NCBI RefSeq assembly: GCF_023051145.1
Contig: NZ_JALKFS010000005.1
Location: 4,791,733-4,855,732 of the forward strand
From: Williamsia sp. DF01-3
GTDB lineage: Bacteria; Actinomycetota; Actinomycetes; Mycobacteriales; Mycobacteriaceae
Length of the DNA stretch: 64,000 bases
Direction of reading: 5' to 3'
Part shown: piece by piece, positions 1 through 64,000 of the stretch
Position numbering within the stretch: position 1 is the first letter of the stretch
Layout: every line of letters starts with the position of its first letter
The notes under the pieces: generated by a model
What the model was told of the DNA's origin: nothing
Databases searched by the model: none
What the model saw: only the letters and a program-made list of their open reading frames with translations
Program-made: the position numbers and the translations under genes

Positions 1-1317
1 CTGGGCGGCTAGCTTGAGCAGCGTTGCCTCGGATCCCGGGCGGCCGGCGAAATGGACGGCCACCGGGGTCTTGGACACCGGGTGCACCCCGAACGGCACC
101 GACATCGCGGGCCATCCGAGGAGATTGAACAGTCCCTGGAACGGCGCGTAGTTGATGTTCGCCCACATGTTGGCCGCCCAGCTCTTGCTGCTCCACGCCT
201 TCGCCTCGAGGGGTGGGGCTGCGAGGGCGGGGGTCATCAAGACATCGGCCTGGTTGCGGTCGAGGTAAGCGAGCACCTTCTGCTCGATGGTGCTGGCCTG
301 GACGTCGTGTACCAGATCAAAGCGTTGCACCGCCCTGCCGAGCGACGTGTGAATCTTGCTGCGCGACTGCAACTTCGACAGATCGCCGCCCGCCTTGGCG
401 AAGTCGTCCGCGTCGGCGGCAGCCCCTGCCAGCCATCGCAGCAGCAGAGGAGCCGGATTGTTCGGGTACGGGAGCTTGGACTGCGGCACCTTGTGGCCGT
501 GATCGGCGAGCAATCCGCTGCAACTGGACACCGCCTGCGCAAAATGTTTGTCCGTCCGACCCACGGCCAGCGGAAAGTTCTGCGCCACAACGATTCTGAG
601 CTTCCCAGGGTCGGTGCCCGTCCCGGCGGCGGCAAGGGCCATGTCGTCGGCCATCACGCCCAGCATCAGTGCGCCGTCGGCAACCGTGGTGGCAAGCGGC
701 CCGTTCTCGCTCATCTTGAACCAGCCGTTGCCGCCGAACTCGCTGGGAACCACTCCGAGGCCGGGCTTGAAACCGAACAATCCGCAATCGGCGGCAGGGA
801 TGCGGATCGAGCCGAGGCCGTCGTTCCCGTGCGCCAACTCGACCTGCCCACTGGCCACCGCCGCAGCCGCTCCACCGGACGAGCCGCCTGGGGTTCGCGC
901 CGGGTTCCACGGGTTGCGTGTCACGGTCTGCTCGTTGTCGGTGGTCCCCCACAGGCACAGCTCGGGTACGGCGGTGAGGCCGATGACCACTGCGCCCGCG
1001 GCTCGAAGCCTGCGGACCACGGTGTGGTCACTGAGCGCAGGTGCTCGACTTGTTGCGGCCGACCCCACGGTCATCGGCTCGCCTGCGACGGACACGTTGT
1101 CCTTGATGGCTACCGGCACGCCGGCCAAGGGCAGCTTGGCCAGATCCGGATGGGCCGTGAGCAGTTCCGCCTCGGCGACGGCCTTGCCGGCACGGACCTT
1201 GACGAATGCGCCGATGGAACCGTCGCGATCAGCTATCCGTGACAGCGCATCCCGGGTCACCTCCACCGGATCGAGGCGACCGGTCCGGACACCTTCTGCA
1301 GTCTGTACCGCACTCAC
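1..1317 (-). CDS. Amidase signature family hydrolase, 3' end off the window
   Basis: Hydrolyses an amide or ester bond; the substrate cannot be read from sequence. Reading from a GTG at 1317 the frame stays open for 439 codons to the window edge, so only a few C-terminal residues are missing. The Ser-Ser-Lys triad of the amidase signature family is visible: Lys in PVAIKDNV, the glycine/serine-rich block TPGGSSGGAAAAVASG, and the nucleophile Ser in GSIRIPAAD. A GAGG ribosome site lies about 9 nt before the GTG. The gene ends of hpt (1330) and this start are 12 nt apart on the same strand, so it is probably co-transcribed downstream of hpt. It could be a GatA-like paralogue, but no gatB/gatC is near, so a free-standing amidase is likelier. 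Confidence 0.88.
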   Translation of the reverse strand, partial: MSAVQTAEGVRTGRLDPVEVTRDALSRIADRDGSIGAFVKVRAGKAVAEAELLTAHPDLAKLPLAGVPVAIKDNVSVAGEPMTVGSAATSRAPALSDHTVVRRLRAAGAVVIGLTAVPELCLWGTTDNEQTVTRNPWNPARTPGGSSGGAAAAVASGQVELAHGNDGLGSIRIPAADCGLFGFKPGLGVVPSEFGGNGWFKMSENGPLATTVADGALMLGVMADDMALAAAGTGTDPGKLRIVVAQNFPLAVGRTDKHFAQAVSSCSGLLADHGHKVPQSKLPYPNNPAPLLLRWLAGAAADADDFAKAGGDLSKLQSRSKIHTSLGRAVQRFDLVHDVQASTIEQKVLAYLDRNQADVLMTPALAAPPLEAKAWSSKSWAANMWANINYAPFQGLFNLLGWPAMSVPFGVHPVSKTPVAVHFAGRPGSEATLLKLAAQ

Positions 1318-1329
1318 CGAAACGGACCT

Positions 1330-1908
1330 CTAATCGGAGTAGACGTTCGGGTTCAGCCGACCCACGTACGGCAGATCCCGGTACCTCTCGGCGTAATCGA
1401 GCCCGTACCCGACCACGAACTCGTTCGGGATGTCGAAGCCGACATCCTCGACGTGCACGTCCACCCGCACGGCGTCGGGTTTACGCAGCAGTGTGCAGAC
1501 CTCCAACGACCTGGGGTGGCGGGTACGCAAGTTCTTCACCAGCCACGAGAGCGTCAGCCCGGAGTCGATGATGTCTTCGACAATGACGACGTCGCGGTCG
1601 TGGATGTCGCGGTCGAGGTCCTTGAGGATGCGCACCACACCCGACGACGACGTCGAGGACCCATAGGAACTCACCGCCATGAACTCGAGCTGCGACGGGA
1701 TCGGCAGCGCCCGCGCGAAGTCGGTCATGAACATCACCGCGCCTTTGAGCACGCCAATGAGGACCAGATCATCAGGAGTGTCCCGGTACCGGTTCGCCAC
1801 CGTCTCGGCGAGCTCGGCGATGCGCCGTTGGATCTGCTCCTCGGTGACCACAACTGCTTCGATGTCGTCGCCATATGGATCGCGCTGTTCGCTCACGGAC
1901 ATCATCAT
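1330..1908 (-). CDS. hpt: Hypoxanthine phosphoribosyltransferase
   Basis: Purine salvage enzyme: transfers phosphoribose from PRPP to hypoxanthine or guanine to give IMP or GMP, in the cytoplasm. The 192-residue product has the type I PRTase PRPP-binding loop [14 protein letters not shown] near residue 110 and the N-terminal [11 protein letters not shown] segment typical of HPRT. Three consecutive ATG codons open the frame (MMMSVSEQ); the third may be the true start. It is followed directly by the amidase gene on the same strand. In M. tuberculosis hpt (Rv3624c) lies immediately beside tilS; here a secreted-protein gene on the opposite strand separates the two. Confidence 0.97.
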
Positions 1909-2045
1909 GCCTCAACGGCCGCAGGCCGGGGCGCGCAGCCGTCGGCTCAATCGCGGGTAGCCCCAATGGATGACAACAATGCGCCGTTTTCGCGCGCTAT
2001 TCGTCGGGGGTTCAGATGACTTTTTGCGAATTGTCCCAATTTGGG

Positions 2046-2083
2046 TCAAACTCCAGTTTGACAGCCGTTAGCATTGCGATGCT
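2046..2083. promoter_or_regulatory. Two palindromes in the 312-bp hpt/secreted-protein intergenic region
   Basis: The divergent gap 1909–2220 contains a perfect palindrome, TCAAACT-CC-AGTTTGA (2046–2061), and 9 bp further on AGCAT-TGCG-ATGCT (2070–2083). Spacing and symmetry look like a dimeric repressor site for the plus-strand gene, the hpt operon, or both. No regulator gene lies beside it. Nothing else codes in this gap. Confidence 0.4.
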
Positions 2084-2220
2084 TGATCTACATCAGGCCG
2101 TTACAGAGCGTCACATTCCCCTCTGCCCGGGGGCCAGGAAAACGTCGTCTCTGCTTGTTTCGACGTGGGGATCGAGGCGGGCAGGCGAACAAACAGAAAC
2201 GAACGAGGGGTTCATTCTCA

Positions 2221-2874
2221 ATGAGGTTCCGACAGACAGTGGTTTCGGCCATGGTCGTATTGGCCACGGCCGCCAGCGTGGTCACCGCAACTCAGGCCAA
2301 TGCCGCACCGCCGGCGAAGAACATCGGTTATTCGGCACAGATCGTCGGTGATCACGTTGTGCTCAAGACCGATATCGGTTCACTGCGCACATCGGACGGT
2401 CAATTCCAGATCGTCGACAACACCGGCAAGGTCGCTGCGAGCATTCCGCTGGCGTACAACCTCAATGACAAGCAGTTCCCCATCAACGCCGACATCAACG
2501 GCCGCACCGCAACTCTGACACCGGTCCGCAATGCTGCCGCCGCTGAACCCGTCAAGGTCAGCGATGCCGTGCGCAAGCAGGTCGCAGCCCCGGCCACCCG
2601 AGAGCAACGCGACATCCAGGCGATGCAGACCCTCAGCCAGAGCATCAACACCGCGTCAGCGGTCGGCGGCCTCATCGGGACCATCGTCGGCGGCGTCATC
2701 GGATGTGTGGTTGGCCTGCCCGCTTTTGTTGCCGGGTGCCTGCCCGGCCTCGTGACGGGAGCCGGCATCGGAGGCGTCGTCGGAACCATCGTCGTGGGTG
2801 GTCCGGTCCTCATCGGTGCCGCCATCCAGTTCTTCAACACCATCAACTCCCCGTTCGTCCCGCCGGCCAAGTAA
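2221..2874 (+). CDS. Secreted protein with glycine-zipper hydrophobic C-terminus, function unknown
   Basis: The start is ATG at 2221, 9 nt after GAGGGG; an upstream in-frame ATG at 2074 would put a basic leader before an obvious signal peptide and is rejected. The 217-residue product begins with a Sec signal (MRFRQTVVSAMVVLATAASVV, cleavage after ATQANA). A mature domain of about 100 residues follows with no motif I recognise (contains GDHVVLKTDIGSL), then a glycine-rich hydrophobic tail of about 70 residues with GxxxG spacing (GGLIGTIVGGVIG, GAGIGGVVGTIVVGG) that could insert in a membrane or oligomerise. Proteins of this layout occur in Gordonia and Rhodococcus as hypotheticals. It interrupts the conserved hpt–tilS neighbourhood on the opposite strand. 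Confidence 0.75.
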   Translation: MRFRQTVVSAMVVLATAASVVTATQANAAPPAKNIGYSAQIVGDHVVLKTDIGSLRTSDGQFQIVDNTGKVAASIPLAYNLNDKQFPINADINGRTATLTPVRNAAAAEPVKVSDAVRKQVAAPATREQRDIQAMQTLSQSINTASAVGGLIGTIVGGVIGCVVGLPAFVAGCLPGLVTGAGIGGVVGTIVVGGPVLIGAAIQFFNTINSPFVPPAK

Positions 2875-2891
2875 GGCTGCCGGAACACAGC

Positions 2892-3854
2892 TCAACGCAC
2901 GCGGCGTTCGACCACGAGTCGGGCGCCGCGTCGCGCTATCTCCAGCCTGTGCTCGGGGTTCCCTCCGACCGCGACCGGCCCTTGCCCACGCCACCGCACC
3001 AACAGGCCGTCCACTGCGTTCACCACTGAGCCGGTCGGTTCCGTCGCCCCCTGCGCGACGAGCCAGCGCCGCAGCAGTCGCCGCCGGATCGCTGCCGGTA
3101 TGGGTGTCATCTCCGCGCACACCACCTCGTCTCCGGCGATGACCTCGGCAGCGGCGTCGGCCATGTCCTCGAGTACGTCGATGTCGTCCTGCAACTGCGA
3201 TGCCGTGCGACCCAACGATTCGACGACCCCGCCCTGCAACACCTGCTCCAGCAGAGGCAGCACCTCGGTGCGCAACCGAACCCGCGTGAACCGAGGGTCG
3301 GTGTTGTGCGGGTCGTGATGCGGCGACAACCCCAGGTCGGTGCACGCGGCCACCGTGCTCGCACGCCGCAGACCGAGCAACGGGCGACCGAACGGCGGAA
3401 TCCATGCACGCATCCCGGCGATGGACCGCGGCCCAGACCCTCTGGCGAGGCCGAGGAGAACGGTCTCCGCCTGATCGTCGAGGGTGTGCGCGAGTAAGAC
3501 GGGCCTGCCCGCGCGCGCCTCGTCGAGCGCGGCGTAGCGCGCACGGCGTGCTGCCGCCTCTAGACCACCACGACCCACCACGTCCACGGGGAGCACCGTG
3601 GCCTGCGCACCCATCGCCCGGGCCGACTGCGCCGCCTCGTCGGCGACCGCGGCCGAGCCTTCCTGGAGTCGGTGGTCGACCACCAGGGCGTGCACCTGCA
3701 GGCCGGCGCGGACGGCAGCGGCGGTGAGTGCCAGTGAATCTGCCCCGCCCGACAACCCCACGCACACAGCGGTCCCGTCGAGATGATCGTGGGCGAACGA
3801 CGCCACGACGCCGGTGACCTCGGCGATGGCGCCCGAGTTCACCCCGGGGTTCAC
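2892..3854 (-). CDS. tilS: tRNA(Ile)-lysidine synthase
   Basis: Adds lysine to C34 of the CAU-anticodon tRNA-Ile, changing its reading from AUG to AUA; essential in most bacteria. The N-type ATP pyrophosphatase P-loop SGGADS is visible in VCVGLSGGADSLALTAA, followed by the family motif LLAHTLDDQAETVLLGLARGSG and FGRPLLGLRR. I place the start at GTG 3854, which overlaps the stop of the upstream metalloprotease gene by four bases (GTGA), giving 320 residues; GTG 3872 is the alternative. It is the last gene of the dacB–metalloprotease–tilS operon. Confidence 0.95.
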   Translation of the reverse strand: MNPGVNSGAIAEVTGVVASFAHDHLDGTAVCVGLSGGADSLALTAAAVRAGLQVHALVVDHRLQEGSAAVADEAAQSARAMGAQATVLPVDVVGRGGLEAAARRARYAALDEARAGRPVLLAHTLDDQAETVLLGLARGSGPRSIAGMRAWIPPFGRPLLGLRRASTVAACTDLGLSPHHDPHNTDPRFTRVRLRTEVLPLLEQVLQGGVVESLGRTASQLQDDIDVLEDMADAAAEVIAGDEVVCAEMTPIPAAIRRRLLRRWLVAQGATEPTGSVVNAVDGLLVRWRGQGPVAVGGNPEHRLEIARRGARLVVERRVR

Positions 3855-4867
3855 AACACCCGGTCGATCCACAATCGTGGCTTTTCGATCTCGGCGGGCA
3901 GCGGCATGGTCTCCGGCCCCGTCCAGATCGCATTGAAGCGGGTCATGCCCACGGTCCCGACGACTTCATCGACAAACGCTTTGCCGCGAATGTACTGAGC
4001 GAGTTTGGCGTCCATTCCGAGGAGCACACGCAGCAACCGTTGCACGGGATTCTGTGGCCGGCCCCGACGTTTGTCGAATGCCGCGCGAATCGTGTCGACG
4101 GTCGGGACGTGCTGCGGTCCGACGGCATCCATGACGTGATCGGCGTGGCCCTCGAGAAGTGTTCCCAGCATCATCATCCGGGTGAATGCCTCGTATTGCT
4201 CAGGGCTCTGCAACAACTGCATCGCACCGACGATGCCTTTTTCCCGAGGCTGGTCGCTGCGCATCGCCGCACTGATCCGCGTCACCAATTCACCCGCGGA
4301 TTCCGCGGTCTCGGCTGTCAGGGCTTCGACATTGGACGACATGTAGTCGCGCAACCACGGGTTCGCGGAGAACTGCACCCGGTGCGTCACCTCGTGCAGA
4401 CACACCCACAACCGAAAGTCCGAAGGGACAACCCGCAACGACCGTTCGACGGCGATGATGTTGGGCGTCACCAGCATCAAGACCCCGTCCGAGCCGGTAT
4501 CCGGGTTGGCGGTGAACGGATCGTATTGCCCGAGGATCGCGCCGGAGAGCAGCGCCAACAGTCCGCCGGCCTGGACCCCGGCGACGCGTCCGGATATCCC
4601 CGGTTTTCCGTCGGGCTCAGGCCCCTCGAGCATCGCCGACATCGACAGCGCAGCGGCCTCGATCCAGCCACTGCGGTCGAGGATCTGGGCCGCGGGTACG
4701 GCCAGACCGTCGGCCAATCCGGTGACCTCACGAACGGGACCTTCGGCAGCGGCCGACGACCGCGCGAGTTCCTGTTGCGCCGCGGTGATCGTGTAGTCGG
4801 TGGTGACAGGCCCCGGACGGGCGACCTTCTTGCCCACCGTCGCGGCGAGTTGCCAGTCGATACTCAT
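3851..4867 (-). CDS. Zinc-dependent metalloprotease, DUF2342 / Rv3626c family
   Basis: A 338-residue protein with the zinc-metallopeptidase motif HEVTH at residues 158–162 ([10 protein letters not shown]) and a downstream acidic ligand region, [11 protein letters not shown]. The family was once annotated as F420-biosynthesis associated; its physiological substrate is not known. ATG 4867 overlaps the dacB stop as ATGA, so it is preferred to the ATG at 4879. The genes are translationally coupled dacB→protease→tilS, the same arrangement as Rv3627c–Rv3625c in mycobacteria. No signal peptide is seen, so it is probably cytoplasmic or membrane-associated. Confidence 0.9.
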
Positions 4868-6237
4868 CGGCATCCACATTCCCGCAGTGCCACTGCGATT
4901 GCATCGAGCGCCGGGCGGGCCGCATCTGGCGAACTCCCGTTGGACATCAGCGCGAAACTCAGGACGCGGCCTTCTCTCGTCTGCACCACACCCACCAACG
5001 CGCTCGCCCCGGTCAGTGTTCCCGTCTTGGCCCTCACCCAGCCGGCACCCGACTTGTTCTGGGTGTCGAAACGCTCGGCGAGGGTGCCGGTGGCGCCTGC
5101 GACGGGGAGCATGTCGAGCAGGGGCCGCAGCTTGGGCTGTGCGTCTCCGGCACCGGCGTTGACCACCTGATCGAGCAGGGCCGCCGAGACCCGATTGTCC
5201 TCGGACAGCCCACTGACATCGGCGAACACGGTTCCGTTCATGTTGAAGCCGTAGTCGCTCAGCGTCTTACGCACGGCCTCGATGCCACCGGCCATCGTCG
5301 GGCGACCACCGGTGGCCTTCGCGATCTCGATGGAGACGGTCTCGGCCAGTACGTTGTCGCTGGCTCGCATCATGTCCCCGAGGCGCGTCACGAGAGGCGC
5401 CGACTGCACCTGGGCGATCACTCGGGCATTCGCGGGTGCGGTCGCCTCGGTGGGCGCCGCGTCCACTCCGAGCGCGTCGGCGAGAGCGGCGCCGGCGGTC
5501 AGGGCCGGAGTCGAGGTGCGCGGCGAATCGATGAAAAGCGGGTCGTTGCGGCCCGAGTCGGCGATCAGCGATTCGATCGGGGTGATGTTCCCCGCCGCGA
5601 TGTCGGCCGGATCCCAGCTCGGCGCCAGCGTCGGACCACTGAACGCGTTGGTGTCCACGGCCACCGAGGTGACGTCGATGCCGGCCTTCTTGATCTGGTC
5701 GGCCAGCGCGCTGATCCGCGGAGCATCGGTGAAGAAGGTGTCCTGCCCGTCCGGTTGCACCGACAGCGTCGGGTCGCCCGCGCCCACGAGAATCACCTGT
5801 CCGCCCGCGCCCGCGACCACCGTGGTGGTCACCCTCTGCTCGTGCGGCAGTGCCAACAGGGCAGCCGATGCGGTGAGGACCTTGATCGTCGATGCCGGGA
5901 TCAGCGCGCGATTCGGATTCGTCGACCACAATTCGGCGCCGGTCAGGGCGTCGGAGATCTCGCCACTCAACTCACCGAGATCCGGGTTGGCCAACGCCTG
6001 CGTGAGTTCGGTTCGTACCCCTGCGGGTGTCGGCGCAGGCGCGTCCGCTCGCACCGGATTGATCCGCGGTGTCAGCGACGCCGGCGAGGGCTGGGGCGAA
6101 GCACCCGCGGGGAGGGCGTCGGAGCCGTCGTCCACGCGGAAGGCGATGACCAGCGCAATAGCTGCCACAGCGATGAGAGCCACCACGGGAACGAGCGTCC
6201 ACCACAGTCCTTTGCGGCCCAGCGAAGTGCCTGCCAC
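4864..6237 (-). CDS. dacB: D-alanyl-D-alanine carboxypeptidase/endopeptidase, PBP4 type (S13)
   Basis: Penicillin-binding protein that trims peptidoglycan stem peptides outside the membrane. The 457-residue product has an N-terminal transmembrane anchor ([20 protein letters not shown]), a proline-rich linker, then the three active-site motifs: STIK (nucleophile Ser116, Lys119), SDN in [13 protein letters not shown], and KTG in [11 protein letters not shown]. The long insert between the first two motifs is typical of family S13. The protein ends ECGCR. It is divergent from ppa, with 105 bp between the two starts, and heads the operon with the metalloprotease and tilS genes. Confidence 0.95.
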
Positions 6238-6342
6238 CGATACCTCCGGTCAATTGTGCCGCCGAGCGCGGCGGATCGTTGTGTCCACAGTATCGTTGAG
6301 TCGATTTTCGGACCGGATTCGCTGAATGCATCAGGAGGAAGC

Positions 6343-6855
6343 GTGGACTTCGACGTCACGATCGAGATCCCCAAAGGACAACGCAACAAATACGAGGTCG
6401 ATCACGAGTCCGGGAAGGTTTATCTCGACCGTTATCTGTACACGTCGATGGGCTATCCGGCGGACTACGGATTCATCGACAACACCCTCGGCGAAGACGG
6501 CGACCCACTGGACGCCATGGTCCTGCTGCCCGAGTCGGTCTTCCCGGGCGTCATCGTCCGGGCCCGGGTCGTCGGCATGTTCCGGATGACCGACGAGGCA
6601 GGCGGCGACGACAAGTTGCTGGCCGTTCCGGCGAAGGACGTGCGCTGGGACCACATTCAGGACATCGACGATGTGCCCGAGTTCGAGCTCAAGGCAATTG
6701 CGCACTTCTTCGAGCACTACAAGGATCTCGAGCCGGGTAAAGAGGTCACGGCGGGCGGCTGGACCGGGAAGGCCGACGCCGAGAAGGTGGCGCAGGAAGC
6801 CATCGATCGGCTCAAAGCTCACCCGCACGAGGCGAACGAACCCTCCCGCGGCTGA
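6343..6855 (+). CDS. ppa: Inorganic pyrophosphatase, soluble family I
   Basis: Hydrolyses pyrophosphate released by biosynthetic reactions. The frame is open much further upstream, but the real start is the GTG at 6343, 5 nt after a strong AGGAGGAAGC site, giving 170 residues as usual for bacterial family I enzymes. Visible family features are [18 protein letters not shown], the metal/substrate signature [10 protein letters not shown], and [10 protein letters not shown]-type acidic residues ([11 protein letters not shown]). It diverges from dacB as in M. tuberculosis Rv3627c/Rv3628. A long hairpin follows the stop. Confidence 0.97.
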
Positions 6856-6877
6856 TCTGCACTCACACCCGCAGCAC

Positions 6878-6911
6878 AGCAGGGCCCGACTCCACGGAGT
6901 CGGGCCCTGCT
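6878..6911. terminator. Strong hairpin between ppa and the MFS gene
   Basis: AGCAGGGCCCGACTCC and GGAGTCGGGCCCTGCT form a 16-bp perfect stem around AC. It lies 23 nt after the ppa stop and 25 nt beyond the convergent MFS gene end, so it probably terminates both. There is no U tract, which is usual in actinobacteria. Confidence 0.8.
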
Positions 6912-6935
6912 CGCGTTCGTCCTCAGGATTCGGCC

Positions 6936-8620
6936 TCAGGATTCGGCGGCGGCCTCGTCGTCTTTGGCTGCTTGCATCCCCGACTTGGTACGCAGCGGAA
7001 CCTCTTTCCAGAAGAACACCAGCACAAGCGAGATCAGCGAGACGATCGACACGGTCAGGAACACCGTGTCCATCGCGTCGGCGAACCCGACGCGAATCGG
7101 TCGCGAGATCGGTTCGGGGAGTTTGGGGATCACCGAGGTGTCGTCCATGACACTGCCGGTCTGGGCATCCGGGTCGGCGGCTGCAGCGATCAGGCCCTTC
7201 CCGAATGCGGCGACCTGGGCGTCCGGACTCTGCGCGGCCGCAGCGACGGCCTGCCTGAACTGCGGGGTGTCCGCACTGTCCTTGAGCCCGTCGGTGACGT
7301 TGGGCCCCATCAGCGAGAACAGGATCGAGAAGAACACCGCGACGCCGAGCGTTCCACCTATCTGACGGAAGAAGGTGGCCGAGGCGGTGGAGACGCCCAT
7401 GTCCTTGGGCGGCAACACATTCTGCAAGGCCAGCGTCATCGGCTGAAGTAGGTTGCCCAGTCCGAAGCCGAGGAAGAACGCCAGGGTCATCACCAGTGCG
7501 ACCGGGGTGTCCACGCTCAGCAGGTGCAGCAGGAACGTCGAGACGGTGATGAGGATCGATCCGATGATCGGGTAGATCCGGTAGTGGCCGGTGCGGGAGA
7601 TGAGCTGTCCGGATGCCACCGAAGCGATCATCAAACCGAGGACCATGGGCAACATCTGCAGACCGGCGACGGTGGGGCTCGACCCTCGCAGCACCTGGAA
7701 ATATTGCGGCAGCATCGAGATCGAGCCGAACATCACCATGCCGACCACCACGGAAATGACGATGCCCTGCGCGAAGATCCGGTTGCGGAAGATACGCAAC
7801 GGGATGATGGCGGCTTCGCCCATCCGATGCTCGACGTAGACAAACCCTGCGGTGCCCACCACACCGGCCGTGTAACAGGCGATGGCCCACCCACTGCCCA
7901 GCCCCATTCGCGACCTTGTTCGGCGACGATCAGCAACGGGACCACGCCCAGCGCCAGGAGGCCGGCTCCCGACCAGTCCACCCGCCGGCGGGCGCCTCTG
8001 ATCTGGTCGTAGTCCAGCACGCGGTAGACAACCACCAGGGCGATGAGACCGATCGGCACGTTGACGAGGAACACCCAACGCCAGCCGGACACGAACAAAA
8101 TCGACTCCTGACCGGCGAGCAGGCCACCGAGCACGGGGCCCACCACGCTCGAGGTGCCGAAGACAGCGAGGAAATATCCCTGGTACTTCGCCCGCTCGCG
8201 CGGGGGCACGATGTCACCGACGATGGTGAGCGCCAACGACATCAGGCCGCCGGCACCGAGCCCCTGCAACGCGCGGTATCCCGAGAGCTGATACATCGAG
8301 GTCGCGGTGGTGCACAGCAGCGAACCGATGATGAAGATCGTGATGGCCGTCATGAACAGCTTCTTGCGGCCGTACATGTCCGACAACTTGCCGTAGAGCG
8401 GGGTCACGATGGTGGCCGTGACGAGATACGCGGTGGTCACCCACGCCTGCAGCGAATAGCCTTGCAGGTCATCGGCAATGGTGCGGATGGCAGTGGAGAC
8501 GATGGTCTGGTCGAGTGCGGCCAGGAACATCCCCAGCATCAGTCCGCCGAGGATCGTCAGGATCTTCTTGTGCGACAGCTCAGCGCTCCCAGCCGGAGCG
8601 GAAGCGGGGGTGTCGGTCAA
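6936..8620 (-). pseudogene. DHA2-family (EmrB/QacA-like) drug efflux transporter, one frameshift
   Basis: Proton-driven multidrug exporter of the 14-helix DHA2 branch. The N-terminal part (8620 to about 7900) carries motif A, LYGKLSDMYGRKKLF, and motif C-like GTSSVVGPVLGGLLAG. The C-terminal part (about 7900 to 6936) continues in another frame with the remaining helices. The two halves join at the GGG run 7897–7899: with one more G the reading becomes …EQGREWGWGSGWAIACYTAG… and the gene is 561 codons, the normal length. It is therefore likely intact in the organism. It overlaps the marR gene by ATGA and forms a regulator–pump operon with it. Confidence 0.88.
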
Positions 8621-9087
8621 TTCGGTTGCCTCTCAGCTGGAGCACAGGTCAATGCATCTTCGGCACTGTCGACGAACCGGCCCATCAACCGGATCAGGGT
8701 GTCTATGTCGTCGTCGGGCCAATCCGACATCAACGACTTGAGCTCCTCACCGCGTCGCTGACGCAGCGCAGCCACCCGCTCGCGGCCCGAATCGGTGGCC
8801 ACCAGGATCGTGGCACGACCGTCCTGCGGGTCGGCCTCGCGACGTACATAGCCGAGGCGTACCAGGTGAGCGACGTGACGGCTGATGGTGGATGGATCGG
8901 CGAAGAGGGCCTCGGCCAGTTCGCCCGACCGCGACGGCTTGTCGGTCAGCCGGAAAAGGCACTGGTAGGCGGCCGTTTCGACGATGCCGTCCGGGGTGCG
9001 CAGGCGGGTGGTCGCCAGTCGTTCTCGGATGCGTGCGTATCGGGCGAGTACCTCGATGAAATCCTCAACCTGGTCCGAACGGGACAT
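8617..9087 (-). CDS. MarR-family transcriptional regulator of the adjacent efflux pump
   Basis: A winged-helix dimeric repressor of about 156 residues. The MarR core is visible: the helix-turn-helix region RSGELAEALFADPSTISRHVAHLV, then the wing YVRREADPQDGRATILVATDSGRE. It stops inside the MFS start (ATGA), so the two are co-transcribed. The start is taken as ATG 9087; a TTG at 9096 adds three residues. A palindrome 67 bp upstream is the likely autoregulatory operator. Ligand unknown; presumably a drug or phenolic compound exported by the pump. Confidence 0.92.
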   Translation of the reverse strand: MSRSDQVEDFIEVLARYARIRERLATTRLRTPDGIVETAAYQCLFRLTDKPSRSGELAEALFADPSTISRHVAHLVRLGYVRREADPQDGRATILVATDSGRERVAALRQRRGEELKSLMSDWPDDDIDTLIRLMGRFVDSAEDALTCAPAERQPN

Positions 9088-9153
9088 CTTCTGCAACGAG
9101 CCTTCCCACGAAATGCATCAATCTAGCCGGCAGCACGAGTTTCACACAGCAAC

Positions 9154-9172
9154 TACTTGTGCGTTGCAAGTA
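9154..9172. promoter_or_regulatory. Candidate MarR operator
   Basis: TACTTG-N7-CAAGTA, a perfect 6-bp inverted repeat in the divergent region between marR (starts 9087, minus) and the allantoicase gene (starts 9254, plus). The position suits autoregulation of the marR–MFS operon and might also affect allantoicase. The assignment to this MarR is an inference from adjacency. Confidence 0.55.
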
Positions 9173-9253
9173 TGCTCTGGCGCGGTTGCCATCTGCAACC
9201 ATCGGCGCCGCCCGGTTCGCCCCGCAGACCCCGGCACACTAACCTCAGATGTC

Positions 9254-10279
9254 GTGACACCCTCTCCGCCCGCCTCCCGCCCGCACTTCACCTCCATGCC
9301 GGATCTGGCGTTGCGTGCCCTCGGCGGAGCGGTGATCTGGGCCAACGACGATCTGTTCGCCGAAGCCCAGAACCTGATCAAGACCCCAGCGGCCGAGTAC
9401 CAGCCCGCAACATTTGGTCACAAAGGTCAGGTCTACGACGGTTGGGAAACCCGGCGGCGTCGCGAAGACGGCGTCGACCAGGCCATCGTCCGGCTCGGAG
9501 TTCCCGGCGTGATCTACGGCGTCGTCGTGGACACATCGTGGTTCGTGGGAAATTACCCGCCTTACATCTCTGTGGAAGCTGCTGCGGTGGAAGGCATTCC
9601 GACCGCACTGGAGCTGGTCGAAGAGACCGAGTGGACAACGATCGTCGACCGCGTCGAGGTCAACGGCGACACCCGCAACCCGTTCCGCGTGGACGCCAAG
9701 GAACGGTTCACCCACGTGCGGCTCTCTATCTATCCCGACGGAGGAGTTGCCCGTTTCCGCGTACACGGACGCGGTATCCCCGATCCGAAGTTCCTGTCGT
9801 ACGGGCACTTCGACCTCGCGGCGCTGGAGAACGGCGGCATGATCACCTCGTGCTCCAACATGTTCTACGGATCGCCGAACAACCTGCTGATGCCGGGTCG
9901 TGCCCGCACCATGGGTGAAGGATGGGAGACCTCACGTCGCCGCGATTCCGGAAACGACTGGGTGCAGGTGAAATTGGCGGGTGAGGCCACCGTCGGTCTG
10001 ACCGAACTCGACACCAGCTACTTCCTCGGCAACGCCCCGGGGTCGGCGATGATCCGTGGTCGCTACGGCGAGAACGGCGAGTGGTTCGACCTCGTTCCGC
10101 GGACTCCACTGCAACCCGACACCCGGCACCGCTTCCTCGTCGACGTGGACCGACCGCTCACCGAAGCACGCATGGACATCTACCCCGACGGCGGGATGGC
10201 CAGGCTCCGACTCTTCGGTCAACTGACGGACAGTGCGCGAGAACAGATCGTCCACCGCTGGGAACACGGCGAAAGCTGA
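9254..10279 (+). CDS. alc: Allantoicase
   Basis: Hydrolyses allantoate to ureidoglycolate and urea in purine (uric acid) degradation. The 341-residue product consists of two tandem, similar domains as in known allantoicases: LPDLALRALGG-like start, DGWETRRRREDGVDQAIVRLG in repeat one and EGWETSRRRDSGNDWVQVKL in repeat two, each followed by a DTSxFxGN segment (VDTSWFVGNYP, LDTSYFLGNAP) and YPDGG(V/M)ARFR/LRLF. GTG 9254 is chosen as the start because it begins just before the conserved domain; an upstream ATG at 8984 would run through the marR promoter. No other uricolytic genes lie within the window. Confidence 0.93.
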   Translation: MTPSPPASRPHFTSMPDLALRALGGAVIWANDDLFAEAQNLIKTPAAEYQPATFGHKGQVYDGWETRRRREDGVDQAIVRLGVPGVIYGVVVDTSWFVGNYPPYISVEAAAVEGIPTALELVEETEWTTIVDRVEVNGDTRNPFRVDAKERFTHVRLSIYPDGGVARFRVHGRGIPDPKFLSYGHFDLAALENGGMITSCSNMFYGSPNNLLMPGRARTMGEGWETSRRRDSGNDWVQVKLAGEATVGLTELDTSYFLGNAPGSAMIRGRYGENGEWFDLVPRTPLQPDTRHRFLVDVDRPLTEARMDIYPDGGMARLRLFGQLTDSAREQIVHRWEHGES

Positions 10280-10315
10280 CGCACCCGTACGGCTTTCGCG
10301 GGAGCGTACGACCGG

Positions 10316-10834
10316 TCAGGCCGCGACGGACCTCTTGGTCAGTTGCGGCAACACCTGGTCGGCGATCAATGTAGCGCTGCTCCGGCCGGCGTCCACCGAG
10401 TCGTCGGCCGATCCTGCGGCGGAATCGATGGGCCGGAGGATCACCGCATCGGCGACCTCGGCGGTGTAGATGTCGAGGATCAGCGTCAACAGACCATTGG
10501 CCGTTCCGACGTAGCGCACGGTGTCCCCGAACCTCGACTCACCGAGTCGCAACAGTTTTGCTCGTGCGGTCGCGGCATCGTCGGCGATCAGCACATCGAC
10601 CTCGAGAGCGACAACAAGATCGGCGGGCTCATTGCCCAGGCTGGTCCACGCCGCTCGCATCTGCGTTCTTTCCCGGATCCCACCACGCAGTTCTTGCTGG
10701 CGGATCCGGCGGATCACCCCTGCATGCGCGTCGCGCGGACGAGGACCACTCCAGGCGATGGGATTGTCGTCGCCGTCGATGGCGACGAGTAGTTCTGGCC
10801 GGTTGCGTGGTGCACCGACAGCTTCAAATGTCAT
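10316..10834 (-). CDS. Small protein resembling the C-terminal part of luciferase-like monooxygenases
   Basis: A 172-residue protein starting at ATG 10834, which overlaps the previous gene's stop (ATGA). The C-terminal half (RYVGTANGLLTLILDIY, then VADAVILRPI) resembles the end of the TIM-barrel flavin-dependent luciferase-like monooxygenase family, with SALxxR-like arginine-rich text near the start. A whole enzyme would be about twice this size, so this is a trimmed domain, and flavin binding is doubtful. It is translationally coupled to the degenerate class-V-aminotransferase-like gene upstream, so the two probably act together. Family assignment is tentative. Confidence 0.6.
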   Translation of the reverse strand: MTFEAVGAPRNRPELLVAIDGDDNPIAWSGPRPRDAHAGVIRRIRQQELRGGIRERTQMRAAWTSLGNEPADLVVALEVDVLIADDAATARAKLLRLGESRFGDTVRYVGTANGLLTLILDIYTAEVADAVILRPIDSAAGSADDSVDAGRSSATLIADQVLPQLTKRSVAA

Positions 10835-11658
10835 GACTTCTCCTGCTCGAACACCACATCTGCCAGTGAATCCAATTGCTGCGCAACGTCGTACCGACCG
10901 GTCTCGAAACCCCAGCGAAGTGCGAACGGCGCCTCGCGTCCTGCCACCGCGATCGAGGCGATGCCCACACGATCGGCAACGTCGGCCCACAGTCGGAGCC
11001 GCCGGGTGCCGGGCAACCGTTGCAGCGCCTCGTCGAGAGTGTCCGACAACGCCTGTTCGTGCAGCCCGATCCACTCGAAACCCAGGCCCGCGACCTCGTC
11101 GCAACCCTGCGCGAACTCGCTCAGCGCAGACGGCTCCGCGTCGACACCGATGACATCGCGCAGCCAATCCGGCCGACCGACGACGGCGGCGGGCCCGTGG
11201 CCTGCCAGTTGCCGTCCGGTGAACACGACGTAGTCGATGCCGTGGCTGGTCATGTTGATCACCCGTCGGGCCGCGAGTTCGCTTGCGTCCACGAGGAGCC
11301 GGGCCCCATGGCGATGGGCCACCGCAGCGAGCTTCGACAGCGGCAGTACCTCACCGGTGGACGGGGCGACGCCCGGAACGATCAGCAGAGCCGCAGGCCG
11401 GACGGAGAGCTCGCGGTCCAGGGCGGCAAGGGTGGTGGTGAGATCCACCTGCGCGGCAACGACCCTGTCGCCGGCGTCGCCCCCGGTCCGACGGTGTCCG
11501 AGACCGGCCGTCAGGTCGAGCACCACGGACTGTCCTGGTGCCGTGTCGACCATCTTCCGCACCGCGTCATCCGCATCGGAGGCGAGCACGAGGGTGTCAC
11601 CGGAACGGGCGTGGACGAACTCGGCCAGAACCGTGTGCGGGTCGCGCGTGGAGGCCAT
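10831..11658 (-). CDS. Degenerate class V aminotransferase / cysteine desulfurase-like protein
   Basis: A PLP fold-type I look-alike of 276 residues (start ATG 11658; an in-frame ATG at 11724 would add 22 residues without family similarity). The order of elements matches SufS/class V enzymes: VVLDLTAGLG, the large-domain strand LLVDASELAARRV (Asp expected to bind the PLP pyridine nitrogen), then DYVVFTGRQLAGHGPAAVVG, the place where the family has SGHK(L/M)xGP. The PLP Lys is replaced by Gln here and the protein is about 100 residues shorter than active enzymes. It therefore probably lacks ordinary PLP chemistry. Coupled to the next gene by ATGA. Confidence 0.7.
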   Translation of the reverse strand: MASTRDPHTVLAEFVHARSGDTLVLASDADDAVRKMVDTAPGQSVVLDLTAGLGHRRTGGDAGDRVVAAQVDLTTTLAALDRELSVRPAALLIVPGVAPSTGEVLPLSKLAAVAHRHGARLLVDASELAARRVINMTSHGIDYVVFTGRQLAGHGPAAVVGRPDWLRDVIGVDAEPSALSEFAQGCDEVAGLGFEWIGLHEQALSDTLDEALQRLPGTRRLRLWADVADRVGIASIAVAGREAPFALRWGFETGRYDVAQQLDSLADVVFEQEKS

Positions 11659-11780
11659 GGCCGGGCACGTTTCCTTTCCGAGCGAGAGGTGAGAACTGGT
11701 GGGCGAAGCGGGTCGGCCCTCCATGTCAACAACGATGTCGCCGGAATAATTGCCGTGTCAAATAAAACCCCGGGTGAATG

Positions 11781-12464
11781 TTATTCGGCGCTGGTGGAGC
11801 CTATTTCGGAGTTGTCGCGCTGACGCCACCAGCGGAATGCGAAGTACCCGAGAACCACCACAGCCGCCGCGAACCCCAGGTACAGCAGCAAGGTGGCCCC
11901 GATGGTCTCGCCGACGGCGTATCCGGTCACCCCGACAACCACCACCCACACGACACCGCCCAGGACGTTCGCGAAAAGGTACTGCTTGGTGGGCATCTGA
12001 CTCATCCCGGCCACAAACGGCGTCACCGTGCGGACGTAACCGATCCAGCGTGCCCCGATCACCGCCACCACACCCCCGTTGCGGATCAGCTCCTCGGCGC
12101 GGTTCCAGCGCTCCTCACCGATCCACGAGCCCAGTCTGGAGTGGGTTATCCGTTCCCCTGATCGTCGACCCAGCATGTACCCGGTCCAGTCGCCGAGCAC
12201 CGCGGCGAGGCAGGCACCGGTGATCAGCCAGCCGATGTTCGTCGGACCGATGGCGGCAGCGACGGCACCCGCCAGCAGAACGGTCTCACCTGGGAGGATC
12301 AGGCCGATCAGCGCGGCGGCCTCTCCGTAGATGACCCCCCACACAACGAGATACACGGCCCAGGGCGGAGTGGACTCGACAACCGAGATGACCCAGTCGA
12401 CCAATGAGGAAAGGATGTCTCCACCCTCCGATCCGAAGAAGGCACCGGGGCCGGCGCCGTGCAA
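11781..12464 (-). CDS. DedA-family membrane protein
   Basis: Polytopic inner-membrane protein of the DedA/VTT superfamily, proposed to flip undecaprenyl or other lipids. The family motif region is visible: LPGETVLLAGAVAAA, GDWTGYMLGRRSGER, and the paired conserved-arginine stretch ARWIGYVRTVTPFVAGMSQM. Four to five hydrophobic segments are predicted by eye. The 227-residue reading uses a TTG at 12464; a TTG at about 12410 with GGAGA before it is an alternative start. It lies 8 nt after metZ on the same strand. Confidence 0.85.
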   Translation of the reverse strand: MHGAGPGAFFGSEGGDILSSLVDWVISVVESTPPWAVYLVVWGVIYGEAAALIGLILPGETVLLAGAVAAAIGPTNIGWLITGACLAAVLGDWTGYMLGRRSGERITHSRLGSWIGEERWNRAEELIRNGGVVAVIGARWIGYVRTVTPFVAGMSQMPTKQYLFANVLGGVVWVVVVGVTGYAVGETIGATLLLYLGFAAAVVVLGYFAFRWWRQRDNSEIGSTSAE

Positions 12465-12472
12465 TGACGCCG

Positions 12473-13681
12473 CTAGAGCGCCTGGTCCATGTCGTGCAGC
12501 AGGTCGTCGACACCTTCGAGTCCCACCGACAGTCTGACCACGGAGTCCGACAGTCCGATCGCGGCGCGCCCTTCGGGGCCCATCGCCCGGTGAGTCGTGG
12601 TGGCGGGATGGGTGATCAGCGACTTCGAGTCGCCGAGGTTGTTGGAGATGTCGATGATCTTCAGCCCGTCGAGCACCTCGAACGCCCTTGCCTTACCCGA
12701 CGCCGACCCGCGGTCGGCCAACTCGAAGGTGAGGACCGTACCGCCGCCAGACATCTGACGGGTGGCCAGGTCGTACTGCGGATGCGACTGCAGGAACGGG
12801 TATTTGACCCACGCGACGCGCGGATCCTCCTGCAGGAACTCGGCGATCCGGAGCGCAGAGGCCACCGAGTGGTCCACCCTCAGCCGCATCGTCTCGAGTC
12901 CTTTGAGAAGAGTCCATGCATTGAACGGGCTGAGCGCGGGCCCGGTGTGCCGCATCAGGGTCTGCACCGGACCGTCGATGTACTCGGCGTCACCGAGGAC
13001 GGCTCCGCCCATCACCCGGCCCTGACCGTCGATGTGCTTGGTGCCCGAATAGACGATCACGTCGGCGCCGAGATCGAGCCCCTTCTGCAGCAGCGGTGTG
13101 GCGAAGACGTTGTCCAGCACCACCTTTGCGCCAGCCGCATGGGCGAGCTCGCACACCTTCTCGACATCGACGAGCGTCTGCATCGGATTCGACGGGGTCT
13201 CGAAGAACACGGCGGTCGTCGGTGTCGAGAGCGCTTGTTCCCACTGTTCGAGGTCTTCGCCGTCGACGAAGACGGTCTCCACACCCCAGCGCGGCAAGAT
13301 CTCGTTGCAGACCACGAAGCAGGATCCGAACAGACTCCGTGCTGCCACCAGCCTGTCACCGGCCTTGAGCAGCGCACCGAGAGCGACGAACACAGCGGCC
13401 ATTCCACTGGCGGTGGCAAAGCATGCTTCGGCACCTTCGAGCAGTCGGAGGCGTTCCTGGAACATCGCGACGGTCGGATTCCCGTAGCGCGAGTACACAA
13501 ACCGTTTATCCTCGCCGGTGAAGGCGCGCTCAGCGGCAGCAGCCGACGAGTAGACGTAGCCCGAGGTGAGGTACATCGCCTCGGACGTCTCCTCGAACCC
13601 CGAGCGGTCGAGACCACCGCGAACCGCGAGCGTATCCGGCGACACCCCGTCGGGCAGTTCGCTGATCACATGTTCCTCCAT
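12473..13681 (-). CDS. metZ: O-succinylhomoserine sulfhydrylase
   Basis: PLP enzyme of methionine synthesis that makes homocysteine from O-succinylhomoserine and sulfide. The 402-residue product is a full-length Cys/Met-metabolism PLP protein: YSRYGNPTVAMFQERLRLLEG, VLDNVFATPLLQKGLDLGAD, and the PLP-lysine segment YSGTKHIDGQGRVMGG. The neighbouring rhodanese gene matches the M. tuberculosis pair Rv0390–Rv0391 and supports MetZ rather than cystathionine gamma-synthase. No SAM riboswitch is apparent in the 34-bp gap upstream. Confidence 0.95.
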   Translation of the reverse strand: MEEHVISELPDGVSPDTLAVRGGLDRSGFEETSEAMYLTSGYVYSSAAAAERAFTGEDKRFVYSRYGNPTVAMFQERLRLLEGAEACFATASGMAAVFVALGALLKAGDRLVAARSLFGSCFVVCNEILPRWGVETVFVDGEDLEQWEQALSTPTTAVFFETPSNPMQTLVDVEKVCELAHAAGAKVVLDNVFATPLLQKGLDLGADVIVYSGTKHIDGQGRVMGGAVLGDAEYIDGPVQTLMRHTGPALSPFNAWTLLKGLETMRLRVDHSVASALRIAEFLQEDPRVAWVKYPFLQSHPQYDLATRQMSGGGTVLTFELADRGSASGKARAFEVLDGLKIIDISNNLGDSKSLITHPATTTHRAMGPEGRAAIGLSDSVVRLSVGLEGVDDLLHDMDQAL

Positions 13682-13715
13682 GGCAGATGAGCACCCCGGC
13701 CGGTGAGCCGGTTCC

Positions 13716-14135
13716 TCAGGATTGGCGCCAGGGCAGCCCCAGCGCCTTCCAACCTACGGCCCCGCGATGACCGGCCGAATCGAGGCCGCCTTCGAATCCG
13801 TCGGACACGTTGTACGCCTCTGAGACCCCATCAGCAGTGGCGGCCTCTGCGGCACCGATCGACCGCTGACCGGAACGGCAGAGGAACACCACCGGCTGGT
13901 CGTCGGCGACGCCGGCCTCGCGCAGCTGGCCGACGAAATCCGGATTGCGTTGTCCGTCAGGAAATGTGACCCACTCGATCAGCACGGTCTGCTTGCCCAG
14001 CTCGGTGAGGTCGGGAATGCCGACGTAACTCCATTCGGCCTTGGTCCGCACGTCCACCAGCACAGCGTCGGGGTTTTCCGACAGAATCGTCCACGCCTGC
14101 TCCGGCGTGATGTCTCCTGCGTAGCTCACGAGCAC
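13716..14135 (-). CDS. Rhodanese-like sulfurtransferase
   Basis: A single-domain 139-residue rhodanese with the active-site loop CRSGQRS (FLCRSGQRSIGAAE) and N-terminal DVRTKAEW signature. It probably handles sulfane sulfur for the adjacent metZ, and the two genes are neighbours in mycobacteria (Rv0390). Its start lies within the last codons of the upstream membrane-protein gene, a 10-bp overlap. It ends WRQS. Confidence 0.92.
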   Translation of the reverse strand: MLVSYAGDITPEQAWTILSENPDAVLVDVRTKAEWSYVGIPDLTELGKQTVLIEWVTFPDGQRNPDFVGQLREAGVADDQPVVFLCRSGQRSIGAAEAATADGVSEAYNVSDGFEGGLDSAGHRGAVGWKALGLPWRQS

Positions 14136-14614
14136 ACCTTCCAGTCGCCTTCTTCGTTCACCAGCACCACCCCGGTGATCTGGGTCTCGGCCCTCTCCTT
14201 GCGAGACCAGTGCACATTCGCGGTTGCGCGGTTGCCGTTGACAACCGTCTCGGAGATGTCATCGATCTCGATGGCCCCGTCTGCGTCGCGGGCGTCGGAG
14301 TTCTCGATGGTGAACTCGTCCTCGGTCGGGAAGTCGACCGACGAAAGGTCCGCAGTACAGGTGGCGGCGCGGAAGTTCGCATAGTTGACGGCGTTCTTCG
14401 CGGTGTAGTGGTCGTTGATGGAGCGGGCCACCTTGGCCTCTTCGGTGAGCCGTTCGTCCGCCGGGCGCACCACGTAGGTGACGGCGATGGTGCCGAGCGT
14501 CAGTACGACGATCACCACCGCGATGAGAAACGGCCACATGGTCCGGCGTTCGTCATCGCTCGGCGGCCCCGACTTACCACCTTCACCGGACGTCCCGGCG
14601 TTCCTTGATGCCAT
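14126..14614 (-). CDS. Single-pass membrane protein with extracytoplasmic Rv0361-like domain
   Basis: 162 residues from ATG 14614; the frame is open further upstream but that part lies across the iron-responsive promoter. The protein has a short, charged cytoplasmic N-terminus, one transmembrane helix (MWPFLIAVVIVVLTLGTIAVTYVV), and an exposed domain of about 100 residues that ends VVLVNEEGDWKVCS. The closing pattern (…GxWKVC) is the same as that of the large protein at 39948–41759, so the two are paralogues of the Rv0361 type (NTF2/DUF4878-like). Two Cys residues (AATC, KVC) may form a disulfide. Function unknown. Confidence 0.8.
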   Translation of the reverse strand: MASRNAGTSGEGGKSGPPSDDERRTMWPFLIAVVIVVLTLGTIAVTYVVRPADERLTEEAKVARSINDHYTAKNAVNYANFRAATCTADLSSVDFPTEDEFTIENSDARDADGAIEIDDISETVVNGNRATANVHWSRKERAETQITGVVLVNEEGDWKVCS

Positions 14615-14676
14615 GGTCGCGAGCTTATAACCCGCATTTGCCGGATGCCGCGCCGCCGTGAGACGCTGATCCGGAT

Positions 14677-14695
14677 ATTGGTGAGCCAATCCTAA
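14677..14695. promoter_or_regulatory. IdeR/DtxR-like iron box upstream of siderophore-binding lipoprotein
   Basis: On the minus strand TTAGGATTGGCTCACCAAT matches 14 of 19 positions of the mycobacterial IdeR consensus TWAGGTWAGSCTWACCTWA. It sits 63 bp before the binding-protein start, where an iron-dependent repressor would block transcription. It also lies 63 bp before the divergent membrane-protein gene. Confidence 0.6.
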
Positions 14696-14757
14696 CTTGA
14701 TCGACGCCGTCGGGGGCGAACTCGACCTCTGGATTGCCGGACGTAAGGACAAGAAAA

Positions 14758-15789
14758 GTGCGTATCAAGACAGCCCGGTTGTCGCGCGGATTCACCCGCA
14801 CGGCCGTCGCCACGGTGGCAGTTGCCGCCCTGGTGGGAACAGCGGCATGCTCGGCTCCCGATGAAGACAGTGACAGCTCAGGTGCTTCGGTCTCCGCAGA
14901 AGCCGGCGCCCTGCCAGTCACCATCACCCACAACCTCGGCGAGACCACCATCGAGACCGAGCCCAAGCGCATCGCGACGCTCGGCCCCGGCGATTCAGAC
15001 ATCCTGCTGGCCCTCGGCATCATGCCGACCACCATCGTGCCGTTCGGCGATTCGACCGGTAAGAACGCGGTCGCGCCGTGGAATGAGAAGTACATCGCCG
15101 AGAACACCCCCGAGATCCTCGGACTGGCCGCACAGGACCTGAACGGTGAGATCCCCAAGGCACTGGCCACCAACCCCGACATGATCGTCGCGGTGAACAA
15201 CGCGGTCACCCAAGAGCAGTACGACAACCTCAAGAAGGTCGCACCCACCCTCGTACGCGAAGCGCAGTACCAGGACTGGCTGATCCCCTGGGCCGCATCC
15301 ACCGCCGAGATCGGCAAGGCAGTCGGCATGCCCGAGAAGACCCAGGAACTGATCGACCAGACCAACCAGAAGTTCGAGGACGCCAAGGCGCAGTACCCGA
15401 ACATGGTCGGCAAGAAGTCGGCCGTGATCATCGCCGGCACCGACGGCTCCATCTCCATCTACGGCCCCGGTGACGGTCGCGGCCAGATGCTGACCAACCT
15501 CGGACAGGTGTTCCCCAAGGAACTCGAGCAGCTCGTGACCAGCGGCTTCTACGGAACCATCTCGAACGAGAACCTCAACCTGCTCAACAACCTCGACCAG
15601 GTCGTGGCCATCGACTGGGAGGGCTCCAACGAGCGGATGAAGACGAACCCGGTCTTCAACAACCTCGACATCGTCAAGCGCGGGGGCGTCATCTACCTCG
15701 ACCAGCAGACCGGAACCGCGATGTCGGTGCCGACCGTGCTGACCATCCCCTGGGCTGTCGACCAGATCGCCCCGCAGCTCGGCAAATAG
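14758..15789 (+). CDS. Iron-siderophore ABC transporter substrate-binding lipoprotein
   Basis: Extracytoplasmic receptor of the FepB/FhuD (helical-backbone) class that delivers ferric siderophore to a FecCD permease. Starts at GTG 14758; the 343-residue product has a basic N-terminus, hydrophobic stretch and lipidation Cys (VAALVGTAACSAPDED). The mature protein has the family's RIATLGPGDSDILLALGI strand and ends with a helix-rich lobe. No permease adjoins it; the candidates are the FecCD pair at 19180–21307, whose promoter carries a similar IdeR box. Terminated by the hairpin at 15860–15907. Confidence 0.92.
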   Translation: MRIKTARLSRGFTRTAVATVAVAALVGTAACSAPDEDSDSSGASVSAEAGALPVTITHNLGETTIETEPKRIATLGPGDSDILLALGIMPTTIVPFGDSTGKNAVAPWNEKYIAENTPEILGLAAQDLNGEIPKALATNPDMIVAVNNAVTQEQYDNLKKVAPTLVREAQYQDWLIPWAASTAEIGKAVGMPEKTQELIDQTNQKFEDAKAQYPNMVGKKSAVIIAGTDGSISIYGPGDGRGQMLTNLGQVFPKELEQLVTSGFYGTISNENLNLLNNLDQVVAIDWEGSNERMKTNPVFNNLDIVKRGGVIYLDQQTGTAMSVPTVLTIPWAVDQIAPQLGK

Positions 15790-15794
15790 GCGCT

Positions 15795-15860
15795 GCTGGA
15801 CTCGGCACGACCCGAGGTCACAGCTCCGCTGGACCCAGCACAACCCGAGGTCACAGCTCC
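15795..15860. repeat. 33-bp tandem direct repeat, two copies plus a partial third
   Basis: Two adjacent 33-nt units (15795–15827 and 15828–15860) share GCTGGAC at the left and ACCCGAGGTCACAGCTCC at the right and differ at about four positions. A third unit starts at 15861 (GCTGGACCTGG) and passes directly into the left arm of the following terminator. Noncoding. Confidence 0.85.
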
Positions 15861-15907
15861 GCTGGACCTGGTCTGGGATGAGGTTTTTGTTCCGGCCAGG
15901 TCCAGCG
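15860..15907 (+). terminator. Terminator after the siderophore-binding protein gene
   Basis: CGCTGGACCTGG (15860–15871) pairs perfectly with CCAGGTCCAGCG (15896–15907), a 12-bp stem; the loop contains TTTTTG. It lies about 70 nt after the stop and before fprA, so it separates the iron lipoprotein gene from fprA. Confidence 0.7.
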
Positions 15908-16004
15908 CCTACCGTGGTGGGCAGACTGTCCACAACGCCAGCACCAGGCAGGTCGCCCGGCTTTCGGCAGCGACCCCAACAGAACGAGAAAGACACTCCG
16001 ACTC

Positions 16005-17393
16005 ATGAGCGATCAGAACCGTCCGCTTCGCGTGGCCATCGTCGGTGCCGGTCCGGCCGGCATCTATGCCGCTGATGCCCTGATGAAGTCGGAGAAGGCC
16101 AAAGACCGTGGTGTCTCGATCGATCTGTTCGAGCGGATGCCGGCACCGTTCGGCCTGATCCGCTACGGCGTGGCACCGGATCATCCGCGCATCAAGGGCA
16201 TCATCACCGCGCTGCACAAGGTGCTGGACAAGCCGCAGATCCGGTTGATCGGCAACGTCAACTACGGCAGCGACATCGCCCTCGAAGACTTGCAGCAGAT
16301 GTACGACGCTGTCATCTTCTCCACCGGTGCCACCGACGACCGGGCGATGAACCTGCCCGGCATCGACCTCGACGGCTCCTACGGCGCCGCTCAATTCGTG
16401 GCCTGGTACGACGGACATCCCGACTTCCCACGCACCTGGCCTCTCGAGGCCGAGAAGGTCGCGGTGATCGGTGTCGGCAACGTCGCCCTGGACGTGGCGC
16501 GCGTGCTGGCCAAGACCGGCGACGAACTGCTGCCCACCGAGATCCCCGCCAACGTCTACGAGGGCCTCAAGAACAACAAGGCCACCGAGGTCCACGTGTT
16601 CGGACGCCGCGGACCGGCTCAGGCCAAGTTCACCCCGCTCGAGCTCAAAGAGCTCGACCACTCGCCCACCATCGACGTGATCGTCAATCCCGAGGACATC
16701 GACTACGACGAGGGTTCCACCGTCGCCCGTCGGTCGTCGAAGATCACCGATCAGGTCGCGACGATCATCGAGCAGTACGCGATCCGCGACCCCAAGGGCC
16801 GCCCGCACAAGCTGTTCCTGCATTTCTTCGAGTCGCCCGTGGAAATCCTGGGCGACGACGGCAAGGTCGTCGGTCTGCGCACCGAACGGACCGAGCTCGA
16901 CGGCACCGGCAACGTCAAGGGCACCGGCAACTTCACCGACTGGGAACTGGGTGCGGTCTACCGGGCCGTGGGCTACCTCTCGGACAACCTGCCGCAGATC
17001 CCGTTCGACGACCAGGCCGGCGTCATCCCCAACGAAGCGGGCCGCATCTTCAACGACGGCGCCCACATGACCGGCATGTACACCACCGGCTGGATCAAGC
17101 GCGGACCCGTCGGCCTCATCGGCCACACCAAGGGCGACGCCAACGAGACCGTCGACTGCCTGCTCGACGACATGCACGAGGGCAAGCTCCTCGAACCGGC
17201 CGAGCCCGGCGAGGACGCGATCATCAAGTACCTCGAGGACAAGAGCGTCGCCTTCACCACCTGGGACGGCTGGTACCGGCTCGACGAGCACGAACGCGCA
17301 CTCGGAGCCGCCGAGGGCCGCGAACGCGTGAAGGTCGTCGAACGCGAAGACATGCTCGCAGCCTCTGAGCCCGACAAGGTCAACAGGGCCTGA
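16005..17393 (+). CDS. fprA: Ferredoxin/adrenodoxin-type NADP+ reductase
   Basis: FAD flavoprotein that passes electrons from NADPH to ferredoxin, similar to mitochondrial adrenodoxin reductase and mycobacterial FprA. The 462-residue product has the FAD dinucleotide motif VAIVGAGPAGIYAADAL at residues 10–26, the family segment APFGLIRYGVAPDHP, the NADP motif VAVIGVGNVALDVARVL near 155, and the C-terminal GWIKRGPVGLIGHTKGDANET. Its position after the iron-uptake lipoprotein hints at a role in reducing released iron or in redox supply, but a terminator lies between the two. Confidence 0.95.
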   Translation: MSDQNRPLRVAIVGAGPAGIYAADALMKSEKAKDRGVSIDLFERMPAPFGLIRYGVAPDHPRIKGIITALHKVLDKPQIRLIGNVNYGSDIALEDLQQMYDAVIFSTGATDDRAMNLPGIDLDGSYGAAQFVAWYDGHPDFPRTWPLEAEKVAVIGVGNVALDVARVLAKTGDELLPTEIPANVYEGLKNNKATEVHVFGRRGPAQAKFTPLELKELDHSPTIDVIVNPEDIDYDEGSTVARRSSKITDQVATIIEQYAIRDPKGRPHKLFLHFFESPVEILGDDGKVVGLRTERTELDGTGNVKGTGNFTDWELGAVYRAVGYLSDNLPQIPFDDQAGVIPNEAGRIFNDGAHMTGMYTTGWIKRGPVGLIGHTKGDANETVDCLLDDMHEGKLLEPAEPGEDAIIKYLEDKSVAFTTWDGWYRLDEHERALGAAEGRERVKVVEREDMLAASEPDKVNRA

Positions 17394-17410
17394 CGCTGGG
17401 TTGGGTCGCG

Positions 17411-17470
17411 GAAGCTCGGTCTGTAGACAGAGCTTCTGCCGGTTCGGTGAGCGGCCGAAACTGGCCGCTC
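17411..17470. terminator. Two successive hairpins between fprA and the convergent merR gene
   Basis: GAAGCTC…GAGCTTC (17411–17436) with an inner GTCT/AGAC stem, then GAGCGGCC-GAAACT-GGCCGCTC (17449–17470), a perfect 8-bp stem. They lie between converging gene ends (17393 and 17566) and suit a bidirectional terminator. Confidence 0.7.
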
Positions 17471-17565
17471 GCGAAACTCGCCAACGCTCGGCCTACGAAC
17501 CGCGCATCCGCCGGTTATCCGAGCGACCGGGATGGCCAGCGCACCAACCTCGCAGAGCCAACCCC

Positions 17566-18309
17566 TCAATCGACAGCAAACACCAACGCATCCCGCACGA
17601 ACTCGGCGTATCGGCGATGGTCAACACCGGTGGGTGCGTAGTTCTTGCCGAACCGCTCGTCGTCGACGTACATCTGGCCGAGGCCACGCACGTAGTCGGC
17701 CGACACTGTCGCACCGCTCAGCGCGAGCCAGTCCAGATGACGGGTTGCAAGGTGGCGGGCTCGCTCCCCTGACGGGCCCTCCCCCGCATCGACGAGCTCG
17801 ATCCACTGTGCAGCGATGTCCCGATGTTCTGCGGCGAAGTCTGCACGCTGCTCATCGCTGAGTGAGCGATACCAGCGATCGGATGTCGCGTAGGTGTCAG
17901 CGCCCCAACGACTTTCGACCTCCTCGCGATGAACGGTGTGGTCGAATCCGGCGAACGCGTCGGTGGGCATGATGTCGAGTCCCTTCTCCAGGTGGGTGAT
18001 GGTGTGTTCGACCGACGACACCTGGGCATCGATGGCGTCGCGTCGAGACCGCAGTGTCGTGAGGAGTTCCCCGAGCGCTGTTCGTGGATCTTGTTGTCCG
18101 GCAAGCACGTCAGCGATTCGTGGCAGCGACAGACCCAACTCGCGCAAGATCAGGATGCGCTGCAGACGGACCACTGCTGCCGAGTCGTAGTACCGGATGC
18201 CGCCGGCGCCCGTCCGTGACGGCAACAGCAGCCCGATCTGTTCGTAGTGCCGCAAAGTGCGCGACGTGACGCCCGAACTACGGGCGATCTCCCCGATCGG
18301 ATGATCCAT
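17566..18309 (-). CDS. MerR-family activator with TipAS antibiotic-recognition domain
   Basis: A 247-residue TipAL-like regulator: an N-terminal MerR winged helix (IGEIARSSGVTSRTLRHYEQIGLL, then GGIRYYDSAAVVRLQRILILRELG), a dimerising coiled coil, and a C-terminal TipAS domain (WYRSLSDEQRADFAAEHRDI … HLDWLALSG). TipAL-type proteins bind drugs or peptides and activate promoters with long −35/−10 spacing, usually their own. A dyad just upstream of the start is the likely site. It could also control a neighbour, but none on its strand is an obvious target. Confidence 0.92.
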   Translation of the reverse strand: MDHPIGEIARSSGVTSRTLRHYEQIGLLLPSRTGAGGIRYYDSAAVVRLQRILILRELGLSLPRIADVLAGQQDPRTALGELLTTLRSRRDAIDAQVSSVEHTITHLEKGLDIMPTDAFAGFDHTVHREEVESRWGADTYATSDRWYRSLSDEQRADFAAEHRDIAAQWIELVDAGEGPSGERARHLATRHLDWLALSGATVSADYVRGLGQMYVDDERFGKNYAPTGVDHRRYAEFVRDALVFAVD

Positions 18310-18345
18310 CTCGGCCTCCTCAGGCGGTCGAGAACCACTGTGCCC

Positions 18346-18362
18346 GTTGACGCTGCGTCAAC
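18346..18362. promoter_or_regulatory. MerR-type operator dyad upstream of tipAL-like gene
   Basis: GTTGACG-CTG-CGTCAAC is a perfect 7-bp inverted repeat 37 bp before the regulator's start. It includes TTGACG, which can serve as a −35 on the minus strand. This suits the autoregulatory dyad of a MerR activator. Confidence 0.6.
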
Positions 18363-18399
18363 CGCAAGACCTTTGGCAGCACCCGCACCTGGAGACGCA

Positions 18400-18442
18400 A
18401 CGATCCCTCCCCCAGACAGATCGTGTCCGGGAGAGGGATCGT
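18400..18442 (-). terminator. Terminator after the 140-residue secreted-protein gene
   Basis: ACGATCCCTC (18400–18409) pairs with GAGGGATCGT (18433–18442), extended inward by CC/GG pairs. It lies 45 nt beyond the stop of the minus-strand gene at 18487 and insulates it from the merR promoter. On the minus strand it is followed by TGCGTC without a U tract. Confidence 0.7.
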
Positions 18443-18486
18443 GTTTGGTGCCGTTCACCCGCCGTGGTGGGTGCTGGGTGCGAGCG

Positions 18487-18909
18487 TCAGTTCGGGATGC
18501 TCTGAACGCTGAACCAGTAGCCGATGTTGTTCTGCAGCGGGTCGATCTCGCTGGAGATCGTGTAGCCGGAGATGGACGTCGGGAAGCAGCCGAACCACTT
18601 GGTCTCGATGGTCAGGGACTGACCCTTCTTGAGGACCGGGGCGAACTTCTGCGCGCCGTTGAACTCCTGGAGCGTGACGTTGGGCCAGTCGCGGCCGTAA
18701 GCGGTGACCTTCATCCAGCGCTTGGTGTGCCAGGCGTTGACCCAGGGATCACCGGGCTTGCCCCATTCGCAGCTGACGCCGCCGGTGAGGTCGAGGTCGA
18801 ACGGGCCCACGGGGGCGGCCTGTGCGGGCGCGGCGGCAACAACGCTGCCTGCGGCAATACCCACAGTCGCGGCTACGGCTGCGGCGGCGCGAATCAACTT
18901 CTGTTTCAT
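18487..18909 (-). CDS. Small secreted protein, function unknown
   Basis: 140 residues with a Sec signal peptide (MKQKLIRAAAAVAATVGIAA…APAQA, cleavage before APVG). The mature part of about 105 residues has two Cys (VSCEWGKPG and KWFGCFPTS) that may form a disulfide and many aromatic residues. I know no domain. It diverges from the siderophore permease operon, and the 270-bp gap between them holds an IdeR-like box, so it may be iron-regulated; the box is nearer the permease. GAGG lies about 6 nt before the ATG. Confidence 0.75.
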   Translation of the reverse strand: MKQKLIRAAAAVAATVGIAAGSVVAAAPAQAAPVGPFDLDLTGGVSCEWGKPGDPWVNAWHTKRWMKVTAYGRDWPNVTLQEFNGAQKFAPVLKKGQSLTIETKWFGCFPTSISGYTISSEIDPLQNNIGYWFSVQSIPN

Positions 18910-19071
18910 TCTTCACTCCTCCAGGTCTGGCCACGGATGTGACTCATGGGGTTATCGCCTGATGACAGCCTGAGTGTTAGCCAAGAAACAGATAAGAAAC
19001 ACGGTGTCTGCGATTCGTTACCGTTCCGTGATCCAAAGCCGTGGACCGCGGGAAGATTTCGCAGTAGCGGA

Positions 19072-19090
19072 GAAGGTTAGGGTAACCTGC
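19072..19090. promoter_or_regulatory. IdeR/DtxR-like iron box upstream of FecCD permease operon
   Basis: GAAGGTTAGGGTAACCTGC matches 15 of 19 positions of TWAGGTWAGSCTWACCTWA, including the core AGGTTAGG-TAACCT. It lies 90 bp before the TTG start of the first permease and 163 bp before the divergent secreted-protein gene. Confidence 0.65.
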
Positions 19091-19179
19091 CTACCGTCGA
19101 CGTTGTCATCCCGACACGACCACCCGCACAACTACCGCATACACATGCATTGAACTACACAAGACAGGTCCCGTAGATC

Positions 19180-20187
19180 TTGGTCAACAAATCGCGACGC
19201 ATACCCGGGGTGGTACTGCTACTGATCCTCCTGGCCATCGTCTGCGCGGCCTCGATCGCGATCGGGTCCCGCGTCATCCCCTTGCCCGAGGTCTGGGACG
19301 CCCTGTGGGCGGACAACGCCCCGGGAGCACCCGACGCTGTCGGAATCGTGCATGACCTACGCATCCCGCGCACCGTATTGGGCCTGGTGGTCGGTCTTGC
19401 GGTCGGCGCCGCAGGTGCACTCACGCAGGGTCACACGCGTAACCCGCTGGCCGACCCGGGCATCCTCGGCGTCAACGCGGGAGCTGCTTTTGCAGTGGTC
19501 ACGGGCGTTTACGTCCTCGGTATCACCACACCCATCCAGTACATGGGTTTCGGGTTGCTCGGCGCGATGGCAGCCTCCACGCTGGTGTTCTTCCTCGCGT
19601 CGGTGGGCAAGGGCGCCAGCCCGCTGACGCTGATCCTCGCAGGCACCGGACTCTCGGCGATGCTGGTGGCACTGACGTCCGCGATCGTCCTGATCGACAC
19701 CGCATCCCTGGAAGCCTGGCGCTTCTGGCAGGTGGGGTCGGTGGCCGGACGCGGCTTCGACGTCATCCTCGCCACGCTGCCGTTCATCATCCCCGGGCTC
19801 ATCCTGGCCATCGCCAGCGGCTTCTTCCTCAACATCCTGTCCCTGGGCGACGAGATGACTAAAGCTCTGGGTTCGCGGATCGTCCAGGTGCGGATCGTCG
19901 GGATTCTCGCGATCACCCTGCTCGTCGGATCGGCGACCGCTGCGTGCGGGCCAATCGTGTTCCTCGGCCTGGTGGCGCCGCACGTGGCCCGGTTCTTCAC
20001 CGGCCCCGACTATCGCTGGGTGGTTCCCTACTCGGCGCTCATCGGTGCCGTCGCCCTCGTCGGTTGCGACGTGCTCGGCCGGATGATCGCCCGCCCCGGC
20101 GAGATCCAGGCCGGCATCGTCCTGGCTGCCGTCGGCGCCCCGTTCTTCATCGCCTTGGTACGCGCAAAGAAGTTGGTGGCGGTATGA
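19180..20187 (+). CDS. Iron-siderophore ABC transporter permease (FecCD family), first subunit
   Basis: One half of the membrane channel that takes ferric siderophore from the binding protein into the cytoplasm. The 335-residue product starts at TTG 19180 and has about nine hydrophobic helices with FecCD signatures: RIPRTVLGLVVGLAVGAAGAL near residue 65, HTRNPLADPGILGVNAGAAF, and GPIVFLGLVAPHVARFFTG near 265. First gene of a three-gene operon with a second permease (19-bp gap) and the ATPase. Confidence 0.95.
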   Translation: MVNKSRRIPGVVLLLILLAIVCAASIAIGSRVIPLPEVWDALWADNAPGAPDAVGIVHDLRIPRTVLGLVVGLAVGAAGALTQGHTRNPLADPGILGVNAGAAFAVVTGVYVLGITTPIQYMGFGLLGAMAASTLVFFLASVGKGASPLTLILAGTGLSAMLVALTSAIVLIDTASLEAWRFWQVGSVAGRGFDVILATLPFIIPGLILAIASGFFLNILSLGDEMTKALGSRIVQVRIVGILAITLLVGSATAACGPIVFLGLVAPHVARFFTGPDYRWVVPYSALIGAVALVGCDVLGRMIARPGEIQAGIVLAAVGAPFFIALVRAKKLVAV

Positions 20188-20206
20188 CCGTGATGTCGGT
20201 GGCGGC

Positions 20207-21307
20207 ATGACCGCACTGGCCGATCCTCCCGAGCACAAACCGGCACCGCTGCCGGCCCGGCACCTGCGCCGCACCACGGTGCGGGTGGCCGGCGGCTCGT
20301 TCATCGTGCGGCCGTGGGCAACGGGCGTCGGGCTGGTGCTGGCCGCGCTGGCCGTCGTCCTGTTCGCGGTCAGCATCGGAACCAGCGACTTCCCGATGTC
20401 CCCCATCGACGTCGGGCGGATCCTGCTCGGTGGCGGAACCCGCGCGGAGAACGTGGTCGTCTTCGACACCCAGCTGCCGATCGGCCTGGTGAGTCTGCTG
20501 GTCGGGATGGGTCTGGGCATGTCCGGCGCACTCACCCAGGTGATCGCCCGCAACCCTTTGGCCACGCCCGACATGCTCGGCATCACCTCCGGGGCGAGTG
20601 CGGCCGCGGTGGCCGTGATCGCCTTCGGATCCACGTGGGCCTCGTGGCTGGCCGACCTCGGGCTCGCCGTGGCGGCCATGCTCGGCGGACTTCTCACCGC
20701 CACCGCGATGTACGTCCTCACCTGGCGCAAGGGCATCGACCCCATCCGTCTTGTGCTGGTCGGCGTCGCACTGACGTGGGGTCTGCAGGCCGTGATCGCC
20801 TATCTGCTCACCCGCGCCAATGTGGACCAGGTGCAGCGGGCACAGCTGTGGATCGTCGGATCTGTGTCAGGTGCGGGCTGGAAAGCGGTGTGGCCCCCGT
20901 TGATCGTGCTGATCCCGGCCATCCTGATCGTTCTCGCCCAGTCACGAAATCTCTCGATCCTCAGTCTGGGCGAGGACGTGTGCCGCGGGCTGGGTATCCG
21001 CGCCAACCCGGTGTCGGCGCTCATCCTCATCGTCGCGGTCATCGTGGCGGCTGTCAGCGTCTCCTCCGCCGGCCCGATCGCGTTTGTCGCCTTGCTCGCA
21101 CCTCAGATCGCGATGCGGCTCACCCGAGCGGAAGTCCCGGGACCGATCACCGCCGGGCTGACGGGTGCGTGTCTCGTGTTGGGTGGAGACCTGTTGTGCC
21201 GCACGGTGTTGCCGGCCGGACTCCCCGTCGGTGTCGTCACCGCAGGCATCGGCGGCCCCGCCCTCATCTACCTCATGGTCCAGATCAACCGAAAGGCCTC
21301 GGTATGA
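20207..21307 (+). CDS. Iron-siderophore ABC transporter permease (FecCD family), second subunit
   Basis: Partner of the preceding permease; 366 residues, longer because of a hydrophilic N-terminal stretch of about 40 residues. It shows the same FecCD motifs: QLPIGLVSLLVGMGLGMSGAL, VIARNPLATPDMLGITSGAS, SLGEDVCRGLGIRA (cytoplasmic coupling loop for the ATPase) and GPIAFVALLAPQIAMRLT. Its stop overlaps the ATPase start (ATGA at 21304–21307), so the three genes are translated as a unit. Confidence 0.95.
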   Translation: MTALADPPEHKPAPLPARHLRRTTVRVAGGSFIVRPWATGVGLVLAALAVVLFAVSIGTSDFPMSPIDVGRILLGGGTRAENVVVFDTQLPIGLVSLLVGMGLGMSGALTQVIARNPLATPDMLGITSGASAAAVAVIAFGSTWASWLADLGLAVAAMLGGLLTATAMYVLTWRKGIDPIRLVLVGVALTWGLQAVIAYLLTRANVDQVQRAQLWIVGSVSGAGWKAVWPPLIVLIPAILIVLAQSRNLSILSLGEDVCRGLGIRANPVSALILIVAVIVAAVSVSSAGPIAFVALLAPQIAMRLTRAEVPGPITAGLTGACLVLGGDLLCRTVLPAGLPVGVVTAGIGGPALIYLMVQINRKASV

Positions 21308-22116
21308 GTGCCCTCTACTCGGAACAGTCCGCGGGACGCATCGCGGCCACCGGCCTCCAGGTCGGCTACGGCGACCGACCCATCATCGACGATCTCGACA
21401 TCTCGATCCCCGACGGCAAGGTCACCACCATCGTCGGCCCCAACGGGTGCGGTAAATCCACACTGCTGCGCTCGCTGGTACGTCTGCTCAAGCCGACCGC
21501 GGGGCAGGTGCTGCTCGACGGCCGCGACATCGCGACGCTGCGCACCAAAGAGGTGGCCAAGATCCTCGGGCTGCTGCCCCAGAACCCCGTTGCGCCAGAG
21601 GGTTTGACGGTTGTCGACCTGGTCTCGCGAGGTCGCCACCCCCACCAGTCCTGGTACAAGCAGTGGTCCCCGGAAGACGAGGTCGCTGTTGCGCAGGCGC
21701 TCGAACTGACCGACTGCACCGACCTTGCCGAACGGACCATCGACGCACTGTCCGGTGGTCAGCGACAACGGGTCTGGATCGCGTTGACGCTGGCACAGCA
21801 GACCGATGTGGTGATGCTGGACGAGCCGACCACCTACCTCGACCTGTCACATTCGATCGATGTGCTCGACCTCGTCGACGACCTGTGCCGCGTGCACGGC
21901 AAGACCGTGGTGATGGTGCTCCACGACCTCAATCTGGCTGTGCGCTACAGCGATTGGCTGGTGGTGATGAGGGAGGGAGAGATCATCCGAGAGGGAACGC
22001 CCTCCGACGTCATCACAACCGATCTGTTGCAAGAGGCCTTCGGGTTGTCGTCGCAGGTGCTCACCGACCCGGTGTCGGGTGGGCCGATGATCGTTCCCAT
22101 CGGGCGCAAGCGCTGA
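21304..22116 (+). CDS. Iron-siderophore ABC transporter ATP-binding protein
   Basis: ATPase that drives the FecCD permease pair; a FepC/FecE-type subunit of 270 residues. ABC motifs in order: Walker A GPNGCGKST, Q-loop GLLPQNPVAPEGLTV, signature LSGGQRQR, Walker B VVMLDEPT, and H-loop VVMVLHDLNLA. ATG 21304 is the start because it overlaps the preceding stop; the longer upstream frame is a shadow of the permease gene. The binding protein is encoded separately at 14758. Confidence 0.96.
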   Translation: MSALYSEQSAGRIAATGLQVGYGDRPIIDDLDISIPDGKVTTIVGPNGCGKSTLLRSLVRLLKPTAGQVLLDGRDIATLRTKEVAKILGLLPQNPVAPEGLTVVDLVSRGRHPHQSWYKQWSPEDEVAVAQALELTDCTDLAERTIDALSGGQRQRVWIALTLAQQTDVVMLDEPTTYLDLSHSIDVLDLVDDLCRVHGKTVVMVLHDLNLAVRYSDWLVVMREGEIIREGTPSDVITTDLLQEAFGLSSQVLTDPVSGGPMIVPIGRKR

Positions 22117-22131
22117 CCGACCGCCGGCCCA

Positions 22132-22611
22132 CTAGAAAGCGAACGTCGCTCCGAACCACAGCGACGCGGCAAGGAGGGCGCCGGCCAGTTCGATCACGAT
22201 GGCCAGTCCCGCGGCCTTCGTCGCGGCGATGGCTCCACGCCAGCCCGCTTCGATGCTCTTGAGCCGCGCCCACTCTGCGAGGAACGCGCCGAGCACGAAC
22301 CCGATCGGAAGGCCCACCACCGGGATCACGAAGAACCCGACGATCCCGAGCAGACCGCCCAGGACCACCGTTCGTCCGGGCACCCCCGAGTCCTTCATCG
22401 ACTTGTTCGCGAAGACGTACTTGACGATGGCCGAGACGCCGAGCAACGCGGCAGCGCCGGCGAACACCAGCCAACCCGCGCCACCGACGACAAACGCCCA
22501 CACCCCGATGGCAACGAAGATGAGACTCAGTCCGGGGAGCACCGGCACGACTACACCGCACAACCCCAGAAAGATCACCAGGGCGACGATGACCTCGCCG
22601 ACAAAAGGCAC
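22132..22611 (-). CDS. DUF456-family membrane protein
   Basis: A 159-residue, four-helix hydrophobic protein with the DUF456 look: FLGLCGVVVPVLPGLSLIFVAIGVWAF at the start and a glycine-rich central part (GLLGIVGFFVIPVVGLPIGFVLGAFLAE). Function unknown in the family. It lies 12 bp after purT on the same strand and may be co-transcribed; it converges with the siderophore operon, leaving only 15 bp between stops, where I see no clear terminator. Confidence 0.85.
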   Translation of the reverse strand: MPFVGEVIVALVIFLGLCGVVVPVLPGLSLIFVAIGVWAFVVGGAGWLVFAGAAALLGVSAIVKYVFANKSMKDSGVPGRTVVLGGLLGIVGFFVIPVVGLPIGFVLGAFLAEWARLKSIEAGWRGAIAATKAAGLAIVIELAGALLAASLWFGATFAF

Positions 22612-22623
22612 GTGTTCTCCCCG

Positions 22624-24093
22624 CTACCGGTTCTCGTCGCCCGAGCCGGCGGGTTTGTTCAGCCGGGGACCGGCCGGCGGTCCGGCCTGTGCCGGGGCAG
22701 GAGTCTTGGGCGGCGGGGACTGCGCTCCCGGCGGACGTCGGGTGACCCGGGTCATCCCCGGATCGGGAGGGGTCGACTCGCGCGGTGGTTCATCGCGGAT
22801 TGCGGGCACCGCACGGGTGTCGGCCTGCGGTGACGTGCTGATCGGCCGCACCAGGCGGGCCGCTTCTCCGGCGCGGGCGCGGGCCGTCTGGATGTCGTCG
22901 GCGGTCGCGATCACCACGCCCATCCGGCGACGCGCAAAGCTTTCGGGTTTGCCGAACAACCGGATGTCCGTTTCCGGGACAGCCAGGGCGGCAGCGACGT
23001 TCTCGAAGGCGATCGCCGGTTCGTCCAGGCCGCCGTAGATCACCGCGGATGCGCCCGGCGAGGCCAGCGTGACGTCCACCGGCAACCCGAGGATCGCGCG
23101 CGCATGCATGTCGAACTCGGAGAGCCGCTGGGTTCCGAGGGTCACCAGGCCGGTGTCGTGCGGTCGGGGGCTGACCTCGGAGAAGTACACGTCGTCGTCT
23201 TTGACGAACATCTCGACACCGAAGATGCCGCGGCCACCGAGCCGGCCGTCGCCGAGCGCCGCGGCAATGCGCGCGGCCACCGACGTGGCGCCGCCCAGCG
23301 CGGTCTCGCTCATCGGCTGAGGCTGCCACGACTCGACGTAGTCACCCTGCTGCTGACGGTGTCCGATCGGTGCGCAGAAATACGTGCCGAGACGGCCGGT
23401 GTTCGGATCGACGGCGCGCACGGTCAGCAGGGTGATCTCGTAGTCGAAGTCGATGAAACCTTCGACGATGACCCGTCCACCCTGGACGCGACCGCCGGCG
23501 ACGGCGTGGTCCCAGGCCCGGTCGACCTCGTCCGGCCCGCGCACCACACTCTGACCCTTGCCCGACGACGACATCACCGGTTTGACCACACACGGGAACC
23601 CGACCCGGTTGGTCGCGGCGCGGACCTCGTCGGCCGAATCAGCGAACGCGTACGGCGACGTCGGAAGACCCAGCCTCTCGTCGGCCAGCCGACGGATACC
23701 CTCGCGGTTCATCGTCAGGGCCGTGGCACGCGCGGTGGGGATGACCTCCGTCAGACCGTCTTCGTGGACTTCGACGAGGACCTCGGTGGCAATGGCCTCG
23801 ATCTCGGGGACCACGAAGTCGGGTTGCTCGGCCTCGATCACGGCACGCAGTGCGCGCGGGTCGGTCATGTTCACCACGTGTGAGCGATGGGCGACCTGGT
23901 GGCCCGGAGCGTTCGGATAGCGATCGACCGCAACCACTTCGACGCCGAGCCGCTGGAAGGCGATGATCACTTCTTTGCCGAGTTCCCCGGCGCCGAGCAA
24001 CATCACCTTGGTGGCGCCCGGGGTCAGTGGAGTGCCGATACGGTCGGGCACGGCAGAGATGACAACGCCGCTTCCCGAGGTATTGGTAGTCAC
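22624..24093 (-). CDS. purT: Formate-dependent phosphoribosylglycinamide formyltransferase (GAR transformylase 2)
   Basis: ATP-grasp enzyme that makes formyl-GAR from GAR, formate and ATP in purine synthesis. Start taken as GTG 24093 (489 residues); longer readings overlap the UBP-finger gene. PurT features: [31 protein letters not shown] at the N-terminus, [20 protein letters not shown], and the ATP-grasp core [13 protein letters not shown] plus [20 protein letters not shown] near the metal-binding site. The conserved enzyme ends near [10 protein letters not shown]; a proline-rich tail of about 75 residues follows that is absent from typical PurT (about 390 residues). Confidence 0.94.
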
Positions 24094-24166
24094 AGAGCTA
24101 AGGCTAGCGCCTTCGGTCGGCCGTTTTACACCTGACGATGACCGGGCGCGAACTGCCGGGGCCGGG

Positions 24167-24595
24167 TCAGCCCATCTGGGCATGCCGATAGCACCAGCGC
24201 CACGTCTCGCCGGGCTCGGCCGAACGCATCACCGGGTGCCCGGTGGACTTGAAATGTGCGGTGGCGTGCTTACGGGGGCTCGAATCACAGCAGGCGACGT
24301 GTCCGCAGGTCAGGCATTTACGAAGGTGCGCCCAGTGATCGACGCCCTCGGCAACGCAGTCCTGGCATGCACCTTGCGAGTCGACGGGTGGGTCCGCCGA
24401 CGGATCCTCGCTGGTCTGGACGAGTTCGGGGCACAATTCGTCCGCCACGTCGGCGAGCAACGTGGACGGTTTGATGTTGCGGTGCATGACCGACCGGATG
24501 GGGTTGCGCATCAGGTCCTTCCTCATGTGGATCGCGAGCGGGCTCAGGCGGCCGGCCTCGGCGGCGGGAGACGTCTGCGGCGAGAACAATTCCAT
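24167..24595 (-). CDS. UBP-type zinc-finger protein
   Basis: 142 residues with a C-terminal ZnF-UBP domain: Cys pairs in CQDC and KCLTC, then [25 protein letters not shown], with Cys and His ligands spaced as in ubiquitin-protease zinc fingers, and WRWCYRHAQ at the end. The eukaryotic fold binds the ubiquitin C-terminus; the bacterial role is unknown. It diverges from the Na+/H+ antiporter gene, 56 bp between starts; the same domain is often adjacent or fused to such antiporters in actinobacteria, which suggests a regulatory link. The N-terminal 60 residues show no motif. A later ATG could be the start. Confidence 0.85.
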
Positions 24596-24651
24596 TCTCC
24601 CGTATCTTTGGCTGGTTCGGTCGGGTGTGCGCTGAGGGAGGAATTCGGGCG

Positions 24652-26247
24652 GTGGACGAAGGACTGTTGATCGTCGCGGTGGTCGCGGTGATCCTGGCCG
24701 CGATCTGTCGCCGATTCGGTCTCTCTGCCCCGTTGGTGCTGGTCGTGGTGGGGCTGGGGCTCGGCTGGATCCCAGGTCTTCCCGAGTTCACCCTGGAACC
24801 CGAGCTGGTCCTGTTCGCGGTGTTGCCGCCGCTGCTCTACTCGGCGGCCCTGGACAGTTCCTATGTGGCTCTGCGCAAAAACGTCCGCGCGGTCGGACTG
24901 CTGGCCGTCGGGCTGCCGCTCGCGACCACCGCGGGGGTCGGAGTGGTGGCGTACTACGCCGTCCCCGACCTCCCCTGGGCCGCCGCCTTCGTTCTGGGTG
25001 CGGTGATCGCCCCGCCCGACGCGGTGTCTGCGCAAGCCGTCGGTCGTCGTCTGGGTCTGCCCCGGCGCGTGATGACGCTGCTGGGCGGCGAGAGCCTGCT
25101 CAACGACGCCACCGCCCTGACGGCCTACCGCTTGGCGCTGGCCGCGGCGGTCGGCGCGACCACCACCGTCTGGGACGGCATTCTGGCCTTCCTGATCGCT
25201 GCCGTCGGCGGCCTGATCGTTGGACTTGCTGCCGGACTCGCGGTCGCCTTCATGCGCCACTTTCTCACCGATCCCCCGATGGAGACGGCCCTGGGAATCA
25301 TCGCGCCGTTTGCGATCTACTTCGTCGCAGAGGAGATCCACGCATCGGGTGTGATCGCGGTTGTCGCGGCGGGCCTCTATCTGGGTCAGCGGTCGGTGCG
25401 CGAGGGATACGCCACCCGCCTGCAGGACACTGCCGTCTGGCGTTCGATCGACGCCATCCTCGAGTCGTTTGTGTTCCTGCTCATCGGACTTCAGCTCCCG
25501 CAGGTCATCGAAGGGCTGGGAGACCGGTCGACTGCCGCGATCTGCTGGGCAGGGGCGGCGGTGTTCGCCGCGACCATCGCGATCCGCATCGTCTGGGTGT
25601 TCGGCGCGACATACGGCGCCCGGCTGTTCCCACGAATACGTGAGCGTGAACCGTCTCCACAGCCCGGCGCGGTGTTCGTGGTGTCGTGGGCGGGCATGCG
25701 CGGGGTGGTCAGTCTTGCTGCGGCCTTTGCCATTCCACTCACCGTCGACGACGGTTCCCGGTTCCCGGCCCGCGACGCGATCTTGTTCCTCACCTTCGTG
25801 GTGGTGGTCGGGACCTTGTTGTTGCAGGGGACCACGCTGCCGCTGCTCATCAGGTGGCTCGGTGTGCAGGGTGATGAGAGGCAGGCCGATCTGGTGGGCC
25901 TGGCCCGCGCCCAGGACCGCGCCGGTCGGACCGCGTTCGCGCGGCTCGAGCAGATCAAGGCCGAGATACCCGAGGGTGACGCCCGCCTGGAGCAGGTGAA
26001 GATCTTGGAGCACTGGATCCGGGCCCGCAAGAACCTTGCGTGGGAAGGACTGGGCCGGGACTCCGACGAGATCGGCGAGAGTCCGACGGAGGCGTACAAC
26101 CGGATCCGCAACGAGCTCATCCAGATTCAGCGCGAGGTGTTCATCGACGAACGCGACCGCGGGCGGATCGACGACGAGGTGCTTCGGAGCGCGTTGCGGC
26201 AGCTCGATCTCGCCGAAGGTCTCGGCGACAGCCGAAAGCAGTTGTGA
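24652..26247 (+). CDS. Na+/H+ antiporter, CPA1 (NhaP-type)
   Basis: Exchanges cytoplasmic Na+ or K+ for H+. Starts at GTG 24652 after a GAGGGAGG site; 531 residues with about 12 helices. The CPA1 core is seen in APPDAVSAQAVGRRLGLPRR and GGESLLNDATALTAYRLAL, containing the conserved Asp residues of the ion site, and in WAGMRGVVSLAAAFAIPL near residue 345. A hydrophilic C-terminal tail of about 110 charged residues follows, which regulates activity in this family. Its last codons (DSRKQL) are already the first unit of the 26-bp tandem repeat downstream. Confidence 0.93.
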   Translation: MDEGLLIVAVVAVILAAICRRFGLSAPLVLVVVGLGLGWIPGLPEFTLEPELVLFAVLPPLLYSAALDSSYVALRKNVRAVGLLAVGLPLATTAGVGVVAYYAVPDLPWAAAFVLGAVIAPPDAVSAQAVGRRLGLPRRVMTLLGGESLLNDATALTAYRLALAAAVGATTTVWDGILAFLIAAVGGLIVGLAAGLAVAFMRHFLTDPPMETALGIIAPFAIYFVAEEIHASGVIAVVAAGLYLGQRSVREGYATRLQDTAVWRSIDAILESFVFLLIGLQLPQVIEGLGDRSTAAICWAGAAVFAATIAIRIVWVFGATYGARLFPRIREREPSPQPGAVFVVSWAGMRGVVSLAAAFAIPLTVDDGSRFPARDAILFLTFVVVVGTLLLQGTTLPLLIRWLGVQGDERQADLVGLARAQDRAGRTAFARLEQIKAEIPEGDARLEQVKILEHWIRARKNLAWEGLGRDSDEIGESPTEAYNRIRNELIQIQREVFIDERDRGRIDDEVLRSALRQLDLAEGLGDSRKQL

Positions 26248-26325
26248 CAGCCGACAGCCGAAAGCAGTTGTGACAGCCGACAGCCGAAGCGGTTGTGGCA
26301 GCCGACAGCCGAAAGCAGTTGTGAC
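26227..26325. repeat. 26-bp tandem repeat array, nearly four copies
   Basis: Units start at 26227, 26253, 26279 and 26304. The consensus is GACAGCCGAAAGCAGTT then GTGACAGCC. Units 1 and 2 are identical; unit 3 is 25 bp with three changes; unit 4 is cut at 22 bp. The first unit encodes the last codons and stop of the antiporter gene; the rest lies between it and the convergent cyclase gene, whose stop is at 26336. No spacers, so not a CRISPR. Confidence 0.95.
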
Positions 26326-26335
26326 GGGCGGTCTG

Positions 26336-27888
26336 TCAGTCGGCAGAGGTCTGGGTCGCGTACACCTCGGTGGCCTCGGAGCGGCCGCGTAACACCGTCG
26401 AGTCCTGGTGGTGCCATTGTGACGCTTCGGATTTCGATGCCGCCTCCACCGCGCGGCCCGATGAGAGAGGTCGGCCCGGGTCTTTTTCGCGAGTTCACTG
26501 AGCCGGGCGGCCTCGTTCACGGCGTCGCCGATGACGGTGTACTCGAAACGCTGGATGGCGCCCACGTTGCCCGCGACCACCGGACCGTAGGCGACCCCGA
26601 TGCCCGCCTGCAGTTGCGGCACCTTGATGGCCAGTTCCTCGCTGATCTCACGCGCGGCGACGAGGGCCGATGCGGCGGAATCGGACAGGCCGATCGGGGC
26701 CCCGAACACGGCGAGCACCGCGTCGCCCTGGAACTTGTTGACCAGCCCGTCGTGCTTCTCGACGGTCGACACCACCACGGCGAAGAACTGGTTCAGGATG
26801 TTCACCACATCGGCGGGCGGCCGGGTGGCGGCCAAGGTGGTGGAGCCGATGACGTCGATGAACAGCACAGCGACAGTCTGTTCGCTGCCGCCGAGTTCGG
26901 GGTCCTGCGCCAAGGCGGCCTCGGCGACCTCCTTGCCGACGTGGCGACCGAACAGGTCGCGCAGGCGTTCGCGTTCGCCGAGCCCGGCGACCATCGAGTT
27001 GAAGCCCGCCTGCAGGTCGCCGAGTTCGGTGCCGTCGAAGACCACCACCCGTACGTCGTTGTCTCCGCTGCGAACCCGGCTCATCCCCTGCCGGACGGTG
27101 CGGATGGGCGCGACGATGCTGTCCATGCTGAGGAAGTTGAGGATCGAGCCGGTGAACAGTGCGGTGGCGCTCAGGACCGTGACGGCGATGAAGATGTCGA
27201 CCTTGGTGGTGTCGTCGCGGAACAGCCCGAAGATGACCACGAGCATCACCCCGACGATGGGGATGCCTGATCCCACCGACCAGGTCAGCATTCCGCGGGT
27301 GCGCAGGCTGCCGCGGCGGGCGGCGCGAACGTGTCCGGCTTCGAGTGCCTGAGCCGCCACCGGCCGGAGGGAGAACTCGGTCAGCAGATACGCGATGGCG
27401 CAGACCACGGCTGCCGAGAGCCCGACCACGAATGCGATCTTGGGGATGAGGGCAGCGTCGTAGACCCCGTACGCGGTGGTGAACAGGATGCCTGCCACCA
27501 CCCACAGCGCGGCCTGCAGCCTGGTGAGCAGTGCGGGCGCCTTCAGTGCTGCGCGCGCCTGGGCCGCCGTCGGCGGTTCGTCGCGCAACGCCCACCGGAG
27601 TCGTCGTAGTACCCGCGTGGTGCCCACCCACAGTCCGATCAGGAACGCCAGCGACACATAGACCGGCACCACGATGAAGTTGACCCACCACAGACCGGAC
27701 TGCAGCACGCTCGGCTCCGGGATGCCGATGGTCACCAGCAGGATCACCATGCCGGCACCGATGGCGTTGGCGGTGAGCACACCGACGGAGATCAGGAGTT
27801 GGATCCGGATCCGCTTCTTGTGGATGGAGTCCTGCGTTGACCCCAGGAGGATGGATCCGTAGTCCGATTCGCGCCGCCAGAGCCTCAT
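26336..27888 (-). pseudogene. Membrane class III adenylyl cyclase with HAMP domain, one frameshift near the C-terminus
   Basis: Makes cAMP from ATP; resembles Rv3645 and Rv1318c–Rv1320c. Order: six transmembrane helices (residues about 25–260), HAMP linker, then the cyclase domain with metal Asp in LFIDVIGSTTLAA, VNKFQGDAVLAVFGAP, and the YTVIGDAVNEAARLSEL segment. After SELAKK the frame is lost at a five-base A run (26483–26487). One added A gives SELAKKDPGRPLSSGRAVEA…TVLRGRSEATEVYATQTSAD and a stop at 26336, a normal family ending with 517 residues. Probably intact in the organism. It lies 37 bp after the citrate-type response regulator gene on the same strand. Confidence 0.9.
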
Positions 27889-27925
27889 CGGCGCTCCGGT
27901 GTGGTGCGAGTGGGTTTCACGCCGG

Positions 27926-28615
27926 TCAATCTACTGCGGATCGGCGCTCACCAGGCAAGCGGTACTCCTGTTTGGGCCTGCCGGTGGCGCCGTAGCGCAG
28001 GCGCATCGCCAGCTTTCCCGACGCCACCATGTGGGCGAGATGCCGCCGGGCGGTGGGTGGAGAGATGCCGACCGCCGCGGACACCTCGTCGGCGAACATC
28101 ACCTGGCCCGACTGCGCGAACGCTTCCAAAATCAGTTGCTCTGTGTGCGAGCCACTCTCGGAGCTCTCTCGCATGACGCGGCCGAATCGCAATGCGCTGA
28201 CCGCGGCGTCGACAGAGCTCTGGTCGATCGCCGGTGCAGCCAGGATGCGCCGGTATTGCGCGTATGCGGACAGTCGACGTGCGAGTTCGGTGTTCTCGAA
28301 CGGTTTGATCAGGTACGTCAGCGCCCCACCGCGGAATGCGCGCCGGATGGCAGCGCTGTCGGTCTCGGCGCTCACGACAAACGTGTCGCAGCCGATCTGG
28401 GCCGCGAGTTCGAGTCCGGAACCGTCGGGCAGGTGGACGTCGATGAGGGCGAGGTCGACGTCGGGTTGAGCGGCGAGGACCGAGAGGGCCTGCTCGCGAT
28501 TGCCTGCTGTGCCTGCCACCGAGAACCCACCGACGGCCTCGACGATGGACGCGTGCAAACCGGCGACCCGGAAGTCGTCGTCCACGATGAGCACCTTGAA
28601 CTCCCGGGCTGTCAT
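27926..28615 (-). CDS. CitB/DcuR-type response regulator
   Basis: 229-residue transcriptional activator: a receiver domain with phospho-Asp in LALIDVHLPDGSG, Lys in YLIKPFEN, and acidic pocket VLIVDDDFRVAGLH, then a C-terminal DNA-binding helix-turn-helix (FADEVSAAVGISPPTARRHLAHM). Overlaps the sensor kinase gene by four bases, so the two form one two-component system. In this family it activates the adjacent di/tricarboxylate transporter; here that is the CitMHS gene upstream in the same operon. Confidence 0.93.
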   Translation of the reverse strand: MTAREFKVLIVDDDFRVAGLHASIVEAVGGFSVAGTAGNREQALSVLAAQPDVDLALIDVHLPDGSGLELAAQIGCDTFVVSAETDSAAIRRAFRGGALTYLIKPFENTELARRLSAYAQYRRILAAPAIDQSSVDAAVSALRFGRVMRESSESGSHTEQLILEAFAQSGQVMFADEVSAAVGISPPTARRHLAHMVASGKLAMRLRYGATGRPKQEYRLPGERRSAVD

Positions 28616-30303
28616 CGCACCGGCTCCTCGTCCAGCGGTTCGACTGGTTCGTGCGGGCTCAGCATCCTGGGCAGCCGCGCGACGAAGACGGCGCCACCGA
28701 GGACGTTGTCGGGTTGCCTGGCGTCGCCGCCCGCGTCCACGAGCGTCAGGTCCCCGCCGCGGGTTCGCGCCAGCTGTCGCGACAGCGCCAGACCCATCCC
28801 CCGCCCGCCGGGCACGGAGTTGTCCTTGTGGGTGGTGACGCCCTCGGTGAAGACCTGCTGCGGATCGGCGAGCCTCACACCGGGCCCGGAGTCCGACACG
28901 ACCACCAGCAAGGTGTCGTCTGCGACGATCAGTTCCACCTCGACCTGGGCGGGTGCCCCGCGGGAGGCGGCCTCTAGCGCCCCGCCGGAGGCGGCCTCGA
29001 TTGCATTGTCGATCAGGTTGCCCACGATGGTCGTTGCGGCCACCGGGTCCTGCAATGTCCCGGAGACCAACGTCTGTGGACCCAGCGTGAGCAGTACGCC
29101 GTGCTCGCGGGCCGAGGCGGCCTTGGCGTCGAGGAATGCCCGCAGGTGGGGCTCGTTGATGTTCTCGCTGCCGGGCAGGTCGATGCCGTAAGGACCCGTG
29201 CCCATCACCTCGTCCAGATAGTCGAGTGCAGCGCCGGCATCGCCTTGCCGCAGCAAACCGGCGGTGACGTGCATCCGATTGGCCGATTCGTGTCGCTGGG
29301 CGCGCAGCGCATCCGTCATCGACTTGATCGAATCGAGTTGTCGGGTAAGGGCTTCCACGTCGGTGCGGTCCACCACCGACAGCACGATGCCGAGATCTGT
29401 GCCGTCGCGCCGCACCCGGTGGGAACTGACCAGCACCACACGGTCACCCACTGCGGCCGACCGCGGCGTCTGCACGGGCGTGGTCGCGACCTCGAGTACC
29501 CGTGCGGTCAGACCCGCCTCGGTGACCGGGGTGCCGATGTCGGCGGTCACGCCCAACAGGGTGCGCGCCTTGTCGTTGATCACCCGGACCACACCGGACG
29601 GGTCGATGGCAACCACACCTTCACCGATCGAGTGCAGCACCGCCCCTTGTTCACGCACCAGCTCGGCCAGTTGATCCGGTTCCAGGCCGAGGGTGAGGCG
29701 ACGCCACCGCCGCGCGAGCAGCGCCGAGCCGATGACACCGGTGACCAGCGCCGCAAGTGCGATGAGGACAAGGGCGATCACGTCACCGCGGAGGTCGTCG
29801 CTGATCTTCTCCGTGGAGATCCCGACGCTCACAAGCCCGACGACCTCGGTGGAGTCCGGGGCGAGGACCGGCACCTTGGCGCGGACCGATTCGCCCAGCG
29901 TTCCACGGTCGGTGGCCAGGTCCTCACGACCGCCGAGTGCACGGCCCGGATCGGTACTGAGGGGGCGGGTCAGTTCGGTCGTGTCGGGGTGCGCAAGCCT
30001 CAGTCCGCGATTGTTGGCGATGACCACGAAGAGGGCGCCGGTGCGGTCGGCAACGGCGACTGCCTGGGCTTGGAGCGGTCCGTCGGCCAGGGCGTTCTGG
30101 TCGAGCGAGTCACCGCTGCCCGCGGCCACCTCGGCGCGCACCTGATCGTCGGTCGCCACCGATCTGGCGATGGCGAGTGCGCGCTGGCCGTACTCCTCGC
30201 GCAGTTTGTCGTCGCTGCCGGAGATCACGATGCCGAAGCCGACACCGAGACTGACCAGGATCACCACCACCTGCAGCAGCAGGACCTGGTTTCGCAACCG
30301 CAT
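28612..30303 (-). CDS. CitA/DcuS-type sensor histidine kinase
   Basis: Membrane sensor for a di- or tricarboxylate. From ATG 30303 it has 563 residues: helix (QVLLLQVVVILVSLGVGFGIV), a periplasmic sCache/PASp sensor to about residue 170, a second helix, a cytoplasmic PAS (VLHSIGEGVVAIDPSGVVRV), a SpoOB-type phosphoacceptor ALRAQRHESANRMHVTAGLL, and an ATPase with GNLIDNAIEA and GGRGMGLALSRQLA. ATG 30327 is an alternative start but lies inside a hairpin. It follows the transporter gene by 74 bp. Confidence 0.93.
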   Translation of the reverse strand: MRLRNQVLLLQVVVILVSLGVGFGIVISGSDDKLREEYGQRALAIARSVATDDQVRAEVAAGSGDSLDQNALADGPLQAQAVAVADRTGALFVVIANNRGLRLAHPDTTELTRPLSTDPGRALGGREDLATDRGTLGESVRAKVPVLAPDSTEVVGLVSVGISTEKISDDLRGDVIALVLIALAALVTGVIGSALLARRWRRLTLGLEPDQLAELVREQGAVLHSIGEGVVAIDPSGVVRVINDKARTLLGVTADIGTPVTEAGLTARVLEVATTPVQTPRSAAVGDRVVLVSSHRVRRDGTDLGIVLSVVDRTDVEALTRQLDSIKSMTDALRAQRHESANRMHVTAGLLRQGDAGAALDYLDEVMGTGPYGIDLPGSENINEPHLRAFLDAKAASAREHGVLLTLGPQTLVSGTLQDPVAATTIVGNLIDNAIEAASGGALEAASRGAPAQVEVELIVADDTLLVVVSDSGPGVRLADPQQVFTEGVTTHKDNSVPGGRGMGLALSRQLARTRGGDLTLVDAGGDARQPDNVLGGAVFVARLPRMLSPHEPVEPLDEEPVR

Positions 30304-30315
30304 GAACACAGCGTA

Positions 30316-30339
30316 GGCACCCGCCATCCGACGGGTGCC
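30316..30339 (-). terminator. Hairpin between citrate transporter and kinase genes
   Basis: GGCACCCG-N8-CGGGTGCC, an 8-bp perfect stem in the 74-bp gap after the transporter stop and 13 nt before the kinase ATG. It could attenuate expression of the two-component genes relative to the transporter or stabilise the transporter mRNA. Confidence 0.5.
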
Positions 30340-30377
30340 CACGTTGCCTGCCAACAGTTCGGCGATCGAGTTGTCGA

Positions 30378-31847
30378 TCAGATGGGGATGGCTCCCACAA
30401 GGGTGCCGACCACGAGCATCGCGACCGAGACCGCCGCGGCCCGCCACAGCACCTTCTTGTGGTGGTCGGCCAGCGAGACCCCGGCGAGCGACACCAGCAA
30501 CAAGATCGCGGGAACCAGCGGGCTCTGCATGTGCACGGTCTGGCCCGTGATGGAGGCCCGTGCCATCTCGGCGGGGGTGATCCCGTAGGTGGCGGCGGTT
30601 TCCGAGAGCACCGGCAGCACACCGAAATAGAAGGCGTCGTTGCTCATCAGGAACGTGAACGGCATCGACAGGAGGCCGGTGATGACGGCCAGGTGCGGTC
30701 CCATCGAATCAGGGAGCACGGAGGTCAGCCACTGTGCGATCGCCTCGACCATGCCGGTGCCTGCGAAGACCCCGGTGAGGACTGCCGCCGCGAGGACCAT
30801 GGCCACCACGGAGACGATGCTCGACGAGTGCCTGGTGATCGCCTGCTGCTGGTCCTTGATGTGCGGGAAGTTGATCACCAGCGCGATGCCGGCGGCCACC
30901 ATGAACAGCACCGGGATGGCGACGACGTCCATTCCGAGCACCGCGAGCAGGACGACGGTCAGCGCCGCGTTGATCCAGAAGAGCTTGGGCCGCAACGTGG
31001 AGCGATCAGGGTCCAGCGCGCCTGCGACGATGCCGGCGTCTGCGGCGGCACCCGAATCGGTGTTTCGGACGTCCTCGCCGGAGCCTGCACCGAATGCGCC
31101 TGTGCCCGAACCACCGGCGCCTCGACGCGGTCCGCGACCACGGCCGTTGCCGGTGCCGGTGCCGGTGCCGCCGCCACTGCCGACCAGGACGTCGGCGGAC
31201 TCACGGGACAGTACCGATTCCTTGATGGTGATCGAACCGATCCTGCGACGTTCCATCAGGCCGAGGTGGTAGGAGAACAGGAGCACGATGACAAGACCGA
31301 CAACCAGCGACGGGATCATCGGGATGAACACCTCGGACGGTGAGATGCCCAGTGCCGCAGCGGCACGCGCGGTCGGCCCACCCCACGGGAGGATGTTCAG
31401 AGTGCCGTTGGCCAGACCCGCGGTGACCGTCAAGACCACCGGACTGACACCCAGCTTGAGGTAGAGGGGCAGCAGTGCCGAGGTGACGATGATGAATGTG
31501 GTGGAGCCGTCACCGTCGAGGGAGACCACCATCGCCAGCAACGCCGTTCCCACCACCAGCCGCGCCGGATCGGCCTTCACCGCCCGAACGACTCCGCGCA
31601 CGATCGGGTCGAACAGGCCGACGTCGATCATGATGCCGAAGTAGATGATGGCGAAGAAGAGCATCGCCGCTGTCGGGGCCAGGTCCTCGATGCCGTCGGT
31701 GATCATGTCGCTGATCCCCAGGCCCGCGCCGGCAAACAGACCGAAGGCAATCGGGACCAGGATGAGGCCCACCACCGGAGTGGCCCTCTTGGTCATGATC
31801 AGGAACATGAAGGTGGCCACCATCAGGAGGCCCAAGGCTACTAACAT
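30378..31847 (-). CDS. Citrate:metal/H+ symporter, CitMHS family
   Basis: A 489-residue secondary transporter, about 12 helices, that imports citrate as a metal complex (Mg or Ca). The family opening is visible in LLMVATFMFLIMTKRATPVVGLILVPIAFGL, with SLDGDGSTTFIIVTSALLPLYLKLG and ILPWGGPTARAA in the core. A glycine-rich hydrophilic loop of about 70 residues (rich in GTGTG and GRGRG, residues about 215–285) sits between the two helix bundles. First gene of the transporter–kinase–regulator operon, whose two-component system most likely controls it. Confidence 0.93.
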   Translation of the reverse strand: MLVALGLLMVATFMFLIMTKRATPVVGLILVPIAFGLFAGAGLGISDMITDGIEDLAPTAAMLFFAIIYFGIMIDVGLFDPIVRGVVRAVKADPARLVVGTALLAMVVSLDGDGSTTFIIVTSALLPLYLKLGVSPVVLTVTAGLANGTLNILPWGGPTARAAAALGISPSEVFIPMIPSLVVGLVIVLLFSYHLGLMERRRIGSITIKESVLSRESADVLVGSGGGTGTGTGNGRGRGPRRGAGGSGTGAFGAGSGEDVRNTDSGAAADAGIVAGALDPDRSTLRPKLFWINAALTVVLLAVLGMDVVAIPVLFMVAAGIALVINFPHIKDQQQAITRHSSSIVSVVAMVLAAAVLTGVFAGTGMVEAIAQWLTSVLPDSMGPHLAVITGLLSMPFTFLMSNDAFYFGVLPVLSETAATYGITPAEMARASITGQTVHMQSPLVPAILLLVSLAGVSLADHHKKVLWRAAAVSVAMLVVGTLVGAIPI

Positions 31848-32008
31848 GACAACGCTGCTCTCGGTTGGCGACTGTGGACTGGAGGAGTGATCTCCGCTAC
31901 ATCCGAAGTCTTGAGGTAGCGCACGTCACAGTCACGCTTGAGCGCGTAAGTCGCGTTTTGAGCGTTTTGCTCACTGGCTCGCACCTAAAATCGTTCCCCA
32001 CGACTGGA

Positions 32009-32031
32009 GCCGAGGGACTATTTCCCTCAGC
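32009..32031 (-). terminator. Candidate terminator after purA
   Basis: GCCGAGGGA-CTATT-TCCCTCAGC, a 9-bp stem with one mismatch, 50 nt beyond the purA stop. The rest of the 233-bp gap 31848–32080 must hold the citrate-operon promoter; I see no clear operator in it. Confidence 0.45.
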
Positions 32032-32080
32032 CCCTGCCGAGGGGGACGATTATTGCGCCGAAAGCAGTACGGTCCGAGCG

Positions 32081-33367
<1,287 letters not shown>

Positions 33368-33572
33368 TTATGCGCTCCTTCCGGTTCGAGCGTGACGTAG
33401 ACACACCGAACCGTGGGACAACCCTACTTGTTCGGACCGACGATTACCCGATCCCGGTGGCCCGAGCCCCTCACGGCGCCGCGCCGAGCCCATCCGCGGT
33501 GCCCGCCAGTACGATCACGGACGGGCGTCACGAGGATGATCGCCGCAGGTGAAGAGACGAGTGAGGTGACCG

Positions 33573-34247
33573 GTGGCGCCACAGGGTCTACGCGTGATCG
33601 CCGAGCAAGACGCGGCCGACGATCTCATCCCGCCGGGCGTCGCCACGGTCCGGGCGGTGCGCGAACGCGCGTCGATCATCGGTGCCGTCACCGCCACACT
33701 GGCCGATCCGGACATGCGACGGGTCGTCGTGGTCGCCGGGCCCGAGTTGCCCGACGCCTTCTGCGCGGCCGTGGTGGCACGACTCATGCTCGTCGAACGG
33801 CTCGACGTCGAGGTCGCCCTCGTCCTGCCCGCCCCCACTCTCGCCACCAAGATCTACGAGCTGCCGTTCGGGGCGCCGGCCGTCGAACTGGCCCAGACCG
33901 GCACCGCCGTCGAACTACCACTGGTCCGAGACGATGCGGCCATCGTGTTGCTCGGCCGCGCCCACCAGCGCGGCGTCGACGGCGACCTCGGCGGCGAGAG
34001 TTACGTCGACAACGACCTGCTCTACCGCGGGCGGACCAAGGGAGTTGTCATCGAACCGCTGATGACGATGCCCGGGGTCAGGGCCAAGCTCGACCGCCGC
34101 TGGCGTTCGTCCTGGCTCACCGGCAGGGCCGTCCAGACCGGCGCACCACAATTGGTCGTCGACCGCGACGGGGTCCCCGGTCCCCGGCCGGTCAAGAGGT
34201 CGACCTTCTACCGCCATCACGTCAACTGGAAGTTGGTCCGCCCTTGA
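33573..34247 (+). CDS. Conserved hypothetical protein, Rv0358-like
   Basis: 224 residues from GTG 33573 with a GAGGTG site just upstream. No motif I can assign. The sequence is soluble and rich in Val/Ala/Arg, with a Rossmann-like strand RRVVVVAGPELPDAFCAAVVARLM, and ends WKLVRP. The stop overlaps the TTG start of the S2P-like protease gene, the same order as Rv0358–Rv0359, so the two are coupled and may work together. The 205-bp gap before it (shared with purA) has no recognisable operator. Confidence 0.8.
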   Translation: MAPQGLRVIAEQDAADDLIPPGVATVRAVRERASIIGAVTATLADPDMRRVVVVAGPELPDAFCAAVVARLMLVERLDVEVALVLPAPTLATKIYELPFGAPAVELAQTGTAVELPLVRDDAAIVLLGRAHQRGVDGDLGGESYVDNDLLYRGRTKGVVIEPLMTMPGVRAKLDRRWRSSWLTGRAVQTGAPQLVVDRDGVPGPRPVKRSTFYRHHVNWKLVRP

Positions 34248-35029
34248 GCACCACCACCACCGAGATCATCCGCTCGGTGCGTCCTGGGCCGGTGTTCCTC
34301 GCCGTGGTCGCGGCCACCGCGCTGGGCGGTGCACTGCTCTGGACATCGGGCCGGAACAACGACCCCGTGGCGGTGGTCGGGGCGCTCCTGCTCGTCGTGG
34401 GCGGCTGGGTGATCTCGCTGTCGCTGCACGAGTTCGGGCACGCCGTCACCGCGTTCAAGTTCGGCGACCGCGGCGCCGAGCTCCGCGGCTACCTCACACT
34501 CAACCCTCTCAAGTACGCCCATCCCGGCCTGTCGATCGGGCTGCCCCTGGTCATCATCCTGTTGGGCGGCATCGGTTTTCCCGGTGGCGCCGTCTACGTG
34601 AACAAGTCGGGATTCACGCGGGCCCAGCGCAGCCTGGTCTCCGCTGCGGGCCCGTTGGCCAACATCCTCATCGCCATCGTCCTGCTCGTGGTCATCTCCG
34701 GCCGCGACAACGCGGCGCTGATCGGTGAACTGAACTTCTGGTCGTCGCTGGCGATGCTGGCACTGCTGCAGATCACCGCCGCGGTGCTCAACCTCCTGCC
34801 GATACCCGGACTCGACGGCTACGGGATCATCGAGCCGTACCTGTCCGACGACACGCGGCGATCGGTGGCGCCGGTCGCACCGTTCGGAATCCTGCTTGTC
34901 TTCGTCATCCTGCTGGTGCCCCAGCTCAACCGCGCGTTCTTCGACCTCGTGTACTGGCTGTTCGAATTGTCCGGGGTCAGCAGCTTTCTGGCTTCGTGGG
35001 GCTGGGACTTGTTTGTCTTCTGGAAGTAG
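34244..35029 (+). CDS. Site-2 protease-like membrane metalloprotease (M50), Rv0359-like
   Basis: Intramembrane zinc protease of 261 residues, starting at TTG 34244, which overlaps the preceding stop (TTGA). HEFGH at residues 62–66 lies in a transmembrane helix (SLSLHEFGHAVTAFKFG); the second signature LLPIPGLDGYGIIEP supplies the third zinc ligand Asp. There are about six helices and no PDZ domain, so it belongs to the short Rv0359/SpoIVFB-like group. Substrate unknown. Confidence 0.93.
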   Translation: MSTTTTEIIRSVRPGPVFLAVVAATALGGALLWTSGRNNDPVAVVGALLLVVGGWVISLSLHEFGHAVTAFKFGDRGAELRGYLTLNPLKYAHPGLSIGLPLVIILLGGIGFPGGAVYVNKSGFTRAQRSLVSAAGPLANILIAIVLLVVISGRDNAALIGELNFWSSLAMLALLQITAAVLNLLPIPGLDGYGIIEPYLSDDTRRSVAPVAPFGILLVFVILLVPQLNRAFFDLVYWLFELSGVSSFLASWGWDLFVFWK

Positions 35030-35107
35030 GGGGTAGTCGGCCCCCAAGCACGGCGCCGGAACCTGTCGTAGTGTGAAAAATCCGTGTGCTGATGCGAGGA
35101 GGACCAG

Positions 35108-37221
<2,114 letters not shown>

Positions 37222-37260
37222 CCCCGCCGGCCGCGCTCGCTCGGCGGAGTCGGGCCGCTG

Positions 37261-38181
37261 CTACCAGGTGATCTTCTTGTGGCAGTCGCCTTGGGTTCCA
37301 GCCGGATCCACCTGGATGGTGGCGTGGTCGAGGCCGTGGCGTTCCAGGACATCCCTGGCGGCGGCGAGCACATCGGCGTTGTCGGCCGTGGCTGTTACGT
37401 GCACCGTGGCCACGTCCATGCCGGTGGTCAGCGTCCAGACGTGGAGGTCGTGCACTTCGGTCACACCGGCCAGTTCGCTGAGTTCGCGCTGGATCTTGTC
37501 CACATCAACGTGGACCGGGGCCTGCTGCGCAAGGATCCGAAGTGCGTCGAGGGCAAGGCGGATGGCGCGCGGGGCGACCCACAGCGCAATCAGTACTGCC
37601 ACCACCAGGTCGGCATACGGCCAGCTGGTTGTCATCGTCACCACGCCTGCCACCAGCACACCGATCGACCCGACGGCGTCGGCGAGCACTTCCATATACG
37701 CACCGCGCATCGCGATGCTTCCCTTGGCGTCCGAGCGTAGCAGCAGCATCACCACCAGGTTGGCCGCGAGGCCGATGAGCGCCACCACCACCAGGGTCCC
37801 GCCCGGTACGTGAGGATCGGTACCGATGCGCTCGATGGCTTCGTAGAGGACAAACACGGCCACGCCGATGAGCAGCACAGCGTTGGCCACGGCGGTGAAC
37901 ACCTCGGCGCGGTGCCAGCCGAAGGTCTTGACCCCGCTCGAACTCCCGTGCCGGGCGAGCAGCAAAGCGCCCAGTCCCATCACCATGGCCACCACATCGG
38001 TGAGCATGTGGCCCGCATCGGCGATCAGGGCCAGCGAGTTGACGGCGATGCCGACGGTCAGTTCGACCGCGAAGAACACGGAGATGATGACTGCCCCGGC
38101 CACCATCGGCCAAAGTCGCCGCTGGGTTCCGTCGTCAGCGGCGCCGTGCCCGGCGTGACCGTGGCTGTGCGTGTGGCCCAT
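37261..38181 (-). CDS. Cation diffusion facilitator, zinc-type (CzcD/ZitB-like)
   Basis: Proton-coupled exporter of Zn2+ or a similar divalent metal. From ATG 38181 it has 306 residues with a His-rich N-terminus (HTHSHGHAGHG). The six-helix core has metal-site residues in LIADAGHMLTDVVAMVM (HxxxD) and VLADAVGSIGVLVAG, and the C-terminal ferredoxin-like cytoplasmic domain ends HHDHATIQVDP-like as HGLDHATIQVDPAGTQGDCH. The ATG at 38220 is also in frame but lies beyond a palindrome that is likely regulatory. Confidence 0.93.
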   Translation of the reverse strand: MGHTHSHGHAGHGAADDGTQRRLWPMVAGAVIISVFFAVELTVGIAVNSLALIADAGHMLTDVVAMVMGLGALLLARHGSSSGVKTFGWHRAEVFTAVANAVLLIGVAVFVLYEAIERIGTDPHVPGGTLVVVALIGLAANLVVMLLLRSDAKGSIAMRGAYMEVLADAVGSIGVLVAGVVTMTTSWPYADLVVAVLIALWVAPRAIRLALDALRILAQQAPVHVDVDKIQRELSELAGVTEVHDLHVWTLTTGMDVATVHVTATADNADVLAAARDVLERHGLDHATIQVDPAGTQGDCHKKITW

Positions 38182-38216
38182 CGTGTCCCTTCGCGGTGAG
38201 TGGACCCCAAATATAT

Positions 38217-38232
38217 GCATGACTACGCATGC
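38217..38232. promoter_or_regulatory. Candidate metal-regulator operator upstream of the CDF gene
   Basis: GCATG-N6-CATGC in an AT-richer patch (ATATATGCATG), 36 bp before the CDF start, in the 61-bp gap between the FUSC and CDF genes. The position suits an ArsR-type metal repressor. No such regulator is encoded nearby. Confidence 0.35.
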
Positions 38233-38242
38233 GTCGCAACTG

Positions 38243-39409
38243 TCAGCGCAGCGTGGCGATCGCCGAGACGCGGGAGAGTCCGCACACCATCAGCAGATCA
38301 ACGATTGTGGAACGGATCTGCGCCAAGATCACCGTCTCCGACAGCGCGCTGCCCTCGACCAGTTCTGGCTTCGAGCGACGGGCGATGCTGCGCAGCACCC
38401 TGGCCGCAGACGCCGGGTCGGGTTGCTGGCCGGGGTCGGCCAGGATCATGTCGTTGACCACCTCGAATGCGTGCGCGAGGCTGATGATGAGTTCGACGAT
38501 CTCGGGCTTGATCGGCTCGTTCTTGTCCATCGCGCTCGCCGCCCGTCGTGCCAGCACCCGAACGTTTCGCACGGCATTGTCGATCGGATCGGCGACGGCG
38601 GTGATGCGTTCGAGCCGCGATCGACTGTTCCAGTACAGCGGGGAGATGACACTGATCTCGCGCCCACCAGAGATGTCCGACCGCATCGCGTCGATCTCCG
38701 GCTGGGTTCCGCGCGCCTCTTCGAGCGCCTCGAGCAGCAGGTCGCGGTCCATTCGACGCAACCCCTCGGCCACATCTGCAAGCACATCGGACACCGTGGC
38801 GAGCACCCCGGCGGCGTCGCGACGAGCCCTCAGCACCGGATGTGTGGGAACCACCGCAACCACCGCGATCGCCACCACACCGCCGATGAAGGCGTCGATG
38901 ACACGGTGGAACCCGTCGACTCCTCCTGGCGGCAACAGCGTTGCCACCAACACCGCCGAACTCGCGGCCTGGATCGGCACCAGCGGACCCCGGTCGAGCA
39001 CGATGGCCACCACCATCGCGATGGCGACGACCACCATGATCTGCCAGGTGCCCGATCCGATTGCCGCGATGATCAGGTCGCCGACAGCCACGCCGACGGT
39101 CACGCCGATCGCCACCTCGAGGGCGCGGCGCCACCGCTGCCCGAGTGACAGACCCAACGAGATGACCGCGGCGATGGGAGCGAAGAACGGTCGCTCGTGG
39201 GCGAACACCTCGGTGGCGAGGTACCAGGCGAGGCCGGCCGCCAAGGAACACTGGAGGATCGGCAGGATCGCCACGCGCAGCCGATGCAGAGGGGCGCGGA
39301 CGCGGGCCGGCAACCGTTCGCGGGCGAACACCGCGCGAACGGTCAGCAGACGGCCGCCCGAGCCGCCGGTGTCAGGCGAGTCCGAGCTCGCCGGCGGCTG
39401 CCGGGTCAC
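38243..39409 (-). CDS. FUSC-family membrane protein (aromatic acid exporter-like)
   Basis: 388 residues. The N-terminal half has six hydrophobic segments with family features FAHERPFFAPIAAVISLGLSLGQR and RRALEVAIGVTVGVAVGDLI; the C-terminal half is a helical cytoplasmic domain. Similar to AaeB/YdhK-type putative efflux proteins and to mycobacterial FUSC proteins; substrate unknown. Its N-terminus overlaps the end of the DUF3151 gene by 38 bp. Both genes read toward the CDF gene and may be one operon. Confidence 0.85.
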   Translation of the reverse strand: MTRQPPASSDSPDTGGSGGRLLTVRAVFARERLPARVRAPLHRLRVAILPILQCSLAAGLAWYLATEVFAHERPFFAPIAAVISLGLSLGQRWRRALEVAIGVTVGVAVGDLIIAAIGSGTWQIMVVVAIAMVVAIVLDRGPLVPIQAASSAVLVATLLPPGGVDGFHRVIDAFIGGVVAIAVVAVVPTHPVLRARRDAAGVLATVSDVLADVAEGLRRMDRDLLLEALEEARGTQPEIDAMRSDISGGREISVISPLYWNSRSRLERITAVADPIDNAVRNVRVLARRAASAMDKNEPIKPEIVELIISLAHAFEVVNDMILADPGQQPDPASAARVLRSIARRSKPELVEGSALSETVILAQIRSTIVDLLMVCGLSRVSAIATLR

Positions 39410-39788
39410 TTTCGTTCAGCAGATCGAGGCAGCGCCTGTATTCGTCTTCCTCACCGATGGTCTGCGCCGCCCGCGCGAGCACGGCGACGCAACGCAGGAA
39501 CCCGCGGTTGGGCTCGTGGCTCCACGGCACGGGGCCGAACCCTTTCCAGCCGTGCCTGCGGAGCTGGTCGAGCCCGCGGTGGTAACCGGTACGGGCGTAG
39601 GCGTAGGCGGTGATGGTCGCGCCTTCGTTCATGGCGGCTTCGGCCAGGTAGGCCCAGGCGATCGAGGCGGTCGGGTGCTGGGCGGCGACCGCAGCCGGGT
39701 CGGAACCGTTCAACAGGTCCGATTCGGCTTCGTCGTCTCCGGTCAAGAGGGTGGGCTGAGGGCCGAGAAGATCTCCGAACGACGTCAT
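39372..39788 (-). CDS. DUF3151 protein, Rv0360c-like
   Basis: A 138-residue soluble protein with the DUF3151 text WAYLAEAAMNEGATITAYAYARTGYHRGLDQLRRHGWKG spread over the middle (residues 46–84) and WSHEPNRGFLRCVAVLARAA. Function unknown; it is restricted to actinobacteria and sits between the Rv0359- and Rv0361-like genes as in M. tuberculosis. Helical, TPR-like in appearance. Confidence 0.9.
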   Translation of the reverse strand: MTSFGDLLGPQPTLLTGDDEAESDLLNGSDPAAVAAQHPTASIAWAYLAEAAMNEGATITAYAYARTGYHRGLDQLRRHGWKGFGPVPWSHEPNRGFLRCVAVLARAAQTIGEEDEYRRCLDLLNESDPAAAGELGLA

Positions 39789-39947
39789 CGGACCATTGTC
39801 GCAGCTCTCGATCGGGTGCGGGCGACCCCTCCGGCCGCCAGTTCATTCGATAGGGTGGGCGCGACGCTGCGCGGGGGTGACTGTCCGAAGGTCGGCCAGG
39901 TTCCTGCGCACTGTGAACAGTGTCGGTCGAGGAACAGGGCTGGGTGG

Positions 39948-41759
39948 ATGTCACATCCTGACGATGAAGGCAATTCTGTTGCGCGGAGGGCCTTTTCGGC
40001 AGTTCGTAAGCTTCGCGAACGAAAATCGGGTAGCGGGGCCGAAGCAGCACGACGCCCCGGTGCATCCACGACATCTCCTGCGGGGCAGGAAAAACAGGGG
40101 GGTCTGTTGCCGCAGGGAAAGTCCGATGGCGAATCGCCACAGGGGGCCGTGAACGATTCGGCCGACAGTCCGGTGACCGAACCGACGAGCCCGACCCCGG
40201 AGTCGGCACAGGACACCGGCGCCGCTCCCGCCGAGAGCCCGACGTCCCCTGCCGAATCCACTGTCGAGCCGGGCGCTGATACCGCGGTGGACAACCGTGC
40301 CGACGCCGCCGATGAAGATTCCCCTGCCACCCCAGGCACCGCCGAGACAGCAAGCCAGGATCCGGTGGTCGACGCCGTGGTCAACGAAGCCCCGGCTGCC
40401 GAAGGCGCCGATAGCTCCGACCCGGCCGTCGAATCGGCAGAGGTCGAGGACGACGTCGCAGTCCCGGCCTCCGCGGACAATGAGGCTGCCGCGTCGGACG
40501 AGCCCACCGATACCTCCGGTGACGACGAGCAGCCTGCCGATGCGAAGGACAACAGCGCACCGGCGGCCGATCCGCCCTCCGATGAGCCGGTTGCCGATGA
40601 GCCGGTTGCCGATCAGTCAGCCGACAGTCAGACGGTTGAATCTTCCGTTGAACCGGAGGCGGCGCAGGATGCCCCCGACGAGGCGCCTGCACAGAGGACG
40701 CCTGATCGCGCCGAAGCCGAAGCCGAACCCGAAGTCGAAACCGCGGCCGTTCCGGCAGACGAGCAACCCGTTGCAGACGAGAAGACGGTGGGACCCGAGC
40801 AAACGGTGGCAGCCGAGAAGACCGGCGCGACCAACAAGACCGTGCCGGACGAGAAGGCCGCGGCGGACGAGAAGTCACCGCGTCAGGACACCGCCGGGGA
40901 ACAGCCCGGCGGCGATCCCGCCCCGGCGCCCAGCGAGGCCGTGACCGCCCAATTTGCCGCGGTCCCGGCGGTTTCCACGTCGAAATCCTCGGCATCACAA
41001 TCCGACTCGACGTCGAAGGACGAGCCCGTCGGATCACCCGCCGACGAGAACGAGACGGAGGTGCTGGCTACCGCTGCGGCCCCTGCCGACGTCACCGACC
41101 AACCGACGGAGCGGATCAGCACCACGAAGGCGGCGCCAACAACGACGTCGGCGGCGGCGGCGACCGCCTCGAACACCAGGTCACAGTCGCACCCAGGATC
41201 GCCGTCGAACATGGGGTCGCCGTCCGCGCAGGTGCCCGATTGGAAAGCGGAACCGGCTGCGCCGCAGTACATCCCGCCTGCAGGTGGCGGCCAGCAGAAT
41301 CGAACCGCCGGCGGACCCAAGAAGTCGCGGAAAGGTCTGTGGTTCGCGCTCGCCGCGCTGGTCCTGATCGCAGCGGTGGTCGCGGCGGTCATCGCCGTTG
41401 TCGCCTCCGGAGACGAAACCAGCGAGGTCCCCGCCGACGTCGCGGCCGCGCGGGCGCTCGAGTACACGACCGCGCTACGCGACGGCGACATCATCACTCT
41501 CCGACAGATCACGTGCGGTGAAGCGCAGCAACGCTTTACGAGCATGTCTGACCAGGAGTTCGCCGAGGATCACCGGATCCAAGAAGAGAACAACGAACTG
41601 GTCGGCGTCGACGGTGTCAAGGCGTCGAAGATCGTCAACGACGGCAACGGAGCCGTCGTTGAGGTGATCGCCTACAAGATGCTCACCCCTGACGAGAAGC
41701 TCGACGTGGCACTCACACTGAGCAAGATCGACGGGGAGTGGAAGGTCTGCAAAGCCTGA
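39948..41759 (+). CDS. Rv0361-like membrane protein with very long acidic disordered N-terminus
   Basis: 603 residues from ATG 39948; the frame is open much further upstream but there it covers the FUSC and DUF3151 genes. Residues 1 to about 440 form a low-complexity cytoplasmic region rich in Ala, Pro, Asp, Glu, Ser and Thr, with short internal repeats (DEPVADEPVAD, then DEKTVGPEQTVAAEKT-like). A KKSRKG stop-transfer cluster, one transmembrane helix (LWFALAALVLIAAVVAAVIAVVAS) and an exposed domain of about 110 residues follow, ending KIDGEWKVCKA like the paralogue at 14126. Rv0361 itself is far shorter. Function unknown; the anchor could scaffold cell-envelope proteins. Confidence 0.85.
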   Translation: MSHPDDEGNSVARRAFSAVRKLRERKSGSGAEAARRPGASTTSPAGQEKQGGLLPQGKSDGESPQGAVNDSADSPVTEPTSPTPESAQDTGAAPAESPTSPAESTVEPGADTAVDNRADAADEDSPATPGTAETASQDPVVDAVVNEAPAAEGADSSDPAVESAEVEDDVAVPASADNEAAASDEPTDTSGDDEQPADAKDNSAPAADPPSDEPVADEPVADQSADSQTVESSVEPEAAQDAPDEAPAQRTPDRAEAEAEPEVETAAVPADEQPVADEKTVGPEQTVAAEKTGATNKTVPDEKAAADEKSPRQDTAGEQPGGDPAPAPSEAVTAQFAAVPAVSTSKSSASQSDSTSKDEPVGSPADENETEVLATAAAPADVTDQPTERISTTKAAPTTTSAAAATASNTRSQSHPGSPSNMGSPSAQVPDWKAEPAAPQYIPPAGGGQQNRTAGGPKKSRKGLWFALAALVLIAAVVAAVIAVVASGDETSEVPADVAAARALEYTTALRDGDIITLRQITCGEAQQRFTSMSDQEFAEDHRIQEENNELVGVDGVKASKIVNDGNGAVVEVIAYKMLTPDEKLDVALTLSKIDGEWKVCKA

Positions 41760-41811
41760 TCGGACTGTGACAACCGCGCCTTCGCGGTCGTTCGGGCGTT
41801 AGGCTTGGTCG

Positions 41812-42216
41812 GTGCCCTCACCGCAGGACCGGCCATCACCACCTCCCCATCACCGTGTGATCGACGCGGCGACCATCCCATTGCGTTCGCAGCGACCCCA
41901 GGGCCCCGTTCGACGTAGCGGGTTCGAGGCGCCGCCTCGACCGAGCGACACCGCTACCCGACCACCGCAGCCGCCTGGCCGTCCGTGGCAGCCGCCGGCG
42001 CCGTATGGCGTCCACGCGCCGGCGGACGTTCCTTTCAGGGACCGTCCTCAGATGCCGGTCGAGCAACAACAAGCCGCTCCGAGGCCCGTGATCGTCGCCC
42101 CGGCCCGGATGACAACAACGCAGCGACCGCACCGCCGGGTGGATACCTCGGTCTTGTGTGCGGCCGCTGCGTTGATGCTGCTCGGACTGGCGGTCCTGGT
42201 GGGTATCGCGCTCTGA
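41812..42216 (+). CDS. Small proline-rich tail-anchored membrane protein
   Basis: 134 residues from GTG 41812. Residues 1–110 are proline/arginine-rich and probably disordered; a single C-terminal helix (VLCAAAALMLLGLAVLVGIAL) ends the protein, so it would be tail-anchored. No homologue recognised. It occupies the place of mgtE in the mycobacterial order Rv0361–Rv0362–Rv0363c. Base composition and frame use look coding, but the call rests on little. Confidence 0.55.
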   Translation: MPSPQDRPSPPPHHRVIDAATIPLRSQRPQGPVRRSGFEAPPRPSDTATRPPQPPGRPWQPPAPYGVHAPADVPFRDRPQMPVEQQQAAPRPVIVAPARMTTTQRPHRRVDTSVLCAAAALMLLGLAVLVGIAL

Positions 42217-42253
42217 CCCGCCGGGACCGCTTACCCGGTCTTCGTCTCGACTG

Positions 42254-43291
42254 TCAGGCGCTGATGGACTTACCGACCGACTTGAGGTCGGTGCAGGCCT
42301 CCACCACACGCTCGCTCATGGACGTCTCTGCCTTCTTCATGTAGCTGCGCGGGTCGTAGACCTTCTTGTTGCCCACGTCGCCGTCGACCTTGAGGACGCC
42401 GTCGTAGTTCGAGAACATGTGGCCGACGATCGGACGGGTGAAGGCGTACTGGGTGTCGGTGTCGACGTTCATCTTGATCACGCCGTAGCTCAGGGCTTCC
42501 TCGATCTCGCTCTTGAGCGAGCCCGAGCCGCCGTGGAAGACGAAGTCGAACGGCTTGGATCCGTCGGCCAGACCCAGCTTCTTGACGGCCACTTCCTGGC
42601 CGGTCTTGAGCACCTCGGGGCGCAGCTTGACGTTGCCCGGCTTGTAGACGCCGTGCACGTTTCCGAAGGTCGCGGCCAGCAGGTAGCGACTTCCGGAGTC
42701 GCCCGCACCGAGCGCCTCGATGGTGGCCTCGAAGTCTTCGGCGGTGGTGAAGAGCTTGTCGTTGATCTCGTTCTCCACGCCGTCTTCCTCGCCGCCGACA
42801 ACACCGATCTCGACCTCGAGGATGATCTTCGCGGACGCGGCCTTGGCCAGCAGATCCTTGGCGATCTCCAGGTTCTCGTCCAGCGGCACCGCGCTGCCGT
42901 CCCACATGTGCGACTGGAACAGCGGGTTCTGGCCTGCGTCCACACGCTCCTGGGAGATGGCGATCAGCGGACGCACGTAGGTGTCCAGCTTGTCCTTGGG
43001 GCAGTGGTCGGTGTGCAGTGCCACGGTGATGCCGTACTTGGCGGCCACCACGTGCGCGAACTCGGCCAGCGCCACCGCACCGGTGACCATGTCCTTCACT
43101 CCGAGACCCGAACCGAACTCGGCGCCACCGGTGGAGAACTGGATGATTCCGTCGCTGCCCGCCTCCGCGAATCCTTTGAGGGCTGCGTTGATGGTCTCCG
43201 ACGAGGTGCAGTTGATCGCGGGGAAGGCGAAACCGCCCTCTTTCGCCGCGTTGAGCATCTGTGCGTATTGTTCGGGCGTTGCGATGGGCAT
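42254..43291 (-). CDS. fba: Fructose-bisphosphate aldolase, class II
   Basis: Zinc-dependent aldolase of glycolysis and gluconeogenesis. 345 residues. Metal and substrate residues are visible: LHTDHCPKDKLD (first His), VEIGVVGGEEDG, GNVHGVYKPGNVKL (His ligand), and FVFHGGSGS (His ligand and phosphate loop), ending near NVDTDTQYAFTRP. Length and motifs place it with the mycobacterial Fba (Rv0363c). Divergent from the DedA-type gene, as Rv0363c/Rv0364 are. Confidence 0.97.
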   Translation of the reverse strand: MPIATPEQYAQMLNAAKEGGFAFPAINCTSSETINAALKGFAEAGSDGIIQFSTGGAEFGSGLGVKDMVTGAVALAEFAHVVAAKYGITVALHTDHCPKDKLDTYVRPLIAISQERVDAGQNPLFQSHMWDGSAVPLDENLEIAKDLLAKAASAKIILEVEIGVVGGEEDGVENEINDKLFTTAEDFEATIEALGAGDSGSRYLLAATFGNVHGVYKPGNVKLRPEVLKTGQEVAVKKLGLADGSKPFDFVFHGGSGSLKSEIEEALSYGVIKMNVDTDTQYAFTRPIVGHMFSNYDGVLKVDGDVGNKKVYDPRSYMKKAETSMSERVVEACTDLKSVGKSISA

Positions 43292-43431
43292 GTGGCCTCC
43301 AGCCGAGGTTCGGTGATCTTCGCTGACCAGTATTGCAAGGACCGTCTACGCCGGTGAGCACCCTCCCGCCGTACGGCACAGCGCCGCCTGGCGGGACCGG
43401 CCGGCAACAACCGGTACCCTTGGGTCCCGTG

Positions 43432-44151
43432 ATGGAGACTGTCCTTGCCCAAACGACCGACGTGGCGTTGATGCCTGGGTTCTTGGACCCGATCAATCTC
43501 CTCAATTCCTTCGGGACCTGGATGCTCGGTGGGCTGCTGCTCATCGTGTTCATCGAGTCGGGTCTGCTGTTCCCGCTGCTGCCCGGCGACTCCCTGTTGT
43601 TCACGGCCGGATTGATCGTGGCCGCCAAGTCGAGCGAGATCGAACCGTTCGCGCCGCTGTGGGTGTTGCTGCTCACCATCCCGATTGCCGCTTTCCTCGG
43701 CGATCAGGTCGGTTATTTCCTCGGCAACCGGTTCGGATATTCGCTGTTCAAGCCCGATGCGCGAGTGTTGAAGAAGAAGTACATCGATGAGGCACACGAG
43801 TTCTTCGAGAAGCACGGGCCCATCACCATCTTCTTGGCGCGATTCGTTCCCATCGTCCGTACCTATGCGCCGCTCGTCGCGGGTGCAGCCCGGATGAAGT
43901 ACTCGACGTTCCTCGCCTACAACATCGTCGGAGCCATCGCCTGGGGTGCGGGCGTCACCCTGCTCGGCTACTTCCTCGGCCAGATCGAGTTCATCCAGAA
44001 GAACATCGACATCATCTTCCTGATCATCGTGTTCGTCTCGGTCCTCCCGATCATCACCGAGCTGTACAAGCGCTGGCGCGGCCGCGATTCTCAGAACTCG
44101 GGCGATGCTGTGGCGGATCCCACCACCGCCCCTTCCGACACCCCGAGCTGA
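43432..44151 (+). CDS. DedA-family membrane protein, Rv0364-like
   Basis: 239 residues from ATG 43432 (a GTG one codon upstream also fits); readings from 43333 would start inside the fba promoter. DedA motifs: ESGLLFPLLPGDSLLFTAGL, GDQVGYFLGNRFG, and FLARFVPIVRTYAPLVAGAARM with the conserved arginines. Four to five hydrophobic helices and a basic C-terminal tail. Second DedA protein in the window, distinct from that at 11781; family members are linked to lipid-carrier recycling and membrane homeostasis. Confidence 0.92.
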   Translation: METVLAQTTDVALMPGFLDPINLLNSFGTWMLGGLLLIVFIESGLLFPLLPGDSLLFTAGLIVAAKSSEIEPFAPLWVLLLTIPIAAFLGDQVGYFLGNRFGYSLFKPDARVLKKKYIDEAHEFFEKHGPITIFLARFVPIVRTYAPLVAGAARMKYSTFLAYNIVGAIAWGAGVTLLGYFLGQIEFIQKNIDIIFLIIVFVSVLPIITELYKRWRGRDSQNSGDAVADPTTAPSDTPS

Positions 44152-44179
44152 CCCCGCCCCGCCGCTCGAACACCCAAAC

Positions 44180-44192
44180 GCAGGCTTTGTGT
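44180..44192 (+). repeat. Left arm of a 13-bp inverted repeat flanking the AbiEi-like gene
   Basis: GCAGGCTTTGTGT; the exact reverse complement is at 45314–45326. The two arms lie 55 bp and 155 bp outside the gene they enclose (44248–45159). A related GCAGGCACTRCA string lies beside each arm (44199–44210 and 45288–45299). Confidence 0.6.
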
Positions 44193-44247
44193 CTCCTTGC
44201 AGGCACTACAGGGCCTGCATCTGGTGACAAACCCAGCCTGTGCTGGA

Positions 44248-45159
44248 CTAGATGATCCCGCCCGTTCGAAGGCCGTCGCGGAGTAGGGCCCGGAACCGTC
44301 TGCGGTCCTGAAGGATCTTCCAGTCCCAGCGAACGACGACAAAGCCATGACGGAGCAGACGATTGTGGCGTTCGCGTTCGGCGTGCCAGGACGCGTCGGC
44401 TTCCTGGCCGTCAGCTGTGTACTTGCCTCTCCCGTCGAACTCGCCGATGACCTTCCCGTCCCAGTCGAAGTCGCTGCGGGCAAGGAAGATCCCGCCCGGC
44501 GAGTGGAACTCGTGCTGGAGCCGCGGTAGGGGGATGTCACCCATCTCGATCATTCGCGCCCGGCTCAAGGACTCTCCGGCGGTCTCGGCTTTCTCGTCGG
44601 CATGGCCGAGCGCACTACGGAAGTTGGCGATGCCTCTGCTCCCGGCGAGACGAGCCGCCAGACCTTCCAGCTGGGCTCGCGGTACCCCGCGGCGGAGTCC
44701 GCAATCCACCACCGTCAGTGCACCGGCAAAGTCGGAAGCGCAGGCCACGTCCGCGACGGTTCGCGCCATCGACGTCACCCGGAACGAACCCATCTCCACG
44801 ATGTCCTCGTCGAGCAGCTGTCCGCGGTGCAGGTAGACAGATTTTCCGCGTTCAGCACCCCGGTCCACGATGAAGTGGACCTGGCCGTAGTCGCGGCCGA
44901 GCGTGTCCACCTCGTGCAGGACGGCGGCAGATTGATGACTCAGCACTCTCTGACCTCTTGTCCGCCCGGCCACCGCGACGACCTGCCGCAGGTAGCTTTG
45001 CTCAGGCGTGAGGTCCGACTGGGGTTCGCAGTAAGCGCCTCGGACCACACGCTTGAGTTCGCCGCGGCTCGTCGCCCGTCGCAGCGTGTGATCTGTGCTC
45101 GCCCCTGTACCAATCTGCACGGACCGCAGGATCAGGTTCACGTCATCGATGCCCTCCAC
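44248..45159 (-). CDS. AbiEi-like antitoxin/DUF559-type nuclease-fold protein
   Basis: About 303 residues from GTG 45159 (GTG 45141 and a frame open to 45309 are alternatives). The N-terminus looks like the type IV antitoxin AbiEi winged helix (LRRATSRGELKRVVRGAYCEP). The C-terminus resembles DUF559/Vsr-type PD-(D/E)xK nucleases: SDFDWDGKVIGEFDGRGKY, with Asp and Glu in the right places, and ERHNRLLRHGFVVVRWDWK. Such proteins are common singletons in actinobacteria; their activity is unproven. No AbiEii-type toxin gene is next to it. Flanked by inverted repeats. Confidence 0.8.
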   Translation of the reverse strand: MEGIDDVNLILRSVQIGTGASTDHTLRRATSRGELKRVVRGAYCEPQSDLTPEQSYLRQVVAVAGRTRGQRVLSHQSAAVLHEVDTLGRDYGQVHFIVDRGAERGKSVYLHRGQLLDEDIVEMGSFRVTSMARTVADVACASDFAGALTVVDCGLRRGVPRAQLEGLAARLAGSRGIANFRSALGHADEKAETAGESLSRARMIEMGDIPLPRLQHEFHSPGGIFLARSDFDWDGKVIGEFDGRGKYTADGQEADASWHAERERHNRLLRHGFVVVRWDWKILQDRRRFRALLRDGLRTGGII

Positions 45160-45313
45160 ATCGCAATCGTCGGACGTCGTTCGGTACCTTCTGAGCCCGT
45201 CACGTGCCCACGGACTGATGCTGGGGATGACTGTTCCGCTGTTGAGAACTCGACCTGTCCACGCGCACGCAGGGTTTTCGGCAGAACGCAGGCACTGCAA
45301 CACCGGCACACGA

Positions 45314-45326
45314 ACACAAAGCCTGC
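45314..45326 (-). repeat. Right arm of a 13-bp inverted repeat flanking the AbiEi-like gene
   Basis: ACACAAAGCCTGC, the reverse complement of 44180–44192. It lies between the upstream end of the AbiEi-like gene and the stop of the methyltransferase gene (45345). Confidence 0.6.
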
Positions 45327-45344
45327 AGATTGAAGAAGCCGGGG

Positions 45345-46019
45345 CTACCAGGCCTGATCAAGGTCGGCATGCTGCCGGATCCAAGCGTGCATGGCGATAC
45401 CGGCAGCGACACCGGCGTTGATCGAACGGGTGGAACCGAATTGGGCGATCGAGACGGTGAGGTCGGCGTGGGCCTGGGCGTCGGCGCTCACCCCGGGTCC
45501 CTCTTGACCGAACAGCAGCACACATTCTCGCGGGAGGTCCGCGGTCTCGAGCGGCACCGACCCCGGGGTGTTGTCCACGGCCACCACGGCAAGCGACCGC
45601 AATCGAGCCCATTCCATCAGGGCGCTCACCGAATCATGATGCAGCACATGTTGATAGCGGTCGGTGACCATTGCGCCGCGCCGGTTCCAGCGTTTGCGTC
45701 CGACGATGTGGACCGCGGCCGCTGTGAACGCATTGGCGGTGCGCACCACGGTGCCGATGTTGCCGTCGTGCCCGAAGTTCTCGATGGCCACGTGGAACGG
45801 GTGGCGGCGCGTGTCGAGGTCGGCGATGATGGCCTCGCGCGTCCAATACCGGTACGCATCAACAACATTGCGCCGGTCACCCTCGGCGAGAAGGGTCGGG
45901 TCGTACCGTGGATCGGTCGGCGGCTCGGTGCCGTATTCCTCGGACCAGGGGCCCTTGCCGACCACCGGTTCGCCCCACTCGGTGGGCCCAGGCTCGGCGG
46001 TGGACTCGTCCTGGCTCAC
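45345..46019 (-). CDS. SpoU/TrmH-family tRNA/rRNA 2'-O-methyltransferase
   Basis: 224-residue SPOUT methyltransferase that methylates ribose 2'-OH of a structured RNA using SAM. Motif 1 NIGTVVRTANAF, motif 2 VLLFGQEGPGVS, and motif 3 SIAQFGSTRSINAGVAAGIAM form the trefoil knot. GTG 46019 directly abuts the pyrE stop. Equivalent to Rv0380c in the mycobacterial order near pyrE. The exact RNA target cannot be told from sequence. Confidence 0.93.
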   Translation of the reverse strand: MSQDESTAEPGPTEWGEPVVGKGPWSEEYGTEPPTDPRYDPTLLAEGDRRNVVDAYRYWTREAIIADLDTRRHPFHVAIENFGHDGNIGTVVRTANAFTAAAVHIVGRKRWNRRGAMVTDRYQHVLHHDSVSALMEWARLRSLAVVAVDNTPGSVPLETADLPRECVLLFGQEGPGVSADAQAHADLTVSIAQFGSTRSINAGVAAGIAMHAWIRQHADLDQAW

Positions 46020-46589
46020 TCAGGCCAGGCCGATGTCGCTCAACCCGAGCAGCGACCGGTATTCCACACCTTCGGCCGCGATGATCGCGTCGGCTCCGGT
46101 GGCGCGGTCCACCACTGTCGCCACCCCGACAACGGTGGCGCCGGCGTCACGGAGGGCACGCACCGCCGTGAGCGGTGAATTGCCGGTGGTGGTGGTGTCC
46201 TCGACCACGAGGACGCGCTTGCCCACGATGTCGGGCCCTTCGATCTGCCGTTGCATCCCATGGGCTTTCGCGGCTTTGCGCACCACAAATGAGTTGATCG
46301 GCCGGCCGGGGGCGTGCATGATCGCGGTGGCCACCGGGTCGGCGCCGAGGGTGAGTCCGCCGGCCGCTTCGAAGTCCCAGTCGGCGGTCAGTTCCCGCAA
46401 CAGCATCCCGATCAACGCTGAGGCCTCGTGGTGCAAGGTCGCTCGCCGGAGGTCGACGTAGTAGTCGGCCTCCGCGCCCGACGACAACGTGACCTTGCCG
46501 TGGACCACGGCGATTTCCTTGACGAGTTCGGCCAATCGCTCACGTGCCACCGGCGTCGCGTCGGCGCCATCACGATCGGTCACGGTCAC
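46020..46589 (-). CDS. pyrE: Orotate phosphoribosyltransferase
   Basis: Joins orotate to PRPP to make OMP in pyrimidine synthesis. 189 residues with the PRPP loop VLVVEDTTTTGNSPLTAVRAL near residue 115, the N-terminal GKVTLSSGAEADYYVDLRRATL typical of OPRTase, and GGLTLGADPVATAI. Overlaps the upstream membrane-protein gene by four bases and abuts the methyltransferase gene; the three form one operon matching Rv0383c–Rv0382c–Rv0380c. Confidence 0.96.
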   Translation of the reverse strand: MTVTDRDGADATPVARERLAELVKEIAVVHGKVTLSSGAEADYYVDLRRATLHHEASALIGMLLRELTADWDFEAAGGLTLGADPVATAIMHAPGRPINSFVVRKAAKAHGMQRQIEGPDIVGKRVLVVEDTTTTGNSPLTAVRALRDAGATVVGVATVVDRATGADAIIAAEGVEYRSLLGLSDIGLA

Positions 46590-47512
46590 TGTGGTCCTCC
46601 GGGTCGGGGGTTCCCCGGCGGACCGGGCTGGCGCGGTATCGGTCCTGACGTGCGTACTGGCGGAACAGGTCCGCGGGTGACAGGCCCGGCGCTTCGGGTC
46701 ATCGGACCTGATCCCTCATTGCGACGGATCGGGCCGGCCTCGCGGGCGTGGGCACCCGATTCGGTCCGCGGCCCCGGATTGCGCTGCGGTCGTGGCAGAT
46801 CCTCGCGGCGGATGTTCTCGGTACGGGGGTCGGCCAGGCCGCGACGCGCGCGCCCGGTGGGACTCGACGGGTCCCGCGGGTCCGGCGCGCTCTGCGGATC
46901 GACGACGGGCGGCAGCACCCGCAACAGGTCGGTGAAGCGGCGAACGGTCTCCAGAGCGACGTCGAGACGTTCGGGGTCGTTGGTGATCGGCATCGACCCC
47001 AGCGACCACGCCCCCTCGTTCCAGAGGATCTGAATGTAGTCGGGAGCGTTGGTGGCCAAGGCGACCATGCGGCGATCGCACACGCGGCGGGCGACATCGA
47101 GGTGACTGGAGAACATCACCCTCTTACCCATCGCGCCGAGCAGTTCGACATCGTCCTCGGCCGGCGCGAGAGTCTTCTCGTGCCTCAGATCGATCGTCAC
47201 GTTCGATTCGGTGGTTCGGCGGATGGCCACGATGGTGGCGGTCTCGGCGAGGTCGAAGACGACGGTCTCTTCGCCGTAGTAGCTGCCGTAGGCCAGATCC
47301 TGGACCTCGATGTGGTCGGGCACATCCATCGCCGCCCGCCCGAACTCCGATTTCAGGGCCGGATCGGAGTCGCGGTATTTGAACCCGTGCTGATCGCCCC
47401 ACACTGCTCGTTCACGGCGCACCCCGGTCGTCCGCTTGCGGTCGAGCCACAGCAGAGCCAGGGCGCCGGCCAGCGCGAGGGCGGCGATCAGGAAGTAGAC
47501 GGCAGTCATCAC
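46586..47512 (-). CDS. Membrane-anchored protein, Rv0383c-like
   Basis: 308 residues: an N-terminal helix (VYFLIAALALAGALALLWL), a folded cytoplasmic domain of about 170 residues without a known motif (…FGRAAMDVPDHIEVQDLAYG…), and a proline/arginine-rich tail from about residue 205 (GPIRRNEGSGP, GPVPPVRTSGPIPRQ). First gene of the operon with pyrE and the SpoU methyltransferase. Family function unknown. Confidence 0.8.
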   Translation of the reverse strand: MMTAVYFLIAALALAGALALLWLDRKRTTGVRRERAVWGDQHGFKYRDSDPALKSEFGRAAMDVPDHIEVQDLAYGSYYGEETVVFDLAETATIVAIRRTTESNVTIDLRHEKTLAPAEDDVELLGAMGKRVMFSSHLDVARRVCDRRMVALATNAPDYIQILWNEGAWSLGSMPITNDPERLDVALETVRRFTDLLRVLPPVVDPQSAPDPRDPSSPTGRARRGLADPRTENIRREDLPRPQRNPGPRTESGAHAREAGPIRRNEGSGPMTRSAGPVTRGPVPPVRTSGPIPRQPGPPGNPRPGGPQ

Positions 47513-47597
47513 CGGTCAGCTTACCGTGGGGCGTCCGATTCGATATGCAGGCGAGGTAGCCGAGACCCGCACTCGCCCAGCGGGCCCCGTGACGGCG

Positions 47598-48092
47598 TCA
47601 GTTCTCGGGGATCGAACCGGAGACCCGGCCGTCCACGATGAGGTCGGCGATCATCGTGCCGTCGACCTTCACCACCCGGACGACAACCAGGTCACCGACG
47701 TCGAGGACGCTGAGCGAGCTGCCCTCGGTGGACTGCACGTGGGTGTCCGGACTGAGGATGAAGTGTTGTTTGCGGCCGTCGGCGGTGTGGACGTCGAGGG
47801 AGTCGGAGCTGATCTTGTCGATGGTGCAGAGCACCACCTTCGACCGTTCGGTGCTGAGGGCCTCGGGAATCTCTTCGGTAGTGGTCTCGCCCGCAAGCAC
47901 TCCGGCCTGATTCGGCGGTTCGCTTGGAGTGACGTACTTGATCTGTGTCGACGCCTGGCCCTGATCGCTGCGCTCGGCTCCGAGATGGATGCAGTAACCG
48001 AGGGCCACGCCCGCAACCGCCAGGCCGGCGATGCACAACAGCGTCACGACCCTTGTCGAACGCGGCGTGGAATCAGTCACGTGTCCGAACAT
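47598..48092 (-). CDS. Membrane-anchored small beta-domain protein, unknown function
   Basis: 164 residues with one N-terminal helix (VVTLLCIAGLAVAGVALGY) and an exported C-terminal domain of about 85 residues predicted to be beta-rich and OB-like: KISSDSLDVHTADGRKQHFIL … VLDVGDLVVVRVVKVDG. That layout resembles the DUF5666 type, but this is uncertain. ATG 48092 or GTG 48080 may be the start. It stands alone between the Rv0383c-like and dehydrogenase genes. Confidence 0.65.
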   Translation of the reverse strand: MFGHVTDSTPRSTRVVTLLCIAGLAVAGVALGYCIHLGAERSDQGQASTQIKYVTPSEPPNQAGVLAGETTTEEIPEALSTERSKVVLCTIDKISSDSLDVHTADGRKQHFILSPDTHVQSTEGSSLSVLDVGDLVVVRVVKVDGTMIADLIVDGRVSGSIPEN

Positions 48093-48167
48093 AGAAGCCG
48101 AGTCTGAGATCCGTCTGTGAATAGCGACAGCGGGGCCTGACTTGTTACCCCTGACTTGTTACCTCTG

Positions 48168-49160
48168 TCAGGAGTTTTCGCGTGCCCTGACGTAGCCGGC
48201 CTGCTTGTCGACCACGTTCATCAGCGGTTCGCCTGCCATGTAGTGCTGCAGGTTCTGCAGGAACTGACCGGCCAGGTCATCGCCCCACCCGACCACATCC
48301 CCGCTCATGTGCGCGGAGATGTGCACGTTCTCCATCTCCCACAGCGGGTTCTCGGCGGGCAGCGGCTCGGTCTCGAACACGTCGAGCGAGGCGGCTCCTA
48401 TCGATCCCGTGCGCAACGCGTCGATGAGCGCCGTCTCGTCGACCAGCTCCCCTCTGCCCACGTTGACCAGGTGCGCGGTCGGTTTCATCGACGCCAGTAC
48501 CGCGGCGTCGATCATGCGGGCGGTCAGAGCAGTGAGCGGTGCGATGGCGACGACCACGTCGAAGTTGCCGACGTAGGAAGTCAGGTCTGCGGTGGCCCGC
48601 ACCACACCGAAGTCGGGGTCGTGCGCACGTTCGGTGCGACCCGCACCGCTTACCTGCAGGCCGGCTGCCCGCAGAAGGCGGGCGGTGGCGCGTCCGATCC
48701 CGCCGGTCCCGATGACAAGCACCGAACGTCCGGCAGTCCGGGTGGTGTCGCGGCGGATCCACCGCTTCTCCCGCTGGAGGGTTTTCGACAGATGCAGCTG
48801 CTTGTCCTCGGCGAGGATCGAGCCGAGGACGAACTCGGCGATGGGCCCGTCGAAGACCCCGTGGGCGTTGGTGACGGTCACGTCCGACCGGCGCACGTCG
48901 TCGAACAGCATGGCGTCGACGCCTGCTGCACAGACATGCACCCACCGGAGGTCATCTGCGGCCGACCAGTTGTCCCGTAAGGCCGCGGAGAAGAAGTCCC
49001 ACAACAGCAGAACGTCGGCACCGTCGAGCGCCTCACCCAGATCTGCGGTGGTGCATTCACGCACGGTCGCGATGTTGCGGATCTGCTCCAGGTTGCTGGG
49101 CGGGGCGAGTCCTTCGCGACCCAGGAGTGCGACCACCGGCGTTGTGTTCGGCGTTGCCAT
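48168..49160 (-). CDS. D-isomer-specific 2-hydroxyacid dehydrogenase, NAD(P)-dependent
   Basis: Reduces 2-oxoacids to D-2-hydroxyacids or the reverse. 330 residues; NAD site VLVIGTGGIGRATARLLRAAGLQV near residue 145, catalytic Arg in APLTALTARMIDA-region/NVGRGELVDETALIDAL, Glu nearby, and catalytic His in VHISAHMSGDV. Substrate unknown; it is closest in look to glyoxylate/hydroxypyruvate reductase-type members. Divergent from the catabolic operon starting at 49247, with the GntR box between them, so it may belong to the same regulon. Confidence 0.9.
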   Translation of the reverse strand: MATPNTTPVVALLGREGLAPPSNLEQIRNIATVRECTTADLGEALDGADVLLLWDFFSAALRDNWSAADDLRWVHVCAAGVDAMLFDDVRRSDVTVTNAHGVFDGPIAEFVLGSILAEDKQLHLSKTLQREKRWIRRDTTRTAGRSVLVIGTGGIGRATARLLRAAGLQVSGAGRTERAHDPDFGVVRATADLTSYVGNFDVVVAIAPLTALTARMIDAAVLASMKPTAHLVNVGRGELVDETALIDALRTGSIGAASLDVFETEPLPAENPLWEMENVHISAHMSGDVVGWGDDLAGQFLQNLQHYMAGEPLMNVVDKQAGYVRARENS

Positions 49161-49207
49161 GGGCCCAGATTAGGGCAGCCCGCCGAGCGTTCGTCGGCGA
49201 CTGTCCA

Positions 49208-49219
49208 ATTGTTGACAAT
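49208..49219. promoter_or_regulatory. GntR (FadR-type) operator, left end of catabolic locus
   Basis: ATTGT-TG-ACAAT, identical to the core of the site upstream of the gntR gene at 61122–61133. It lies 28 bp before the aminotransferase start, and contains TTGACA (49212–49217), so a bound repressor would overlap a −35 element. It is in the divergent gap with the D-hydroxyacid dehydrogenase gene. Confidence 0.75.
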
Positions 49220-49246
49220 CCATCAATCTGCCGTCACCGTGTACCC

Positions 49247-50509
49247 ATGAGCCGCGCCACCCTCAGCCCTGCCCTGAAACAAGCCACGCCGGTTGTCGTC
49301 GATCACGCGAAGGGGTCGTGGATCCGCGGCACGGACGGTCTCGACTACCTGGACTTCACCACCGGCATCGGCGTCACCAGCACCGGGCACTGCCATCCGA
49401 AAGTGGTTGCCGCAGCCCAGGAACAATGCGGCAAGATCATTCACGCGCAGTACACCACCGTGATGCACAAGCCGCTGCTCGAATTGACCGACAAGCTCGG
49501 TGATCATCTGCCCACCGGGCTCGACTCGGTGTTTTACGCCAACTCCGGATCCGAGGCCGTAGAGGCCGCGGTCCGGCTGGCGCGGATGGCCACAGCGCGA
49601 CCGAACATCGTTGTCTTCCAGGGCGGTTTCCATGGCCGCACCGTCGCTGCCGCGACACTGACCACCGCCGGAACCCGCTTCTCCGCAGGCTTCTCCCCCT
49701 TGATGGGCGGCGTGCACATGGCGCCCTTTCCGTACGCCTACCGGTACGGATGGGACGAGCAGACAGCAGTCGACTTCGCTCTCCGGGAACTCGACTATCT
49801 GTTCGCCTCACGCGTCGCCCCCGATGACACCGCAGCGTTTCTCATCGAACCGGTGCTGGGTGACGGCGGATACCTGCCCACCCCGCCGGCATTCCTCGAG
49901 GGCCTCCGCGAGCGCGCCGATCGATACGGCATCGTCCTCATCCTCGACGAGGTCCAGGCAGGCGTCGGGCGCACCGGTAAGTTCTGGGGGCATCAGCACA
50001 CCGACGGCCTGATTCCCGACATCCTCATCACAGCCAAGGGCATCGCCTCCGGGTTCCCGATCTCGGCCATCGCCGCAGCCCGCGACCTGATGGCGAAGGC
50101 GTGGCCGGGTTCCCAGGGCGGCACCTATGGCGGCAATGCGGTCGCCGCGGCCGCAGGCGTCGCGACGCTGGAGGTGATCGCCGAGGAGAACCTCGTCGAC
50201 AACGCGCGCATCCGGGGCGACCAGATGCTCCGCGGACTGGCCGAGCTGGCTCCGAAGTTCCCGCAGATCGGCAACGTCCGCGGGATCGGTCTCATGGCCG
50301 GCATCGAGTTCGTCGACGATGCGGGCGCGCCCGACAGTGTTTCGGCAGCCGCCGTGCAGCAAGCGTGCATACCCGAGAAGCTGCTGACGCTGACGTGTGG
50401 ACCGATGGGCAACGTTGTTCGCCTCATCCCCGCACTGGTGATCTCAGAAGACGAAATGGCCACGGGTCTGAACAGATTCGAGGCCGCCTTGACCGCGGCA
50501 CTGGGATAG
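49247..50509 (+). CDS. Class III aminotransferase (omega-amino acid / diaminobutyrate type)
   Basis: PLP enzyme of 420 residues that moves a terminal amino group to 2-oxoglutarate or pyruvate, making a semialdehyde. Motifs: GTDGLDYLDFTTGIGVTSTGH, YANSGSEAVEAAVRLAR, GGFHGRT, LILDEVQAGVGRTGKFWG and the PLP lysine in ILITAKGIASGFPISA. First gene of a six-gene operon; 8 bp separates it from the next. In ectoine degradation this would be the DoeD step (diaminobutyrate to aspartate semialdehyde); a 4-aminobutyrate role is the alternative. ATG 49247 is chosen over the upstream frame because the conserved domain begins there. Confidence 0.92.
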   Translation: MSRATLSPALKQATPVVVDHAKGSWIRGTDGLDYLDFTTGIGVTSTGHCHPKVVAAAQEQCGKIIHAQYTTVMHKPLLELTDKLGDHLPTGLDSVFYANSGSEAVEAAVRLARMATARPNIVVFQGGFHGRTVAAATLTTAGTRFSAGFSPLMGGVHMAPFPYAYRYGWDEQTAVDFALRELDYLFASRVAPDDTAAFLIEPVLGDGGYLPTPPAFLEGLRERADRYGIVLILDEVQAGVGRTGKFWGHQHTDGLIPDILITAKGIASGFPISAIAAARDLMAKAWPGSQGGTYGGNAVAAAAGVATLEVIAEENLVDNARIRGDQMLRGLAELAPKFPQIGNVRGIGLMAGIEFVDDAGAPDSVSAAAVQQACIPEKLLTLTCGPMGNVVRLIPALVISEDEMATGLNRFEAALTAALG

Positions 50510-50517
50510 CGGGGGTG

Positions 50518-53496
50518 ATGGACCCCGAACTGTCCGGCTCCCGTGTCGCCGCTGATCTACAAGCGCTCGGGCTGAGCGCCGACGCCTCGTCTCGCCGTCT
50601 CACCGAATACTCCTACGACGCCTCGAACTACCGACTCAAGCCCCTCACGGTGGTCTTCCCTCGGGACGATCGCGAGGTGGCTGCGGTGGCCGCCTACTGC
50701 CACCGGCATCACCTGACGCTCACCGCCCGCGGTGGCGGAACGGGCATGGGCGGCAACGCGATCGGGACCGGCGTGGTGCTGGACTTCTCCCGGCACATGA
50801 ACAGACTCATCTCCGTCGATCCGCACGGCAGGACGGCGGTGGCGCAGGCCGGCATGGTGCTCACCACCCTGCAGCACCAGGTCGCGGCCCAGACAGACGG
50901 TGAACTGACCTTTGCACCGGACCCCTCGAGCCAGTCCCGGGCAACCCTCGGCGGGGCCATCGGCAACGACGCATGCGGCAACCACTCGGTGCGCCACGGG
51001 CGCACCACCGACCACGTCGAGGCACTGAACCTGGTCACGGCCGATGGACTGCGCCTCACCGCATTCCGAGACGGGTTGAGCGCAACCGACCCCTCCGACA
51101 CCGAAGCGGTGGCCCGGGCAGCCCAACTGAGTGCGGCGATGCGCGAGCTCACGGCGGCGAACATGGCCATCCTGCGAACCGAGATGGACCGGATCCCACG
51201 CCAGGTGTCCGGCTACCACCTCGGTAAGTTGCTGCCCGAAAACGGTTTTGATGTGGCCCGCGCCCTGGTCGGCACCGAAGGCACCTGCGCGATCGTGGTC
51301 TCGGCCACCGTTCGTCTCGTGCCCGCGCCCACCAGCGCGCTTCTCCTCTGTCTCGGCTACCGCAACGTGGTGGACGCCGCCCGCGACGTACCGACCCTGC
51401 TCGAGTTCAAGCCCTCGGCCATCGAAGGTATCGACGAGCGCATCGTCGAGACGATGCAAGCGCGTCGAGGCGATGACTCGGTGGTGGGTCTGCCACAGGG
51501 AAATGCCTGGCTGTACGTGGATCTCGACGAAGAGAGCAGCTCGAACGTGCCTCAGGCGGCGCAGGACCTTCTCGACAAGCTCTACACAAACGGTCGACTG
51601 GTGGACGGCCGGACCGTGCCCGACCGGCAGCAACGGGTCTCGCTGTGGCGTATCCGCGAGGACGGTGCCGGATTGTCGTCACGGCTGGTGGCACCGCAGC
51701 AGGTGAACCCCGAAGACGGTGGCGACGGCGGCAGCTACGAATCCTGGCCCGGCTGGGAGGATTCGGCCGTTGCCCCCGAAAGGCTGGCCGACTATCTGGA
51801 AGGGTTCACCGCACTGCTCGATCACCACGGACTGACCGGTGTCATGTACGGACACTTCGGCGCCGGGTGCATGCATGTCCGGATCACCTTCGACCTCCGC
51901 AGTACGCATGGCCGAGCGGTGATGAGGAAGTTCTGTCGTGACGCCGCCGAACTCGTTGTGCGTCATGGTGGCTCGCTGTCGGGCGAACACGGCGATGGCC
52001 GGGCCCGCTCGGAGCTGTTGCCCCTGATGTACTCGCCCCAGATGATCGAGGCCTTCGGTGCCTTCAAGCGCATCTGGGATCCGGCAGGCATCCTCAACCC
52101 CGGCAGCATCGTCGATCCGGACCCCATCGATGCGAATCTTGTGCTCGCCGGTGTGCCCAGTCGCGTATGGCGAACCAGTTTTGATCTCGGCACGCCCGGG
52201 ACGCGGGACGATGGGCAGCCGGGCCTCGACCCCTTTGTGCACGCCGTCCAGGGGTGTATCGGTGTCGGTCGCTGCCGATCGGATTCGGGTGGCGTGATGT
52301 GCCCCAGCTATCGCGCCACCCGCGACGAGAAGGACTCCACGCGCGGCCGGGCCCGCGTCCTGCAAGAGATGGTGCGCACGGCACCCGACATCGAATCAGG
52401 CTGGCGCGACGAGGATTCTCGCGAAGCCCTCGACCTGTGCTTGTCATGCAAGGCGTGTTCGACCGATTGCCCGGTGGGCGTCGACATGGCCACGTACAAG
52501 TCCGAGTTCTTCTCCAACTACTACCGGCGGCGCCTGCGACCACTGTCGCATTATTCGCTCGGATGGATGCCTGCCTGGCTCGGCGCCGCCACGGCTCTGG
52601 CCCCCGTCATCAACAGGATGCTGGCGGGCCGCCTCGCCGGTCCCGCATCCCGGGCCGGCGGGCTTGATCCGCGACGCACCATGCCCGCCTTCGCCACCCG
52701 CACACAGGTGCACACCGCGATGGCCGGTCTACGCACCGACCCGGCGTCCGACGTGGTGCTGTTCGTCGACTCGTTCACCAAGGCGTTCCGGCCACACGTC
52801 GCCGGTGCCGCGGCGCGGGTCCTGGAATCGGGAGGCCAGACCGTGAGCTGTTCGGCCGACCAATGTTGCGCGCTCACGTGGATCTCCACCGGGCAACTCG
52901 ATCACGCGCGAAAGGTGCTGATCCGTACCGCCGCTGCTCTCGACGACGGCACCGACCGGCCGATTGTGGTGCCCGAACCGAGCTGCGCCGCAGCACTGCG
53001 CAAGGACCTCCCGGAGTTGGTGCACAGCGAGGTCGCCCGCCGGGTGGCTTCACGGGTTCGGAGTTTCGCCGACGAGGTGGGCCATCTACTCGACGACGGG
53101 TGGGAACCACCCGTGCCGTTGCCCGCGGACGTCGTCGTGCAGACCCACTGCCACGAGTACTCGGCGTTCGGGCCCACCGTGCAGCAATCGGTTCTGCGCA
53201 GACTCGGGGCGACCAAGGTCGAGCAGGCCGACGGATGCTGCGGTGTGGCAGGCAATTTCGGCTTCGAAAAAGGTCACTACGACGTCAGCATGGGCGTGGC
53301 CGAACAGGCGCTCGCCCCAGCGCTGCGTGCCCGGGACCAATCCACACCGGTCCTCACCGACGGATTCAGCTGTGCGATGGCCGTTTCGCACCTCTCTGCC
53401 ACCGACGACACCGTGCCTGCCGTCGAATCGGTCCACCTGGCCGAATTACTCGACCCGGCGCAATCATCCGAGACCACCAAGGAGGTTCGACCATGA
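50518..53496 (+). CDS. FAD-linked and Fe-S D-2-hydroxyacid dehydrogenase (YdiJ/GlcD–GlcF fusion type)
   Basis: 992-residue oxidoreductase: FAD-binding type 4 domain (TARGGGTGMGGNAIGTGVVLD, residues about 75–95), FAD-oxidase C-domain (GEHGDGRARSELLPLMYSP), a two-cluster ferredoxin part (CIGVGRCRSDSGGVMCPSYR; CLSCKACSTDCPVGVDMATYK), and C-terminal CCG domains (CCALTW, DGCCGVAGNFGF). The layout and length match E. coli YdiJ, a D-2-hydroxyglutarate dehydrogenase. Substrate here is unknown. Starts ATG 50518 and overlaps the next gene by ATGA. It is not part of known ectoine pathways, which makes it the odd member of the operon. Confidence 0.92.
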   Translation: MDPELSGSRVAADLQALGLSADASSRRLTEYSYDASNYRLKPLTVVFPRDDREVAAVAAYCHRHHLTLTARGGGTGMGGNAIGTGVVLDFSRHMNRLISVDPHGRTAVAQAGMVLTTLQHQVAAQTDGELTFAPDPSSQSRATLGGAIGNDACGNHSVRHGRTTDHVEALNLVTADGLRLTAFRDGLSATDPSDTEAVARAAQLSAAMRELTAANMAILRTEMDRIPRQVSGYHLGKLLPENGFDVARALVGTEGTCAIVVSATVRLVPAPTSALLLCLGYRNVVDAARDVPTLLEFKPSAIEGIDERIVETMQARRGDDSVVGLPQGNAWLYVDLDEESSSNVPQAAQDLLDKLYTNGRLVDGRTVPDRQQRVSLWRIREDGAGLSSRLVAPQQVNPEDGGDGGSYESWPGWEDSAVAPERLADYLEGFTALLDHHGLTGVMYGHFGAGCMHVRITFDLRSTHGRAVMRKFCRDAAELVVRHGGSLSGEHGDGRARSELLPLMYSPQMIEAFGAFKRIWDPAGILNPGSIVDPDPIDANLVLAGVPSRVWRTSFDLGTPGTRDDGQPGLDPFVHAVQGCIGVGRCRSDSGGVMCPSYRATRDEKDSTRGRARVLQEMVRTAPDIESGWRDEDSREALDLCLSCKACSTDCPVGVDMATYKSEFFSNYYRRRLRPLSHYSLGWMPAWLGAATALAPVINRMLAGRLAGPASRAGGLDPRRTMPAFATRTQVHTAMAGLRTDPASDVVLFVDSFTKAFRPHVAGAAARVLESGGQTVSCSADQCCALTWISTGQLDHARKVLIRTAAALDDGTDRPIVVPEPSCAAALRKDLPELVHSEVARRVASRVRSFADEVGHLLDDGWEPPVPLPADVVVQTHCHEYSAFGPTVQQSVLRRLGATKVEQADGCCGVAGNFGFEKGHYDVSMGVAEQALAPALRARDQSTPVLTDGFSCAMAVSHLSATDDTVPAVESVHLAELLDPAQSSETTKEVRP

Positions 53497-55001
53497 CGAC
53501 ATCCACCGAAACACCACCCGCCGCTCAGAACACCGAACGGCGTACCAGGGCAGCCGAGCTGATCGCTTCACTGCCCAGCGGCCTGTACATCGGCGGCGAA
53601 TGGGGCCAAGCAGCAGACGGCGCCACCTTCGCGGTCGAGAACCCCGCCACCGGTGAGGTCGTCGCCCACGTCGCCAAGGGTGCACAGGCCGATGCCGCTG
53701 CGGCCATCGAGTCGGCCGCGGCCACCCAGAAGAGCTGGGCAGCAACACCGCCGCGCGCACGCAGCGACATCCTCCGCCGGGCATACGAATTGATCCTCGA
53801 ACGACAGGAGGATCTGGCGCTGATCATGACCACCGAGATGGGCAAGCCTCTGGCCGAGGCGCGAGGTGAAGTGGCCTATGGCGCAGAGTTCTTCCGGTGG
53901 TTCTCCGAAGAGGCGGTCCGCATCGACGGTGGTCACACCACCACCGGCGACGGTGCAAACCGCATCCTGGTGACGAAGGAACCGGTGGGACCATGCATCC
54001 TCATCACCCCGTGGAACTTCCCACTGGCGATGGGCACCCGCAAGATCGGGCCTGCGATCGCAGCCGGCTGCACCATGGTGTTCAAGCCTGCCGAACTCAC
54101 CCCGCTCACAACGCTTGCCCTCACCGAGATCCTCACACTCGCCGGCTTGCCTGCCGGTGTGCTGAACGTGGTCACCACCGACGACCCCGGTTCCGTGGTG
54201 GAGACCTGGATGGACAGCGGCCTGGCCCGCAAGGTCAGCTTCACCGGTTCCACCCAGGTCGGAAAGTTGCTGCTGGAGCAGGCATCTCGGACCGTGATGC
54301 GCACATCGATGGAACTGGGCGGCAACGCACCGTTCATCGTCTGCCCCGATGCCGACCTCGACAAGGCCGTCGGCGGCGCAATCGTCGCCAAGATGCGCAA
54401 CATGGGTGAGGCCTGCACGGCGGCCAACCGGATGTTCGTGCATCGCAGCGTGGCCGACGAGTTCGCCACGAAGCTGGCCGAACGGATGGGCGCGTTGAAC
54501 GTCGGTGACGGCGTGGACGAGGGCACCCATGTGGGGCCGCTCGTCGAGCGCAAGGCCGTCGACAAGGTCCGCACCCTGGTCTCGGACGCCGTCGAACGAG
54601 GGGCCACCGTGGTGGTGGGCGGTCAAGAGGGCGCTGATGCCGGCTACTTCTATCAGCCGACGGTGCTTTCGGGCGTTGACCCGCAGTCCGAGCTGATGGG
54701 CACCGAGATCTTCGGGCCGGTGGCACCGGTCATCCCCTACGACACCGAAGAGGAGGTGATCGAGATGGCCAACAACACTCCCTGGGGTTTGGTCGGCTAT
54801 CTGTTCACCCAAGACGTCGATCGTGGACTGCGGATGTCGTCGGCACTCGAAGTCGGAATGGTGGGCCTCAACACAGGTTTGGTCTCCAACCCTGCAGCAC
54901 CCTTCGGTGGGGTGAAACAATCCGGATTGGGCCGCGAAGGCGGCCGGGTCGGGATCGAGGAGTTCCTCGAGATCAAGTATCTCGCCATACCGAGGACCTG
55001 A
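53493..55001 (+). CDS. NAD(P)-dependent succinate/aspartate-semialdehyde dehydrogenase
   Basis: Aldehyde dehydrogenase of 502 residues that oxidises a short-chain semialdehyde to the acid. Catalytic Glu in MRTSMELGGNAPF, catalytic Cys in MGEACTAANRMFVH, Asn in ITPWNFPLAMGTRKIGPAIA, and NAD pocket SFTGSTQVGKLL. Closest in look to GabD-type SSADH, the group to which DoeC (aspartate-semialdehyde dehydrogenase of ectoine catabolism) also belongs. Start ATG 53493 overlaps the preceding stop; GGAGG precedes it by 8 nt. It would oxidise the product of the class III aminotransferase. Confidence 0.94.
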   Translation: MTTSTETPPAAQNTERRTRAAELIASLPSGLYIGGEWGQAADGATFAVENPATGEVVAHVAKGAQADAAAAIESAAATQKSWAATPPRARSDILRRAYELILERQEDLALIMTTEMGKPLAEARGEVAYGAEFFRWFSEEAVRIDGGHTTTGDGANRILVTKEPVGPCILITPWNFPLAMGTRKIGPAIAAGCTMVFKPAELTPLTTLALTEILTLAGLPAGVLNVVTTDDPGSVVETWMDSGLARKVSFTGSTQVGKLLLEQASRTVMRTSMELGGNAPFIVCPDADLDKAVGGAIVAKMRNMGEACTAANRMFVHRSVADEFATKLAERMGALNVGDGVDEGTHVGPLVERKAVDKVRTLVSDAVERGATVVVGGQEGADAGYFYQPTVLSGVDPQSELMGTEIFGPVAPVIPYDTEEEVIEMANNTPWGLVGYLFTQDVDRGLRMSSALEVGMVGLNTGLVSNPAAPFGGVKQSGLGREGGRVGIEEFLEIKYLAIPRT

Positions 55002-55050
55002 TCAGACCGGCAACATCGCGAACATTCACCGAAAGGTGTGAGGACACAGT

Positions 55051-56244
55051 ATGTATCTCGGATCGCAGCTGTTCACCGACGCCGAATACGAGCAGCGGCT
55101 GGCGGCTGTCCGCAAGGTGATGGACCGGCAGGGGCTGTCGGCGATCATCGTCACGGACCCGGCCAACATCTTCTATCTCATCGGGTACAACGCGTGGTCC
55201 TTCTACACCCCACAGATGTTGTTCGTTCCGATGGACGGCGACATGGTCTTCTTCGCGCGCGACATGGACGCTCGGGGTGCGCATCGCACCACCTGGCTGC
55301 CCGACGAGCAGATCGTCGGCTATCCCGAGAGCTACATCCACAGGCCCCACGTGCATCCGTTCGATTGGGTGGCATTCGCTTTGCGGCAACGCCATCTGAT
55401 CGCGCCGGCGTCGCGAGGTGGCTCCGTCGGCTTGGAGATGGACTCGCACTTCTTCTCCCCCAAGGCGTATCGGGCGCTGTTCAACGCGATCCCGGAGTGG
55501 AAGCTGGTGGACTGCTTCGAGCTCGTGAACTGGGTGAGGTCCGTCAAGTCGGACGCCGAGGTTCAGCTGATGCGGCAGGCGGGCATGGTGTGCTCGGAGG
55601 CGATGCGCGCGGCCATCGACACCATCGACATCGGGGTGCGGCAGTGTGATGCCGCAGCGGCGATCTCGCAGGCGCAGATCACCGGTACCGATCAATTCGG
55701 CGGCGACTACCCGGCCATTGTGCCGATGATGCCGACGGGCGAAGCAGCCGACACTCCCCATCTCACTTGGCATCAGGGCACTTTCGTCGGCGGTGAGGCA
55801 GTGGTGGTCGAGCTGACGGGCGCCCACAACCGCTACCACTGCCCTCTCGCCCGCACCGTGTCACTCGGACCGGTGAACAAGGATGTCGACTACGTTGCCG
55901 GAGCCACCGCAGAGGGCCTCAACAACGTTCTCGACGCCATCGCACCGGGGGTACCGACGCGGGAGCTCGCTTCCACGTGGAACTGGACCCTGGCCAAGTA
56001 CGGACTCGAAAAGCCATCCCGGCTCGGCTATTCGATCGGTATCGGCTACCCACCCGACTGGGGTGAGCGCACCATCAGCATCCGGACCGAGGACGAGACG
56101 ATCCTCGAGGAGAACATGACATTTCACATCGTGTGTGGAATGTGGATGGACGGCTACGGATTCGAGTTGTCCGAGTCGGTGCGGGTGAGCGCGACCGGGG
56201 TCGAGACGTTCACCAGCTTTCCGCGAGACCTGATCCGCAAGTGA
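55051..56244 (+). CDS. doeA: M24 pita-bread hydrolase, ectoine hydrolase (DoeA/EutD)-like
   Basis: 397 residues: creatinase N-terminal domain (1 to about 165) and M24 catalytic domain. It has the hallmark text I know from EutD/DoeA: TDPANIFYLIGYNAWSFY, GGDYPAIVPMMPTG, APHLTW-like DTPHLTWHQG, HNRYHCPLARTVSLG and GYSIGIGYPPDWGERTISIR. The two Asp metal ligands of true aminopeptidases (DxGAxxxxYxSD) are replaced here by ELTGAHNRYHCPLAR, as in DoeA and creatinase, so it is a metal-independent amidohydrolase rather than a peptidase. DoeA opens the ectoine ring to N-acetyl-diaminobutyrate. Creatinase is the main alternative. RBS GAAAGGTGTGAGGAC precedes ATG 55051. Confidence 0.82.
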   Translation: MYLGSQLFTDAEYEQRLAAVRKVMDRQGLSAIIVTDPANIFYLIGYNAWSFYTPQMLFVPMDGDMVFFARDMDARGAHRTTWLPDEQIVGYPESYIHRPHVHPFDWVAFALRQRHLIAPASRGGSVGLEMDSHFFSPKAYRALFNAIPEWKLVDCFELVNWVRSVKSDAEVQLMRQAGMVCSEAMRAAIDTIDIGVRQCDAAAAISQAQITGTDQFGGDYPAIVPMMPTGEAADTPHLTWHQGTFVGGEAVVVELTGAHNRYHCPLARTVSLGPVNKDVDYVAGATAEGLNNVLDAIAPGVPTRELASTWNWTLAKYGLEKPSRLGYSIGIGYPPDWGERTISIRTEDETILEENMTFHIVCGMWMDGYGFELSESVRVSATGVETFTSFPRDLIRK

Positions 56245-56270
56245 CCTGATGAGAAGTGAGAGGTGACCGC

Positions 56271-57500
56271 ATGACCGCAACCGATCTGTCCCACTCCAGC
56301 CGCACCTTCCCGCTGGCCGGCCGGGCCAAAGATCTGGTCGGGTCGATGATCGACTCGTCGACGTCGCTGCTCGCCACGCAGAAGCACGACATCGTCCGCT
56401 TCGCGATGGGTTCGCCCGCCGACGAAGCGGTACCCGCCGACGAGTTCCGCGAGATAGCCGGCAGCATCCTCGACCACACGTCGTTCACCTACGGCGCTTC
56501 CGAGGGCGAGCCGCGCCTGCTCGATCTACTGGTCAAATACCTTGCCGGCACACCTGATCCGGCCTCCGAGGATCGGCTCGTCATCACCACCGGCGGTATG
56601 CAGGGACTCGATCTGGCCTGCAAGTTGTTCGTCGACCCCGGCGATCTGGTGATCGTCGAGTCGCCCACGTACACCAACGGAAGCGCCACCGCCCTGTCGT
56701 ACGGGGCTCAGCTACTCGAGGTGCCGGTGGACGACGAGGGACTCATGGTGGACCAGCTTCCGGATCTGGTCGCGCGAACTCATCGAACCCCCAAGGCCAT
56801 CTACACCATCCCCAACTTCCAGAACCCGAGTGGCGTCACCTTGTCGCTGGAACGGCGAATCGCGTTGCTGGAGTTGGCCCACAAGTGGGGCGCGGTCATC
56901 ATCGACGACGATCCGTACGCACTGCTGCGGTTCTCCGGCGAGGACATCCCCACGTTCCGGACCCTGAGTCCCGATGACCCACTGCTCTTTTCGGTGCGCA
57001 CGTTCTCGAAGATCCTGGCGCCGGGATGGCGCGTCGGATGGGTGGACGCCGACCCCGCTCTGCGGCAACTGCTGATCAACGGCAAGCAGGCGATGGACAC
57101 ATGTACCAACGTGCCCAACCAGCACATCGTGGCCGAGTACATCTCGCGTGGCGGGTTGGAGGACCATCTGGTGATGCTCCGCGACCTGTACCGCATTCGT
57201 CGGGACGCGATGATCGCCTCTCTGCAGACACATCTGGGCGATGAGGTGGCCACCACACATCCCGAGGGTGGCTTCTTCCTCTGGGTGACATTGCAAGGGA
57301 AGTATGCCGGTATCGACACCCGCGAGCTGTTCGAGATCGCCCTGGCCGAAGGTGTTGCGTTCATTCCGGGGCCGGCGCTGTCGCCCGGTGGCCACTACCG
57401 CAACGCGCTGCGGCTGTGCTTTGCATCCAGCACACCCGACCGCATCGACGAGGGTGTGAAGCGGCTGCGAACCGCACTGGATCTGGCACTGGCGGCATGA
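56271..57500 (+). CDS. Class I/II aminotransferase (2-aminoadipate/MocR-type catalytic domain)
   Basis: 409-residue fold-type I PLP enzyme: YGASEGEPRLLDLLVKYL, TTGGMQGLDLACKLFVDPGD, PNFQNPSGVTLSLERR, DDDPYALLRF, and PLP lysine in VRTFSKILAPGWRVGWV. It resembles LysN-type 2-aminoadipate transaminases and the effector domain of MocR regulators, but carries no DNA-binding domain. In Proteobacteria the ectoine regulator EnuR is a MocR protein; here a free-standing enzyme occupies its place. A likely role is transamination of aspartate or another alpha-amino product. RBS AGAGGTG; overlaps the next gene by ATGA. Confidence 0.9.
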   Translation: MTATDLSHSSRTFPLAGRAKDLVGSMIDSSTSLLATQKHDIVRFAMGSPADEAVPADEFREIAGSILDHTSFTYGASEGEPRLLDLLVKYLAGTPDPASEDRLVITTGGMQGLDLACKLFVDPGDLVIVESPTYTNGSATALSYGAQLLEVPVDDEGLMVDQLPDLVARTHRTPKAIYTIPNFQNPSGVTLSLERRIALLELAHKWGAVIIDDDPYALLRFSGEDIPTFRTLSPDDPLLFSVRTFSKILAPGWRVGWVDADPALRQLLINGKQAMDTCTNVPNQHIVAEYISRGGLEDHLVMLRDLYRIRRDAMIASLQTHLGDEVATTHPEGGFFLWVTLQGKYAGIDTRELFEIALAEGVAFIPGPALSPGGHYRNALRLCFASSTPDRIDEGVKRLRTALDLALAA

Positions 57501-58672
57501 CCGAACGGTCTGTTCTCGAGCTGATCGACGAGCCTGAGTTGGTGGCACTGACCTGCTCGCTCATCGACGCGGGCGGCGAGAATCCCGGCGGTACCGAGCA
57601 ACAGACGGTCCAGATACTCCACAAGGCCTGTCACGAACTCGGTTTCATCGTCGACAGCTGGGGGGTGGCCCCCGGCAGACCGAACTTCACTGCGACACTC
57701 CCCGGCACCGGCAACGCACCCGGCCTCATGGTCCTCGGCCATTCGGACGTGGTACCTGCCGGTGACGGGTGGACACGCGATCCGTTCGAATCCACGGTCG
57801 ACGCGGGGCGGATCTTCGGTCGCGGCGCCACCGACATGAAGGGTGGCCTCGCGGCGGCAATCATCGCGATGGCGGCCTTGTCGCGGTCGGGGGTGGCACT
57901 ACCCGGGCCCGTCCAATTGGTCTGCACCGTCGACGAGGAAGACCTCGGCATCGGCATCCGCGATTTTGTGACCCGGAGCGATGGATCGTATCGATTCGCC
58001 GGTTGTGTGGTCGCCGAACCGACTGACCTCGAAACCGTGATCGCTTGTCGCGGAGCCTCTTACCTCGAGGTTCGGGTGACCGGGCGGGCCGCACATTCGG
58101 GTCGCCCGGCAGATGGCCGCAACGCCATCGACGCTGCCGCCGCGATCATCGACCTCGTCCGCGCCGACGCCCGCCGACTTGCGCGCTCACCGGACCCGCT
58201 TCTGGGCTCGGGAACCTGGAACACCGGGCTGATCGAAGGCGGGCAGGGCATCTCGGTGGTCGCACCGCATGCGACCGTCAGCTTCGACCGCCGGCTGATG
58301 CCCGGGGAAGACGCCTACGCTGTGGCGTCCTGGTTACGCGGCGCGATCACCGAAGCGGGCATCGACAGCGACGGCATCACAGTGGACGTCGAGGTGACGA
58401 TGTCGATGCCGGGATTCCAGACCACCATCGACCACCCATTGGTCACCGAGGCCGCTCGTGCCGTCGGCGACGCCGGTGGCCATACCGAGATCACAGGCTG
58501 GACCGCCGCGTGCGACGGCGGCTTCATCAGCCGGGACCTCGGGATCCCCGCCATCGTCCTGGGCCCGGGTGGTCTCAACGATCAGGCACACCGCCCGGAT
58601 GAATCGGTCTCGATACACGAATTGGTCACCGCTGCAAAGGCTTACGCACTGCTGGCGCTGCGCCTGCTCTGA
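57497..58672 (+). CDS. M20-family deacylase (ArgE/DapE-like)
   Basis: Zinc-dependent amidohydrolase of 391 residues. Metal residues in order: GHSDVVPAGDGW (His, Asp), GRGATDMKGGLAA (bridging Asp), VDEEDLGIG (Glu base and ligand), CVVAEPTDLE (Asp/Glu), and the final His in LNDQAHRPDESVSIHELV; dimerisation lid with RGASYLEVRVTGRAAHSGRP. Family members remove N-acetyl or N-succinyl groups from amino acids. In this operon it would deacetylate N-acetyl-diaminobutyrate, replacing DoeB/EutE, which is a different (AstE/aspartoacylase) family. Last gene of the operon, followed by a large hairpin. Confidence 0.93.
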   Translation: MTERSVLELIDEPELVALTCSLIDAGGENPGGTEQQTVQILHKACHELGFIVDSWGVAPGRPNFTATLPGTGNAPGLMVLGHSDVVPAGDGWTRDPFESTVDAGRIFGRGATDMKGGLAAAIIAMAALSRSGVALPGPVQLVCTVDEEDLGIGIRDFVTRSDGSYRFAGCVVAEPTDLETVIACRGASYLEVRVTGRAAHSGRPADGRNAIDAAAAIIDLVRADARRLARSPDPLLGSGTWNTGLIEGGQGISVVAPHATVSFDRRLMPGEDAYAVASWLRGAITEAGIDSDGITVDVEVTMSMPGFQTTIDHPLVTEAARAVGDAGGHTEITGWTAACDGGFISRDLGIPAIVLGPGGLNDQAHRPDESVSIHELVTAAKAYALLALRLL

Positions 58673-58684
58673 CCGGCAAGCGGT

Positions 58685-58753
58685 CACGATCGTCCCCGTG
58701 GACGCCGTCCGAGGGCGAATAGCCGTCGACGGCGTCCCACGGGCCCGATCGTG
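58685..58753. terminator. Large bidirectional terminator between converging operons
   Basis: CACGATCG…GTGGACGCCGTC (from 58685) pairs with GACGGCGTCCCAC…CGATCGTG (to 58753), a stem of about 20 bp with small bulges. It starts 12 nt after the M20 gene stop and ends 5 nt before the transporter gene stop. Confidence 0.85.
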
Positions 58754-58758
58754 GTGCG

Positions 58759-60147
58759 TCAGCTGTTGTGCACCAACTTCTTCTCGGCGTCGGTTTCCTC
58801 ACCGGGGATGTCGGTGCCCCGAATCGAGAAGCCTGCCGTCTCGCGCAGGAAGGGCAGCGCGATCATGCCGATCACGCAGGCGAGCATCATGTAGCCGGCC
58901 GGGAACAACTCCCAACCCTCGTTCTCGGTGACCGCGTCGTTGATCAGCGGCGCCGTGCCTCCGAACGCCGCCGTGGCCACGTTGTAGGAGATGGCGAACC
59001 CGGCGTACCGCACCTGCGTGGGGAACATGGCCGGGAACGTTGCCGAGATGGTCGACAGCTGCGGGATGTACAGCAGCCCCAGCACCAGGAATCCGACGAT
59101 GGCCCAGCCGAAGCCCTGCCCCATCAGCCAGTACATCGGCAACGCGAACACGAACAGACCGATCAGCGAACCCCACCACATCGGTTTGCGGCCGATCTTG
59201 TCCGACCAGGCACCGAAGAACGGGATACACGCCATCATTGCCAGCTCGCCGATGAGGATGACAACCGTGCCGGTGGTCTCGCTCATTCCGATGGTGGTCT
59301 TGAGGTACGTCGGCTGATATGCCAGCAACGTGTAGTTGGCCACGTTGAGGGCGATCACCAGGCCGAACATCACCAGGATGGGCTGCCAGTAGTTGGTGAG
59401 CAAATCCTTGAACCGCGTCCACGCGGTGCCCTCGATCTCATCCTTCTGCTCGAGTTCCTTGAAAACCGGTGTGTCTTCCATCTGATTTCGCAGGTACAGA
59501 CCCACCAGACCCAATGGCAACGCGAGCAGGAACGGGATGCGCCAGCCCCAGGTCTCCATCTGTTGGTCGCTGAGCGCCAGTTCGAGCAGCAGCACGATGG
59601 CGGTGCCCATCACGAACCCGGCGAGTGTGCCGAACTCGAGGAAGCTTCCATACCGGCCGCGCTTCTTGTCCGGCGCGTATTCGGCCATGAACGTTGCCGC
59701 TCCGCCGTATTCGCCTCCGGTGGAGAATCCCTGGACCACCCGCAGTGCGATCAACAGGATCGGCGCCCATACACCGGCGACCGCATGCGTGGGCAGCAGT
59801 CCGATGAGGGCGGTGGCGCCCGAGATGAGCAAAATGGTCATGGCCAGCACGGCTTTTCGGCCGATCCGGTCTCCGATCGGACCCCAGATCATGCCGCCGA
59901 GCGGTCGGAGCACAAAGGAGATCGCAAATCCCAGCATCGTGCCGATGGTCCCGAGGTCGCCGGGAAAGAAAGCTTGCGTGAGATAAGTCGTGGTGGCGGC
60001 GTAGACGCCGTAGTCGTACCACTCGGTCGCGTTGCCGATGGCGGATGCGCCGATGGCCTTGCGTAAGAGCTTCTTGCCTTCCGGTGAATCCGGATCCGGA
60101 AATCCTGGTGCAATGTCTGAATTCGATTTCGCGATGTTCGGGCTCAT
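58759..60147 (-). CDS. MHS-family proton symporter (ProP-like)
   Basis: Major-facilitator transporter of the metabolite:H+ symporter family, 462 residues from ATG 60147 (GAAGGGGG site upstream; the longer frame to 60198 lacks one). Helix text and motifs: AIGNATEWYDYGVYA at the start, GPIGDRIGRKAVLAMTI (motif A), GVWAPILLIALRVVQGFSTGGEYGGAATFMAEY, and GAWSDKIGRKPMWW in the second half. MHS members carry ectoine/proline/betaine, dicarboxylates or aromatic acids. It is co-directional with gntR, 151 bp downstream, and probably imports the substrate of the facing operon. Confidence 0.93.
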   Translation of the reverse strand: MSPNIAKSNSDIAPGFPDPDSPEGKKLLRKAIGASAIGNATEWYDYGVYAATTTYLTQAFFPGDLGTIGTMLGFAISFVLRPLGGMIWGPIGDRIGRKAVLAMTILLISGATALIGLLPTHAVAGVWAPILLIALRVVQGFSTGGEYGGAATFMAEYAPDKKRGRYGSFLEFGTLAGFVMGTAIVLLLELALSDQQMETWGWRIPFLLALPLGLVGLYLRNQMEDTPVFKELEQKDEIEGTAWTRFKDLLTNYWQPILVMFGLVIALNVANYTLLAYQPTYLKTTIGMSETTGTVVILIGELAMMACIPFFGAWSDKIGRKPMWWGSLIGLFVFALPMYWLMGQGFGWAIVGFLVLGLLYIPQLSTISATFPAMFPTQVRYAGFAISYNVATAAFGGTAPLINDAVTENEGWELFPAGYMMLACVIGMIALPFLRETAGFSIRGTDIPGEETDAEKKLVHNS

Positions 60148-60298
60148 TGATACCCCCTTCAACTGAAGACGTCGGGCTCTGGTGTCTTCGAGGCCCACAG
60201 ATTCCTGCTACTTCCGCGTTTTGAAAGCAGGTGACTAGGCGTTTGTCGGTGCAGGCCTCCTCGAGGATGGTGGCCGCGGCAGGTTGCCGAAGCCCGTT

Positions 60299-61081
60299 CT
60301 ATCTTCCCGATGCCGGTCGGTCGACGGGCACGTTCGGACTCGACGTTATCGCTGCGCCACCGAATTGAGATACGGCACCCGGTTCGGCGATGATTCGACG
60401 CAACCCGTCCCGCATGTGGTCGACCATCAGTTCGTCGGCCGATTTTGTGTCCCGCTGGGCAATTGCCGCGACGATGCGGCGGTGTTCGGAGATCCGCTCT
60501 TCGGCGGATACGTAGGTGCCTCGCATGGCCCCCAGACACATCCGTGTCTCGACGAGAATGGTCTCGTGAAGTCGCGAGAGCCGGGGGCTACCGGCGAGTT
60601 CTACGAGTTCGTGGTGAAATGCCATGTCCGCGTCCGCAATCTGCGGACCGTTGGGGTCGTCCGCGTGCCGCTCCATCTCCTCGACTGCGGCGGTGAGGAC
60701 GTCGACGGCGTCGTCGGGGCGGCGCAGGATCACCTGTTCGAGTGCTGCGCGCTCAACCGCGGCTCGGGCGACGTACATGTCCCTGATGTCGTCGTCGTCC
60801 ATGGTGATCACGAACAGACCGCGGTTCCGGTAGCTGACCAGCAGCCCTTCCTGCGTCAACCTCTGCATGGCCTCACGCAGTGGTCCGCGGCTGACGCCCA
60901 GATCGGCCGCCAGGCCCGATTCGGTCAGTTGCGAACCGGGAGGAAAGTCGCCTTTGGCGATGGCTGCACGCAGTTGGCGGGCGATGATGGCCGGAGTCGA
61001 CTCCTGGACCAGGGGTTCGAGCACCCGAGATCTGGCCACGCGCCCGCGGGCACCGCCTGACTTCTTGATCTCATCGGACAT
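60299..61081 (-). CDS. GntR-family repressor with FCD effector domain (FadR subfamily)
   Basis: 260 residues: winged helix (IARQLRAAIAKGDFPPGSQLTESGLAADLGVSRGPLREAMQRLTQEGLLV over residues about 33–83) and an all-helical FCD domain with metal/ligand residues in MAFHHELVELAGSPRL and EHRRIVAAIAQRD. FCD regulators bind a carboxylate effector. A perfect TAGATTGT-TG-ACAATCTA palindrome upstream, shared in core form with the aminotransferase promoter, identifies the probable regulon: itself, the transporter and the six-gene catabolic operon. Confidence 0.94.
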   Translation of the reverse strand: MSDEIKKSGGARGRVARSRVLEPLVQESTPAIIARQLRAAIAKGDFPPGSQLTESGLAADLGVSRGPLREAMQRLTQEGLLVSYRNRGLFVITMDDDDIRDMYVARAAVERAALEQVILRRPDDAVDVLTAAVEEMERHADDPNGPQIADADMAFHHELVELAGSPRLSRLHETILVETRMCLGAMRGTYVSAEERISEHRRIVAAIAQRDTKSADELMVDHMRDGLRRIIAEPGAVSQFGGAAITSSPNVPVDRPASGR

Positions 61082-61118
61082 GAGTCACCGCACCCAAACC
61101 CCTCGCGTTCCGTCTTCG

Positions 61119-61136
61119 TAGATTGTTGACAATCTA
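61119..61136. promoter_or_regulatory. GntR operator, right end of catabolic locus
   Basis: TAGATTGT-TG-ACAATCTA, a perfect 8-bp inverted repeat 38 bp before the gntR start. The inner 12 bp equal the site at 49208–49219. It fits known FCD-family sites of the TTGTnnACAA form. Confidence 0.8.
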
Positions 61137-61206
61137 CCGCACAAGCGGACTCATACAACCTGCCTGCCGGCTTTTGCCTGCGACGGGAACACCCGGGTCG
61201 GGTCAT

Positions 61207-61596
61207 TCAGCTGTCAGCGGTGATCGCCAACCCCACGGTGCCCTTCTTGCCTCTGCGCAGCAGGCTGCCCTTCACCGTGACCCATCCGAGGAGCCCGTAC
61301 TTCTTCTGCACCACGTCCCTGGCGTGATCACTGCCCGGGGTATCGAGGATCTGGGCTGTTCCGGACACGGGATCTCCGTACGTCTGCTTGCCCCGCACGT
61401 CGCACGCCTGGACCACCACGGCCGGGTTACAACGCAGCCGCTTCACCTTCCATGAATCGGTCACCGTCCACATCAACAATTTGTCGCCGTCGAGCGCCGC
61501 CCACAGCGGCGAGGACACCGGTGTCCCGTCTTTACGGAACGTGGTCAGCTGCACATATTTTGCGGTTCCTGCCTGCCCAAACGGTGTTGTCATCAC
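61207..61596 (-). CDS. PPOX-class, probably F420-dependent, oxidoreductase
   Basis: 129-residue split-barrel flavin/deazaflavin protein: YVQLTTFRKDGTPVSSPLWAAL at the start, WKVKRLRCNPAVVVQACDVRG in the middle, and YGLLGWVTVKGSLLRRGKKG near the end. Short single-domain members in actinobacteria use F420. The substrate is unknown. Two ATGs open the frame (61596 and 61593). Confidence 0.88.
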   Translation of the reverse strand: MMTTPFGQAGTAKYVQLTTFRKDGTPVSSPLWAALDGDKLLMWTVTDSWKVKRLRCNPAVVVQACDVRGKQTYGDPVSGTAQILDTPGSDHARDVVQKKYGLLGWVTVKGSLLRRGKKGTVGLAITADS

Positions 61597-61702
61597 ATGC
61601 CCTTCGTCGCCAGCCCTTGTCCGCAGATGCTACGCACACCGATGACAAACGCCCGTCGACGCGGTCCACATCAGAAGAGGCTCGGTTACGAGAGGAGACG
61701 AG

Positions 61703-62302
61703 ATGACCAAGATCTGCGTGGACATCACCATGTCACTGGACGGATACGTCACGGGGCCTTCTCCAGGGCTCGAGCAAGGGCTCGGGGTCGGGGGCGAGGC
61801 CCTGCACCACTGGGCGATGGCCCACAAGACCGACGCCGACGAGCAGATCCTGGCGAGCGGATACGAGGCCACCGGCGTGGTGATCATGGGAAGACGCACC
61901 TTCGACATCATCGACGCACCCGACGGCTGGAACGACGACGTCGGGTATGGCGCTGCTCGCGATCAATCCACCCGACCTCCGAATATTGTTCTGACGCACA
62001 ATGTTCCCGATAATCCACGACTACGACATGGCTTCACATTCGTCACCGGCGGACCCAGGGCCGCACTGGATGCCGCCCTGGAGTTGGCCGGCACGAAGGA
62101 CATCGTCATCATGGGTGGCGCTGACGTCGCCGGCCAATTCCTGCGCGCAGCCTTGGTAGACGAGCTGCGCCTGCACATCGCGCCCGTGATACTAGGCGCG
62201 GGCACCCCGTTGTGGAAGGACTTGCCACACGTCGAACTCGCGCAAACCGACGTGGTGTCGACTCCATATGGCATCCATACGACCTACTCGATGAAGAGCT
62301 GA
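61703..62302 (+). CDS. Dihydrofolate reductase-family protein (RibD C-terminal-like)
   Basis: 199 residues with the RibD_C/DHFR fold: MTKICVDITMSLDGYVTGPS, GVVIMGRRTFDIID, DIVIMGGADVAGQFLRAALVDELRLHIAPVILGAGTPLW. True DHFR and RibD are ruled out by context and divergence; this is the YyaP-like group of unknown reductases. RBS GAGGAGACGAG lies 5 nt before ATG 61703. Confidence 0.9.
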   Translation: MTKICVDITMSLDGYVTGPSPGLEQGLGVGGEALHHWAMAHKTDADEQILASGYEATGVVIMGRRTFDIIDAPDGWNDDVGYGAARDQSTRPPNIVLTHNVPDNPRLRHGFTFVTGGPRAALDAALELAGTKDIVIMGGADVAGQFLRAALVDELRLHIAPVILGAGTPLWKDLPHVELAQTDVVSTPYGIHTTYSMKS

Positions 62303-62393
62303 ACCGCGGGCATGCCCTCAAAGCATTGGGCTGGAATGCAATTCGACAAACCGGCCTGACTCTCGAGCCCCGGCGAGAACACCAATCTTGGTT

Positions 62394-62409
62394 TCGAACA
62401 CATGTTCGA
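62394..62409. promoter_or_regulatory. LexA/SOS box
   Basis: TCGAAC-ACAT-GTTCGA, a perfect match to the mycobacterial LexA consensus TCGAAC-N4-GTTCGA. It lies 61 bp before the HNH gene; a −10-like TAGACT follows at about 62427. Predicts DNA-damage induction of the 13E12-type gene. Confidence 0.85.
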
Positions 62410-62470
62410 CAAACGTCTGAAATCGAGGTAGACTGACACCAGTTGATCGAGGCCCGGGGGGGACCAACCG

Positions 62471-64000
62471 ATGACCGACACCACTTCTCTTGATCCACCG
62501 GCGCCGCCGGTGTTGATGGGCCTGTATCGAGACCTGAGTTCTGTCCTGGACCAAATAGCGGGTGCGTCTTCGTCAGATCTTGATGACGCGGCGGTGTGCG
62601 AGCTGGTACGAATGAACGAGAAAGCTGTTCGCGCTCTTGGTTTTCAAGGTTTACAACGGCTACTCGAAGTGTCAGAGCGGGGCGCATTCCGCAAGGCCGG
62701 GCACCCGACATTGCACCGCTTCGTGATGAGTGAGTTGCGGGTGACGCGCGGCGATGCGTCATCGCGGTTGAAGGCATTGGATGCCGTCGCCCGGCTTCAC
62801 TCCCTGCAGGGCGAGGTGCTGCCGCCGAAGTGCCCTGCAGCAGCAAAGGCGATGGCAGACGGAGCAATTGGGTTAGCACACATGGATGTCATGCTTGATG
62901 TGCGCAAACACATCCCCAACAAGGCCGCACCCGAGGTACTCGACGTTGTCGATGCATGGATGGTCGACAACGCGCGCACGATGAATCCGACTGACCTGAT
63001 CCAGTGTGGACGCGAGGTGCTGGCGCGGGTCGACCCCGACGGCGCACTGACCGATGAGCAGGACCGCAAACGCAATCGCGGGTTGAGTGTTGGCGACCAG
63101 GGCACTGACCTGATGGCCAAGATCACCGGCACCCTCGATCCCCAGACGCTGGCACTGTTCAAGACCGTCCTCGATGTGTGGGCTGCCCCAGGCATGAACA
63201 ACCCTGATGACCCCGATTCCCCGGCCGGAGCCGCCGACGATCCGGGCCACCACAAAGCACTGATCGAGTCGGCCGCCCACCGCGACACCCGCACCACCGC
63301 CCAGCGCCAACACGACGCGTTCAAAGCGATTCTGCGCACCGTCCTGGAATACAAACTTCTGGGCACGTCCCACCGCGGGTTGCCGGCCCAGGTGATCATC
63401 ACGATGACAAAGCAGCAACTCGACGACGTGGCAGGCATCGCAACCACCGCGTCGGGGGTGGATCTCCCAGTCAAAGACGCTCTCGAACTCGCCGCTCGCT
63501 CAGACAAGTCGTTGGCTGTGTTCGCACATCACTCAGCCGAGGTCCTGTACTTCGCCCGGGCGAAACGCGTTGCCCAGCAGGGTCAGCGGTTGGCGTTGTT
63601 CGCCGCCTACCGTGGCTGTTCGCACCCGGGCTGTCGCCAACCGGCCACCTGGGCCGAGATCCATCACGTGAACGCGTGGATTCTGGGCGGCCTCACCAAT
63701 GTCGATGAGCTGGTGCCGGCCTGCCCCGCCCATCACGCGATGATCGGCGACGATCCTGACCAGTGGCAGACCGTCATGATCACCGAAGGCGCCGACGCGG
63801 GCCGGGTTGCCTGGATCCCGCCGGCATGTGTCGATCCCGATCAAGTCCCGCGGGTCAACCGGGCCAACCACGTGGGCGAAACCGTTGATGCCGAGTGGAC
63901 CGAGGTCATCGCCACACGCGACGAAGCGCTCAGAGAACACGAACATCGGTCGATGCGGCAGAGCCATTCGCAGCCGCCAGACCTCCCTTCAGAAGACCCG
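62471..64000 (+). CDS. DUF222/HNH endonuclease-domain protein (13E12 repeat family), 3' end off the window
   Basis: 510 codons from ATG 62471 stay open to the window edge. Residues 1–330 are the DUF222 region (LHRFVMSELRVTRGDASSRL, MAKITGTLDPQTLALFKTVLD). The C-terminal HNH nuclease has CSHPGCRQPATWAEIHHVNAW (zinc Cys pair and the HH of the HNH motif), GGLTNVDELVPACPAHHAMI. The family is highly copied in Gordonia and mycobacteria (REP13E12). The SOS box upstream agrees with LexA sites known next to members in M. tuberculosis. Codon use near the 5' end is a little AT-richer than its neighbours, which may mean acquired DNA. Confidence 0.93.
   Translation, partial: MTDTTSLDPPAPPVLMGLYRDLSSVLDQIAGASSSDLDDAAVCELVRMNEKAVRALGFQGLQRLLEVSERGAFRKAGHPTLHRFVMSELRVTRGDASSRLKALDAVARLHSLQGEVLPPKCPAAAKAMADGAIGLAHMDVMLDVRKHIPNKAAPEVLDVVDAWMVDNARTMNPTDLIQCGREVLARVDPDGALTDEQDRKRNRGLSVGDQGTDLMAKITGTLDPQTLALFKTVLDVWAAPGMNNPDDPDSPAGAADDPGHHKALIESAAHRDTRTTAQRQHDAFKAILRTVLEYKLLGTSHRGLPAQVIITMTKQQLDDVAGIATTASGVDLPVKDALELAARSDKSLAVFAHHSAEVLYFARAKRVAQQGQRLALFAAYRGCSHPGCRQPATWAEIHHVNAWILGGLTNVDELVPACPAHHAMIGDDPDQWQTVMITEGADAGRVAWIPPACVDPDQVPRVNRANHVGETVDAEWTEVIATRDEALREHEHRSMRQSHSQPPDLPSEDP

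Follow-up and report, generated by a model that had tools for sequence, protein, structure and literature searches.

The window analysed here, a stretch of 64,000 nucleotides from the genome of Williamsia sp. DF01-3, very probably holds an ectoine-catabolism regulon of a Williamsia-type soil actinobacterium under the predicted control of its own FCD-domain GntR regulator. From the predicted enzymes we propose that the flux would run by alpha-deamination through D-malate to oxaloacetate, and to this explanation as a whole a probability of about 0.55 was assigned. The features are given below with their positions in the window.

48168..49160, minus strand: HADH, a D-2-hydroxyacid dehydrogenase (2-Hacid_dh; PF02826, 159.7 bits), divergent from the operon with a shared promoter
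49208..49219, no strand: predicted first copy of the operator, ATTGTTGACAAT, within the divergent promoter of HADH and AT3
49247..50509, plus strand: AT3, class III aminotransferase, GabT-like (PF00202, 373.5 bits)
50518..53496, plus strand: YdiJ-type FAD/Fe-S D-2-hydroxyacid dehydrogenase (PF02913, PF01565, PF13183)
53493..55001, plus strand: SSADH, GabD-like aldehyde dehydrogenase (TIGR01780, 588.9 bits, under the cut-off of 646.35)
55051..56244, plus strand: DoeA/EutD-like ectoine hydrolase of the M24 fold (TIGR02993, 408.6 bits, E 2.9e-122, under the cut-off of 613)
56271..57500, plus strand: AT1, class I/II aminotransferase (PF00155, 112.7 bits)
57497..58672, plus strand: M20 ArgE/DapE-family deacylase, candidate deacetylase (TIGR01910, 227 bits, over the cut-off of 217.6)
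58759..60198, minus strand: MHS-family transporter, ProP-like, candidate ectoine importer (NF007927 (ProP), 390 bits, under the cut-off of 544)
60299..61081, minus strand: FCD-domain GntR regulator (PF07729 and PF00392, both over their cut-offs)
61118..61137, no strand: predicted operator copy 2, inverted repeat GTAGATTGTTGACAATCTAC with 9-bp arms and a 2-bp spacer, upstream of GntR

The operon runs in the order AT3–YdiJ–SSADH–DoeA-like–AT1–M20, and the MHS transporter and FCD-GntR genes lie on the opposite strand. With the chosen starts, the intergenic gaps were 8 bp (AT3/YdiJ), -4 (YdiJ/SSADH), 49 (SSADH/DoeA-like), 26 (DoeA-like/AT1) and -4 (AT1/M20), within the range of -4 to 49 bp that the preliminary description had reported for a tight operon. 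All genes it had named were found intact and in its order, and the two ends of its span, 49208 and 61136, fell within one base of two independently found inverted-repeat copies; its inventory left out AT1 within the operon and the divergent HADH gene.

The 12-mer ATTGTTGACAAT was present in exactly two copies in the 5.59-Mb genome, one at the HADH/AT3 promoter and one at the GntR promoter, and its reversed control had no copy genome-wide. The copy at the GntR promoter sits inside the inverted repeat GTAGATTGTTGACAATCTAC. These two sites agree with the two-promoter, GntR-linked regulon that had been suggested, and the regulator was found to be of the FCD-GntR type (PF07729 plus PF00392) and not EnuR or DoeX: it has the GntR HTH and FCD domains, and the inverted-repeat site occurs at its own and at its target promoters. 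The FCD-GntR protein is thus predicted to bind the TTGTTGACAA operators and to control the regulon through them. The same operator was also observed upstream of EhuB in both Glaciibacter (L105) and Homoserinimonas (L107).

The hydrolase matched the DoeA structures 6twk/6twj at E about 1e-100, prolidases at 6e-19 or weaker and creatinase at 1.4e-5 or weaker, and a creatinase or Xaa-Pro peptidase identity was ruled out by this score gap. By score the protein is closer to DoeA than to these families, though it stays under the curated cut-off. Four proteobacterial DoeA rows agree at 239 positions, of which the window protein shares 131, and it has 49 of the 133 among them that are missing from outgroups. 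Across all 35 DoeA-type rows 71 positions were identical, nine of which were absent from five M24 outgroup rows; a conserved glutamate at position 254 of the window protein may be catalytic. In the DoeA tree, from which the short paralogs L003 and L005 had been removed, the window clade was solid (21 rows, 100/100); the backbone was a polytomy without a fixed subclade order, into which the distant M24 paralogs L169 and L171 also fell. This clade includes DoeA-like proteins from Brevibacterium species other than B. epidermidis, which a review, in its available part, lists as able to metabolise ectoine (PMC1224877).

The window cluster itself contains no Ehu or ect gene, and the link to ectoine comes from relatives. 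In Glaciibacter L105 the cluster contains EhuB, EhuC, EhuD and EhuA, all above their curated cut-offs (258/191, 230/197, 244/205 and 366/345), and the layout of Homoserinimonas L107 matches it by tblastn; Arthrobacter L092 has an EhuA above cut-off (376/345). Eleven genomes of genus g6 are DoeA-positive; in ten of them ectC was located 11-14 kb from the DoeA gene (the place of the remaining one, G128, was not among the matches listed), and ectA lay about 4-5 kb from AT3 in all four g6 genomes examined. HADH adjoins ectD in two of three g4 genomes examined (L163 and L164, not L165), and in L164 EctD (348/336.5) and EhuB/C/D scored above their cut-offs. Co-occurrence, or an operator shared with transport or synthesis genes, was thus found in L105, L107, L092, L163, L164 and genus g6. 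Taken with the DoeA similarity, this backs the ectoine(-like) catabolism put forward in the preliminary description, and ectoine is well supported as the probable substrate. Another cyclic or N-acyl diamino acid would agree with the sub-cut-off score of the hydrolase, with the existence of related gene sets lacking DoeA and with the missing Ehu and ect genes of the window; against the Ehu genes, the operator upstream of EhuB and the linkage to ectABC and ectD in relatives, we regard such a substrate as very unlikely.

The remaining enzymes were then compared with their nearest families. AT3 shows 38% identity with E. coli GabT against 29% with Leisingera DoeD/atf, its closest solved chain is the 4-aminobutyrate aminotransferase 1sf2 (285 bits), and in the aminotransferase tree it falls outside the DoeD clade, the two forming separate clades with long-branch warnings attached; judged by these comparisons AT3 is GabT-like and not DoeD-type. 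AT1 consists of an aminotransferase domain of MocR-like type and has no HTH; among its nearest structures are a multiple-substrate aminotransferase and a 2-aminoadipate aminotransferase. HADH gave 198 bits against NF041369, under the cut-off of 400. YdiJ, 27% identical to E. coli YdiJ, gave 421 bits against the D-2-hydroxyglutarate dehydrogenase model NF049975, under the cut-off of 1350. SSADH is 49.0% identical to GabD and 48.8% to DoeC (Leisingera ssd), and succinate-semialdehyde dehydrogenases are its closest structures. No match to PF04952 (AstE/AspA-type, DoeB/EutE) was obtained in the genome, which is 98.9% complete, and the control was positive in one of 14 control genomes, E. coli; with the M20 protein over the TIGR01910 cut-off, the proposed variant lacking an AstE-like DoeB was borne out. 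The window M20 matched 55 families, and NF038260 (DoeB2) was not among the best 25 of them.

On the basis of these assignments the following route is proposed, in which all reactions after ring opening are predicted from enzyme families. Ectoine would be taken up by the MHS importer, or by an ABC system of the Ehu type encoded at another place in the genome, after which the DoeA-like enzyme would open its ring. AT1 would take the alpha-amino group from N-gamma-acetyl-DABA to give 4-acetamido-2-oxobutanoate (1), which HADH would convert to D-4-acetamido-2-hydroxybutanoate (2), and the M20 enzyme would split off acetate to leave 4-amino-2-hydroxybutanoate (2-hydroxy-GABA) (3). The GabT-like AT3 could then form malate semialdehyde (4), the GabD-like SSADH D-malate (5) and the FAD enzyme YdiJ oxaloacetate (6). 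Steps (1)-(3) may run in another order; if the N-alpha isomer were the main product, deacetylation would have to precede the other steps. In the available text of PMC3187862, Halomonas DoeA also yields N-gamma-acetyl-DABA, which DoeB cannot use, and this speaks for the route; against it stands that N-alpha- and N-gamma-acetyl-DABA are formed at 2:1, so that the gamma form may be the lesser product. The YdiJ proteins of E. coli and Pantoea are described, in the accessible part of PMC9504171, as strict for D-2-hydroxyglutarate with no D-malate activity. The inactivity of the E. coli enzyme on D-malate counts against step (6). Several other D2HGDHs do oxidise D-malate. Neither 4-amino-2-hydroxybutyrate nor 4-acetamido-2-oxobutanoate appeared in the ectoine/diaminobutyrate literature among the matches listed (open-licence only), and the open-licence texts, as far as available, gave no description of the proposed route as ectoine degradation with a 2-hydroxyacid dehydrogenase; among Gordonia/Williamsia literature with ectoine, PMC6362181 covers, in its available part, ectoine synthesis only.

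To see how widely the gene set recurs, the analysis surveyed 58 loci of actinobacteria whose DoeA-like gene has at least 60% identity, many of them from closely related species. In the 51 loci with enough flank, M20 was found near DoeA in 48, AT1 in 46, YdiJ in 44, SSADH in 43, AT3 in 42, HADH in 41, and MHS and GntR in 37 each. The set was found again in Gordonia and Williamsia, where the preliminary description had proposed to look, and in Arthrobacter and others. It is not uniform: an AT3 ortholog was absent from the DoeA-positive genomes G016 (Williamsia sterculiae, L091) and G006, where only paralogs of about 38% were present, a YdiJ match at 1e-200 was absent in DoeA-positive G006 and in G036, AT3/SSADH were missing at the locus of Arthrobacter H14 (L104), and Citricoccus and Brevibacterium loci lack most of the set. 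YdiJ was dropped as a pathway marker, since 145 of the 201 genomes of the family have a relative of it at 1e-200, often without DoeA. Among 16 loci with a YdiJ relative and no DoeA match at 1e-60, six hold HADH, AT3, YdiJ and SSADH together (L152, L158, L161, L163-165), and in seven YdiJ is the sole member.

The preliminary description had favoured another chemistry, namely ring opening, deacetylation by M20 to DABA, AT3 acting as DoeD to give aspartate semialdehyde and SSADH acting as DoeC to give aspartate; extended to the whole gene set, AT1 would lead on to oxaloacetate and HADH/YdiJ would be auxiliary. Here the operon offers a plausible enzyme for every step, SSADH stands about equally near GabD and DoeC, and the alpha isomer predominates from Halomonas DoeA (PMC3187862, available text); moreover, three of the four Brevibacterium loci of the window's DoeA clade (L108, L111 and L123) have a class III aminotransferase near DoeD, and an AsnC regulator was confirmed in L111. 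The DoeD/DoeC roles fit less well because AT3 is GabT-like, outside the DoeD clade, and the conserved AT1, HADH and YdiJ are left without a clear role, yet HADH and YdiJ are kept with AT3 and SSADH in six of the 16 DoeA-less loci. We consider the aspartate route rather unlikely. A further reading places HADH and YdiJ outside the carbon route, as a redox pair on 2-oxoglutarate/D-2-hydroxyglutarate (or a detoxification pair) supporting both transaminases. It would suit the strictness of E. coli YdiJ (PMC9504171, in the part available) and the sub-cut-off match of the window YdiJ to the D-2-hydroxyglutarate dehydrogenase model, but its net outcome would be only NADH oxidation, with no evident reason to share an operator with ectoine transport genes, and it appears highly improbable.

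The alpha-deamination route was also compared with more distant DoeA loci. An alpha-deaminating enzyme was found in 15 of 17 Desulfobacterota-type and 3 of 8 haloarchaeal loci examined; directly upstream of DoeA, six of the Desulfobacterota-type loci have a glutamate-dehydrogenase-family gene and nine another class I/II aminotransferase, and seven proteobacterial eut-type loci had neither glutamate-dehydrogenase-family gene nor additional class I/II aminotransferase. The 17 Desulfobacterota-type loci contained no DoeB and no ALDH, HADH in one and a weak YdiJ match in one. At L135, AT3 (57%) and HADH (45%) lie upstream of DoeA, and the best match of this HADH in the Williamsia genome was the window HADH (235 bits, 107 for the next). 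The eight haloarchaeal loci had HADH in six, YdiJ in four and M20 in six; for their YdiJ the window YdiJ was the only long match in the Williamsia genome (347 bits, next 80). Orthology of HADH to haloarchaea was not supported, the haloarchaeal HADH being no best hit of the window HADH. The search gave no DoeB-like gene in the eight haloarchaeal loci, an absence that is not secure because in Haloprofundus L175 a gene annotated to the succinylglutamate desuccinylase/aspartoacylase family lies about 7.7 kb from DoeA. We tentatively suggest, at somewhat less than an even chance, a second ectoine route in Actinomycetota, Desulfobacterota and haloarchaea that would bypass DABA and aspartate: alpha-deamination first, by transaminase or dehydrogenase, to 4-acetamido-2-oxobutanoate, the keto group masked as a D-hydroxyl, then GABA-shunt-like chemistry from 2-hydroxy-GABA to D-malate, which an FAD dehydrogenase would return to oxaloacetate. 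Hydroxyectoine could join at 4-acetamido-2-oxobutanoate through EutB, a homolog of threonine dehydratase, by dehydration of N-gamma-acetyl-3-hydroxy-DABA.

The doeABCD-doeX and eutABCDE-atf-ssd systems of Halomonas elongata, S. meliloti and R. pomeroyi share with the window a DoeA/EutD-like hydrolase, a deacylase, a class III aminotransferase, an SSADH-family dehydrogenase and a dedicated regulator. Unlike them, the window has an M20 ArgE/DapE deacylase in place of DoeB/EutE and a GabT-like AT3, lacks EutA/B/C, EnuR and AsnC in its cluster with FCD-GntR instead, and adds AT1, HADH and YdiJ. The putative eutD clusters that Boas Lichty et al. 2026 (PMC13188858), in the text available, describe from Gram-positives and archaea likewise have eutD homologs outside Proteobacteria, and they resemble the window in the lack of eutE in their Bacillaceae and in an abgB amidohydrolase gene, whereas their Bacillales clusters differ in the arrangement pucR-eutBCD-atf with abgB-thrA-adh; the main text nowhere mentions hydroxyacid, glutamate dehydrogenase, GntR, Gordonia, Rhodococcus, Arthrobacter or Brevibacterium. 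In NCBIfam DoeA2/DoeB2 (NF038259/NF038260), too, the hydrolase is of the M24 and the deacetylase of the M20 type, but the window M24 is under the NF038259 cut-off (203 bits, cut-off 575), and DoeA2/DoeB2 together with ectoine were not found in open-licence literature. Among the references compared, GabT and GabD of the GABA shunt come closest to AT3 and SSADH; in contrast to the shunt, the window pair shares its locus with HADH and YdiJ under a regulator linked to ectoine.

Ectoine synthase is present in 174 of 201 genomes of the family. Ectoine consumption was described in 2018 as restricted to Proteobacteria (PMC5924519), and in Gram-positives it was still only putative in 2026 according to the available text of PMC13188858. 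The window would provide a defined, operator-marked actinobacterial ectoine regulon, whose extra enzymes suggest a chemical route distinct from the proteobacterial one. The N-gamma isomer of the DoeA product, thought to be reconverted to ectoine in Halomonas (PMC3187862, available text), is given a catabolic use by the proposed route, which also offers testable new intermediates. It would further aid the annotation of many genes now labelled Xaa-Pro peptidase, FAD/Fe-S protein or 2-hydroxyacid dehydrogenase.

The window, at 4.79-4.86 Mb of its contig in a 5.59-Mb genome, was found to carry one operon of six plus-strand genes running from AT3 to M20, accompanied by minus-strand genes; start codons for AT3, YdiJ, SSADH and AT1 were chosen in this analysis.

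48168-49160, minus strand: D-2-hydroxyacid dehydrogenase (HADH), upstream of the operon and divergent from AT3
49247-50509, plus strand: class III aminotransferase (AT3), operon gene 1
50518-53496, plus strand: YdiJ-type FAD/Fe-S dehydrogenase, operon gene 2
53493-55001, plus strand: GabD-like aldehyde dehydrogenase (SSADH), operon gene 3
55051-56244, plus strand: DoeA/EutD-like M24 hydrolase, operon gene 4
56271-57500, plus strand: class I/II aminotransferase (AT1), operon gene 5
57497-58672, plus strand: M20 ArgE/DapE deacylase, operon gene 6
58759-60198, minus strand: MHS transporter
60299-61081, minus strand: FCD-GntR regulator

The genes named in the preliminary description were all present, but AT1 and HADH had been omitted from it. 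The hydrolase, 100% identical to that of Williamsia muralis strains, sided with DoeA and not with creatinases or Xaa-Pro peptidases, in keeping with its earlier naming; against structures, the E-value was about 1e-100 for DoeA, and no better than 6e-19 for prolidases and 1.4e-5 for creatinase, while its score (408.6 bits) was below the curated DoeA cut-off of 613.

The surroundings of related genes also pointed to ectoine as the substrate. One cluster of Glaciibacter (locus L105) combined an amidase, AT3-YdiJ-SSADH-GntR, DoeA-AT1-M20-HADH, EutA-like genes and EhuB-EhuC-EhuD-EhuA; all four Ehu proteins were above curated ectoine-transporter cut-offs, and the operator described below was present upstream of EhuB. 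The label EutA-like denotes similarity only: neither of the two such genes of L105 matched an NCBIfam family at 1e-30, and the EutA-like protein of L161 gave 90/318 bits against EutA and 93/225 against arylmalonate decarboxylase. In locus L164, HADH adjoined the ectoine hydroxylase EctD (348 bits; cut-off 336.5), with EhuB, EhuC and EhuD above their cut-offs and EhuA just below (337 vs 345.4). DoeA and ectC were 11-14 kb apart in 10 of the 11 DoeA-positive genomes of genus g6, a neighbourhood and not one operon, because helicase, glyoxalase and PfkB genes intervene in L148. The same locus (L148:5378-7276) held EctA and EctB in one uninterrupted frame, both above curated cut-offs, which suggests a fused EctAB protein in this genus. 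The window genome carried ectABC 2.1 Mb from the cluster and an Ehu-like operon 0.3 Mb off, without the operator, whose EhuB was just above the cut-off (197 vs 190.9). According to a review, Brevibacterium epidermidis is able to metabolise ectoine (PMC1224877).

A DoeA-like gene (E 1e-60 or better) was detected in 35 of 201 family genomes and in 13 of 396 drawn phylum-wide. From a contig scan, 80 of 110 confirmed loci were kept, 58 of them with a DoeA-like match of at least 60%. The gene set recurred, each of the other eight members occurring in at least 37 of the 51 loci among these 58 that had enough flank (M20 48, AT1 46, YdiJ 44, SSADH 43, AT3 42, HADH 41, MHS 37, GntR 37). Arthrobacter (e.g. 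L092-L094) had two divergent blocks, HADH-DoeA-AT1-M20 and AT3-YdiJ-SSADH; Citricoccus kept DoeA, M20 and MHS of the set; and Brevibacterium had DoeA with a DoeD-like aminotransferase in 3/4 loci, with an AsnC regulator in L111. No AT3 ortholog was found in the DoeA-positive genomes G016 and G006, and no YdiJ match at 1e-200 in G006 and G036. Nine proteins of L063, recorded as Kitasatospora arboriphila NRRL B-24581, were 96-100% identical to those of the window; this locus is probably a mislabelled Williamsia.

Sixteen loci were also fetched around YdiJ relatives from genomes without a DoeA match at 1e-60. HADH, AT3, YdiJ and SSADH occurred together in six (L152, L158, L161, L163-165), five of which had an amidase; three had part of the set (L156, L157, L159) and seven had YdiJ without other set enzymes. 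In the five with the amidase (L158, L161, L163, L164, L165), a DoeA-independent route from ectoine or acetyl-diaminobutyrate (acetyl-DABA) is possible; EutA-like genes were present in L158 and L161, EctD in L163 and L164, and Ehu genes in L164. In G177 (L157:1-9747), which had no DoeA match, ectA and ectB were within about 7 kb of MHS and YdiJ relatives (67% and 64% identical to those of the window). Another locus, L189 (G028:C33), had YdiJ-AT1-M20 and HADH, the operator lying between YdiJ and HADH; DoeA, AT3 and SSADH were absent there.

The window has two matches to the pattern TTGT-N(1-3)-ACAA: one separates HADH from AT3, at 49209, and the other precedes GntR, at 61123, where it forms the centre of an inverted repeat of 20 bp (arms of 9 bp). 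Genome-wide, ATTGTTGACAAT had exactly 2 copies, namely these two sites, and the reversed control had none. Among 57 named actinobacterial loci (L062-L118, L123 left out), 51 gave 124 matches, which are not independent events because close relatives are among these loci; two control patterns gave 15 and 6. The pattern fell within 300 bp upstream of AT3, HADH, DoeA, GntR, linked amidase, EutA-like and EhuB genes, and never inside recognised searched-for genes of the 57 loci. From the position of the sites, GntR is the putative operator-binding protein.

Judged from gene content, ectoine is probably degraded via D-malate to oxaloacetate by this regulon. Ectoine would yield N-gamma-acetyl-DABA, which AT1 would convert into 4-acetamido-2-oxobutanoate and HADH into D-4-acetamido-2-hydroxybutanoate; M20 would then give 4-amino-2-hydroxybutanoate, AT3 malate semialdehyde, SSADH D-malate and YdiJ oxaloacetate. 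HADH and YdiJ, both D-2-hydroxyacid enzymes and otherwise a futile pair, would here flank the AT3 and SSADH steps. The preliminary description had proposed a route requiring just DoeA, M20, AT3 and SSADH. Plausible enzymes for its steps are present, and the alpha isomer is the larger product of Halomonas DoeA, which yields N-alpha- and N-gamma-acetyl-DABA at 2:1 (PMC3187862). However, that route assigns no clear role to AT1, HADH or YdiJ, and AT3 was nearer to E. coli GabT (38%, 272 bits) than to DoeD (29%, 134 bits) and fell outside the DoeD clade in a tree whose long branches were flagged by the program. The D-malate route was proposed because of these two points, because N-gamma-acetyl-DABA is not used by DoeB (PMC3187862), and because alpha-deaminating enzymes are common in other DoeA operons in which no DoeB was matched.

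Such an enzyme was encoded just upstream of DoeA in 15 of the 17 loci of Desulfobacterota type, most of which are draft or metagenome contigs: 6 had a glutamate-dehydrogenase-family gene and 9 a class I/II aminotransferase from a different subfamily (family names checked in L121, L135 and L136 only). Seven proteobacterial eut-type loci had neither enzyme, bar MocR-type regulators bearing an aminotransferase domain. Near DoeA in eight haloarchaeal loci (seven out of 18 haloarchaeal records listed; two share one plasmid), we found a D-2-hydroxyacid dehydrogenase in 6, M20 in 6, a YdiJ-type gene in 4 and a glutamate-dehydrogenase-family gene in 3. AT3 and HADH of the Desulfuromonadales locus L135 were 57% and 45% identical to those of the window, and this HADH found the window HADH on searching back. 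In 9/17 Desulfobacterota-type loci (L119-L121, L126, L128, L131, L136, L137, L141; family checked in L121), the deaminating enzyme and DoeA were preceded by a PanB-like (ketopantoate hydroxymethyltransferase) gene.

Several observations weigh against the D-malate route, among them the larger share of the alpha isomer from Halomonas DoeA and the missing AT3 orthologs (G016, G006) and YdiJ matches (G006, G036) given above. YdiJ of E. coli and Pantoea is strict for D-2-hydroxyglutarate, while D-malate is oxidised by Pseudomonas, yeast and human D2HGDHs (PMC9504171). No reciprocal match with the window HADH was found for haloarchaeal HADH, and Haloprofundus L175 has an annotated AstE/AspA-family gene 7.7 kb from DoeA. 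The Desulfobacterota lineage would need another way to finish the route, since HADH was present in only 1/17 loci and an aldehyde dehydrogenase in none; 9/17 have the PanB-like gene instead.

Ectoine consumers were said in 2018 to be restricted to Proteobacteria (PMC5924519), and putative Gram-positive and archaeal clusters were proposed in 2026 (PMC13188858). The Bacillales clusters of the latter are built on eutB, eutC, eutD, atf, abgB, thrA and adh, and its main text makes no mention of hydroxyacid, glutamate dehydrogenase, GntR, Gordonia, Rhodococcus, Arthrobacter or Brevibacterium. A second actinobacterial EutD kind, 56-62% identical to Leisingera EutD and distinct from the window's clade, was seen in L057-L061, with eutB or eutC nearby in 4/5. 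Tests for DoeB, over the genome, and for DoeD, on AT3, both features of the proteobacterial doe/eut cluster, were negative, and the regulon was therefore classed as a variant of ectoine catabolism and not as a doe/eut member.
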